Virus record (IMG/VR): IMGVR_UViG_3300045256_000818
Coordinates: 1 to 33,901 of that record
DNA: 33,901 bases
Reading direction: 5' to 3' (one strand)
From: a virus
Shown here: piece after piece, positions 1-33,901 of the stretch
Position numbering within the stretch: the stretch's first letter is position 1
Layout of the letters: each line of letters begins with the position of its first letter
Position numbers and translations under genes: made by a program
Notes under the pieces: model-generated
Database searches by the model: none
What the model was told of the DNA's origin: nothing
The model's input: the letters and a program-made list of their open reading frames with translations, nothing else

Positions 1-345
1 TCGCTTCATTGGCCGCACGGGGTGCGCGTCGTCGTTCGAGGCATCGGTCGCTGCCGGTGCCATAGACCGCGCTAGCTCGAAGAGGGCGGCCTGCTGGTTC
101 GGGGCCAGTGTTTCGAACAGGCGGGCCATAGCCGCGGTTCGGGAATCCAGTCCCTCATCGTCATAAATCTCGGTCCAATGGCAGCCGAGCGCCTTCGCCA
201 GGCGCCGCGCCCATTCGACGGTCAGCTTCCGCTCACCCTTCTCGAGGCGGTCGATCTGCGCCTGTGACGTCGCGGGCACGGTCGCATCGGCAAGGCGCTG
301 CTGCGACCAACCCAATTTGTCCCGAAATTCGCGCAGGCGGTTCAT
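1..345 (-). CDS. Xre/CI-like phage repressor (3' end cut by window edge)
   Basis: Reading leftward from ATG at 345-343 gives at least 115 residues with no stop before base 1, so the C-terminus is missing. Residues 1-60 are a typical Xre-family helix-turn-helix: MNRLREFRDKLGWSQQRLAD, then an SQAQIDRLEKGERKLTV recognition-helix region and WARRLAKALG. The rest is a short polar tail with no sign of an S24 LexA/CI autocleavage domain so far. It is the only leftward gene and faces the rightward Cro-like gene across a 93-bp region with three operator-like dyads, the standard layout of a lysogeny switch. I infer that it binds those operators and holds the lytic operon off. How it is inactivated cannot be read here. 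The family call is firm; the repressor role rests on position. Confidence 0.85.
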   Translation of the reverse strand, partial: MNRLREFRDKLGWSQQRLADATVPATSQAQIDRLEKGERKLTVEWARRLAKALGCHWTEIYDDEGLDSRTAAMARLFETLAPNQQAALFELARSMAPAATDASNDDAHPVRPMKR

Positions 346-354
346 CCCGCAATC

Positions 355-369
355 ATACCGGATCGGTAT
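355..369. promoter_or_regulatory. Operator-like dyad O1 (perfect)
   Basis: ATACCG-GAT-CGGTAT is a perfect 15-bp inverted repeat 9 bp from the repressor start. It defines the half-site ATACCR/YGGTAT that recurs in the two following dyads. Its position suggests that it controls the leftward repressor promoter. Binding is inferred. Confidence 0.7.
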
Positions 370-379
370 ATGGGGTCTA

Positions 380-394
380 ACGCCAAGCTGGTAT
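380..394. promoter_or_regulatory. Operator-like dyad O2
   Basis: ACGCCA-AGC-TGGTAT has the same 6-3-6 architecture as O1. The right half is a full consensus half-site and the left half matches in 4 of 6 positions. Its centre lies 25 bp from that of O1. Confidence 0.6.
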
Positions 395-402
395 GCTACA
401 TC

Positions 403-431
403 TTGTGCCATTAACTCCAATCTGGTATTAG
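403..431 (+). promoter_or_regulatory. Possible rightward early promoter
   Basis: TTGTGC at 403-408 and TATTAG at 426-431 are separated by 17 bp, a plausible sigma70-like pair. The -10 hexamer overlaps operator O3. The expected start of transcription is about 438-439, at or next to the ATG of the Cro-like gene, which would make a nearly leaderless message. Both hexamers are imperfect, so this is tentative. Confidence 0.35.
414..428. promoter_or_regulatory. Operator-like dyad O3
   Basis: ACTCCA-ATC-TGGTAT is the third dyad with the same spacing and right half-site, centred 34 bp from O2. It overlaps the predicted -10 of the rightward promoter, so a bound repressor would block early transcription. 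Confidence 0.6.
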
Positions 432-438
432 GCCGTCC

Positions 439-660
439 ATGCAGCTGGACGATTGGCTTAAGAATCGCGACCCGGAAATGACGGAAGCTGAGTTCGGCGA
501 CCGCATCGGGAAGTCGCAGGCGGCCGTTAACCGGTACCGCAAGCTGCTGCGCTATCCCGAACCCGATGCGCTCGACGCCATCATGCGCGAGACGGACGGC
601 GCTGTCACCCCGAACGATTTCCTGCAGGCCTGGCGCCAGAAGACGGCGGCGGTGGCATGA
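439..660 (+). CDS. Cro-like HTH regulator
   Basis: 73 residues, the first rightward gene, divergent from the repressor. Residues 1-45 look like a Cro/Xre helix-turn-helix: MQLDDWLKNRDPEMTEAEFG, then DRIGKSQAAVNRYRKLLRYP with the usual turn and recognition helix. The C-terminal part (PNDFLQAWRQKT) is the short tail common in YdaS/Cro-like proteins. Size and position opposite a repressor make it the probable Cro, which would act at the same three operators. There is only a weak AGG upstream, and the predicted promoter would place the transcript start at the ATG. It overlaps the next gene by ATGA. Confidence 0.8.
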   Translation: MQLDDWLKNRDPEMTEAEFGDRIGKSQAAVNRYRKLLRYPEPDALDAIMRETDGAVTPNDFLQAWRQKTAAVA

Positions 661-950
661 GCAAGACTGTTTCACGTGAAACCGTCTCGCTCACCGGGAT
701 GCGGAAGCGCCGCCGGCGTGGCCCGGGCGACGACTGGTCGCCGGTCGATGAGGCCAGGCTCAGGCTGCTGCGCAAGCGCGGCCTGACCCGCGCCGAGCTC
801 GAGGGCCAGTTCCCGGGCCGGACGCTCAGCGCCATCCGCAACAAGCTGCACCGCATGGGGGTCGTGATCCAGCCGCATCGCGCGCCGGCCTTCCTGCCTG
901 ACCGCCGTCGTCGCGCGGATCGCGAGATCCCCGAAGACGATGCTGCGTGA
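657..950 (+). CDS. GcrA/Myb-like DNA-binding protein
   Basis: 97 residues. Residues 26-64 (DDWSPVDEARLRLL, then GLTRAELEGQFPGRTLSAIR, then NKLHRMGV) follow the pattern of Myb/SANT-type and GcrA-type helix-turn-helix domains: W, E, L..L, G, R-T-x-x-A-I-R-x-K-x-H-R-M-G. The N-terminus carries a basic RKRRRRG patch and the C-terminus is rich in Arg and Asp. GcrA is a cell-cycle transcription factor of alphaproteobacteria, and phages carry many small homologues of this fold, so I call it a DNA-binding regulator without claiming GcrA function. The start at 657 overlaps the upstream stop by ATGA; a second in-frame ATG is at 699. The codons between the two starts contain the parS-like palindrome described separately. 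Confidence 0.6.
   Translation: MSKTVSRETVSLTGMRKRRRRGPGDDWSPVDEARLRLLRKRGLTRAELEGQFPGRTLSAIRNKLHRMGVVIQPHRAPAFLPDRRRRADREIPEDDAA
664..687. promoter_or_regulatory. parS-like palindrome inside an early gene
   Basis: The core GTTTCACGTGAAAC (669-682) is a perfect 14-bp palindrome. TGTTTCACGTGAAACC (668-683) matches the conserved bacterial ParB binding site TGTTNCACGTGAAACA at every position except the last. The dyad extends to AGAC/GTCT on each side, giving 24 bp with one mismatched pair. It encodes TVSRETV in the first codons of the 657 gene. No second copy was found in the window. The sequence match is direct; ParB binding is inferred. Confidence 0.7.
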
Positions 951-955
951 GCCGA

Positions 956-979
956 GATCAGGGACCGGGGAGAAGATCG
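956..979 (+). promoter_or_regulatory. GATCAGGGAC leader box, copy 1
   Basis: GATCAGGGAC (956-965) lies exactly 14 nt before ATG 980 and is followed by a purine-rich CGGGGAGAAG tract that serves as ribosome binding site. The same box precedes four other genes, three of the five at the same 14-nt distance. This decides the start of the next gene in favour of ATG 980 over the overlapping GTG at 947. Confidence 0.6.
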
Positions 980-1378
980 ATGGGCTTCAAGGTGATGGTT
1001 CCGAATCGCGCGCAGGATGACGGCGCCCGCGTGCTGATCGGCATCAGGACGTACGGGGGGGGGCACAAGCTGGTGCTTAGCATCTCCGAAGACACGGCGC
1101 GGGCGCTCCGTTGGAAGGACGGCGACAAGATCGAGGTCGCCGCCGGCACCGAGGAAGATGCCGGCAAGATCCAGCTGCGGCCCGGCGCGCAAGGTTACAA
1201 GCTTCGCACGATCTCGAAAAAGACGTCGCGCCTCGGCCTCAAATGCGTGCCGTGGGCCGACTGTCCCGATGAATACGCGAATGTGCAGCCGGAAATCTCG
1301 GTCAACCAGGCGGCGCGCACGCTGATCATCTTCGCGCCCTGGCACGACTGGCCGGCGGCCGACGAGAAGGCCGCGTGA
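980..1378 (+). CDS. Conserved phage protein with AbrB-like segment
   Basis: 132 residues from ATG 980; the alternative GTG 947 would add 11 residues encoded by the leader box. Residues 31-53 (LVLSISEDTARALRWKDGDK, then IEV) resemble the swapped-hairpin segment of AbrB/SpoVT-type proteins, where a strand, a helix and a G-D-x-I/V-x-V turn follow each other. A second half (residues 60-132) has no recognised motif. A run of nine G at 1055-1063 encodes Gly26-28, so any slip in that tract would destroy the frame. Function unknown; a DNA-binding or structural AbrB-like role is only suggested. It overlaps the following methyltransferase-like gene by GTGA. Confidence 0.65.
   Translation: MGFKVMVPNRAQDDGARVLIGIRTYGGGHKLVLSISEDTARALRWKDGDKIEVAAGTEEDAGKIQLRPGAQGYKLRTISKKTSRLGLKCVPWADCPDEYANVQPEISVNQAARTLIIFAPWHDWPAADEKAA
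1055..1063 (+). repeat. Poly-G tract (9 G) in coding sequence
   Basis: Nine consecutive G in frame (Tyr-Gly-Gly-Gly-His), followed by CACA. It is one of two long G runs in the early operon; the other, with ten G at 3354-3363 and the same CACA flank, breaks its gene. Confidence 0.8.
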
Positions 1379-2013
1379 CCGGCCTCGGCGCCATGATGAA
1401 CGGGGGCAAGTCGTCGGCGGGTGCCGACGACTTCAACCTCGAGCCGACCGGCGCCGCGCCGCGCGAGCGCGAGCCGGACGATTTCTATCGGACGCCGGAA
1501 GAGTGCACCGAGGCGCTGCTGCAGGCCGAATGCGGCAAGATGCGGCTGCACGGTCTGCTCGCGCATGAATTCTGCGCCGGCGACGGCAAGATCTCGGGCG
1601 TGCTGCGCCGCTACGGCTTCGCCGTGATCGAGAGCGACCTGGTCGATCGCGGGATCGGCGCCGATCAGGTCGACTTCCTGCAGCTGCAGCAGCGTCGCGC
1701 GCCGATCGGCTTCACCAATCCGCCGTTCGCGATCGCCGACGAGATCCTGGCGCATGCCCGCGACGTGATCGGCTTCGACTATCTCGCGCTGTTCCTGCCG
1801 AGCTCGTTCTGGCACGCGGGCAAGCGCTTCGCGCGCTTCGATCGAGATCCGCCGGCGGCGGTCTATGAGCTCACCTGGAAGCCCGATTTCCTCGAGCTCG
1901 GCAATCCGGCGATGAACATGAAGTGGGTGGTGTGGCGGCCGCATGAGGGCGACACGGTGTTCCGCCTGCTGCGCAAGCCAGGCGGTGACTTGTTTGACCA
2001 GGTGGCGAAATGA
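1375..2013 (+). CDS. Adenine-specific DNA methyltransferase-like protein
   Basis: 212 residues. Motif order fits a phage Dam-type N6-adenine methyltransferase: DFYRTPEECTEALL near residues 35-48, an AdoMet-binding stretch EFCAGDGKISGVL at 65-77 followed by VIESDL, and FTNPPF at 113-118 as the catalytic (D/N/S)PP(Y/F) motif. The last aromatic is Phe rather than Tyr, seen in some families. The likely role is methylation of phage or host DNA, either for protection from restriction or for regulation. The target sequence cannot be read. GTG 1375 overlaps the upstream stop; ATG 1393 or 1396 are alternatives, and no strong ribosome site decides. Neighbours are early replication and anti-defence genes. 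Confidence 0.75.
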   Translation: MTGLGAMMNGGKSSAGADDFNLEPTGAAPREREPDDFYRTPEECTEALLQAECGKMRLHGLLAHEFCAGDGKISGVLRRYGFAVIESDLVDRGIGADQVDFLQLQQRRAPIGFTNPPFAIADEILAHARDVIGFDYLALFLPSSFWHAGKRFARFDRDPPAAVYELTWKPDFLELGNPAMNMKWVVWRPHEGDTVFRLLRKPGGDLFDQVAK

Positions 2014-2138
2014 AGCGCGCCGCGATCGCCTTCGGGCTTGCCGTCGTGATCGGCGCCGGGCTGGTGCTCGGCGTCGCGGTCGGCGGCACGGTGCTCAAGG
2101 CCGCCTGCTATCCGGTCGTCATGGCGGGCTTGCGATGA
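2010..2138 (+). CDS. Small single-pass membrane protein
   Basis: 42 residues. A basic start (MKRA) is followed by one hydrophobic segment at about residues 5-28 (AIAFGLAVVIGAGLVLGVAV), then a short tail with one Cys. It overlaps the methyltransferase-like gene by ATGA upstream and the next gene by ATGA downstream, which supports it as a real coupled gene. I do not recognise a family; a secreted signal-peptide form is also possible. Function unknown. Confidence 0.6.
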   Translation: MKRAAIAFGLAVVIGAGLVLGVAVGGTVLKAACYPVVMAGLR

Positions 2139-2386
2139 GCACCGAATTGAAGCCCGGCCTGCCGGCGCGCCTGACGTCGCAATCGTTCGACGTCAATGTC
2201 GGCGGCCATCCTGTCACGTTCTCGCTCGCGGGCTTGCCCGGTCAGCCGCCGATCGAGCTCCTGATCTCAGCCCGCGGCGAGAGCGGCAAGAGCGACACCG
2301 GCCTGCAGATGATCTTCGCCGGCCTCGGCATCGCGGTCTCACGCGCGCTGCAGGGCCGCAATCCGGAAACGGGTGAAGCGCTTTGA
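2135..2386 (+). CDS. Small TSCPD-like domain protein
   Basis: 83 residues. The segment PIELLISARGESGKSDTGLQ, followed by MIFAGLGIAVSRALQGRNPE, resembles the TSCPD domain found at the C-terminus of vitamin B12-dependent ribonucleotide reductases, where a P-x-E-x-F/L-I strand, a G/K-rich turn and a helix ending in S-x-x-L-Q are typical. Many phages carry this domain alone, with no known function. No reductase gene is present in this window. It is coupled by ATGA upstream and TTGA downstream. The domain call is moderate, from pattern alone. Confidence 0.55.
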   Translation: MSTELKPGLPARLTSQSFDVNVGGHPVTFSLAGLPGQPPIELLISARGESGKSDTGLQMIFAGLGIAVSRALQGRNPETGEAL

Positions 2387-2691
2387 CCCGGTGGACGCCC
2401 GAGCTCGAGCTCTTCTTCTGCGCGTCGCAATTCGATCGCGATCCCGAGAAGTACCGCGATCGGTTGGCGGCCGCGGCGGAAGACTGGCTCACCACACCGA
2501 AGACACCGACGCAGGGTCTGATGCATCAGCTGGCGATCGCGGCGCAGCGTTGCGCCAAGGCGGCGCCGGCGCAGCTGCCGATCGCGCGCGAAGGCCTGCG
2601 CGAGATCTTGCAGGCGACGCTCGCGGACCGGCCGTTGAACCGGCAAGAGATCTTCGACTGGCAGCAACGCGCGGATACCGGGATCGGTTGA
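2383..2691 (+). CDS. Hypothetical phage protein
   Basis: 102 residues starting at TTG 2383, which overlaps the upstream stop (TTGA). It is predicted to be mostly helical: W-T-P-E-L-E-L-F-F at the N-terminus and repeated Ala-rich helices up to the C-terminal DWQQRADTGIG. I recognise no motif. The unusual start is accepted because it fits the overlap pattern of the operon and no other start keeps the N-terminal helix. Confidence 0.6.
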   Translation: MTRWTPELELFFCASQFDRDPEKYRDRLAAAAEDWLTTPKTPTQGLMHQLAIAAQRCAKAAPAQLPIAREGLREILQATLADRPLNRQEIFDWQQRADTGIG

Positions 2692-2706
2692 GCGAAGCGG
2701 GGGAAC

Positions 2707-2994
2707 ATGGGGACCAAGACCGAACCGGGCAAATACGATTGCCTCAGCAGGGCCGAGGACGATGAGCCGTTCTTCGTCCTGCTGGCGCGTGATCCGAGTG
2801 CCCCGTCGCTGATCGCCGATTGGGTTCGGCAGCGGCAGCATCAGATGCGCGTCGGCCTGGTGCCGAACAACGACGACGAGCGCGCCAAGATCGAAGAGGC
2901 GCGCCAGTTGGCCAAGGCCATGCTGGCCTGGCGTGCCGAGCACCGCGGCGGAAAACGCGCCGCCGGGTCACGCGCCACGGGGTCACGCCCATGA
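2707..2994 (+). CDS. Conserved phage protein of unknown function
   Basis: 95 residues. The N-terminus GTKTEPGKYDCLSRAEDDEP followed by FFVLLARDPSAPSLIADWV is a pattern I associate with a small protein widespread in alphaproteobacterial prophages; its function is not known to me. The middle is charged and helical and the C-terminus basic (HRGGKRAAGSRATGSRP). ATG 2707 follows a good purine-rich ribosome site (CGGGGGAAC). The preceding stop context TTGAGCGAAG is the same as at 6461, suggesting a shared leader cassette. Confidence 0.65.
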   Translation: MGTKTEPGKYDCLSRAEDDEPFFVLLARDPSAPSLIADWVRQRQHQMRVGLVPNNDDERAKIEEARQLAKAMLAWRAEHRGGKRAAGSRATGSRP

Positions 2995-3233
2995 GCAAGT
3001 ACCGCCTGAAACCGATCGCGGTCGAGGCCTGGCGCAACGACGATATCGGCGAGCACGCGCCGGAGTGGGTCGATCGCTATACCGCGCGGATGACGGGCGG
3101 GATCCGCGTCATGCAGACGCCGGACGGGCAGCAGGCGGCGGCCGAGCTCGGCGATTGGATCGTGATGCGCGACGGCTACGTGTTCCCGTGCCGCGACGAG
3201 GTTTTCACCACCACCTATGAGAGGGTGCAATGA
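2991..3233 (+). CDS. Conserved phage protein of unknown function
   Basis: 80 residues from ATG 2991, overlapping the upstream stop by ATGA. The sequence starts SKYRLKPIAVEAWR and ends GDWIVMRDGYVFPCRDEVFT, typical of a small beta-rich early phage protein in which the last part binds as GDWI-x-x-x-DG-x-x-x-P-C. A longer upstream reading frame is rejected in favour of this coupled start. No enzymatic motif is seen. Confidence 0.65.
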   Translation: MSKYRLKPIAVEAWRNDDIGEHAPEWVDRYTARMTGGIRVMQTPDGQQAAAELGDWIVMRDGYVFPCRDEVFTTTYERVQ

Positions 3234-3515
3234 TCACCCTGATCACCATCGCGCCGAGCGCGGCTCGTCATCATGCGCCGGTCATCATCCTTGGCTTTGC
3301 CCGCGATCCCAGGGCTGAACCGAAAGCCGGCGACGTCGTCGCGGTCGAAGGCTGGGGGGGGGGCACATCGCGCCGTCGTTTCCGTGCAGCATAGCCCGTT
3401 CGCCGGCAAGGCCTTCGTCGCCTACAAGACCGATGGCGGCTCGCGCGCGACCGTAGCGCTCGAGCGCTGGCGCAAATGGGCCGCCGGCGGGACCGTGGTG
3501 AGGGCGGCATCATGA
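3230..3515 (+). pseudogene. Small early gene broken by a frameshift at ten G
   Basis: ATG 3230 overlaps the upstream stop (ATGA) and reads through residues 1-42 up to VVAVEGW at a run of ten G (3354-3363). It then meets TAG at 3392-3394 after 54 residues. The frame after the run is open to TGA 3513-3515, gives a sensible sequence (AHRAVVSVQHSPFAG, then VALERWRKWAAGGT), and overlaps the next gene by ATGA. With nine G the two halves join as one 94-residue protein. Causes could be a sequencing error, a slipped-strand ON/OFF switch, ribosomal frameshifting on the run, or real decay. The product has no recognised function. Confidence 0.75.
3354..3363 (+). repeat. Poly-G tract (10 G) at the frameshift
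   Basis: Ten consecutive G in the 3230 gene, flanked by CT before and CACA after. The gene needs nine (or a +1 shift) to stay open. It shares the 3' flank with the nine-G run at 1055. Confidence 0.85.
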
Positions 3516-3913
3516 ACAGCGAAGAATTGGCTGCGCAGCGTAATCAGACCGCGCGCGTGATCGAAGAGATCAGCGAGAAGCGGCTGCGCCAGGTCACAAA
3601 GCACGGCTACGATGCCCTGCACGACGATGGGCATGATGACGGCGCGCTTGCCTTGGCGGCGATCTCCTATGCCGCGCCCGCGCAGATCTATATTCGGGAT
3701 GAGCGCGCGACGGCGATCATCTTCAAGGATCCATTTCCATGGGACAGTGGATCCGACGCGCGGCCGTTCGTCGGTAACACCGTCAAGGATCCGCGCAAGG
3801 TGCCGGCGAAGAAACGCCGCGAGCTCCTGATCACGGCCGCGGCTTGGCTCGTCGCTGAGATCGAGCGCATTGATCGCCGGCGTGAGCGCGTCGCAGAGGA
3901 ACCCGCATCATGA
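3512..3913 (+). CDS. Conserved phage protein (HDDGHDDG motif)
   Basis: 133 residues from ATG 3512, coupled to the broken gene by ATGA. The region EKRLRQVTKHGYDALHDDGH, then DDGALALAAISYA, is a strongly conserved motif in many phage proteins. Its acidic/His cluster could bind metal as in MazG-type nucleotide hydrolases, but I cannot show that fold. After it come a Pro/Asp-rich stretch (PFPWDSGSD) and a C-terminal helix (LITAAAWLVAEIERIDRR). The likely role is an early metabolic or accessory protein; a nucleotide-pyrophosphohydrolase-like activity is a guess. Confidence 0.65.
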   Translation: MNSEELAAQRNQTARVIEEISEKRLRQVTKHGYDALHDDGHDDGALALAAISYAAPAQIYIRDERATAIIFKDPFPWDSGSDARPFVGNTVKDPRKVPAKKRRELLITAAAWLVAEIERIDRRRERVAEEPAS

Positions 3914-4104
3914 GCAGCTGCGCCGATTGCAAATTCTTTATCGCAAATCCGGCGCCGGCGAGCGAGCGCGTCGCCGGCGACTGCCGCGTGCATGCGCCGG
4001 TGCCGATGTATGACCAATCGGTCGCCGGCAATGTCGGCACCTGGCCGCGGGTGCCGGTCGATGCCTGGTGCGGCGAGCATCAGCCGGCGGAGGCCGCACC
4101 ATGA
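3910..4104 (+). CDS. Small four-cysteine (zinc-ribbon-like) protein
   Basis: 64 residues, ATGA-coupled on both sides. Cysteines at 4, 7, 25 and 54 (CADC, GDCRVHAP, WCGEH) suggest a single metal-binding knuckle. The same pattern recurs in the 11441 gene (CATC, GQCHRFP, RCGEH), so the two are paralogues or share a domain. Such C-x2-C...C...W/R-CGE proteins are frequent in phage genomes without a known role. Metal binding is inferred from the cysteines. Confidence 0.6.
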   Translation: MSSCADCKFFIANPAPASERVAGDCRVHAPVPMYDQSVAGNVGTWPRVPVDAWCGEHQPAEAAP

Positions 4105-4457
4105 AGGATGTATTCGGCCAACCGCTCGCCGGCTACAAGGTCGAGAAGCCGACCATTTGGCAACGGCTCGGCTTTGGCAACTGTGACGCGCCGTATTTCG
4201 ACGACGATCAATTCGGCGAGGGTTGGGCGCCGGGCCAGATCAGCACCAGCGTTTACGCCGTGCTCGACTGGCGCGATCGCCTGCGCGTGCTGATCAGCGG
4301 GCGGATCAAGACCGCGACCGCGATCAAGACCGACCATGTCGTGGTTCAAAGCTACTCCGCGTGCAATTTCAGCGTGCTGCCGCCGCGCACCGCGTTGCCG
4401 TGGAATCCGGGATCAGGGACGGGAAGCGAGAGAGATGAAAACCTATCGAAGCCATAA
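4101..4457 (+). CDS. Conserved phage protein of unknown function
   Basis: 118 residues from ATG 4101 (ATGA-coupled). The recognisable part is DWRDRLRVLISGRIKTATAI, then KTDHVVVQSYSACNFSVLPP, a beta-rich stretch that recurs in phage early regions. The last 20 residues overlap the leader of the next gene, whose GATCAGGGAC box lies inside this coding sequence. No catalytic motif seen. Confidence 0.6.
   Translation: MKDVFGQPLAGYKVEKPTIWQRLGFGNCDAPYFDDDQFGEGWAPGQISTSVYAVLDWRDRLRVLISGRIKTATAIKTDHVVVQSYSACNFSVLPPRTALPWNPGSGTGSERDENLSKP
4411..4434 (+). promoter_or_regulatory. GATCAGGGAC leader box, copy 2
   Basis: GATCAGGGAC (4411-4420), then GGGAAGCGAGAGAG and ATG 4435, again a 14-nt gap. It lies inside the 3' end of the upstream gene, so its conservation is not explained by that protein's frame. 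Confidence 0.6.
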
Positions 4458-4965
4458 GATCGTGCAAGCCGCGAAGATCATCAGCGCGACGCGCGGCGGT
4501 GACGGCAAGTGGACGCTCGGCCTCGAGGGCGGCTACATCGTGACGCTCGACCAGGCCGTGACGGCACGCTATGAGCCGCAGGCCGGCGACTACCTGGTGA
4601 AGTACCCGCCCGACGACTATCTGTCGATCTCGCCCGGCAAGACCTTCGAAGATGGATACACCGAGATCGTCAGCCGCGATGAGGGCATGACATTCGGCCA
4701 AGCTCTCGAGCAGGTAAAGCGCGGCGCCAAGGTCGCGCGCGCCGGCTGGAACGGCAAGGGAATGTACATCGCCTTGCAGCCGGGCAGCGTGATCAGATCC
4801 GATCAGGCCCGCGGCGGCGTCGCGCTCGAGCTCTCCAAGGAAGGGAAGCCGGAGATCGTAATCCTTCCGCACATCGACATGAAGTCGGCGCAGGGCGATG
4901 TGGTGGTCGGGTGGCTTGCCTCACAGACCGACATGCTCGCGACCGATTGGGCGATCGTGCTCTGA
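4435..4965 (+). CDS. Tad2-like (DUF2829) anti-Thoeris protein with extra N-terminal domain
   Basis: 176 residues. Residues 85-176 are a DUF2829 domain: MTFGQALEQVKRG, ARAGWNGKGMYI at 101-112, PHIDMK at 145-150 and GWLASQTDMLATDW at 159-172. DUF2829 includes Tad2, which sequesters the cyclic-ADPR-type signal made by the Thoeris ToxN-independent TIR sensor ThsB and so stops activation of the NADase effector ThsA. All hallmark stretches are present. Residues 1-84 (YRSHKIVQAAKI..., then SPGKTFEDGYTEI) form a second small domain that also occurs alone or fused in phages, role unknown. The domain assignment is confident; anti-Thoeris activity is inferred from the family, since not all DUF2829 proteins have been tested. 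It sits between small accessory genes and the primase. Confidence 0.75.
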   Translation: MKTYRSHKIVQAAKIISATRGGDGKWTLGLEGGYIVTLDQAVTARYEPQAGDYLVKYPPDDYLSISPGKTFEDGYTEIVSRDEGMTFGQALEQVKRGAKVARAGWNGKGMYIALQPGSVIRSDQARGGVALELSKEGKPEIVILPHIDMKSAQGDVVVGWLASQTDMLATDWAIVL

Positions 4966-6149
4966 TGACCGCAGCCCGGCAGCAGCGCACGCAACGGCCG
5001 TTCCTGCACTCGGTGCAGGAGATCGGCGACGGCTTGCGCGCGCGGCTGCCGGAGCTCATCACCAACCAATGGGGCCTGCGCGGGTATTGGGATGGCAACG
5101 AGTTTGTCGCCTTCAACCCGCTGCGCAACGATCGGCACCTGGGGTCGTTCCGCCTGGTCGCCAAGGGCGGCGGCGCGCTGCAGGGCCTGATCCGCGATTT
5201 TGCGATGGATAAGAATTGGTCGCCGCTGGAATTCGAGAGCGAGTTCCGCCGCGGCGGACCGAGCCGGGAAGCGATGGGCCGCGCCATCAAATGGGCCGCG
5301 GCCTGGCTTGGCTACAGCGACGACGATCCCGGCCGAATCGCGATCACGCGCAAGGCGATCGAGCAGCGCGATCAGCGCAGCATCGAAGACGAGGAAGAGC
5401 AGGCGCGCAAGCGCGCGGCGGCGAAGAAGCTTTATCTCTCCGGCACGTCGATCTACGGCACGCATGCCGAGACGTATCTGCTCGGCCGCGGGATCCCGAT
5501 CCGCAAGCTCGACGTCGAGCTCGAGGGGCTGCGCTATCACCCGGCGCTGCATTACACCAAGGGCTGCAGCTGCGGCGGTGATCCGAACTACCAGGGCAAG
5601 CACCTGACATTCCCCGGCATGATGGCGGCGATCATCGGGCCGACCGGGAATTTCCTCTCGTGCCATCGCACCTTCCTGCAGCCGATCGATGACGGCCGCG
5701 TGGTGAAGGCCGACGTCTCGGAGGCGAAGCTGTCGCTCGGCCGCTACAAGGGGCATGGCCTGATCCGTCTGTGGGCGGGAACCTGCGTCGATCCGAAGAC
5801 CGGCGAGATCCGCAAGCAGAAGCGGTTGAGCGAATGCAAGCCGCGGTCGCTGTGGATCGAGATGACGGAAGGCATCGAGAACGGCCTGACGATCGCCTAT
5901 GCCTGCCAGGAGCTCCGCGTGGTCGCCGGCGTCTCCGGCGGCAACATGACCAGCGTGCGCTATCCCGAGCAGGTCGCCGGCGTCACCTTCTGGCGCGACA
6001 ATGACGCCGCCGGCAGCGCTGCCGATCGCGCGCTCGAGGCCTCGATCGCCAACGCGCAGCGCCAAGGCCTCGAGGTCGAGGTCGCCACGGTGCCGGCGAC
6101 GTTCAAGGACACCAATGACGCGCTGCAGGGGAAGGTGCGCCATGGATAG
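4965..6149 (+). CDS. Toprim-domain DNA primase-like protein
   Basis: 394 residues from ATG 4965 (TGATG overlap). The central part (residues about 145-240) has AAAKKLYLSGTSIYGTHAET, then YLLGRGI and LRYHPAL, followed by the PGMMAAI strand seen in phage Toprim primases. The Toprim core follows: catalytic Glu in MTEGIENGL (E302) and the acidic pair FWRDNDAAG (D345, D347), then the D-x-ND-x-L end. A GCSCGG stretch near residue 200 may bind metal. It would make RNA primers for phage replication. The helicase gene follows after two tiny genes, which makes this a replication module. Confidence 0.8.
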   Translation: MTAARQQRTQRPFLHSVQEIGDGLRARLPELITNQWGLRGYWDGNEFVAFNPLRNDRHLGSFRLVAKGGGALQGLIRDFAMDKNWSPLEFESEFRRGGPSREAMGRAIKWAAAWLGYSDDDPGRIAITRKAIEQRDQRSIEDEEEQARKRAAAKKLYLSGTSIYGTHAETYLLGRGIPIRKLDVELEGLRYHPALHYTKGCSCGGDPNYQGKHLTFPGMMAAIIGPTGNFLSCHRTFLQPIDDGRVVKADVSEAKLSLGRYKGHGLIRLWAGTCVDPKTGEIRKQKRLSECKPRSLWIEMTEGIENGLTIAYACQELRVVAGVSGGNMTSVRYPEQVAGVTFWRDNDAAGSAADRALEASIANAQRQGLEVEVATVPATFKDTNDALQGKVRHG

Positions 6150-6318
6150 CTGGGCGCTTAAGGCGATCGAAACGGAAGCCATGAAGCGCGCTCAGTTCGA
6201 ATTACTGAGCGGTGGCCAAACGATCGCCGTGCTCGGGTTGTCGGTTAAGCAAATCCTTTGGCTCAAGACTGACTACGAGCGACGGACCGGAAAGCCGGCA
6301 TCGGAGTTGCCGGCATGA
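6142..6318 (+). CDS. Small hypothetical protein
   Basis: 58 residues from ATG 6142, 8 bp inside the primase 3' end, with a strong ribosome site (AGGGGAAGG at 6127-6135 region). It is helical: ALKAIETEAMKRAQFELLSG, then LGLSVKQILWLKTDYERRTG. It could be a small helix-turn-helix or a replication accessory factor. No family recognised. Confidence 0.55.
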   Translation: MDSWALKAIETEAMKRAQFELLSGGQTIAVLGLSVKQILWLKTDYERRTGKPASELPA

Positions 6319-6464
6319 GTGAGGTCGAGCTCGAGCTCAGGCGATGGGAGGACGAAGGCGGCGCGCTCTTCGTCGAAGTGTTTCCGGTGCAGGTGCTCTG
6401 CACCCTGACCATGGGCGCTGTCCGCATCTCGGATGGCGTGATTGAAGTTGAGGTTGTCGATTGA
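6315..6464 (+). CDS. Very small hypothetical protein
   Basis: 49 residues from ATG 6315 to TGA 6464, ATGA-coupled to the gene before and overlapped by the TTG start of the helicase gene. It starts MSEVELELRRWEDEGGALFV and is predicted to be beta-rich and acidic. The overlap pattern on both sides is the reason to call it; no homologue is recognised. Confidence 0.5.
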   Translation: MSEVELELRRWEDEGGALFVEVFPVQVLCTLTMGAVRISDGVIEVEVVD

Positions 6465-8518
6465 GCGAAGATCAGGGACCAGGGGAAGAAGGCCTCGAGA
6501 CGATCCGCGCGGCGAAGAAAGGCGCGAAGCGTCGGCCGAAGCCTGATCTGAAAGTCGTCGCCGGCGAGCAATCGACCGATAGCGGCGGTGCCGGCGACGA
6601 TGCCAAGCCGAAGAGCGCCGGCGTCCTGCCGCAGGGTTGCCCGGTCACGGCGCTCGGCATGCACAAGGACACGTACTATTTCATCGATCAGCGCGGGCAG
6701 CTGCGCATCGTCGAAGACAAGGCGCTCGGCCGCGCCAAGATCAAGAGCATGTTCGGGTCGCTGAATTACCTGCTGGCGGAAGATGGCTTCTGGCCGCGCA
6801 AGAAGCAGGACAAAGACACCGGCGAGTGGATCACCACAGGTTGGAAGCCGGAGGATGCCGAAAGCGCGCTGATGAAGGCCTGCGCCGATAACGGTTTCTG
6901 GTCGCCGGTCGATCGGGTGCGCGGCCGCGGCGCCTGGCTCGGCGAGAATGGCGAGCTCATCATCAACTGCGGCGATACGGTGCTCGAGATCCCGGGCGGC
7001 ATCGCCGGCGAGAAGGTGCGCGGCCAGGCGAAGCCTTGGAAGGAATTCACGCCGGGCCTGCATGCCGGCATGGTCTATGAACGCGGCGATCGCTGGCTTC
7101 GCCCCGACCCGGTGTCGCCGCCGGCGAGCAACGGTCCGGCCGATCAGATCTTGACGATCCTGCGGACATGGAACTGGTACCGCAAGGAAGCCGATCCGAA
7201 GCTGATGCTCGGATGGCTATGCGCTGCGATGCTCGGTGGCGCGCTGCATTGGCGCGTGGTCGGCTGGATCACCGGCGGCCACGGTACCGGCAAGAGCTCG
7301 CTCGAGCGGCTGCTGAAATCGCTGTTCGGTGGCCATGGCATGCTCAACACCGGCGATGCGACCGAAGCCGGCGTGCGCCAGACTGTCGGGAACGATTCGC
7401 TGCCGGTCGCGCTCGACGAGCAGGAGCCGGATCCGGAAGGGGACAATCGCCGGCTGCGCGCGCTGATCGGCCTGGCGAAGAACGCGGCCAGCGGCACGGT
7501 CGGCACGCGCGGATCCGCGGACGGCAAGTCGCCGTCGCAATCGATCATCCGCTCGGCCTTCATGCTCGGCTCGATCCTCATTCCGGACATGACGCCGGCG
7601 GAACGCTCGCGCCTGGTGCTCTTCGAGCTCCACCCGCTCGAGAGCAAATCGCCGCCGGAGTTGACGCCGGCCGGCGCGCGCGAGCTCGGCAACAAGCTGA
7701 TGCGGCGCCTGGTCGATAACTGGCATTGCTTCCCCGCGACCGTCGCGACGTTTCGCGATGCGCTGCGCGAGGCTGGCCACGCTGCCCGCGGTCAGGACGT
7801 CTTCGGCACGCTGCTCGCCTGCGCGCATGTGGCGCTGTCCGACGATCCGCCGACCGATGACGAGTTGCAGCACTGGCAGGAAGTGCTCGCGCGCGACGTC
7901 GTCGCCGAGCTCGAGGACGAGATCTCGGACGAAGCGGCGCTGCTCAACCTGCTGCTGTCGATCACCATCGAGCAGCCGCACGATCGCAAGCGCTTTCCGA
8001 TCGGCCATTGGGTCGGCCGCGCCGCGGGCCGTTGGGATGGCTTGAAGCCGGCCGACATCAACGCGTCGAACGCGGTGCTGATCCAGTGCGGTCTCAAGGT
8101 GGTGAGCATGGACGGCGAGCAGTATCTCGCCGTCGCCAATCGTCATCACGGCCTGGCCAAGCTGCTCGAGGGCTCGCGCTGGCGCGCATCGCCAGGCGGC
8201 AAAGGCGGATGGGTGCAGGCGCTGCGTCGTTTGCCCGGCATCAGGAAGCCGAAGATCACGATGTACTTCGGATCGAATTCGAAGGCGACGCTGCTGCCCC
8301 TCGATCTTTGCCTGCCGTCGCGGCCCGCGGCCGCGACACAAAACGGGTCGGCCGCAGCGGGCTCGCCTGGCACGCCGATCGCCGGCTCGAGCTCGTCATC
8401 GGAGGCGAGCACGCGGAGCGCGGCCGACACCGATCAGAATCAGCCGCCGCGCATCGATGAGGGATCGCACGATCTCGACGGGGTCGACGGCGATCCCGAT
8501 CTCCCCTCGAGCCTCTAG
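6461..8518 (+). CDS. SF3-type replicative helicase/ATPase (D5/DUF5906-like)
   Basis: 685 residues. The Walker A motif GGHGTGKS lies at 272-279 and Walker B VALDEQ ends at D319-E320, followed by an RxLRALIGLAKNAASG region and TPAERSRLVLFEL, as in phage and plasmid superfamily III helicases next to primases. Residues 60-240 (PVTALGMHKDTYYFID...) are the usual N-terminal region of this group; the last 70 residues are low-complexity (Ser/Ala/Pro). It probably unwinds DNA at the phage origin together with the Toprim primase. Start: TTG 6461 overlaps the upstream stop and is followed by a GATCAGGGAC box; no ATG occurs before codon 67, so the true start is uncertain. Confidence 0.8.
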   Translation: MSEDQGPGEEGLETIRAAKKGAKRRPKPDLKVVAGEQSTDSGGAGDDAKPKSAGVLPQGCPVTALGMHKDTYYFIDQRGQLRIVEDKALGRAKIKSMFGSLNYLLAEDGFWPRKKQDKDTGEWITTGWKPEDAESALMKACADNGFWSPVDRVRGRGAWLGENGELIINCGDTVLEIPGGIAGEKVRGQAKPWKEFTPGLHAGMVYERGDRWLRPDPVSPPASNGPADQILTILRTWNWYRKEADPKLMLGWLCAAMLGGALHWRVVGWITGGHGTGKSSLERLLKSLFGGHGMLNTGDATEAGVRQTVGNDSLPVALDEQEPDPEGDNRRLRALIGLAKNAASGTVGTRGSADGKSPSQSIIRSAFMLGSILIPDMTPAERSRLVLFELHPLESKSPPELTPAGARELGNKLMRRLVDNWHCFPATVATFRDALREAGHAARGQDVFGTLLACAHVALSDDPPTDDELQHWQEVLARDVVAELEDEISDEAALLNLLLSITIEQPHDRKRFPIGHWVGRAAGRWDGLKPADINASNAVLIQCGLKVVSMDGEQYLAVANRHHGLAKLLEGSRWRASPGGKGGWVQALRRLPGIRKPKITMYFGSNSKATLLPLDLCLPSRPAAATQNGSAAAGSPGTPIAGSSSSSEASTRSAADTDQNQPPRIDEGSHDLDGVDGDPDLPSSL
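6470..6493 (+). promoter_or_regulatory. GATCAGGGAC leader box, copy 3 (no ATG at the usual place)
   Basis: GATCAGGGAC (6470-6479), then CAGGGGAAGAAGGC. At the 14-nt position, where other copies have ATG, this one has CTC, in frame with the helicase. The stop-codon context TGAGCGAAG before it matches the copy at 951. Confidence 0.55.
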
Positions 8519-8725
8519 GCACCATCGCCATGTTCCTTTCCCCAACCCATCCCCGACCCAAAGGCGTGAAGCGGTCACGACGCTACGCAGGCGTGCACGC
8601 TTGTGCAGGCGCGACCGCGACCTGTGTCTGCCGCCTTTGGGGCGGGGAGGTTAGACGGAAGTTAGACGGAAGTTCGTTAATCTCGGCGGTGATTGTCTCG
8701 CGCGATCAGTGGCTTAGGCCGCGCG

Positions 8726-8749
8726 TCTAACTTTCTAACTTTCTAACCG
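8726..8749 (+). repeat. Iteron arm A: three TCTAACTT units
   Basis: TCTAAC at 8726, 8734 and 8742, an exact 8-bp period. The arm is the inverted complement of the GTTAGAAA arm at 8799-8822 (23 of 24 positions), separated by about 49 bp that include a GC-rich TGCACG...CGTGCA dyad. Confidence 0.8.
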
Positions 8750-8798
8750 GCCCTATACGTGATGCACGTGCGCGCGCGTGCACAGGCGAGGAAACCCA

Positions 8799-8822
8799 CG
8801 GTTAGAAAGTTAGAACGTTAGA
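8799..8822 (-). repeat. Iteron arm B: three GTTAGAAA units
   Basis: GTTAGA at 8801, 8809 and 8817 with 8-bp period. It pairs with arm A with one mismatch, so the region can form a large stem or present two opposed blocks of binding sites. Confidence 0.8.
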
Positions 8823-8913
8823 AACGGTAATAAAGATTAAGAGTATCAGTCACTTAGCTTCTAACTTTCTTCGAACCAGCGTCTAACCATTAAACAAAGG
8901 GCCATCTAATCGC

Positions 8914-9429
8914 ATGTCCGAGCCCAAGGGCACCAAAGCGGCGGTCGATCAGCTGATGCAGGATGCGCAGCTGCCGGCGACGGGCGAGCAGCTGGGGTTG
9001 CTGGATCCCGTGGCGCCGGCGGGCGAGGTGCCGCGGGTGGTGCTCGACGGCGCCAGGCGCGGGCGGCCGGCAGGATCTCGGAATCGGCGCACGCAGGAGA
9101 TCGTCGATTACCTCACGGCGAAGTATCCGCTGCCGCTCGAGGGCCTGCTGCGCCTGGCCGCCATGTCGATCGACGAGATCAGGGCCGAGCTCGGCTGCTC
9201 GGCGCTCGAGGCCGGGCAGGAACGCCGGCACGCGCTGGTCGCGGTGCTGCCCTACATCCATCAGCGGCAGCCGATCGCGGTCGACGTGACCAACCACAAG
9301 ATGGTGCACCTGACCATCGTCGAGGGCGGCGACGAGCTCGGCGCCAGCGGTGATGACGACGTCGTCACGGTGCAGGCGCAAATCGTGTCGGTTCAAGACG
9401 TTAGCGACAAGGAAGGCAGCGATGTTTGA
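8914..9429 (+). CDS. Probable terminase small subunit
   Basis: 171 residues. The stretch RRGRPAGSRNRRTQEIVDYL (about residues 48-67) is the GRPxGSxNxxT motif that marks many phage small terminase or DNA-packaging proteins. It is followed by helices (LTAKYPLPLEGLLRLAAMSI; ALEAGQERRHALVAVLPYIH) and a C-terminal beta/acidic tail. It lies just upstream of the large terminase and opens the late region, which fits a protein that recognises the packaging site. The identification rests on motif and position; similar GRPxGS proteins without packaging roles exist. Confidence 0.6.
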   Translation: MSEPKGTKAAVDQLMQDAQLPATGEQLGLLDPVAPAGEVPRVVLDGARRGRPAGSRNRRTQEIVDYLTAKYPLPLEGLLRLAAMSIDEIRAELGCSALEAGQERRHALVAVLPYIHQRQPIAVDVTNHKMVHLTIVEGGDELGASGDDDVVTVQAQIVSVQDVSDKEGSDV

Positions 9430-9449
9430 TGCCTCGATGTTTGACGCCT
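9420..9449 (+). repeat. 15-bp tandem repeat at the small-terminase stop
   Basis: CGATGTTTGATGCCT is followed directly by CGATGTTTGACGCCT (14 of 15 identical). The second unit lies after the terminase stop. An open frame from ATG 9422 to TGA 9475 (17 residues, MFDASMFDALLDQRLSA) runs over the repeat and ends in an ATGA overlap with the next gene, so it could act as a coupling or leader peptide. Coding status is uncertain. Confidence 0.5.
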
Positions 9450-9471
9450 TGCTAGATCAAAGGCTTAGCGC

Positions 9472-9723
9472 ATGAACCTGCTGATTAAAGAACAGCACGC
9501 CGGAACCCTCGAGCTCGCCGATCGCTGCCAGGCGCGCGCCTGGTCGCCGCGCGCCGGAGCTCGCGCTTGCCGCCACGATTTCCCGCGGCGAGGGGGTACC
9601 CCGGTTTTCGCGCCGCCGCGTCGCCATCGGGCCCTTCATGTGACCGATATGCGCTCGGCCGGAGTTTTTCGGATTCCGGCCCGCGAACAAAAATCTGGAT
9701 CGAAGCAGGGGGGCGGGCGGTGA
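9472..9723 (+). CDS. Possible small protein between terminase genes
   Basis: 83 residues; it starts in an ATGA context and ends in a GTGA overlap with the large terminase start, which favours a translated gene. The first 40 residues use codons like the neighbours; the second half is rich in Arg/Pro/Gly (RRGGTPVFAPPRRHRALHV) and its DNA contains a GGGGTACCCC palindrome (9593-9602) and T- and A-rich patches. That could mean the segment is really a non-coding packaging site. No family recognised. Confidence 0.35.
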   Translation: MNLLIKEQHAGTLELADRCQARAWSPRAGARACRHDFPRRGGTPVFAPPRRHRALHVTDMRSAGVFRIPAREQKSGSKQGGGR

Positions 9724-11213
9724 GCGAGACTCTGAGCCTGGTCTACAAGCCGGGCGGCCCGGTGCTGCGCGACTTCATGCGGAGCCAGAAACCCGTTCAG
9801 CCGCTCATGGGTCCGGTCGGGGGCGGGAAGACGCGCGCGGTGCTGACCAAGGGCGTGAAGTGCGCGCAACGCCAGCGGCCGTCGACGCGCGACGGCCTGC
9901 GGAAGTTCAAGCTCTGCGTCGTGCGCGACACCTATCGGGATCTCTGGCGCTCGACGATCCCCAGCTGGTGGAAGGTGATCCCGAAGAATGTCGGCGAGTG
10001 GGTCGGCGCCGAAGGCGACCCCGTGACACACACGATCGACTTCGCGCTCGCCGACGGCACGCGCGCGCGGTACATCCTGCAATTCGTGGCGATCGGCGAC
10101 CAGGCCGTCGAAGACGTGCTGCGCGGTTACGAGGTCAGCGCGTTCTATCTCAACGAGGCCGATCGATTGAGCCGCGACGTCTTCACCTATGCGCGATCGC
10201 GCACCGGCCGCTTCCCCGACATGGACGAAGGCGGCCCGACCTGGCATGGCATCTTCGCCGACTACAACGCGCCCGACACCGAGAATTGGACCTTCACCGA
10301 TTTCGACGACAAGCGCGCCGACGACGTCGATTTCTTTCGCCAGCCGTCGGGCCTGTCGCCGCAGGCCGAGAACCTGATGAACCTGCCGCCCGACTACTAC
10401 AAGAACATGATCAAGGGCCAGCCGGATTGGTGGGTGCGGCGCTTCGTGCGGAACGAATACGGCTATAGCCGCGACGGCCTGCCGGTCTATGGCGAGTGGG
10501 TCGATTCGATGCACGTCGCCGAGATCGAACCGATCCCTGGCCTCAAGCTCCTGATCGGCGCCGACGCGGGCCTGACGCCGGCGGCGGCGATCGGACAGCG
10601 CCTTCCTTCCGGCCGGTGGCTGATCCTCGCCGAAGTGATCGGCGAGAAAGGCATGGGCGCACGTCGCTTCGGCCGAATGCTCGGGCAATACGTGCGGGAG
10701 CACTTCTCCGGATTCATGAGCATAGAGGGATATGCGGACCCGTCGGCGGCCTACGGCGCCGATCGGCAGAACGACGAGCAAGACTGGATCGAGATGGTCC
10801 AGGACGAAAGCGGCCTCTGGTTCATGCCCGCGCCGAGCAACAATCTCACGCCACGCCTCACCGCGGTGCGCGAGCCGTTGACGCAGCTGATCGACGGCAA
10901 GCCGGCCTTTCTGCTCCATCCGCGGTGCACGCAGCTGCGCAAGGGCTTCAACAGCGGATACCGATATCGACGGATGCAGATCCCGGGCATGGAGCGTTAC
11001 GACGACAAGCCGGAGAAGAACGAATATTCGCATCCGCACGACGCGCTGCAGTACCTGATGCTCGGCGGCGGCAGCGACTATGAGATCGGCGATCGGCGCG
11101 ATCGCCTGAGCTCGAGCACCAGGCAGACCACGGCGATCTCGACGGATCATCCGCGCGGCGAATGGGGGAACGGCAATGGCGGTCGCCAGCGCTTTGCGAT
11201 TAACGAGGAATGA
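9720..11213 (+). CDS. terL: Terminase large subunit
   Basis: 497 residues from GTG 9720, which overlaps the preceding stop and follows a G-rich ribosome site. The N-terminal ATPase has Walker A GPVGGGKT at 31-38 and a Walker B-like AFYLNEAD near 141-148. The C-terminal RNase H-like nuclease shows its three acidic positions in LIGADAGLT (D282), YADPSA (about D340) and HPHDALQYL (D441). It is the motor that cuts concatemeric DNA and packages it into the prohead. An open extension upstream to 9567 adds 51 Arg/Pro/Ser-rich residues with no terminase character and is rejected. The length matches podovirus large terminases. Confidence 0.92.
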   Translation: MSETLSLVYKPGGPVLRDFMRSQKPVQPLMGPVGGGKTRAVLTKGVKCAQRQRPSTRDGLRKFKLCVVRDTYRDLWRSTIPSWWKVIPKNVGEWVGAEGDPVTHTIDFALADGTRARYILQFVAIGDQAVEDVLRGYEVSAFYLNEADRLSRDVFTYARSRTGRFPDMDEGGPTWHGIFADYNAPDTENWTFTDFDDKRADDVDFFRQPSGLSPQAENLMNLPPDYYKNMIKGQPDWWVRRFVRNEYGYSRDGLPVYGEWVDSMHVAEIEPIPGLKLLIGADAGLTPAAAIGQRLPSGRWLILAEVIGEKGMGARRFGRMLGQYVREHFSGFMSIEGYADPSAAYGADRQNDEQDWIEMVQDESGLWFMPAPSNNLTPRLTAVREPLTQLIDGKPAFLLHPRCTQLRKGFNSGYRYRRMQIPGMERYDDKPEKNEYSHPHDALQYLMLGGGSDYEIGDRRDRLSSSTRQTTAISTDHPRGEWGNGNGGRQRFAINEE

Positions 11214-11361
11214 GCAGCTGCAGATCGGGCGCGCCGTGCTGATCGCACGGCGCAACCGGGTGAAGTGGAAGGTGCTCAAGGAGATCTACAATCTCGGCCG
11301 CACCAGGCTGTGGATGCTCGCGCGCGAGGCGGAGGCGGCCGACCAGGTGCGGGCCAACTAA
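11176..11361 (+). CDS. Small HTH-like protein after terminase
   Basis: 61 residues overlapping the terminase 3' end by 38 bp. Basic and helical: LIARRNRVKWKVLKEIYNLG, then RTRLWMLAREAEAA, a possible helix-turn-helix. A shorter start at TTG 11194 would reduce the overlap. Directly after its stop lies a 24-bp perfect palindrome, so autoregulation is conceivable. Not recognised as a named family. Confidence 0.55.
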   Translation: MAVASALRLTRNEQLQIGRAVLIARRNRVKWKVLKEIYNLGRTRLWMLAREAEAADQVRAN

Positions 11362-11381
11362 AGTGTTCATGAACACTTTAG
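11358..11381. promoter_or_regulatory. 24-bp perfect palindrome
   Basis: CTAAAGTGTT-CATG-AACACTTTAG, perfect over 24 bp and overlapping the TAA stop of the small HTH-like gene. As RNA it could form a 10-bp stem with a 4-nt loop, but the stem is AT-rich with no U tract, so a protein-binding operator is more likely than a terminator. It is the longest perfect dyad noticed in the window. Confidence 0.7.
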
Positions 11382-11440
11382 CCGGTTCACAGCCCTAGGG
11401 CACCGCGCACACCCTGCGACGATCCGATTCGCGGGGGAAG

Positions 11441-11752
11441 ATGGATCTCGAAACGATCACGCCGATACCGGCCGAAGTGCAGGAAATCTCCTGCGCCACG
11501 TGCCCGCATTGGCGGCGCGCCCAGGATCCTCGGCCCGAGCTCAACGGCACCGGCCAATGCCATCGCTTCCCGACGCCTGTCCAGAAATTCGGCAACGGCC
11601 GGTGCGGTGAGCATCCGATCGAGGTCGCGCTCCGCAACTCCGGCCTAACGGATGCCGTCGCCCGGACGCAGGCCGAATTCATCACGCCGATCGTCGAGCG
11701 CCTGCAGGCGATCCTCGACGCGACGCAATCATCGCAAAAGGGAAGGCGCTGA
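11441..11752 (+). CDS. Four-cysteine protein, paralogue of the 3910 gene
   Basis: 103 residues; ATG 11441 follows a strong GGGGGAAG ribosome site. Cysteines at 18, 21, 40 and 55 (ISCATCPHW, GQCHRFP, GRCGEHP) repeat the pattern of the 3910 protein with different spacing, suggesting a metal-binding knuckle. The C-terminal half is helical (LTDAVARTQAEFITPIVERL). Its place among packaging and head genes differs from its early paralogue. Function unknown. Confidence 0.65.
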   Translation: MDLETITPIPAEVQEISCATCPHWRRAQDPRPELNGTGQCHRFPTPVQKFGNGRCGEHPIEVALRNSGLTDAVARTQAEFITPIVERLQAILDATQSSQKGRR

Positions 11753-11754
11753 TC

Positions 11755-12087
11755 ATGGAGCTCGGCACGCGCACGACGCAGAATTTCGGCTATGAGCACC
11801 CGGATACGCGCCGGCCGAATTGCCGGCTGACGCGAGATCTCGGCTTGAAGTCACGCGCGACGCCGGCGGCGGTGACCTTCGCCGCGGCGACCGGGCGCGT
11901 CACCGGTGCCAACGGCGATTTCAGCAACTTCAGCGTCGGGCAGCCGATCGTGATCCACGGCTCGGTCTCCAACGACGGCGAGCGCCGCGTCACCGGGATC
12001 GACGGCGTCAACGGCGCCTATCTCGTGCTCGACTATCCGCCGAAGGACGAGGCCGGCAGCGCCGGCGTCGAGATCCGGACCGTCTGA
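11755..12087 (+). CDS. Hypothetical beta-rich head-region protein
   Basis: 110 residues. The C-terminal part (GRVTGANGDFSNFSVGQPIV, then ERRVTGIDG and YLVLDYPPKDE) looks like a small beta-barrel domain similar in style to domains in virion accessory proteins. It lies between terminase and portal, where podoviruses often encode small virion or head-completion proteins. No named family. Confidence 0.6.
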   Translation: MELGTRTTQNFGYEHPDTRRPNCRLTRDLGLKSRATPAAVTFAAATGRVTGANGDFSNFSVGQPIVIHGSVSNDGERRVTGIDGVNGAYLVLDYPPKDEAGSAGVEIRTV

Positions 12088-12089
12088 CG

Positions 12090-12305
12090 ATGCCGGGCGG
12101 GCAAAACGGTTACGACGTCATCGCGCACCTGCCGGCCGGCCAGGTGCTGACGCGCGATCGCACCGATGCGCTGGTGCAGGCCTATGTCGATAACGGCCGC
12201 CAGCCGCTGAGTGCGGACCAGGTCACCGCCGCGGTCGGGCCCGCGCTGCCGGCGATCACGTCGATCAAGCGCCTGCCCGACGAATCAACGCCGTCACAGG
12301 GGTAG
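12090..12305 (+). CDS. Small hypothetical protein
   Basis: 71 residues from ATG 12090, two bases after the upstream stop. It has a VIAHLPAGQVLTRDRTDALV segment and a polar C-terminus. A longer upstream start is rejected because it would run deep through the previous gene. No motif recognised; the location suggests a head-region accessory protein. Confidence 0.5.
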   Translation: MPGGQNGYDVIAHLPAGQVLTRDRTDALVQAYVDNGRQPLSADQVTAAVGPALPAITSIKRLPDESTPSQG

Positions 12306-12309
12306 CGAA

Positions 12310-12522
12310 ATGACCAAGGCAGTCTCGAAACTCTTTGGCGGCGGCACGCCCAGCCTTCCGAAGCCGCAGCCGGTGCCGACGATCGCCGATCCCAACGTGC
12401 AGGCGGCGGCGGACGCGCAGCGCGTGGCGGCGGCGCAGGCGGCCGGCCGCGCGAGCACGGTGCTCACGTCCGGCCTCGGCGACACGTCGGCGCCGAAGCT
12501 CAAGACCGCGACGCTCGGCTGA
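12310..12522 (+). CDS. Small protein preceding the portal
   Basis: 70 residues, low-complexity: SKLFGGGTPSLPKPQPVPTI, an Ala/Gln-rich helix (AAADAQRVAAAQAAGRAS) and TVLTSGLGDTS. Small proteins with a Pro-rich front and a GRAST-x-LT-S-x-x-G end are regular neighbours of podovirus portal genes, so this is probably a virion or assembly protein of the same kind. It ends in a TGATG overlap with the portal start. Confidence 0.6.
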   Translation: MTKAVSKLFGGGTPSLPKPQPVPTIADPNVQAAADAQRVAAAQAAGRASTVLTSGLGDTSAPKLKTATLG

Positions 12523-14192
12523 TGGACGACAAGGCCCGCGAGCTCATCCAGCTTTGGGAACGGTTGGACGGCAACCGCGGGACCACGGTCGCGCATTGGC
12601 AGGACGTCGCCGACCACATGCTGCCGAGCCGCAACGACTATTTCGGCGGCAAGTCGCCCGGCCAGAAGCGCATGCAGAAGATCTTCGACGCGACCCCGAT
12701 CTGGGCCGTCGAGCAGCTCGCCGCGGGCCTGCATGGTCTGCTCACCAGTCCTTCGTTGCGCTGGTTCACCATGCGCGCGGAAGACGATCGGCTCAACGAG
12801 AACGACGCCGTCCGCGCCTGGCTCGAGGATTCGAGCGAGCGCATGTATGCGATCTTCAACGGGCCGCGCCACAACTTCGCGTCGCAGAGCTATGAGACCT
12901 ATCTCGATCTTGCCAGCATCGGCACGTCGGTCATGGCAGTGCTCGAGAGCCAGCGGTCGGGGATCCTCTTTTCGACGCGGCACCTGCGCGAGTGCGTCGT
13001 GCAGGAAAACGAAGAGGACCGGATCGACACGCTGATCCGCTGCTGGCCCTACACCGCCAAGCAAGCGACCGAGGCCTGGGGCAATGCCGCCGGCGAGAAG
13101 GCCGTCAAGGCGATGGCCGACGGCAAGCCGGAGACCACCTTCGAATATCTCCATGCCGTGCGTCCGCGCAAGTCGCGCGACCCGCAGCGCAGCGATCGCC
13201 GGCACAAGCTGTTCGAGAGCACGTATCTCAGCAAGGCCGACGGCACCGTCATCGACGAGGGCGGCTTCGACGAATTCCCCTACCTGGTGCCGCGCTTCTC
13301 CAAGCTGACGGGCGAGACCTACGGCCGCGGCCCGGGCATGTCGGCGCTGCCCGACGTGAAGATGCTCAACGAGCTCAGCAAGATCGTCTGGAAGGCGGCG
13401 CAGAAGTCGCTCGATCCGCCGCTGCAGCTGCCCGACAAGGGCTTCCTGATGGCGATCAAGACGCTGCCGGGATCCTTGAACTACTACCGTGCCGGCACGC
13501 GCGACCGCATCGAGCCGATCCAGAGCGGCAGCAAGCCCGAGCTCGGCGTCGAGCTCATCACCGCGCTCCGCCAGCAGATCATCCGGTCGTTCTATGTCGA
13601 ATGGCTGATGATGCCGTCCGATCTCACCGATCCCGCGAGCTCCGGCAAGGGCGTCACCGCGACCTATGTGCTGCAGCAGCGCGACGAGAAGATGCGCCTG
13701 CTGTCGCCGATGGTGGCGCGCCTGCAGACCGAATTCCTCGGGCCGCTCATTGACCGCGTCTTCGCCATCATGTGGCGCCGCGGCATGTTCGCGCCGGCGC
13801 CGTTCCAGCTTTCCGGCGCCCCGCTCAAGGTCGAATACGTCTCGCCGATCGCGATGGCGCAGAAGTCGAGCTCGATGGAATCGATCCAGCGCCTGATCCA
13901 GCTGCAGGCGGCCTTGACGCAGGTCGCGCCGCAAGAGCCGATCGGCATCAATCCGCAGGCGATCATCCAGCTCGGCGGCAAGCTGCTCAACGCCCCGAGC
14001 TCGGCGGTGAAGACGCCCGACCAGATCGCCAACGAGAACCAGGCGAAACAAGAGGCCGAGCAGGCCATGCAAAGCCATATGGCCCTGGCCAACGTCGCGA
14101 GCTCGGCGAAGGACGCCGCCGGCGCCGTCAAGAGCGCGGCGCAGGCCGATGCGGTCGCTTCGGCGCCGGCCAGCGCGAGGGTCGCGGCATGA
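12522..14192 (+). CDS. Portal (head-to-tail connector) protein, T7-like
   Basis: 556 residues. The N-terminus (LIQLWERLDGNRGTTVAHWQ, then DVADHMLPSRNDYF) and the following FDATPIWAVEQLAAGLHGLL are diagnostic of the podovirus head-tail connector family. The middle contains SALPDVKMLNELSKIVWKAA and the C-terminal third the helical crown region ending in Ala/Lys-rich low complexity. It forms the dodecameric ring at the capsid vertex through which DNA is packaged and ejected. Length matches T7 gp8-type portals. It overlaps the next gene by ATGA. Confidence 0.9.
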   Translation: MDDKARELIQLWERLDGNRGTTVAHWQDVADHMLPSRNDYFGGKSPGQKRMQKIFDATPIWAVEQLAAGLHGLLTSPSLRWFTMRAEDDRLNENDAVRAWLEDSSERMYAIFNGPRHNFASQSYETYLDLASIGTSVMAVLESQRSGILFSTRHLRECVVQENEEDRIDTLIRCWPYTAKQATEAWGNAAGEKAVKAMADGKPETTFEYLHAVRPRKSRDPQRSDRRHKLFESTYLSKADGTVIDEGGFDEFPYLVPRFSKLTGETYGRGPGMSALPDVKMLNELSKIVWKAAQKSLDPPLQLPDKGFLMAIKTLPGSLNYYRAGTRDRIEPIQSGSKPELGVELITALRQQIIRSFYVEWLMMPSDLTDPASSGKGVTATYVLQQRDEKMRLLSPMVARLQTEFLGPLIDRVFAIMWRRGMFAPAPFQLSGAPLKVEYVSPIAMAQKSSSMESIQRLIQLQAALTQVAPQEPIGINPQAIIQLGGKLLNAPSSAVKTPDQIANENQAKQEAEQAMQSHMALANVASSAKDAAGAVKSAAQADAVASAPASARVAA

Positions 14193-14500
14193 CCGGGTTG
14201 ACCGAGCGCGTGCGCGTTTTCCTCGCCGATCACCGGCTCAACCAGATCTATCGCCGGGTCTATCGGACACCTGACGGCGAGCGGCTGATCCACGATCTGC
14301 TGCGCGAATGCGGGATCCTCGAGAACCCGCTCGAGCCGGGCCAGCCCGACGTCACGAACATGAATATCGGCCGGCAGTCGATCGGCCTCTACGTCTCGCA
14401 GCGCCTGCGCATGGGCGAGAAGGAATTGCTCGAGCTCGCGGCCAAGAGCGGAGACGACGAAATCAGTGCAGCGCTCGAGAGCGTGCGAAGCACGATCTGA
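14189..14500 (+). CDS. Bbp19-like structural protein
   Basis: 103 residues from ATG 14189 (ATGA-coupled to the portal). The pattern IYRRVYRTPDGERLIHDLLR, then ECGILENP, TNMNIGRQSIGLYVSQRL and MGEKELLELA fits the Bbp19 family found between portal and scaffold genes in BPP-1-like podoviruses. Its function is thought to be structural or in assembly; no enzyme motif is present. A GATCAGGGAC box starts at its last base. Confidence 0.7.
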   Translation: MTGLTERVRVFLADHRLNQIYRRVYRTPDGERLIHDLLRECGILENPLEPGQPDVTNMNIGRQSIGLYVSQRLRMGEKELLELAAKSGDDEISAALESVRSTI

Positions 14501-14515
14501 TCAGGGACGGGAGCG
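14499..14515 (+). promoter_or_regulatory. GATCAGGGAC leader box, copy 4
   Basis: GATCAGGGAC (14499-14508) overlaps the TGA stop of the Bbp19-like gene and precedes ATG 14516 by 7 nt and ATG 14522 by 13 nt. The second start would restore the spacing seen at other copies almost exactly. Confidence 0.55.
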
Positions 14516-15490
14516 ATGAGAATGTGGACGAAGCGAATTTGGTTTCTGATGGCGCCGGATCCTGCAGCTGCAGGCGGTGCGCCGGCGGCTGGTGCCGCAG
14601 CTGGTGGCGCCGACCCCGCGGCCGCGGCCGCTGCAGGTGCTGGCGCCGAAGCCAACCCCGCCGGCGCCGCGGGCGACGCGAAGCCAGCGCCGGCTTTCGC
14701 CGAGACGCTGCCCGAAGCGATCCGCGCCGAGCCGGCGTTCAAGGACATCAAGGATCTCGACGGCCTGGCTAACGGGTTCCTGCATGCGCAGAAGATGCTC
14801 GGCCACGATCCGAAGAACCTGGTCGTCATGCCCGGGCCCGACGACAAGGAAGGGCAGGCCAAGCTCTTCAACCGGCTGGGGCGGCCCGAGAAGGCCGACG
14901 GCTACAAGTTCGAAGGGATCAAGTTTCCGGAGGGGCGCGAGCTCAAGCCGGAGGTCATGGGCCGGTGGCGCGCCGGCGCCCACGAGCTCGGCCTCACGGA
15001 GAAACAGGCAACGGGCGTCCTTGCCCTGCTCGGGCAGGAAGTCGCCGGCGGCGCGCAGTCGGACGCCGCCGAGATCGCCGCCAGCCTCGAAGCGGCGACT
15101 GCGAACCTGAAGACCAAGCTCGGCGCGGCCTATGAGCCGACCAAGGCGCTGGCGATGGATGCGTTGCGCCACTACGCGACGCCGGAATTCGTGCAGCTGC
15201 TCGAGAACGCCAAGGTCGACGGCATCGCGCTCGGCGATCACCCGGGCTTCGTCGACGTCATGGGCAAGATGGGCAAGCAGCTCTCGGAAGACGGGCTGAT
15301 CGGCAAGCGCGGCGCGGAAGGTCAGCAGTATTCGCCGGCCGAGGCGAAACAGCAGATCGCCGCGCTCGAGCGCGACGAGCAATTCACCAAGTCGTACCGC
15401 AACAAGGAAGCGCCCGGCCACAAGGAAGCCGTGGCGAAGATGGAAGGCCTCTACAAGCAGGCCTACCCCGAGGAGCAGGCGACGCAGTAA
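14516..15490 (+). CDS. Capsid assembly (scaffold-like) protein
   Basis: 324 residues. An Ala/Gly-rich N-terminal linker (about residues 13-60) is followed by LPEAIRAEPAFKDIKDLDGL, ANGFLHAQKML, NLVVMPGPDD and a LGRPEKADGYKF segment, which is the standard signature of podovirus scaffolding or capsid-assembly proteins. The rest is helical and charged, suited to an internal scaffold that leaves the prohead. It lies directly before the major capsid gene. Start: ATG 14516 or 14522; the leader box favours the latter slightly. The C-terminus lacks a recognisable protease. Confidence 0.8.
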   Translation: MRMWTKRIWFLMAPDPAAAGGAPAAGAAAGGADPAAAAAAGAGAEANPAGAAGDAKPAPAFAETLPEAIRAEPAFKDIKDLDGLANGFLHAQKMLGHDPKNLVVMPGPDDKEGQAKLFNRLGRPEKADGYKFEGIKFPEGRELKPEVMGRWRAGAHELGLTEKQATGVLALLGQEVAGGAQSDAAEIAASLEAATANLKTKLGAAYEPTKALAMDALRHYATPEFVQLLENAKVDGIALGDHPGFVDVMGKMGKQLSEDGLIGKRGAEGQQYSPAEAKQQIAALERDEQFTKSYRNKEAPGHKEAVAKMEGLYKQAYPEEQATQ

Positions 15491-15500
15491 TTCCGGCGGC

Positions 15501-15516
15501 CGGGGAGCTCAGCCGT
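15501..15516 (+). repeat. 16-bp direct repeat, copy 1
   Basis: CGGGGAGCTCAGCCGT occurs here and again at 15630-15645 in the leader of the major capsid gene. Both copies are outside coding sequence and 129 bp apart. They may be duplicated promoter or processing elements. Confidence 0.8.
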
Positions 15517-15538
15517 CCCTCTTTGACCGAGGGACGGC
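15512..15538 (+). terminator. Strong hairpin after the scaffold gene (attenuator-like)
   Basis: GCCGTCCCTC (15512-15521), loop TTTGACC, GAGGGACGGC (15529-15538): a perfect 10-bp GC-rich stem with a 7-nt loop, lacking a U tract. Its loop and edge (CTTTGACCG, 15521-15529) also pair perfectly with CGGTCAAAG at 15546-15554. The two stems exclude each other, so the leader may switch between two forms. It could limit read-through or protect the 5' end of capsid mRNA. Confidence 0.6.
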
Positions 15539-15545
15539 GCGGGTC

Positions 15546-15554
15546 CGGTCAAAG
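15546..15554 (+). promoter_or_regulatory. Alternative pairing partner of the capsid leader
   Basis: CGGTCAAAG is the exact complement of 15521-15529, giving a 9-bp alternative stem with a 16-nt loop that would disrupt the first hairpin. Confidence 0.5.
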
Positions 15555-15629
15555 GCTTCGACGATAGGCGGTCGGTAAACGCCAGGCACGGGTCCGTCAG
15601 GGTGCACATCGGAAGATGCGGCGCGGAGG

Positions 15630-15645
15630 CGGGGAGCTCAGCCGT
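15630..15645 (+). repeat. 16-bp direct repeat, copy 2
   Basis: A second exact copy of CGGGGAGCTCAGCCGT, 37 bp before the capsid start. Confidence 0.8.
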
Positions 15646-15682
15646 TGAACCCTGAAACGAAACCTTTTGATGAGGGCTCGAC

Positions 15683-16591
15683 ATGAGCATCACAGTCACA
15701 ACCGCCTTCGTGAACCAGTTCTCCGGCAACGTCCGGATGCTGGCGCAGCAGGTGCAGTCCCGTCTCTCGGCCGCGGTGAGTGTCCAGGACATCACCGCGG
15801 AATCCGCCTATCTCGAGCAGGTTGCTCCGTCCACCGCGCGCAAGGTACAGGCGCGGCACGACGATTCGCCGATCATGAACACGCTGCACCTGCGCCGTCG
15901 CGTGACGCCCTACGACTACGATTGGGGCGATCTGATCGACAAAGAAGATCAGTTCCGCCTGCTGATCGATCCCTCGAGCGCCTATGCCCAGACCGCGGCC
16001 GCGGCGCTCGAGCGCGCGAAGGACGATGAGATCATCGGCGCGTTCTTCGCCACCGCCTATACCGGCAAGGACGGCACCACGCAGGCCGCATGGCCGGCCG
16101 GACCCGGAGCGCCGGTTCCCGCCGGCAAGGTCGTCGCTGTCAATTCTTGGGCCTACGGCAACGGCGCGGGCAATACCGGCCTCACCATCTCCAAGATGAT
16201 CGAGGCCAACGTCGCGCTGAAAGCGGCCGAGGGCGACGAGAACGAAGACAAGTTCATGCTCTACACCGCCCAGGACGAAGGCTCGCTGCTGGCCACCACC
16301 GAAGCGACCAGCGACGAGTACGCGCAGGTGAAGGCACTGATCGACGGCAAGGTGCCGCGCCTGCTCGGCTTCAACATGATCCACAGCGAGCGCGTGCTGC
16401 TCGACGGCAACGGCTATCGCCGGCTGCCGGCCTGGCGCAAGTCCGGCATGGGCCTCGGCATCGCCAAGGATATCTGGTCGCGCATGGCCGAGCGGTCGGA
16501 CAAGCGGTTCAGCATGTACGTCTACGCGGCTCTCTCGATCGGCGCGTCGCGACTGGAAGAGGCCAAGGTCGTCGAGATCAAGTGCGCTTGA
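15683..16591 (+). CDS. Major capsid protein
   Basis: 302 residues from ATG 15683 with an upstream GAGGG ribosome site. It follows the scaffold gene and has the features of a podovirus coat protein: an N-terminal VNQFSGNVRMLAQQVQSRLS region, RRRVTPYDYDWGDLIDKEDQ with FRLLIDP, a long glycine-rich insert and a C-terminal SGMGLGIAKDIWSRMAERSD. It builds the icosahedral shell. The 192-bp leader with repeat and hairpins is the longest non-coding stretch in the structural region, suggesting separate control of this highly expressed gene. Confidence 0.85.
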   Translation: MSITVTTAFVNQFSGNVRMLAQQVQSRLSAAVSVQDITAESAYLEQVAPSTARKVQARHDDSPIMNTLHLRRRVTPYDYDWGDLIDKEDQFRLLIDPSSAYAQTAAAALERAKDDEIIGAFFATAYTGKDGTTQAAWPAGPGAPVPAGKVVAVNSWAYGNGAGNTGLTISKMIEANVALKAAEGDENEDKFMLYTAQDEGSLLATTEATSDEYAQVKALIDGKVPRLLGFNMIHSERVLLDGNGYRRLPAWRKSGMGLGIAKDIWSRMAERSDKRFSMYVYAALSIGASRLEEAKVVEIKCA

Positions 16592-16658
16592 TCTAGCAGA
16601 TCTCGCGCTCTCGATCCTCGATCGCCTGACCGCAACTTCGAAACCAAGAGGCTAAACG

Positions 16659-17123
16659 ATGGCACTCACCAACGGCACCAACATGGCGAAGCTGGTCGGC
16701 AATGCCGGCGGCGTCGTCCAGCAGCTGCTCAACGTCGCGCAATGTGGCGGCAAAGAGCGGGTCTTCGTCGAAACCGTCGTGCTCGCCGGCCAGGCGAACG
16801 GCGACAAGATCGCCGTCGGCCGCATCCCGAAGGGCGCGGCGCCGGTCGGCTTCTCGCTGATCACCGATACGTCGCTCGGCACCTCGACGCTCTCGATCGG
16901 CGATCAGAACAGTGCGGCTTTGTTCGCCGCCGCTACCACCTTGACCGCGACCAATACGCCGACGTCGCTCGGTAAGCAGGCCTCGCTCGGCGTGCCGATC
17001 GCGACGGCCTACGATCAGAACGGCGTGCAGGGTGCGGTCGAGGACATTCTGCTGACGGTCGGCGTGGCGGCGCTGCCCAACGGCGGCAACCTCACCGTCA
17101 TCACCCGCTACACGATCGACTGA
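16659..17123 (+). CDS. Head decoration or minor capsid protein
   Basis: 154 residues after an AAGAGG ribosome site. It is beta-rich with many Thr/Ala/Val and small turns (ERVFVETVVLAGQANGDKIA, then SLGTSTLSIGDQNSA). Genes of this type directly after the capsid in BPP-1-like phages code for virion head proteins. No enzymatic motif. A strong hairpin follows its stop. Confidence 0.65.
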   Translation: MALTNGTNMAKLVGNAGGVVQQLLNVAQCGGKERVFVETVVLAGQANGDKIAVGRIPKGAAPVGFSLITDTSLGTSTLSIGDQNSAALFAAATTLTATNTPTSLGKQASLGVPIATAYDQNGVQGAVEDILLTVGVAALPNGGNLTVITRYTID

Positions 17124-17129
17124 GGCAAA

Positions 17130-17165
17130 GACCAGGCGCGGCGCTCCCACCCGTCGCGCCTGGTC
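17130..17165 (+). terminator. Strong hairpin after the head genes
   Basis: GACCAGGCGCGGCG (17130-17143) pairs with CGTCGCGCCTGGTC (17152-17165): 14 pairs with one G-T, and an 8-nt loop. There is no T tract after it, so it is either a weak or Rho-assisted terminator or an RNA-stabilising 3' end. It separates head from tail genes. Confidence 0.6.
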
Positions 17166-17175
17166 GCTTCCCAAG

Positions 17176-17763
17176 ATGGCAGCCGGCGACAGCATCGTCT
17201 CGATCTGCAACATCGCCCTGATCGCGCTGGGCGAGGATCCGATCGGCGCGCTCACCGACAACAACAAGCGCGCCCGCACCTGCAATGCGCGCTATGACGA
17301 CGTGCGCCGGGCCGTGCTCGAGCGCTTCCCGTGGAATTGCGCCAAGCGCCGCGCGGCGGTGCCGGCGCTCACCGCTGCGCCGGCCTTCGGCTGGTCTACC
17401 GCCTTCGCCATGCCGGCGAATTTCCTGCGCGTCATCGACCTGCCCGATTTCGACAAGCCGCGCTACGAGATGGAGGGCGACGACACTTACGGCAACGTGC
17501 TGCTCTGCGATTACGGCGCGCCGCTCAATATCTCCTACGTCTGCGACCTGCAGGACCCGACCAAGTTTTCGCCGAGCCTGGTGCATGCGCTCGCCTATGA
17601 GCTCGCATCCGAGATCGGCATGCCGCTGGTGCAGAACCTGCAGAAGGTGCAGCTGATGCTCTCGATCATGGAGGGCAAGCAATCGAGCGCCCGGGTCACG
17701 TCGTCGCAGCAGGGCCAGGTCGACGAGATGGATATCGACGTGCTGCTGAGGTCGCGCACCTGA
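17176..17763 (+). CDS. Tail tubular protein A (adaptor), T7 gp11-like
   Basis: 195 residues. SIVSICNIALIALGEDPIGA, then RARTCNARYDDVRRAVLERF and PWNCAKRR are the family signature; AYELASEIGMPLVQN and a C-terminal acidic segment follow. The protein forms the ring joining the portal to the tail nozzle. It is followed by tail tubular protein B with a 1-bp overlap of stop and start. Confidence 0.88.
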   Translation: MAAGDSIVSICNIALIALGEDPIGALTDNNKRARTCNARYDDVRRAVLERFPWNCAKRRAAVPALTAAPAFGWSTAFAMPANFLRVIDLPDFDKPRYEMEGDDTYGNVLLCDYGAPLNISYVCDLQDPTKFSPSLVHALAYELASEIGMPLVQNLQKVQLMLSIMEGKQSSARVTSSQQGQVDEMDIDVLLRSRT

Positions 17764-20279
17764 TGCTCAGCTTCGTCGATATCATGAGCCTCGGCGGCGG
17801 CGAGCTCTCGCCGCAGATGAAGGGGCGCACCGATCACGAGAAGTATTACTCGGGCGCCGAGACGCTGTTCAACATGATCGTGCGGCCGCAGGGCGGGGCG
17901 ATGCGCCGGCCTGGCACGCTCTACGTCGCGAGCTCCAAGGTGCAAAGCCAGCCGGCGCGGATCCGCCGGTTCATCTTCAACACCGTGCAGGCCTACATGA
18001 TCGAGTTCGGGCTCGGCTATGCCCGCTTCTACATGAACGACGGCCAGATCCAGAACGGCGGCAACCCGGTCGAGATCGTCACACCCTACACGCAGGCCTC
18101 GGATCTGGCGGTGCTGAGTTTCACGCAATCGGCCGATACGCTCTACATCTTCCACCCGACCTTGCCGACGCGGAAGCTCACCCGGTCGTCGCACACCGTC
18201 TGGGGGATCAGCGTCATCAGCTGGCGCGACGGGCCATATCTCCCGGTCAATACCGGCAACATCACCCTGGCGCCGTCGGCGACCACGGGCAACGCGATCA
18301 CTATCGTCGCCGCGCCGAGCGCCAAGGCGATCACCGGCGCCGCCGATAACGGGTCCGGCGTGATCCGCCTGACGGTCGTCGGGCATGGCTTCGCCAACAA
18401 TGACCCGGTGATGGTCGCGGGTGTCGGCGGGACGGTCGAAGCGAACGGGGCGTGGAAGATCACGCTGGTCGATGCCGATCACTTCGATCTGCAGAACAGC
18501 ACCTTCGTCAACGCCTTCACTGCCGGCGGAACGGCGTCGGCCAACATCTTCGCTGCGACCGACGTCGGTCGCCTGGTGCGGATCCAGCACGGCAGCACCT
18601 GGGGCTATGCCCGCATCACGGTCTTCACCAACACCTTCACCGTGACGGCAACCGTCGTCTCCGCTTTCGGCGGGGCGACGGCGCAAGCCGCCTGGCGCCT
18701 CGGCCTCTGGTCCGACACGACCGGCTATCCCTACACCGGCACCTTCCATCAACAGCGGCTCAGCGCCGGCGGCTGCAATTTCCAGCCTAACAACGTGATC
18801 GCCAGCGTCATCGGCGATTTCGAGAACCAGGCGCCAACCGCGACCGATGGCACGGTCAGCGACAAGAACGCGCTCAACTTCGTGATCAGCGACGACCAGG
18901 TCAACGCGGTGCGGTGGCTGAGCTCGGCCGGGAATGCGAGCGCGGCGCAGCTCGGCATCGGCACCGCCGGCGCCGAGCAGATCCTGCAGCAGCAGACGAC
19001 GACGGCGGCGCTTTCGGCGACCAACCTGCAGGCCTATCGCGAAACCAATCTCGGCTCGATCGCCGGCGTCGAGCCTTTGCGCGTCGGCAAGCAAGTGCTC
19101 TTCGCCAACCAGAACGGCCGCAAGGTGCATGCCTGGACCTTCGACTGGACCGCGAACGGCTATATCGCGCCGGATCTCGCCGAGCTCGCCGACCATGTGA
19201 CCTGGCCCGGCATCGTCGGCGCGGCTTACCAGAAGAATCCCTGGTCGATCTGCTGGTACATCCTCAGCGACGGCAGCCTGATCGGCGTCACCTATCGCTA
19301 TGAGCAGAAAGTGATCGCCTGGCACCGGCATCAGCTGGGCGGGAATTACTACGGCGGGCCGCCGGTGGTCGAGAGCATCGATACGATCCCGTCGGCGGAC
19401 GGCTCCTATGACGAAGTGTGGCTGCTGGTGAAGCGCACCATCAACGGCCAGGTCGCCCGCACCCTCGAGGTCATGGCGCGGCCCTTCGACAAGCTGCCGC
19501 AGGAACAGGCGCACTACGTCGATTGCGCGCTTACGCTGGCGCAGACCTATCCCAACGCGACGCTGACGCCGGCGCCGGCGGCCGGCAAGAAGACGCCGAT
19601 CGCCGGCGACACCGTGACGCTCTCGGCCGATGCCGACGTCTTCACCAATCCCGGCTCGCTCAACAGCGTCGTGCGCTGCTCAAGGGGGAAGGCGCTGATC
19701 ACCGGGTACACCGATGCCCGCCACGTGCAGGCGCTGATCCTGACCAGCATGCGTAATTGCGAGCCGCAGGCCTCTGGCGCCTGGTCCTGTACGGCGCCGG
19801 TGACGGTGCTGACCTTGCCGCACCTGCCGGGCGAGACGATCGAGGTCATGGGCGACGGTGCGAATTACGGCCGTAACTTCGTCGCCGATGGCGCCGGGCA
19901 TATCACCGTCGATCCCGGCGTGACCTATGCGATCGCCGGCCTGCCTTGGGATGGCGAGCTCACCTTCATGCCGTTCGAACCGGCGCATGCCATGGCGACC
20001 GCGACCAACGGCAAGATCAAGCGGGTCGACACATTGTGGCTTCGGTTCTTCGAGACCGGCGGCTGCAGCTTCGGCCTCAAGGATGGGGCGCTCGACGATC
20101 TCGAGACGCGCAGCGCCGCCGACGTGATGGGCCAGGCGCCGCCGCTGATCAGCCGGCCGGAGCGCGTGAAGCCGCCCGGCTCGAGCGACGAGGATTGGCA
20201 GATCACGCTCAAGACCGTCGGGCCGATGCCGCTCACCTTGCTGGCACTCTCGGCGCGCGCCGATATCGGGGAAATCTGA
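17763..20279 (+). CDS. Tail tubular protein B-like nozzle/stabilisation protein
   Basis: 838 residues. The start SLGGGELSPQMKGRTDHEKY, then YSGAETLFNMIVRPQGG and MRRPGTLYVA is typical of podovirus tail nozzle proteins. Residues about 185-255 (ITGAADNGSGVIRLTVVGHG, then VGGTVEANGAWKITLVD and HFDLQN) form the beta domain often annotated as FCCH-like in phages. The rest is beta-rich with a conserved HQQRLSAGG site at about residue 325. It would form the tip of the short tail and the gate for DNA. Confidence 0.82.
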   Translation: MLSFVDIMSLGGGELSPQMKGRTDHEKYYSGAETLFNMIVRPQGGAMRRPGTLYVASSKVQSQPARIRRFIFNTVQAYMIEFGLGYARFYMNDGQIQNGGNPVEIVTPYTQASDLAVLSFTQSADTLYIFHPTLPTRKLTRSSHTVWGISVISWRDGPYLPVNTGNITLAPSATTGNAITIVAAPSAKAITGAADNGSGVIRLTVVGHGFANNDPVMVAGVGGTVEANGAWKITLVDADHFDLQNSTFVNAFTAGGTASANIFAATDVGRLVRIQHGSTWGYARITVFTNTFTVTATVVSAFGGATAQAAWRLGLWSDTTGYPYTGTFHQQRLSAGGCNFQPNNVIASVIGDFENQAPTATDGTVSDKNALNFVISDDQVNAVRWLSSAGNASAAQLGIGTAGAEQILQQQTTTAALSATNLQAYRETNLGSIAGVEPLRVGKQVLFANQNGRKVHAWTFDWTANGYIAPDLAELADHVTWPGIVGAAYQKNPWSICWYILSDGSLIGVTYRYEQKVIAWHRHQLGGNYYGGPPVVESIDTIPSADGSYDEVWLLVKRTINGQVARTLEVMARPFDKLPQEQAHYVDCALTLAQTYPNATLTPAPAAGKKTPIAGDTVTLSADADVFTNPGSLNSVVRCSRGKALITGYTDARHVQALILTSMRNCEPQASGAWSCTAPVTVLTLPHLPGETIEVMGDGANYGRNFVADGAGHITVDPGVTYAIAGLPWDGELTFMPFEPAHAMATATNGKIKRVDTLWLRFFETGGCSFGLKDGALDDLETRSAADVMGQAPPLISRPERVKPPGSSDEDWQITLKTVGPMPLTLLALSARADIGEI

Positions 20280-20728
20280 TGCGGATCGTTAACCTTGATC
20301 GCGAGCTCTTGCAGATGGCGGTCCATCTGGCGGCCGATCGGGCGTTTATCGAGCGGTGCCGATCGGCTGACTTTGAGCGCCTGGTGCTCGGGCATCCCGG
20401 CTATGCGGTTATCCGGGGCGGCGAGCTCGTCGGCGCGGGCGGCGTCGTGATGCACTGGCCAGGCCTGGCGGAAGGGTGGCTGCTGCCGTCGATCTTCGCG
20501 ACGAGGCGCGACCTGGTGAGGGCAACGCGCGGCATGCGGCAGTGGTTCGACCGCCTGCAGCAGGAACCGGTCTATCGCCGTCTCGAGATCCGGATCAGTG
20601 CGGCGGCCGCCTGGCGTAGCTGCTGGGCGAAGGCCATCGGGTTCGACGCCGGCCAGCTGCTCGAGGCCTGGGGGCCGGACGGATCCGACCACTTCCTTCA
20701 TGCCCGCATCGCGAAGGGGGCAAGCTGA
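20279..20728 (+). CDS. GNAT-like virion protein
   Basis: 149 residues from ATG 20279. The fold pattern fits a GNAT acetyltransferase: AVIRGGELVGAGGVVMHWPG strand pair, a helix around DLVRATRGMRQWFDRL, RLEIRISAAAAW and a C-terminal AKAIGFDAG. In BPP-1-like and T7-like phages a protein of this type sits between the nozzle and the ejection proteins. A canonical Q/RxxGxG/A acetyl-CoA loop is not clear, so catalysis is doubtful; a structural role is possible. Confidence 0.65.
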   Translation: MRIVNLDRELLQMAVHLAADRAFIERCRSADFERLVLGHPGYAVIRGGELVGAGGVVMHWPGLAEGWLLPSIFATRRDLVRATRGMRQWFDRLQQEPVYRRLEIRISAAAAWRSCWAKAIGFDAGQLLEAWGPDGSDHFLHARIAKGAS

Positions 20729-21291
20729 TGGGTGCGTTGCTCGCAACACCGCTGCTCACCAGCGCCGCCGGCGCGACGACGCTTTCGCTCGGGGAAGGCC
20801 TCGGCATCGCCGGCGCCGCTCTCGGTGGCTTCGGCTCGATCTTCTCCGGGATCCAGCAGGCGCAGGCCAATACGTTCAACGCCAAGGTCGCGAGGCAACA
20901 GGCCGACCAGGCCGAGGCCGAAGCGGCGGCCGATGCCGAGCAGACGCGGCAAGACAATCAGCGGAAGCTCGGCGCGGCCGAGGCGGCCTTCGGGGCGAGC
21001 GGCGTCGACCTGCAGGGCTCGCCGCTCGACGTGTTGTCGGATCTGGCGACGCAGGGCGAGCTCTCCCGCCGCCTGATCCTCTACAAGGGCAAGAACCAGG
21101 CAAACCAGTTTCTGACACAGGCGGCGATCGACCGCAGCCAGGCGGGCGCTGCGCTCGCCGGCGGGATCCTCGGCGCCGGCACGACGGTTCTCACCAGCGC
21201 GCTTGCATTCGGCAGCGACAGCGTCAAGCCGACGCTGCCGGCCGCCAAGCCGCTCACCGTGCCGCGCGCCGCCGGCAGGCCGGTCTACTGA
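20728..21291 (+). CDS. Internal virion protein (small ejection protein)
   Basis: 187 residues. Hydrophobic glycine-rich segments at about 22-41 (GEGLGIAGAALGGFGSIFSG) and 139-162, with an Ala/Gln/Glu-rich helix between them (51-80), then the conserved AAFGASGVDLQGSPLDVL. This matches the smallest ejection protein of podoviruses (T7 gp14-like role), which inserts into the outer membrane when DNA is delivered. Position before two larger internal proteins supports this. Confidence 0.72.
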   Translation: MGALLATPLLTSAAGATTLSLGEGLGIAGAALGGFGSIFSGIQQAQANTFNAKVARQQADQAEAEAAADAEQTRQDNQRKLGAAEAAFGASGVDLQGSPLDVLSDLATQGELSRRLILYKGKNQANQFLTQAAIDRSQAGAALAGGILGAGTTVLTSALAFGSDSVKPTLPAAKPLTVPRAAGRPVY

Positions 21292-22844
21292 TGGTCACCG
21301 TTCCCACCTTCACCAACCAGGTGAGCGCGCAGACCGGCGGTTCGTCGCCGCGCATGGACGCGGCCGCGGCCGGCTATGCGGGCGTCGCGCTGCAGCGCGC
21401 ATCCGGACAGATCTCCGACCAGCTGGCCGAGTGGAACCATCGCTATGCCGAAGCGCGCCGGCAATCGGATGCGGCGAACCTGCTGGCGGACACGACGGCG
21501 CAGCTTGGCGACATGGAGTTTCGTTGGTCGAAGGTCGCCGACAACCAGGCGGCGATCGCCGGTTTCAACGACGAGGCGACCAAGCTCCGCACCGCGACGC
21601 TCAACCGGATCCAGGATCCGACGGTCGCGGCGCTCTTTTCCGACCAGTTCGACAAGGAGATGGTGAGCCGCAGCGAGGCGACGCGGAAAGCGGCCTTCGG
21701 CATCGAGAGCGCGGACCAGCGCGGCGCGCTCGATCTCCGGCTGAGCAACTATGAAAAGCAGATCTCGTCCGCGAGCTCGCAGCCGCTCAAGGATCAGCTG
21801 ATGGCGCGGGCGCAGGCGGACATTCTCTCGAGCACCAGCGCGGGATGGCTTCGCGCCGACGAGGGCGCGCAGAAGCTGCTCGACTTCAAGAGCAATTTGT
21901 CGATCGCCGACGCCGATCGCGACATCACCACCAATCCCGAGCTCGCGCAGCAGAAGCTGCTCGATCCCAAGAACTATCCGGATCTCGGGCCGGTGAAGCG
22001 GGCGCAGCTCTCCGATCGGGCGAATACGCGGGTCGACGCGCTGCGTTCCGATCGCATCCGCCTGGCCGAGCTCGCCGACCACCAGGCCGATCGCGCGATC
22101 AAGAAAGCCGGCGACGCCGCGGCGAAGGATCTCTGGGGCAAGCAACAGGACGGCACGCTGACCCGCGACGATATCGAGATGCAGAAGCCGGTGCTCGATC
22201 CCTCCGAGTATCACGCGCTGATCGTGTCGCAGTCCAATCTCGGCGCGCAATTCGACGATCCGACCACGCTGGCGGATCTCACCAAGGACGTCGGATCGTC
22301 GGATTTCGTGACCAAGGCGACCAGCGCCCTGCAGAATCACCTCATCACCAACGACCGCTTCGTGTCCCTGCTCAACACCAACCGCAGCGAGCTCACGCAG
22401 CAGCAGCCGGCGTCACCCTACAAGTCCGGCCGGTCGCTGGTGCAGACCACCCTCGAGCCGGGCCAGCTGCTCGACGGCAGTGCCGCGGCGCTCGCGCATG
22501 CGGGCCAGGCGCAGGCGCTGGCCGAGTTCGACGATTGGGCGGTCGCGAATCCGAATGCGACCCGTGCCGATACAATGGCGGAGGCTCAGCGCACGATCGC
22601 CCGGTATCAGATCGTCAATTATCAGAACATGAGCCTGGCGACCGGCCTGCCGCGCTTCTACACCGGCACGCGCGACGCACTGAAGACGGGGGATCTCGAC
22701 CAAGCCGAAGCGGCCACCATCAAGGCAATGGACGCGGGCCAGCTTTCGCGCGAGCAGTCCGATCTCGAGCTCCGGAAGATTGCCAGCTGGCGCTACATCT
22801 TGGCGCAGAAGACGACGCCGCCCGCCAGCGGGGGTAGCCAGTAA
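21291..22844 (+). CDS. Internal virion protein (middle ejection protein)
   Basis: 517 residues from ATG 21291 (1-bp overlap with the preceding stop). Almost entirely helical and polar with many Ala/Gln/Asp, no signal or membrane segment, and conserved-looking starts such as RMDAAAAGYAGVALQRASGQ. A T7 gp15-like role, part of the trans-periplasmic tube, is inferred from size, order and composition. A far upstream in-frame extension (to 20598) is rejected. Confidence 0.68.
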   Translation: MVTVPTFTNQVSAQTGGSSPRMDAAAAGYAGVALQRASGQISDQLAEWNHRYAEARRQSDAANLLADTTAQLGDMEFRWSKVADNQAAIAGFNDEATKLRTATLNRIQDPTVAALFSDQFDKEMVSRSEATRKAAFGIESADQRGALDLRLSNYEKQISSASSQPLKDQLMARAQADILSSTSAGWLRADEGAQKLLDFKSNLSIADADRDITTNPELAQQKLLDPKNYPDLGPVKRAQLSDRANTRVDALRSDRIRLAELADHQADRAIKKAGDAAAKDLWGKQQDGTLTRDDIEMQKPVLDPSEYHALIVSQSNLGAQFDDPTTLADLTKDVGSSDFVTKATSALQNHLITNDRFVSLLNTNRSELTQQQPASPYKSGRSLVQTTLEPGQLLDGSAAALAHAGQAQALAEFDDWAVANPNATRADTMAEAQRTIARYQIVNYQNMSLATGLPRFYTGTRDALKTGDLDQAEAATIKAMDAGQLSREQSDLELRKIASWRYILAQKTTPPASGGSQ

Positions 22845-25800
22845 TGGCCGGCGGGAATCAGGTTCCGGTCGCAAAGCCGGTGGCCAAACCGGCCGCGGCG
22901 CCGGCACCGGCGGACGCCGGTAGCGGCGACCTGGCGGGGCCGCTCGCCGACGGCGACAATGCCGGGCCGGGCTATGAGGCCTATCGCGGCCAGGCCAGCA
23001 CCGATGACCTGATCGCCCAAGCCCGTGCCCGCATGGCAACCGGTCAGGATTCTGCCCCGGCGACCGCTGCCGCGGCCGGTCCGGCCGCCGATGCCCCGGC
23101 CTCGGCCGCCGAACCGGCAGGGCAAAGCGTGCACGCTGACGGCGCGGCAAATCCGGCGGGATCGGCGGGCTCGATTCCGGGTAGCGCGGTCGTCACCGGC
23201 CAGGCCGACGGCCAGCAGCAGCCGATGACGGCGCTCGATCTGCTGATGCAGCTCTTCCCGGCTCCGGTGGCGGCGATCCCCGATGCCAAGGAAACCGCTA
23301 CGGCGCTCGGCAAGGATGCCGGCATGACGGCGGTCGAGACGCCGCGCGCGGTCGGCCGCGGCTTCATGCAGGCCGCCGGCAGCCTGCTGCAGGTGATGAC
23401 GCATCTCGGCGTCGAGCAGATCTCGACCGATCCCTTCCTGTCGCGGATGACGCCGGCGCAGCAGGAAGGCTTCGCCAAGCTGATGAACGGCGAGATCGAC
23501 GCCCGGACCGACGCGGCGGCCGGCGTCATCGGCGAGCCGAAATCCGCCGGCGGCAAGCTGATCGCCAATGCGGTGCAGTTCATCGCTCTGATGGGGACCG
23601 GCGCGCGCGCCGCGCAGGCGACGATCGGGCTGACGGATGCCGGCGCCAACATGATCGGCAGCGCGGCATCGATGGGCCTCTCGTTCAAGGGGGCCGACCC
23701 GACCGTCGCCGAGATGATCCAGGCCAATCCCAAGCTCGCCAATCCGATCGCCGAATTCATGGCGTCGAAGCCGGGCGACAACGAAGCCGTCGCGCGGTTG
23801 AAGAATGCATTCGAGGGCATGGTCGGCGATGCGCTGCTGACACCGCTGATCGCGGCCTTCCAGCTGTTCAAGGCGTCGAAGGCGCCGGCACTCGCCCAAG
23901 AGGGCGCCGCGGCGGCGCCGTCGAAGATCCTTACGCCGGGACTGACGCCCGAAGACCTGAAGGTGCTCGGCGATGCCGGCGACACCGCGGCGCCGATCGT
24001 CTCGGTCAAGCCGCGGCTCGACGCCAAGGGCAATCCGATCGCCGATCCCATGGTCGCCGGCAAGCTGCAGAAGGGCCTCGAGGCCACCGACGGCACCGAT
24101 GCCGGCGCCGCGGCCGAGGGCCTGGCGACCGATGCGCAGGCGAACCGGCTGTCGGCCGCGTTCGGCGCGCCGACGGATTTCGGCAACAAGGCCGTCACCG
24201 TCAACTTTGCCCGGATCAATACCGAGGCCGACGTGAAGACGGCGCTCGGCCAGATGACGGAAGCCTTCTCGGATTCGATCGATGCGGCGAAGCGCGGCGT
24301 GCGATCGAACGAAGTCACCCAGCAGGCGGCCGACGATCTCGGCATGTCGGTCGCGGATCTGCTGCGCCGGCGTGGCGGCCAGCCGCTCAACGCCGAGGAA
24401 GGCCTCGCCGCGCGCAATCTCTGGGCCGCCAGCGGGCAGAAGCTGCTCGAGACGGCGCAGGCCGCCGCGGCGCCTGGCGCGACCGCCGCCGATCTCTACG
24501 CGTTTCGCAAGATGATGGCGACGCATTACGCGATCCAGGCCGAAGTGCTCGGCGCCCGTGCGGAAACCGCCCGCGCGCTGCAGGCCTGGTCGATCCCGGC
24601 CGGCGGCGGCCAGGAGCAGATGAAGGCGCTCGAGGCCATGCTCGCCGGCAGCGGCGGCGCCGATGTTTCGAAGGCGATGGCGCAGCGCCTGGCCCTGCTC
24701 GCCGAATCCGGTGCGGACCAGGCCACCTTGAACCAGGCGATCCGCAAGGGCGCTTTCGCCAAGACCATGGATGCGGTGCGCGAGATCTGGATCAACGGCC
24801 TGCTGAGCTCGCCGACGACGCACATCGTCAACACGGTCTCGAATCTCAACGTCGCGCTGCAGCAGCCAGTCGAGCGCTACGTCGCCGGCAAGATCGCGCA
24901 GATGACGGGCTCCGGCGGCGTCGCCGACGGGGAAGGCCAAGCGATGATTTATGGCATGCTGAGCGGGCTCGGCGATGCCTTCCGCGTTTCGTGGAAGACG
25001 GCACGCGGCCAGGCAACCGACATGCTGGGCAAGCTCGAGCAGCCGTCCGGCGTCGATCCCGCGATCTCGTCGGCGGCCTTCAATCTCGACGAAGCCGGCG
25101 GCCCTGGTCGCGTGGTCGACCTGCTCGGCAACGTCTTCCGCGTGCCGGGCAAGGCGCTCGAGACGCAGGACGCTTTCTTCAAGTCGATCGGCTATCGCAT
25201 GGAATTGAACGCGCAGGCCTACCGCCAGGCGGCGAGCGAAGGCTTGCAGGGCGATGCGCTCGGCCAGCGCGTCGCCGATATCGTCGCCAATCCGCCGGAG
25301 AATATCCGCCTCGCCTCGGCCGACGCCGCGCTCTACAACACCTTCACCAATGAAAACGGTTGGTTCGGCAAGTGGCTGAGCTCGGCCCGCAATAAGGGCG
25401 GCCCGCTCAACCCGATGCCGTTCATCATCCCCTTTGTCCGCACGCCGGTGAACATCGCGCGCTATTCCTTCGAGCGCACGCCGCTGGCGCCGCTGGTCGG
25501 ACAGTGGAGGGCGGATATAGCCGCAGGGGGCGCGCGAAGAGATCTCGCGCTCGCGCGCATGGCGACGGGATCCTCGGCGATGGCGCTCGCCACCGATTAC
25601 GCCATGCAGGGCCTGGTGACCGGCCGCGGCCCGAAGGATCCCGGCGAGCTCGCGACCTTGAAGCGCACCGGCTGGCAGCCGTACTCGATCAAGGTCGGCG
25701 ACAAGTGGGTGAGTTACAACCGGCTCGATCCGTTCGGGCAGACGCTCGGTTTCGCCGCCGACATGACGGAAGCCATGAGCCGCGGCGATATCGACCCGGC

Positions 25801-26629
25801 CGACGTCGATTCCTGGAACGAGCTCATGGCCGGCGGCATCGCCGCGGTGTCGCAGTTCACCATCAACAAGACCTATCTCAAGGGCATGGCGGACTTCGCG
25901 AATGTGATGACGGATCCCGATCGCTACGGCCGCGACTACGTCAACAACTTTGCCGCCAGCTTCCTGCCGTTCACCGCGGCGTCCGGCGCCGTCGAGCGCG
26001 TGGTCGATCCGACCAACCGCGAGACCTTCACGCCGATGGATGCGCTTTATGCCCGGATGGCCGGCCTGTCCGATCAGCTGATCCCGTCTCGGGATCTCTG
26101 GGGCAAGCCGACGCAGTCGGGCGGTGCGGTCATGCCGGGCACTGTCGCCGGCCGGGTCTTCGACGCCGTGACGCCGATGCAGGTGAAGCAGGCGGCGGCC
26201 GAGCCGATCGACGCCGAGATGCTGAAGCAACGGGTCTATCAGCTGCCGATCGGCAAGAAATCCAGCTTCGCCGGCGTCGACGTCGACTTCCGCAACTGGC
26301 CGCAGGTCTATGACGCCTATGTGCAGCTCGCCGGGAACGGCGCCAAGGATCCGGCATTCGGCATGGGCGCGAAGGACTACCTCAACGCGCTGGTCTCGGG
26401 CAAGCACGAGCTCAGCAAGATCTACGACATGCAGAGCGACGGACCGGAGGGCGGCAAGGCGAAGATGATCAAGAGCGCCATCCTCGATGCGCGCCAGCGC
26501 GCGCAGCAGCAGATCCTCGCCGATCCCAAATTCGCGGCCTTCGCCGACTACATCAAGACGCAGCAGGGCATCAACGCGCGCGCGAAGATGATGCCGTCCG
26601 TTTCCCAGTCCATGCCACAGGTGCAGTGA
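22844..26629 (+). CDS. Large internal virion protein (DNA ejection, T7 gp16-like role)
   Basis: 1261 residues, the largest gene. A Pro/Ala-rich N-terminus (1-110) is followed by long helical regions, a hydrophobic NAVQFIALMGTGARAAQATI stretch near 245, and the conserved block INGLLSSPTTHIVNTVSNLN (about 650-670) seen in large polyvalent phage proteins. The C-terminal part (NKGGPLNPMPFIIPFVRTPV, then RYSFERTP) is also typical. I see no clear lytic transglycosylase domain, which T7 gp16 carries, so a separate cell-wall-opening activity is not evident. It probably forms the channel end in the inner membrane. Confidence 0.72.
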   Translation: MAGGNQVPVAKPVAKPAAAPAPADAGSGDLAGPLADGDNAGPGYEAYRGQASTDDLIAQARARMATGQDSAPATAAAAGPAADAPASAAEPAGQSVHADGAANPAGSAGSIPGSAVVTGQADGQQQPMTALDLLMQLFPAPVAAIPDAKETATALGKDAGMTAVETPRAVGRGFMQAAGSLLQVMTHLGVEQISTDPFLSRMTPAQQEGFAKLMNGEIDARTDAAAGVIGEPKSAGGKLIANAVQFIALMGTGARAAQATIGLTDAGANMIGSAASMGLSFKGADPTVAEMIQANPKLANPIAEFMASKPGDNEAVARLKNAFEGMVGDALLTPLIAAFQLFKASKAPALAQEGAAAAPSKILTPGLTPEDLKVLGDAGDTAAPIVSVKPRLDAKGNPIADPMVAGKLQKGLEATDGTDAGAAAEGLATDAQANRLSAAFGAPTDFGNKAVTVNFARINTEADVKTALGQMTEAFSDSIDAAKRGVRSNEVTQQAADDLGMSVADLLRRRGGQPLNAEEGLAARNLWAASGQKLLETAQAAAAPGATAADLYAFRKMMATHYAIQAEVLGARAETARALQAWSIPAGGGQEQMKALEAMLAGSGGADVSKAMAQRLALLAESGADQATLNQAIRKGAFAKTMDAVREIWINGLLSSPTTHIVNTVSNLNVALQQPVERYVAGKIAQMTGSGGVADGEGQAMIYGMLSGLGDAFRVSWKTARGQATDMLGKLEQPSGVDPAISSAAFNLDEAGGPGRVVDLLGNVFRVPGKALETQDAFFKSIGYRMELNAQAYRQAASEGLQGDALGQRVADIVANPPENIRLASADAALYNTFTNENGWFGKWLSSARNKGGPLNPMPFIIPFVRTPVNIARYSFERTPLAPLVGQWRADIAAGGARRDLALARMATGSSAMALATDYAMQGLVTGRGPKDPGELATLKRTGWQPYSIKVGDKWVSYNRLDPFGQTLGFAADMTEAMSRGDIDPADVDSWNELMAGGIAAVSQFTINKTYLKGMADFANVMTDPDRYGRDYVNNFAASFLPFTAASGAVERVVDPTNRETFTPMDALYARMAGLSDQLIPSRDLWGKPTQSGGAVMPGTVAGRVFDAVTPMQVKQAAAEPIDAEMLKQRVYQLPIGKKSSFAGVDVDFRNWPQVYDAYVQLAGNGAKDPAFGMGAKDYLNALVSGKHELSKIYDMQSDGPEGGKAKMIKSAILDARQRAQQQILADPKFAAFADYIKTQQGINARAKMMPSVSQSMPQVQ

Positions 26630-28194
26630 TGGCGGTGCCGAGCGACGTCAGCGACTTCAAGTATAACGGCGACGGCGTCACCACCGTCTTCATGGTGCCG
26701 TTCACCGTCTTCAGCGGCGGCGACCTGGTCATCGCGCTGCACGACACCGTCGCCGGCGTCGATGTTGTCCCGGCGCCGGTGCTCAACGGCGCCGGCACCT
26801 ATGACTTCACCTTCGCCGGTACCTTCGACCCGTCGATCGGCGAGTACACCGCGAACAACCAGATCACCTTCAACAATCCGCTGCCGGCGACATACTTCGT
26901 CGCCGGCGAGCGCTCGGTCGACGCGATCCAGCAGTCGATCTTCCTGGACAACAGCAAGTTCCCGGCGAAGCGCGTCGAGGGCAGCCTCGACCGCATCACC
27001 ATGGTGGCGCAGCAGCTGCTCGGCAAGATGAAGCGCGCGCTGATCCAGCAGCTGACGACGTCGATCGACAACCTGCAGATCCCGACACCGGCGGCCGGGC
27101 TGTTCTGGCGCTGGAACGCGGCGGCTGACGGTCTCGAGAACGCCTCAGTGACGAGCGTCGCCGGCGTCGTCGTTTCTGCATCGGAGGTCGACGAGGGCAT
27201 CGCGCGTGTCGCCACCATGGCGAAGATCGACGGCGCGGCCGACGATCTCGCTTTCGCGACGTCGCTCAAAACCGGACGGCTCCTGAAACAAGGGACCGGC
27301 GTCGCGATCGCCGCCAACGCGATCGCCAAGCCGGCGGACGTCGATCGCGGGGGGCGATACCATATCACCACGGGCGCCGGCTGGACGCTCAACACCTTGT
27401 GGAACAACGCGACATTCCCATGGCCGCAGACTTTCGTCGCGGACAATGCCGGCACGCTCACCAGCTCGGCCAATCTGATCCTGCCGACCGGCGCCAACAT
27501 CGCGGTTTCGGCCGGCGACGTCTTCACCTTCGTGCCGGAGGGCGGCACGATCTGGCGGCTGACATTCTATCAGCGCAAGGACGGCACGGCGCTCGCGGGA
27601 TCCGGGAACGGCTATGCCACCTATGCCGCCAACCACAATCCGAACGGATCCGAAGCGGGAAAGGTGATCGAGTTCACCGGGGCCGGCGGCTACATCTGCC
27701 AGATCCCGGCCGGGCAATCGAACGTCGTCAAGAATTCCAGCGCCGGCGACGTGACGGTTTCCATGTCGGCAGGCAATCTCGATGGGCAGGCCACGCGCAA
27801 GGTTCGCCCCGGCGACCGCGTGACGGTCCAGGGCACCGGCGCGGCGGGCGTCACGATCGGCGGCGAATACAGCTATGACAGCGGGCAGCAGACCATCACG
27901 CTCGGCGCGGCGCTCAACCTGGCGCATGGGCTCGGCGTCAAGCCGGAGCGCGTGAAAGTGCAGATCGAATGCACCTCGATCGACGGCAATTATGCGGTCG
28001 GCGACGTGATCGATATCGGCCCGACCATGTACAACGGGTTCGAGCTCGATCACTTCTCGCTGAAACAGAACGCGACCAACCTCAAGCTCAATGTCGGCTC
28101 GGGTCGGATTCAGATCATCGACGACAGCACGCTGGCCCCGGTGTCGATCGACGTGACGAAGTGGAAATGGCGCGTGCGCGCCTGGACGCGCTGA
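26629..28194 (+). CDS. Tail fibre protein
   Basis: 521 residues; ATG 26629 overlaps the preceding stop (the GTG three bases before is less likely). The N-terminal 150 residues (FKYNGDGVTTVFMVPFTVFS, then YFVAGERSVDAIQQ and KRVEGSLDRITMVAQQL) match the T7 gp17-type virion-anchoring domain. The middle is beta/coil, and the C-terminal 90 residues (QTITLGAALNLAHGLGVKPE onward) form a compact beta domain common at fibre ends. It attaches to the tail and contacts the host surface. Confidence 0.8.
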   Translation: MAVPSDVSDFKYNGDGVTTVFMVPFTVFSGGDLVIALHDTVAGVDVVPAPVLNGAGTYDFTFAGTFDPSIGEYTANNQITFNNPLPATYFVAGERSVDAIQQSIFLDNSKFPAKRVEGSLDRITMVAQQLLGKMKRALIQQLTTSIDNLQIPTPAAGLFWRWNAAADGLENASVTSVAGVVVSASEVDEGIARVATMAKIDGAADDLAFATSLKTGRLLKQGTGVAIAANAIAKPADVDRGGRYHITTGAGWTLNTLWNNATFPWPQTFVADNAGTLTSSANLILPTGANIAVSAGDVFTFVPEGGTIWRLTFYQRKDGTALAGSGNGYATYAANHNPNGSEAGKVIEFTGAGGYICQIPAGQSNVVKNSSAGDVTVSMSAGNLDGQATRKVRPGDRVTVQGTGAAGVTIGGEYSYDSGQQTITLGAALNLAHGLGVKPERVKVQIECTSIDGNYAVGDVIDIGPTMYNGFELDHFSLKQNATNLKLNVGSGRIQIIDDSTLAPVSIDVTKWKWRVRAWTR

Positions 28195-28204
28195 GGAGGC
28201 GACG

Positions 28205-28702
28205 ATGGCTTTTTGGCTGACGGCGGCGAACGTCTACTACACCGGCGACCAGGCGGACGAAGCGGACCGCGAAGTGCCGGAGCGGCCGGGGCTCGATTAC
28301 ATTTGGAATGGTGAGGCCTGGGCGCCAAATCTCTCGGCCATGGCCGAGCGGCGCTGCCTCGAGGTCGACGCGCTGCGCGACGCCACCTTTGCCGCCGGCA
28401 TGGCCTATCAGGGCAAGGTGCTGCAGCTGCGCGACGTCGACCAGCAGCGGATCATCGCCGCCGGGGCGACTGCGAAATTCGCGCTGCTGATGAGCAGCAC
28501 CTGGCCGGCCGGCTTCGCCTGGATCATGGCCGACAACACGACGCTGCCGCTCGACGCCGCCGGCATGTCTGCGATGGCGGACGCAGCCGCGGCTAAGGTC
28601 GAGGCTTGGATCTTCACGGGCCATGCGCACAAGCAAGCACTGCGCGCGCTGACGACCGCGGCGGCGATCGCCGCCTATGACATCACCACCGGTTGGGCAT
28701 AA
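28205..28702 (+). CDS. DUF4376-like tail-associated protein
   Basis: 165 residues after a GAGGAG ribosome site. It has an N-terminal short beta segment with YIWNGEAW, a helical middle starting MAERRCLEVDALRDATFAAG, the signature WIMADNTTLPLDAAGM and the end YDITTGWA, as in DUF4376 proteins that follow phage fibre genes. Probably a fibre-assembly or tail-tip accessory protein. Confidence 0.65.
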   Translation: MAFWLTAANVYYTGDQADEADREVPERPGLDYIWNGEAWAPNLSAMAERRCLEVDALRDATFAAGMAYQGKVLQLRDVDQQRIIAAGATAKFALLMSSTWPAGFAWIMADNTTLPLDAAGMSAMADAAAAKVEAWIFTGHAHKQALRALTTAAAIAAYDITTGWA

Positions 28703-28713
28703 GGAACACCGAC

Positions 28714-29091
28714 ATGGCAAACAACGACGAAGTCCCGAACTACGGCGCATTCGGCGGGCAGATTCCGAGCCGCTTCACCACGATCTTGAACGGCGCGAGC
28801 CTCAGCGACCTGGCCGATTTCGGGTCGCTGCGGCCGGTGGCGATCATCATGCCCGCGGCCTGGACGGCGGCCTCGATCACGCTGCAGGTGGGCAGCGACG
28901 GTCAGAACGTCGCCGATATGTACGACAGCACCGGCGCCGAATACACGCTCACGGTGACGGCGAGCCGCTTCATCCTGCTGAAGCCGCTGGATTTCATCGC
29001 GGTGCGCGGCGCGAAACTGCGCAGCGGCACCGGCGGCGTGCCGGTCAACCAGGGCGCCGATCGCATCATCAAGTGGGTGCTGGTGCCGTAA
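28714..29091 (+). CDS. Small beta-rich tail protein
   Basis: 125 residues from ATG 28714 behind AAGGAAC. Beta-rich sequence (LRPVAIIMPAAWTAASITLQ, then YTLTVTASRFILLKPLDFIA, GADRIIKWVLVP). It resembles small jelly-roll-like proteins encoded next to receptor-binding proteins. It ends in TAATG with the tailspike start. Confidence 0.6.
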   Translation: MANNDEVPNYGAFGGQIPSRFTTILNGASLSDLADFGSLRPVAIIMPAAWTAASITLQVGSDGQNVADMYDSTGAEYTLTVTASRFILLKPLDFIAVRGAKLRSGTGGVPVNQGADRIIKWVLVP

Positions 29092-31361
29092 TGGTGCAGA
29101 TGCGCCCGCTTCGTCCGCTGCTGCGGCCCGGCCTGTTGGGAACGGCGCTGGCCGATAACGGCCAGGCGCTGCCGCTCGATCAGCAGTGGGCGAACGCGGC
29201 GAAGGCGAATGGCGGCGCACCGTCGGCGGCCGACCAGGCCGCGATCGCCGCCTTCATCCAAGGCTGCAAGGACGACGGCTTTTGGAACCAGCTCTCGGTC
29301 ATCCGGCTCTGGTCGACCGACAGTCTCGGCACCGACTGCATCAACATCAAGGATCCGCAGCGCAACCGCGCGGCGATCACCAACACCGCGCCGACCAAGA
29401 CGCCCTATCGCAGCGCCACGGGCAGCGGCGCCGGCGCGATCGACGAGAATTTCAATCCTGCTCTCGACAGCCGCTACACGCTTTCCGATGCGTCCTATTG
29501 GGTCTGGTCCCTGACCGAGGCGCAGAGCAACACGTCGGACATCGGCAACACCAACAACCGCGGCAATCTCAAGAATACGTCGAACCAGGTGTTCGCCCGG
29601 GTCAACGATGCGACCAACGACACCAATGTCCCGGGCACGAGCATCGGATTCTTCGGTTTCCAGCGTGTCGGGGGCACGAAGAAATACTGGCTCAACGGCG
29701 CCTCCATCTTCACGGTCGCACGCGCCGCGACGTCGATCACCAACGGCACGGTCTATCTCTTCGGGGTGAGCCCAGCCGGCGGCTGCACGCGTGAATTTAC
29801 CTTCTCGGCCTGGGGCGCATCGCTCAACGGCTTCGAGAACGCCTTCTATCTGCGCGTCAAGGCGCTGCTGACCGCCTTCACCGGGTTGACCGATTTCAAC
29901 GGCCAGACCTACAGCGTCTATGAAGGCGACGATTTCGAGATGCAGCTTGCCCAGGCTGGCGGCGACGTGACCTATACGCTGCTGGCCGGCCAGGACAGCG
30001 CGAAGTTTTCGATCACCAACAATACCTTGAAGCTGCCGGCGAAGGTTTACGCCGCGCCGACCGACTTCGACACCAACAACAGCTATATCGCCGCGCTGCG
30101 CTCGACGCGCGCAAGCACCGGCGCGACCGTCGACAGCACGATCACGGTCAACGTCAAGCAGGAAGTCGTCGGGACGCTCAAGCGGTACATCAAGCCCGCC
30201 GCCACCGGTACGGGCGACGGCAGCACGCTGGCGAATGCCGCGGCTTTCTCGTCACTCGATACGCTGGTCACCCAGGTCGGGCCCGGCGGCACGGTCTATC
30301 TGATCGCGGATCTCGGAAATTTCGTCACGCAGCGCGCGACACTGTCGCATGGCGGCAGCAAGAACAATCCGGTCACGATCTGCGGCGTCGATAGCGGGCT
30401 CAACCCGATGAACGCCGTCTTCGTCGGCAGCCGCACGGCATTCGTGCCGCCGGCCGATCCGCAGCAGAAGACCGACGTCACCGGATGGGCCACCGGCTCG
30501 GATATGTTCATCCTCGCCGCCGGCGCCGACAACATCAAGTTCAAGAACATCGCGCCTCAGAACACCGGCTCTTTCATCTCCTGCACCGCATCGGTGCACG
30601 GCCTCGAGATCAACACGGTCACGGCGACCAATTGCCTGCGGTTCTTCGAGATGGGCAATAACCTCTGCGTCGGCGCGAAGTTCAAGGACGTCACGGTCAA
30701 CGGCTATTCGAAGCAATGCATCCGCTACCGCGGCACCAGCCATGATTGGAATTTCGACAACGTCCAGCTCGACAGCATGCGGCAGAACGGGGACAACTTC
30801 GGGGTCGGCGTGCAAATGTCGGAATACGCCAGCAATCCGACCGCCATCAACTCGTCGTTCAAGAACGCGTACGACGACACCAACAGCTTCTGGAACGGCG
30901 ACGGCTGGTCGTCCGAGGCGACGTGCTTCGGCACCTTCAACTTCACCAACTGCACGTTCAGCGGCAACACCGATGCCGGCCTCGATCTCAAGGCCGCGGT
31001 CGGCAGCCAGATCAACATCACCGGCTGCACCTTCCAGGACAACAAGAACAACATCAAGCTTTGGGGCAACAGCAGCGGTCCAGCCGGATCCGCGACGTTC
31101 ACACTCAGCGGCGTTGTCAGCATCGAGCCGAACCGCCGCGGCGGCGGCGGCGCGCCGAACCATGTCGATGGTGCGAACGGCGCCGCCATCATCATCAAGG
31201 GCACGAGCAGCTTTTCCGACACGATCAACGGCGGCGGCGGACTCTATGTCATGGAGAACAACGCCGGCGCCTATCACGTCGCTGTCGATACGGTAGAGAG
31301 CAGCGTCAAGCCGCGCACGGTCTTCGTCTCCGGCACCACGATCGACACGGTGATCCCATGA
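29091..31361 (+). CDS. Beta-helix tailspike or receptor-binding protein
   Basis: 756 residues from ATG 29091; the longer open frame from 28677 is rejected because it covers the coupled 28714 gene. N-terminal about 270 residues: anchor plus a beta domain (ASYWVWSLTEAQSN...). Residues about 272-355 (YSVYEGDDFEMQLAQAGGDV...) look cadherin/Ig-like. From about 362 (LKRYIKPAATGTGDGSTLAN) to the end, repeated short beta strands with stacked Asn (NFTNCTFSGNTD, NITGCTFQDNKNNI) form a right-handed parallel beta-helix as in pectate-lyase-like tailspikes. It likely binds, and possibly cleaves, surface polysaccharide; no catalytic residues can be assigned. Confidence 0.78.
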   Translation: MVQMRPLRPLLRPGLLGTALADNGQALPLDQQWANAAKANGGAPSAADQAAIAAFIQGCKDDGFWNQLSVIRLWSTDSLGTDCINIKDPQRNRAAITNTAPTKTPYRSATGSGAGAIDENFNPALDSRYTLSDASYWVWSLTEAQSNTSDIGNTNNRGNLKNTSNQVFARVNDATNDTNVPGTSIGFFGFQRVGGTKKYWLNGASIFTVARAATSITNGTVYLFGVSPAGGCTREFTFSAWGASLNGFENAFYLRVKALLTAFTGLTDFNGQTYSVYEGDDFEMQLAQAGGDVTYTLLAGQDSAKFSITNNTLKLPAKVYAAPTDFDTNNSYIAALRSTRASTGATVDSTITVNVKQEVVGTLKRYIKPAATGTGDGSTLANAAAFSSLDTLVTQVGPGGTVYLIADLGNFVTQRATLSHGGSKNNPVTICGVDSGLNPMNAVFVGSRTAFVPPADPQQKTDVTGWATGSDMFILAAGADNIKFKNIAPQNTGSFISCTASVHGLEINTVTATNCLRFFEMGNNLCVGAKFKDVTVNGYSKQCIRYRGTSHDWNFDNVQLDSMRQNGDNFGVGVQMSEYASNPTAINSSFKNAYDDTNSFWNGDGWSSEATCFGTFNFTNCTFSGNTDAGLDLKAAVGSQINITGCTFQDNKNNIKLWGNSSGPAGSATFTLSGVVSIEPNRRGGGGAPNHVDGANGAAIIIKGTSSFSDTINGGGGLYVMENNAGAYHVAVDTVESSVKPRTVFVSGTTIDTVIP

Positions 31362-31642
31362 TCCGCATCCCGCGCTTCGCGCTGCTCGTCGCCGGCATCG
31401 TGATCGCCGGCGCCGGCGCGCTGGCTTTCAACCTGGGCCACCCGGTCGCCGGCGCGATCGTCGGCGGCGTCGGCCTGGCGATCGCCGCGGCCGAGTTCAT
31501 CACCATCGAGCGCAAGCGCGAGAGCGACGACGCGCAGCTGCAGGAATCGGCCGCGCGGCTGCAGCCCGGCGCGGACGACAATCCGGAGATCGATGACAAG
31601 TGGATGCACGATCAATTCGGGGGGCGTGGCGGTGGAGCGTGA
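31358..31642 (+). CDS. Two-TM small membrane protein (holin-like)
   Basis: 94 residues, ATGA-coupled to the tailspike. Two hydrophobic segments at about 7-26 and 30-50 (FALLVAGIVIAGAGALAFNL; AGAIVGGVGLAIAAAEFITI) with a polar acidic C-terminus. The topology fits a class II holin, and it opens the lysis cassette. Family not recognised; a second, better holin follows at 32489. Confidence 0.5.
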   Translation: MIRIPRFALLVAGIVIAGAGALAFNLGHPVAGAIVGGVGLAIAAAEFITIERKRESDDAQLQESAARLQPGADDNPEIDDKWMHDQFGGRGGGA

Positions 31643-31883
31643 TCAGGAGGCGCGCGATCTCGCGCGATCGGCGATGGCAAGGATCGACAAGCATGAGGCG
31701 GTTTGCGTCGAGCGGTACGGCACCATCGTCAAGAACCAGGAGGATGGCGCGCTCGAGCGCAAGACGATGCACGAGGCGAACCAGACCAGCATCCGGCGGA
31801 TCTATGGCCTGCTGTGGAAGTGCGCGCTCGGCATCATCGCCTTCCAGGCCGTGATTCTGGCCGGCATCCTGTTCCACAACTGA
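31632..31883 (+). CDS. XhlA-like membrane-anchored lysis accessory protein
   Basis: 83 residues from GTG 31632, overlapping the previous gene; the longer start at 31593 is disfavoured. A polar helical N-terminal region with KHEAVCVERYGTIVKNQED is followed by one C-terminal hydrophobic segment (about 60-80, LLWKCALGIIAFQAVILAGI). This layout is that of hemolysin XhlA/Bhl-type proteins found beside holins and endolysins. A spanin-like role is less likely, because there is no lipobox. Confidence 0.55.
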   Translation: MERDQEARDLARSAMARIDKHEAVCVERYGTIVKNQEDGALERKTMHEANQTSIRRIYGLLWKCALGIIAFQAVILAGILFHN

Positions 31884-31891
31884 GGTCCACC

Positions 31892-32488
31892 ATGACGATC
31901 GACGGTCTGCTCGAGGATCTGCTGCGGCGCGAAGGCGGGTATGTGAACAATCCGGCCGATCGCGGCGGCCCGACCAATCTCGGGATCACGCAGAAGACGC
32001 TCTCGGCCTATTACGGTCGGCCGGCCTCGATCGAGGACGTGAAGCGCGTGACGCCGGAGCTCGCGCGCGAGATCTATTCGAGGATCTATCTCGACGGGCC
32101 GGGCATCCACACCATGCCCGCCGAGATCGTGCCGGCGCTCTTCGACGCCGCGGTCAATTCCGGGCCGCGGCAGTCGATCATCTTTCTGCAGCAGGTGCTC
32201 AACTTCGCCGGCTATGGACCGCTGCAGGCCGATGGCGCGATCGGGCCGAAGACGCGCGCGGCCGCGGTGAGGGCGCAGAGCGAGATGGGCGCAATGCTGC
32301 TGGCGGCCCTGGTCGATCAGCGGCGCGCGTTCCTCGAGGGGCTGATGCAGAGCGATCCGAGGCAGCAGCAGTTTCGCCGCGGCTGGATCCGGCGGCTGCT
32401 CGAATTCATGTATGAGGCCCTGCGCCAGGCGCCCGACGACGCCTTCATCAAGGCGCGCATCGCCGCCTATGAACAGGAGGCGGCTTAG
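31892..32488 (+). CDS. Endolysin, glycoside hydrolase family 108 type
   Basis: 198 residues from ATG 31892. The N-terminal signature LLRREGGYVNNPADRGGPTN, then LGIT contains the catalytic Glu (E14) of GH108 muramidases. The middle (PALFDAAVNSGPRQSIIFLQ, then QVLNFAG and ADGAIGPKTRAAA) is the peptidoglycan-binding domain 3 that follows in this family. No signal peptide, so export depends on the holin. It cleaves the glycan backbone of peptidoglycan at lysis. Confidence 0.88.
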   Translation: MTIDGLLEDLLRREGGYVNNPADRGGPTNLGITQKTLSAYYGRPASIEDVKRVTPELAREIYSRIYLDGPGIHTMPAEIVPALFDAAVNSGPRQSIIFLQQVLNFAGYGPLQADGAIGPKTRAAAVRAQSEMGAMLLAALVDQRRAFLEGLMQSDPRQQQFRRGWIRRLLEFMYEALRQAPDDAFIKARIAAYEQEAA

Positions 32489-33160
32489 ATGGGCATTCTC
32501 AGCAGCCTCAACCCGGCGACGGCGATCGCCAATGCGCTCGGCGGCACGATCCTCGATGGTGTGAACACCGGCATCAAATCGATCTGGGGATCGAAGCAAG
32601 AGCGCGATCAGCAATCCTACGAGCTCAACGCCGCCAATCAGAGCGAATATTCGGCGGAATTTCAGTTCCGCGAGAATCGCAGCTGGTGGGACAGCTTCAT
32701 CGACGGGCTCAACCGGCTGCCGCGGCCGGTCATGGCGCTCGGCGTGATCGCGCTCTTCGTCTGGTGCCCGATCGACACGGTCGGTTTCTCGCAGGCAATG
32801 GTGGCGCTCGGCCTCATCCCGCAACCGATGTGGCTGGTGCTCGGCACCATCATCGCGTTCTTTTTCGGCGATCGCACGATCAAGGGCATCCAGGACATGA
32901 AGGCGCCGTCGGCGACGCAGGTGCGCCAGGTGATCGATGCGCAGAAGGCGATCCGCGATGCCGCCCTGCAGGCGCCCGGCGCCGACGGCGCGGCGGCGCG
33001 CGTGGATCCGGAAGCCTTGAAGGGTGTGAGCGTGCAATCCTCGAGGCCGGCGGAATCCGACCAGGCCTATCGCGCCGACATGGCGGACGCGTCGTCGCCG
33101 CTCTCGAATGCGACGATCCTCGAATGGAACCGCCGGCAGAAGCAGGGCGCGCGGCCATGA
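32489..33160 (+). CDS. Three-helix holin of gene-transfer-agent type
   Basis: 223 residues behind AGGAGG. An amphipathic N-terminus, then NRLPRPVMALGVIALFVWCP, a middle hydrophobic stretch (about 98-112) and PMWLVLGTIIAFFFGDR (about 113-128) form the three-TM holin of the GTA-holin family, with a long soluble C-terminal tail (IQDMKAPSATQVRQVIDAQK...). It would permeabilise the inner membrane for the endolysin. Confidence 0.75.
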   Translation: MGILSSLNPATAIANALGGTILDGVNTGIKSIWGSKQERDQQSYELNAANQSEYSAEFQFRENRSWWDSFIDGLNRLPRPVMALGVIALFVWCPIDTVGFSQAMVALGLIPQPMWLVLGTIIAFFFGDRTIKGIQDMKAPSATQVRQVIDAQKAIRDAALQAPGADGAAARVDPEALKGVSVQSSRPAESDQAYRADMADASSPLSNATILEWNRRQKQGARP

Positions 33161-33318
33161 CCTGGACCCGTGCCCGCAAGATCCGCGCCGGCCTGGTCGG
33201 CGCCTTCGTGGCGTTCGGATGGATCCCGATCGGCCCGGACGGCATCCCGCTCGGCGTCGTTGCTAGCGCCGGCGCGCTGCTCGTCTTCGTAGGGTCGATT
33301 CTGATTTGGGGACTTTAG
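33157..33318 (+). CDS. Very small membrane protein
   Basis: 53 residues, ATGA-coupled to the holin. Two hydrophobic segments at about 11-25 and 31-52 (PLGVVASAGALLVFVGSILI), positive N-terminus. Possibly an antiholin or spanin-like accessory; no family recognised. Confidence 0.55.
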   Translation: MTWTRARKIRAGLVGAFVAFGWIPIGPDGIPLGVVASAGALLVFVGSILIWGL

Positions 33319-33323
33319 AGATC

Positions 33324-33346
33324 ATCAGGGACGAAAGGGAAAGACG
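33324..33346 (+). promoter_or_regulatory. GATCAGGGAC-type leader box, copy 5
   Basis: ATCAGGGAC at 33324-33332 (preceded by C rather than G), then GAAAGGGAAAGACG and ATG 33347, a 14-nt gap as at 980 and 4435. It lies in the short gap after the TAG of the upstream gene. Confidence 0.6.
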
Positions 33347-33901
33347 ATGAACACCGACAACGACACGAAGACGGGCGACGCCGGCGCCGGCGATCCCGGC
33401 CAGGCAACCGGTGCGGGCGCGAGCTCGAGCAATGCGACGCCGTCAGCCGCGGCCGACGGCGCCGATACAACCGCGGCGGCATCCTCGGGCGCGAGCTCGG
33501 CCGCCGGCACTACCGGCGTGGACGCCGGCGCCGGCGGCGCCGCTGCGGACCAGGCCGGCGGCACGGTTGCGGCCGGCGACGTCAAGGGCACCGACCAGCC
33601 GACGCCTTACGAGCAGGTGCATCAGAAGCTGCTCGAGCACGTGCGGAGTAACCCGAACGTGTCGGACCGCGCGCATCACGACGCCTTCCGCGCGATCGCG
33701 ACCGAGCACGGCGTCAGCCATCATCCCTGGCTGGCCGAATTCGAGGATCTGCTCGAATCGGAAAAGCTGAAGTTCCTGGCCTGGCTCGCCGAGATCCGGG
33801 AGTGGATCGCGAATCCGGCGAATCACGGCAAGGTCGAGAACGCGGCTAAGGATGGGGTCGATCCGAAGCCGATCGACGGGCCGGCCAAACCGGCGGCCTG
33901 A
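33347..33901 (+). CDS. Low-complexity terminal protein of unknown function
   Basis: 184 residues; the stop is the last base of the window. Residues 1-80 are Ala/Gly/Ser/Thr-rich and probably disordered. Residues 85-184 are helical (YEQVHQKLLEHVRSNPNVSD, then AHHDAFRAIATEHGVS and ESEKLKFLAWLAEIREWIAN). No catalytic motif or membrane segment. Strong GAAAGGGAAAG ribosome region. Downstream of lysis genes such proteins are often moron or virion accessory genes, but nothing here decides this. Confidence 0.55.
   Translation: MNTDNDTKTGDAGAGDPGQATGAGASSSNATPSAAADGADTTAAASSGASSAAGTTGVDAGAGGAAADQAGGTVAAGDVKGTDQPTPYEQVHQKLLEHVRSNPNVSDRAHHDAFRAIATEHGVSHHPWLAEFEDLLESEKLKFLAWLAEIREWIANPANHGKVENAAKDGVDPKPIDGPAKPAA

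Follow-up and report, generated by a model that had tools for sequence, protein, structure and literature searches.

A candidate host-type parS site at the start of an early gene in a phage fragment without recognisable partition domains

An early gene at one end of a 33.9-kb virus record (GC 0.664; 33,901 nucleotides, the whole of which is referred to here as the window) begins with a sequence that closely resembles the ParB binding sites of bacterial chromosomes, which raises the question of whether this likeness is meaningful and, if so, whose ParB would use it. The sequence in question, TGTTTCACGTGAAACC at 668-683 on the plus strand, is a candidate ParB site of the parS type in which the outermost base is C instead of A. 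In line with the original prediction, it agrees with the parS consensus TGTTTCACGTGAAACA at all positions except the last, and it is the single site in the window at up to three mismatches; the 14-bp core GTTTCACGTGAAAC is perfect at 669-682. The predicted 24-bp dyad with one mismatched pair at 664-687 (AGACTGTTTCACGTGAAACCGTCT) is present as well, and its symmetry reaches further, from 658 to 693. A 14-bp match of this kind had been considered improbable by chance in 34 kb, and the calculations agree: under a dinucleotide-Markov model, 2.4e-5 cores and 4.2e-5 16-mers with at most one mismatch are expected in the window, and none of 100 dinucleotide shuffles contained a site at up to three mismatches to the consensus. 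Among 420 composition-matched palindromes, parS alone was present. As the window holds 23 perfect 14-bp palindromes and three 24-bp dyads with at most one mismatch, the dyad as such is less special than its parS identity.

The features around the site are as follows.

1-345, minus strand: cI-like repressor gene, cut by the window start (HTH_3, E 9e-12; phrog_3 repressor, E 8.5e-12)
355-431, no strand: possible cI/cro operator region with GGTAT/ATACC elements, recognised by eye and different from the parS sequence
439-660, plus strand: cro-like HTH gene (phrog_35 repressor, E 3e-5), sharing an ATGA overlap with ORF 657
657-950, plus strand: early gene holding the site, MSKTVSRETVSLTG..., encoding a small putative DNA-binding protein (phrog_323 transcriptional regulator, weak, E 5e-4)
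658-693, no strand: extended dyad around parS, 16 of 18 pairs matching, with 664-687 as its inner 24 bp

The location at the start of an early phage gene was thus correctly predicted, with the site spanning the last base of codon 4 through codon 9 of ORF 657-950. The cI-like gene is divergent from the cro-like gene and this ORF. For the product of ORF 657-950, a Pfam search gave no match at E 0.01, and no homologue was found in viral, phage and plasmid collections, one of these searches being sensitive to close relatives only; a genome search gave weak matches in 8 of 396 genomes (best E 3e-5). On its 3' side follow a methyltransferase gene, two primase-like genes and then the structural genes, comprising portal (head-tail connector), protease/scaffold, major head protein, tail, internal virion protein and endolysin. 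The nearest match of the connector is to HTVC010P-like pelagiphages, at 43% identity. Neither an integrase match nor tRNA genes nor end repeats were found in the window. The window begins inside the repressor gene (1-345) and finishes exactly on a stop codon (33347-33901), a pattern suggestive of a provirus cut back to gene boundaries without its integrase side. We infer that the phage is temperate, that its host is an alphaproteobacterium and that its left end is missing from the fragment.

The original prediction had also assigned the site to the kind found on host chromosomes, and this is supported by its distribution. Among 385 alphaproteobacterial genomes, 23 contain the exact 16-mer and 1 contains the reversed control pattern. 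Twenty-six of the bacterial loci were fetched and the ORFs of 19 were scanned; the gene at or near the 16-mer was GidB/RsmG in nine, a ParA-type ATPase in two, MnmG (GidA) in one and MnmE in one, with another gene or nothing in the remaining six. Hence, rsmG, mnmG, mnmE or parA-type genes, the usual neighbours of chromosomal parS, accompany the 16-mer in 13 of 19 loci. In several of the rsmG genes the coordinates place the 16-mer in the VSRET reading frame, as in the window. To judge from sequence and neighbourhood, the exact 16-mer represents a true chromosomal parS of Alphaproteobacteria. Half-site positions 1 and 6 presumably both fall within the intact core of the window site. These are the two positions at which parS differs from the Noc site according to structural work (PMC7383237).

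The palindrome goes beyond what the encoded peptide requires, and VSRE need not produce it. In 11 family-supported window genes, GTT, TCA, CGT and GAA make up 3.7%, 1.0%, 6.4% and 32%, respectively, of the codons for their amino acids. Under window codon usage (GC3 87%) the probability of this codon combination given VSRE is 7.3e-6, and only 3 of 5535 four-codon windows are equally rare. The argument is softened by a preference for A/T-ending codons near gene starts, as GC3 in 17 window genes is 0.74 in codons 2-12 vs 0.87 afterwards.

The same site is frequent in other viruses. In a virus collection the core was found in at least 120 stretches and the exact 16-mer likewise in at least 120, whereas one control palindrome was found in 26 stretches and another in 18. 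The flank type that distinguishes the window 16-mer is present at 3 of the 26 and 3 of the 18 control sites, so that about three 16-mer stretches would be expected by chance. An outer flank T..A was seen at 93 of 147 listed core sites vs 1 of 26 and 2 of 18 control sites. Related contigs inflate such counts; on clustering, 120 listed 16-mer loci reduce to 70 groups and 120 listed core loci to 82. The listed 16-mer loci range in GC from 0.33 to 0.72. Within 12 contigs fetched by a control palindrome no site at up to two mismatches was detected, and the parS core count was zero in partial stretches from 44 control-palindrome loci and 14 relatives of the window.

In the virus contigs with parS, the site lies within terminase, portal, tail and replication genes and also between genes. 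Of 265 listed sites, 122 lie in an ORF of 120 aa or longer, and 28 mostly long ORFs were picked by hand from these. Eighteen of them had a PHROG match and ten had none; 13 carried a named phage function, namely terminase large subunit (4), primase/helicase (2) and, with one case each, portal, head closure, tape measure, primosomal protein, scaffold, DNA polymerase and tail protein. In ten of these 13 the site is inside the PHROG-matched stretch, and in L116, L239 and L206 it is just outside. One of the 28 ORFs, from L020, additionally matches the 'ParB C-terminal domain' PHROG. Chromosomal contamination as the sole source of the viral matches was rejected, given the 13 of 28 ORFs with named phage functions. 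Contigs L029 (2658-3443), L074 (10536-11461) and L087 (241-960), each with a terminase gene as well, have three to five cores packed into about 1 kb, and L248 has three cores at 45-bp spacing within one 477-aa open frame (4750-4853).

Sites were also found in cultured phages. Nineteen named phage records, chosen by homology and scanned whole, amount to 0.95 Mb, for which uniform base frequencies predict about 0.004 core sites; two of them contain the core and 17 have no site at up to two mismatches. The core is present once in Pelagibacter phage HTVC027P and three times in Ruegeria phage RpAliso, and we take both phages to be lytic. The RpAliso cores (OR257569.1; 140695, 147105 and 148087) lie among short hypothetical genes in the last 9 kb of the record. 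Among contigs collected by terminase homology (the best 80 of 597 matches, without the query's own contig), 7 of 79 contain the core; of 419 further palindromes matched for composition, the most frequent is present in 1. This family was first noticed through the parS of its members, and five of the seven core contigs were already in the parS scans; with those five removed, there remain two sites in 74 contigs vs one for the next palindrome. In a contig family related by terminase to HTVC023P/HTVC027P (L116, L213, L218, L220, L280 and about 25 further loci), parS lies close to the gene for the large terminase, in positions that vary between members.

Whose ParB could use the site was addressed by searching for partition domains. 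In the window, which is a fragment, neither ParB_N (PF02195) nor ParA (PF13614) gave a match. HTH_ParB (PF17762) matched the cro-like HTH protein with 12.1 bits, under the cut-off of 22.6; this was taken as generic HTH similarity. With no ParB or ParA domain over the cut-off, the phage's own ParB was rejected as the user of the site for the window fragment. In the 41 listed parS contigs of at least 30 kb, ParB_N was found in eight at E 0.001, six of these over the curated cut-off; in the comparison sets it was detected in two out of 16 control contigs and in a single one of the 14 viral relatives of the window. As 33 of the 41 are without ParB_N, ParB carriage fails to explain most parS contigs, with the proviso that virus records may be fragments and absence of ParB from them is no proof. 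The closest relative of the window by its primase/helicase protein, L127, encodes a ParB_N protein (620-aa frame, G458:16411-16725) and has no parS site at up to two mismatches despite this gene.

The explanation that we favour, with a probability of about 0.7, is that the window site is an orphan host-type parS which would load host ParB onto the DNA of a phage without a visible ParB of its own. Binding, spreading, recruitment and benefit are all proposals. CTP-bound ParB recognises parS, closes as a clamp and spreads, as described in a survey of ParB-fold proteins that also covers phage ParB proteins (PMC12704722). Host CTP-bound ParB dimers would thus recognise both GTTTCAC half-sites, either after injection or on the prophage, close on the phage DNA and slide over a few kb into the adjacent early region. 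The phage DNA would thereby be tagged as centromeric, and host ParA, plus MipZ and SMC where present, could be recruited. The likeliest benefit would be that host DNA segregation is used, or disturbed by competition, as long as phage genomes are present free or in multiple copies, with a local influence on early transcription as a possible secondary effect. A wider version of this proposal is more tentative, and we would give it slightly less than even odds: orphan host-type parS may be a widespread selected feature of tailed phages, which without a ParB of their own would load host ParB clamps to join or sabotage host chromosome segregation and division. Selection would then act on the presence of the site and not on its position, as the site moves among relatives, and here ParB would also reach the immunity region.

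Chromosomal parS sites of the ParABS systems of Caulobacter and other Alphaproteobacteria have the same 14-bp core consensus as the window site, whereas the latter is a single copy inside an early gene, on a phage fragment without ParA or ParB domains over the cut-off. Phage-plasmids such as P1, N15 and those among the mycobacteriophages encode their own ParABS. In these, parS serves partition together with the phage's own partition genes, unlike the window, which has a parS and no such domain over the cut-off. A closer parallel is SGI1, a mobile element with copies of another replicon's parS: its parS-like sites hijack the ParABS of IncC plasmids, and it is bound and stabilised through the ParB of that replicon (PMC10954446). 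SGI1 parasitises a plasmid system, whereas in the window a phage would draw its ParB from the host chromosome. A study of a staphylococcal phage discusses phages with parB and without parA (PMC10286716). Outside the 2007 survey of parS by Livny et al., which it did not cover, a literature search turned up no description of a host-type parS in phages that lack ParB. We file the case under parasitism on a resident partition system, a kind already known, with the host chromosome's system as the proposed new target.

Consequences of additional parS sites have been described for Caulobacter (PMC5815017). Viability fell by a factor of about 100 to 1000 when one of the stronger sites was placed on a plasmid and did not fall with the two weak ones, and the authors explained the toxicity by segregation of the plasmid instead of the chromosome; extra sites on the chromosome were tolerated or not, depending on their position. 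A multiplying phage genome could, like the parS plasmids, be segregated in place of the chromosome. More generally, phages may borrow the host chromosome-segregation machinery, and if host ParB binds via such sites, ParABS, MipZ and SMC would be a target or tool of many phages at once.

Besides attachment of the phage genome to host segregation machinery, the original prediction had offered two further possibilities, silencing by ParB that spreads over the lysogeny switch and sensing of host ParB. Silencing or tuning of the switch, or such sensing, would complement the orphan parS and not contradict it. The site is about 230 bp from the start of the cro-like gene and about 320 bp from that of the cI-like gene, both starts being upstream of it, and Caulobacter ParB spreads up to 2 kb around a single site, a value measured in an E. 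coli host (PMC5815017). Against this, sites in other virus contigs occupy many places, late genes included, are present in the two cultured phages taken to be lytic, and are not intact in the related prophages. With sites in terminase, portal, tail and replication genes, in intergenic positions and in HTVC027P and RpAliso, the specific link to the switch did not find support, and the closeness to cI/cro may be accidental. We regard a role at the switch as rather unlikely.

The extended dyad bears on a different explanation, in which it would be the operator of one of the phage's own regulators (the cro-like protein, the ORF 657 product or another) and its parS likeness accidental. Outside the core, 9 of 11 pairs of the dyad at 658-693 match. 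Nine or more matching pairs outside the core were counted at one site in each comparison set: the one among 251 further viral parS sites that differ in their flanks equals the window dyad, and the one among 44 control palindromes exceeds it. The 36-bp dyad is thus more than parS needs and rare among viral parS sites, and it adjoins the cI/cro region within the gene for a putative DNA-binding protein; the sub-threshold HTH_ParB match of the cro-like HTH also fits an operator. However, given a palindrome, the chance that its centre is the 7-bp parS half-site is about 1/16384 at uniform bases, the possible cI/cro operators recognised by eye consist of different, GGTAT elements, and an accidental likeness does not agree with the strong enrichment of the identical 16-mer in other viruses over both controls. 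An operator of this kind therefore appears unlikely.

Chance alone would require functionless 16-mers one base off the consensus to turn up among millions of virus contigs. In its favour, the site was picked by eye from one of many windows, and an intact site is absent from every relative examined. The helicase-like protein as a single query brought up no relatives, and alignment of the second primase-like protein (685 aa) yielded 14 viral contigs and six Sphingomonas genome contigs. Ten of the 14 viral relatives have a weak integrase match, every one below the curated cut-off. The intact core is present in none of the 14 viral records, scanned whole, in none of five whole Sphingomonas genomes with related prophages and not in the stretch of the sixth genome; the 20 fetched stretches of relatives contain no site at up to three mismatches. 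All five Sphingomonas genomes have sites with one or two mismatches, of which five of nine places read TGTTCCACGTGAAACA, one base off the window core. A version with two mismatches, TGTTTCACGAGAAACC, which is one base from the window 16-mer, is found in L135 and L139 (records G466:9615-9630 and G470:18762-18777) and in a Sphingomonas genome (G003:C175:71889-71904); it sits in a tail-region protein gene reading VSQTVSRET and is preceded by another GTTTCAC half-site. The results from the relatives speak against simple lineage conservation and would fit sites being gained, lost and moved. Against chance stands the excess over the roughly three stretches suggested by the controls, from which it follows that a randomly met 16-mer is mostly not a chance match; we consider this explanation very improbable for the window.

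Least probable of all is an RNA hairpin acting in translational coupling or attenuation with an accidental parS match, since the predicted stem, which begins at the AUG of ORF 657-950 and overlaps the stop codon of the upstream gene, folds unremarkably (z -1.36; 21 of 200 shuffles equally or more stable) and leaves the parS identity unexplained. Elsewhere in the window, a perfect 24-bp palindrome, CTAAAGTGTTCATGAACACTTTAG at 11358-11381, begins at the stop codon of ORF 11176-11361. Its core was not found in the fetched loci, and as RNA it has a z of -3.6, with 2 of 200 shuffles as stable.

Follow-up and report, generated by a model that had tools for sequence, protein, structure and literature searches.

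The stretch of DNA that was analysed (the window, 33,901 nucleotides) is a 33.9-kb IMG/VR podovirus record with a portal resembling that of Pelagibacter phage HTVC010P. Its genes are ordered primase, helicase, repeat array, TerS-like protein, large terminase (TerL), portal, capsid and tail. The Toprim primase (4911-6149, + strand; PF13362/PF23639, phrog_510) is encoded by its own gene, whereas primase and helicase are fused in distant relatives. The helicase gene follows (6461-8518, + strand; phrog_35358) and is separated by a gap at 8519-8913 from the terS-like gene (8914-9429, + strand), which lies 26 bp past the array. The TerS-like protein belongs to the phrog_15261 family with a weak resemblance to phrog_641; on comparison with the known TerS families it gave no match, and 5 of 16 homologues matched phrog_641 (best E value 0.007). 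The large terminase (9567-11213, + strand) carries the Walker A motif GPVGGGKT and is 54% identical to that of relative L004; its true start is probably near 9732. Among the early genes ahead of the primase, 4336-4965 (+ strand) encodes a Tad2-like domain (PF11195, Thoeris anti-defence 2-like, E value 5e-26). A gene at 1375-2013 (+ strand) gave a partial phage DNA methyltransferase match, covering profile positions 203-368 of 458 in phrog_799, and is possibly split or shortened. A lysis pair of glycosyl hydrolase 108 endolysin and GTA-type holin with three transmembrane segments (PF11351) is located at 31703-33160 (+ strand).

The gap between the helicase and terS-like genes contains ten exact copies of GTTAGA/TCTAAC, as the initial annotation had listed, at positions 8650, 8661, 8726, 8734, 8742, 8801, 8809, 8817, 8860 and 8882. 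Between 0.07 and 0.16 copies were expected in 8519-8913, and a single further copy was located elsewhere in the window, at 376. The cluster score of the array was 18.8, compared with at most 8.4 for any 6-mer cluster in Markov-1 resamples of the window. A chance or low-complexity origin of the repeats was ruled out by the expected copy number and these resamples. The helicase open reading frame ends at 8518, in agreement with the annotated distance of 131 bp to the first copy. The description of the gap as the only large non-coding one was loose, since the list of open reading frames leaves further gaps of ∼320-340 bp near 20280-20597 and 31362-31702.

Two degenerate sites, GTTCGT (8672) and GTTCGA (8871), stand in exact 11-bp register with the outer copies, and the array is therefore composed of 3+3+3+3 = 12 sites in four triplets, oriented >>> <<< / >>> <<<. 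The outer left arm (8650-8677, + strand) contains GTTAGA, GTTAGA and the degenerate GTTCGT, and the outer right arm (8860-8887, − strand) GTTAGA, the degenerate GTTCGA and GTTAGA, both with a period of 11 bp. The inner left arm (8726-8747, − strand) and inner right arm (8801-8822, + strand) each contain three exact sites with a period of 8 bp. Taken as 8726-8749 and 8799-8822, the inner arms are 24 nt each and 96% complementary in inverted orientation, which bears out the earlier count of 23 of 24 positions. In the central core (8762-8784), purines and pyrimidines alternate strictly over 23 nt; no other such run in the window exceeds 13 nt. To the right of the core, an AT-rich stretch at 8823-8859 is a candidate melting site; the AT-richest 30-bp segment of the gap (8820-8849) has an AT content of 0.70, and the adjoining AT-rich stretch described previously was thereby confirmed.

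No direct DNA relatives of the gap were detected among phage records, and scans with the single TerS or helicase proteins gave no matches, so that alignments were needed to find relatives. Three relatives found through TerL (L004, L005 and L006) have the same array anatomy with the units TGTAACGC, TGTCACGG and GTTAGAAA/CCTAAC. From a search with a helicase profile, 80 loci in viral records and 79 in genomes were obtained; most of the genome loci are prophages of Alphaproteobacteria, and a Tistrella mobilis and a Sphingomonas prophage are examples of cultured relatives. An array was present at 73 of the 80 viral loci and, among the genome loci, at 33 of the 36 closer ones (prophages) and 15 of the 43 more distant ones, for which the calls rest on exact 6-mers. 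Codon-periodic GC 6-mers that mimic arrays (CAGCAG, CGGCGA) were excluded, and GC skew was left aside as evidence because it tracks the coding strand. As a control, the array scan was applied to P4, where its two best matches were the annotated crr and ori, both composed of TGTTCACC iterons.

In total ∼120 helicase relatives share the array layout with differing 6-bp units, and the carriers are phages, prophages and one small plasmid without packaging genes. Across ∼125 non-redundant loci the sites are spaced by 8 or 9 bp in the inner arms and by 11 or 12 bp in the outer ones, and AT content is highest +50 to +69 to the right of the core; near-universally, inner-left sites point leftward and inner-right sites rightward (<< / >> about the core). 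Of 203 loci, 167 have their longest purine-pyrimidine-alternating run within the array. Strong (CG/TG/CA)n alternating cores occupy the array centres of L113, L126, L135 and many others, and in AT-rich hosts the cores alternate but are TA-rich. Such cores could form a putative Z-DNA or easy-melting element. No paper describing this origin family was found among the papers searched.

The helicase carries Walker A and B motifs, and across the alignments of its relatives (A1 and A4) the invariants are GK, DExE and one Arg. An AlphaFold2 model (pLDDT 91.9) was searched against the PDB with Foldseek. The top matches were NrS-1, ASFV PrimPol, SaPI5, PriRep1 and MPXV E5, all of them SF3/D5 helicases, with E values of about 1e-7 and TM scores of only 0.3-0.37. 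The model, with its AAA+ core, places the protein among the SF3/D5-type replicative helicases, and it is proposed to be the origin-binding initiator. Its predicted C-terminal domain, residues ∼490-640, gave no significant Foldseek fold match; the order of elements (H-E-E-H-H-E-E) suggested a winged helix, which is not claimed given that result. Assignment to the P4-type primase family (TIGR01613) was rejected, as the window helicase did not match and its best relative scored 16.7 bits against a cut-off of 108.7. Alignment with P4 alpha was limited to the Walker A region, and the C-terminal hhalign probability was 0.1.

Divergence of the repeat unit was compared with divergence of the neighbouring proteins. 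Mantel r was 0.325 for the helicase, 0.26 for TerL and 0.21 for TerS, and the partial r with the unit was 0.27 for the helicase given TerS and 0.08 for TerS given the helicase. For close pairs (helicase distance <0.5) the partial figures were 0.50 (helicase) and −0.22 (TerS). Co-variation was best near the C-terminus of the helicase, at residues ∼596-620 (8246-8320, + strand), where the residual correlation with unit divergence reached 0.467, a value that comes from related sequences and does not prove contact. Neither 500 randomly drawn column sets (maximum 0.36) nor permuted labels (maximum 0.264) reached this value. Over successive distance bins in this segment the unit was shared by 100, 79, 33 and 8% of pairs. 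A weaker peak was observed at residues 82-116. The last 25 usable helicase columns alone gave only 0.25; the signal is therefore local, with boundaries that are only approximate. L277, L291 and L296 have both unit and helicase tail in common, and L293 differs in both; the unit is GTAACA in L277 and GTTTCA in L293.

In the podovirus clade the array usually lies 20-90 bp upstream of terS, and it remains just upstream of terS in L147, L261, L277, L286, L291, L293 and L296, in which the helicase gene is 1-8.5 kb away. L147, L277, L291, L293 and L296 are rearranged to array-TerS-early genes-primase-helicase-TerL, with terS apart from terL and heading the early operon. Among helicase relatives with unrelated packaging genes, the array adjoins the helicase gene in Bdellovibrio phi1422, S-H1 and Acjo_20, 1.8-7.5 kb from the annotated terminase genes, and in Paraburkholderia, Acidithiobacillus and Azospirillum loci. 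Exceptions are MQ-4, where the array is away from the helicase, and PY223, where 12 kb separate the two and the array is nearer the terminase. The Arsenophonus linear plasmid L340 (8190 bp) encodes the helicase (E value 1e-114) and a telomere resolvase (ResT/TelK), lacks a terminase and contains twelve TGTAAT/ATTACA copies, the first 63 bp past the helicase gene. It is a minimal replicon of this class.

Because the array is found with the helicase across unrelated terminases and on a terminase-free plasmid, and because its unit follows the helicase, the origin reading is favoured: as judged from comparison of sequences, 8650-8887 is very probably an origin of replication that the adjacent helicase recognises and on which it is likely to load as a double hexamer. 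The initial annotation had proposed an iteron-like origin beside an SF3 helicase, and this is supported by the co-occurrence with the helicase, the terminase-free plasmid, the co-variation with the helicase C-terminus and the P4 scan control. Counted against it are the podovirus arrays that stay by terS, the PY223 array, the 15 of 43 distant loci and the C-terminal domain with no fold match.

As the main rival reading, the position beside terS could instead mark a packaging start (cos or pac), in which TerS would bind the repeats and terminase would cut the GC-rich core. Its strongest argument is that the array keeps to terS even where the helicase is remote (L147, L261, L277, L286 and L293), in addition to the 20-90 bp spacing in most podovirus-clade members. 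Adjacency to terS in that clade is what would be looked for in a cos or pac site, but neither co-occurrence nor co-variation with TerS was found: the unit shows no dependence on TerS once the helicase is controlled for, and it is mismatched to the TerS mid-region, which differs between L277 and L291 although their unit is common and is alike in L293 and L291 although their units differ. Arrays also exist without a TerS homologue, on the terminase-free plasmid and kilobases from the terminase in phi1422 and Acjo_20, whereas four helicase-less records (22-58 kb) with TerS homologues contain no array. Moreover, the near-symmetric array offers no obvious packaging direction. Given the co-variation result, the plasmid and the records with TerS but no helicase, the packaging explanation has lost weight and is considered improbable.

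Still less credence is given to the array as an operator for a transcription factor governing the late-gene switch. In the window it does sit between early (replication) and late (packaging and head) genes, but in phi1422 and Acjo_20 it is 3' or upstream of the helicase with the late genes elsewhere, the unit tracks the helicase tail, and it would be unusual for an operator to span 200+ bp and to combine an alternating core with twelve sites set at fixed 8/11-bp intervals. An origin that in the podovirus clade also holds, immediately ahead of terS, a packaging start or a late promoter would overlap with the origin reading and account for both the tie to the helicase and the fixed place upstream of terS. 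No separate conserved packaging element was identified, however, and such a double role is rated as rather unlikely, if better placed than either explanation above.

For the replication origin, the following mechanism is proposed. The helicase, which is of the SF3/D5 type, would recognise the twelve 6-bp sites through its C-terminal part, and the two halves of the array, six sites each and mirrored about a distortable alternating core, would recruit the helicase as two opposed hexamers. The helicase would thus load itself on the origin, the right-hand AT-rich flank would melt, the separate Toprim primase would prime, and replication would run outwards from the array in both directions. A broader proposal is put forward tentatively, as something that may well not hold: that this is a class of origin widespread in phages and plasmids, in which the 12 sites correspond one-to-one to the 12 subunits of a head-to-head double hexamer, the core is a supercoiling-sensitive opening switch, and site letters and helicase tail have been repeatedly re-matched, so that co-resident phages spare each other's origins. 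The dozens of pairs of repeat unit and helicase constitute a natural data set on DNA reading by SF3 initiators and on change of origin specificity, and the array, with its regular geometry of 12 sites, lends itself to direct tests of double-hexamer loading.

Among known origins, those of iteron plasmids (RSF1010 and RepA types) likewise combine short repeats with an adjacent AT-rich stretch, close to the gene for an initiator. Their direct repeats are long and their initiator or loader is a separate protein, whereas here short sites in inverted triplets lie next to an SF3 helicase. The SV40 origin has four pentamers plus flanking elements, compared with twelve sites here, and its host and protein are unrelated. 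In that origin inverted short sites guide two head-to-head SF3 hexamers of T-antigen (PMC9894130).

The likeness to P4 noted in the initial annotation holds for the layout and not for the protein. P4 crr, with short TGTTCACC iterons in mixed orientation, is immediately 3' of alpha, as the array is 3' of the helicase gene, and these iterons resemble the GTTNNA units common in arrays (the unit of L288 is GTTCAC). P4 differs in that its iterons are split between two elements and a long alternating core is absent, and the window helicase is outside the P4 primase family by sequence, with its C-terminal domain unaligned. SaPI/PICI origins follow immediately 3' of the initiator gene rep and consist of an AT-rich region between two sets of iterons (PMC6092414), and their opposed repeats are thought to recruit two head-to-head self-loading hexamers (PMC9894130). 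The window array shares this layout, being 3' of the helicase gene with two opposed iteron sets and an AT-rich stretch, although its AT maximum is right of the core and not exactly central. The SaPI5 primase-helicase is a match of the window helicase in fold only (10-12% identity). Here, by contrast, the sites are 6 bp long and form four triplets with 8- and 11-bp periods about an alternating core, and the carriers are phages, prophages and plasmids. By its layout the array would work like the SaPI/PICI and P4 origins, while by sequence it is a member of neither.
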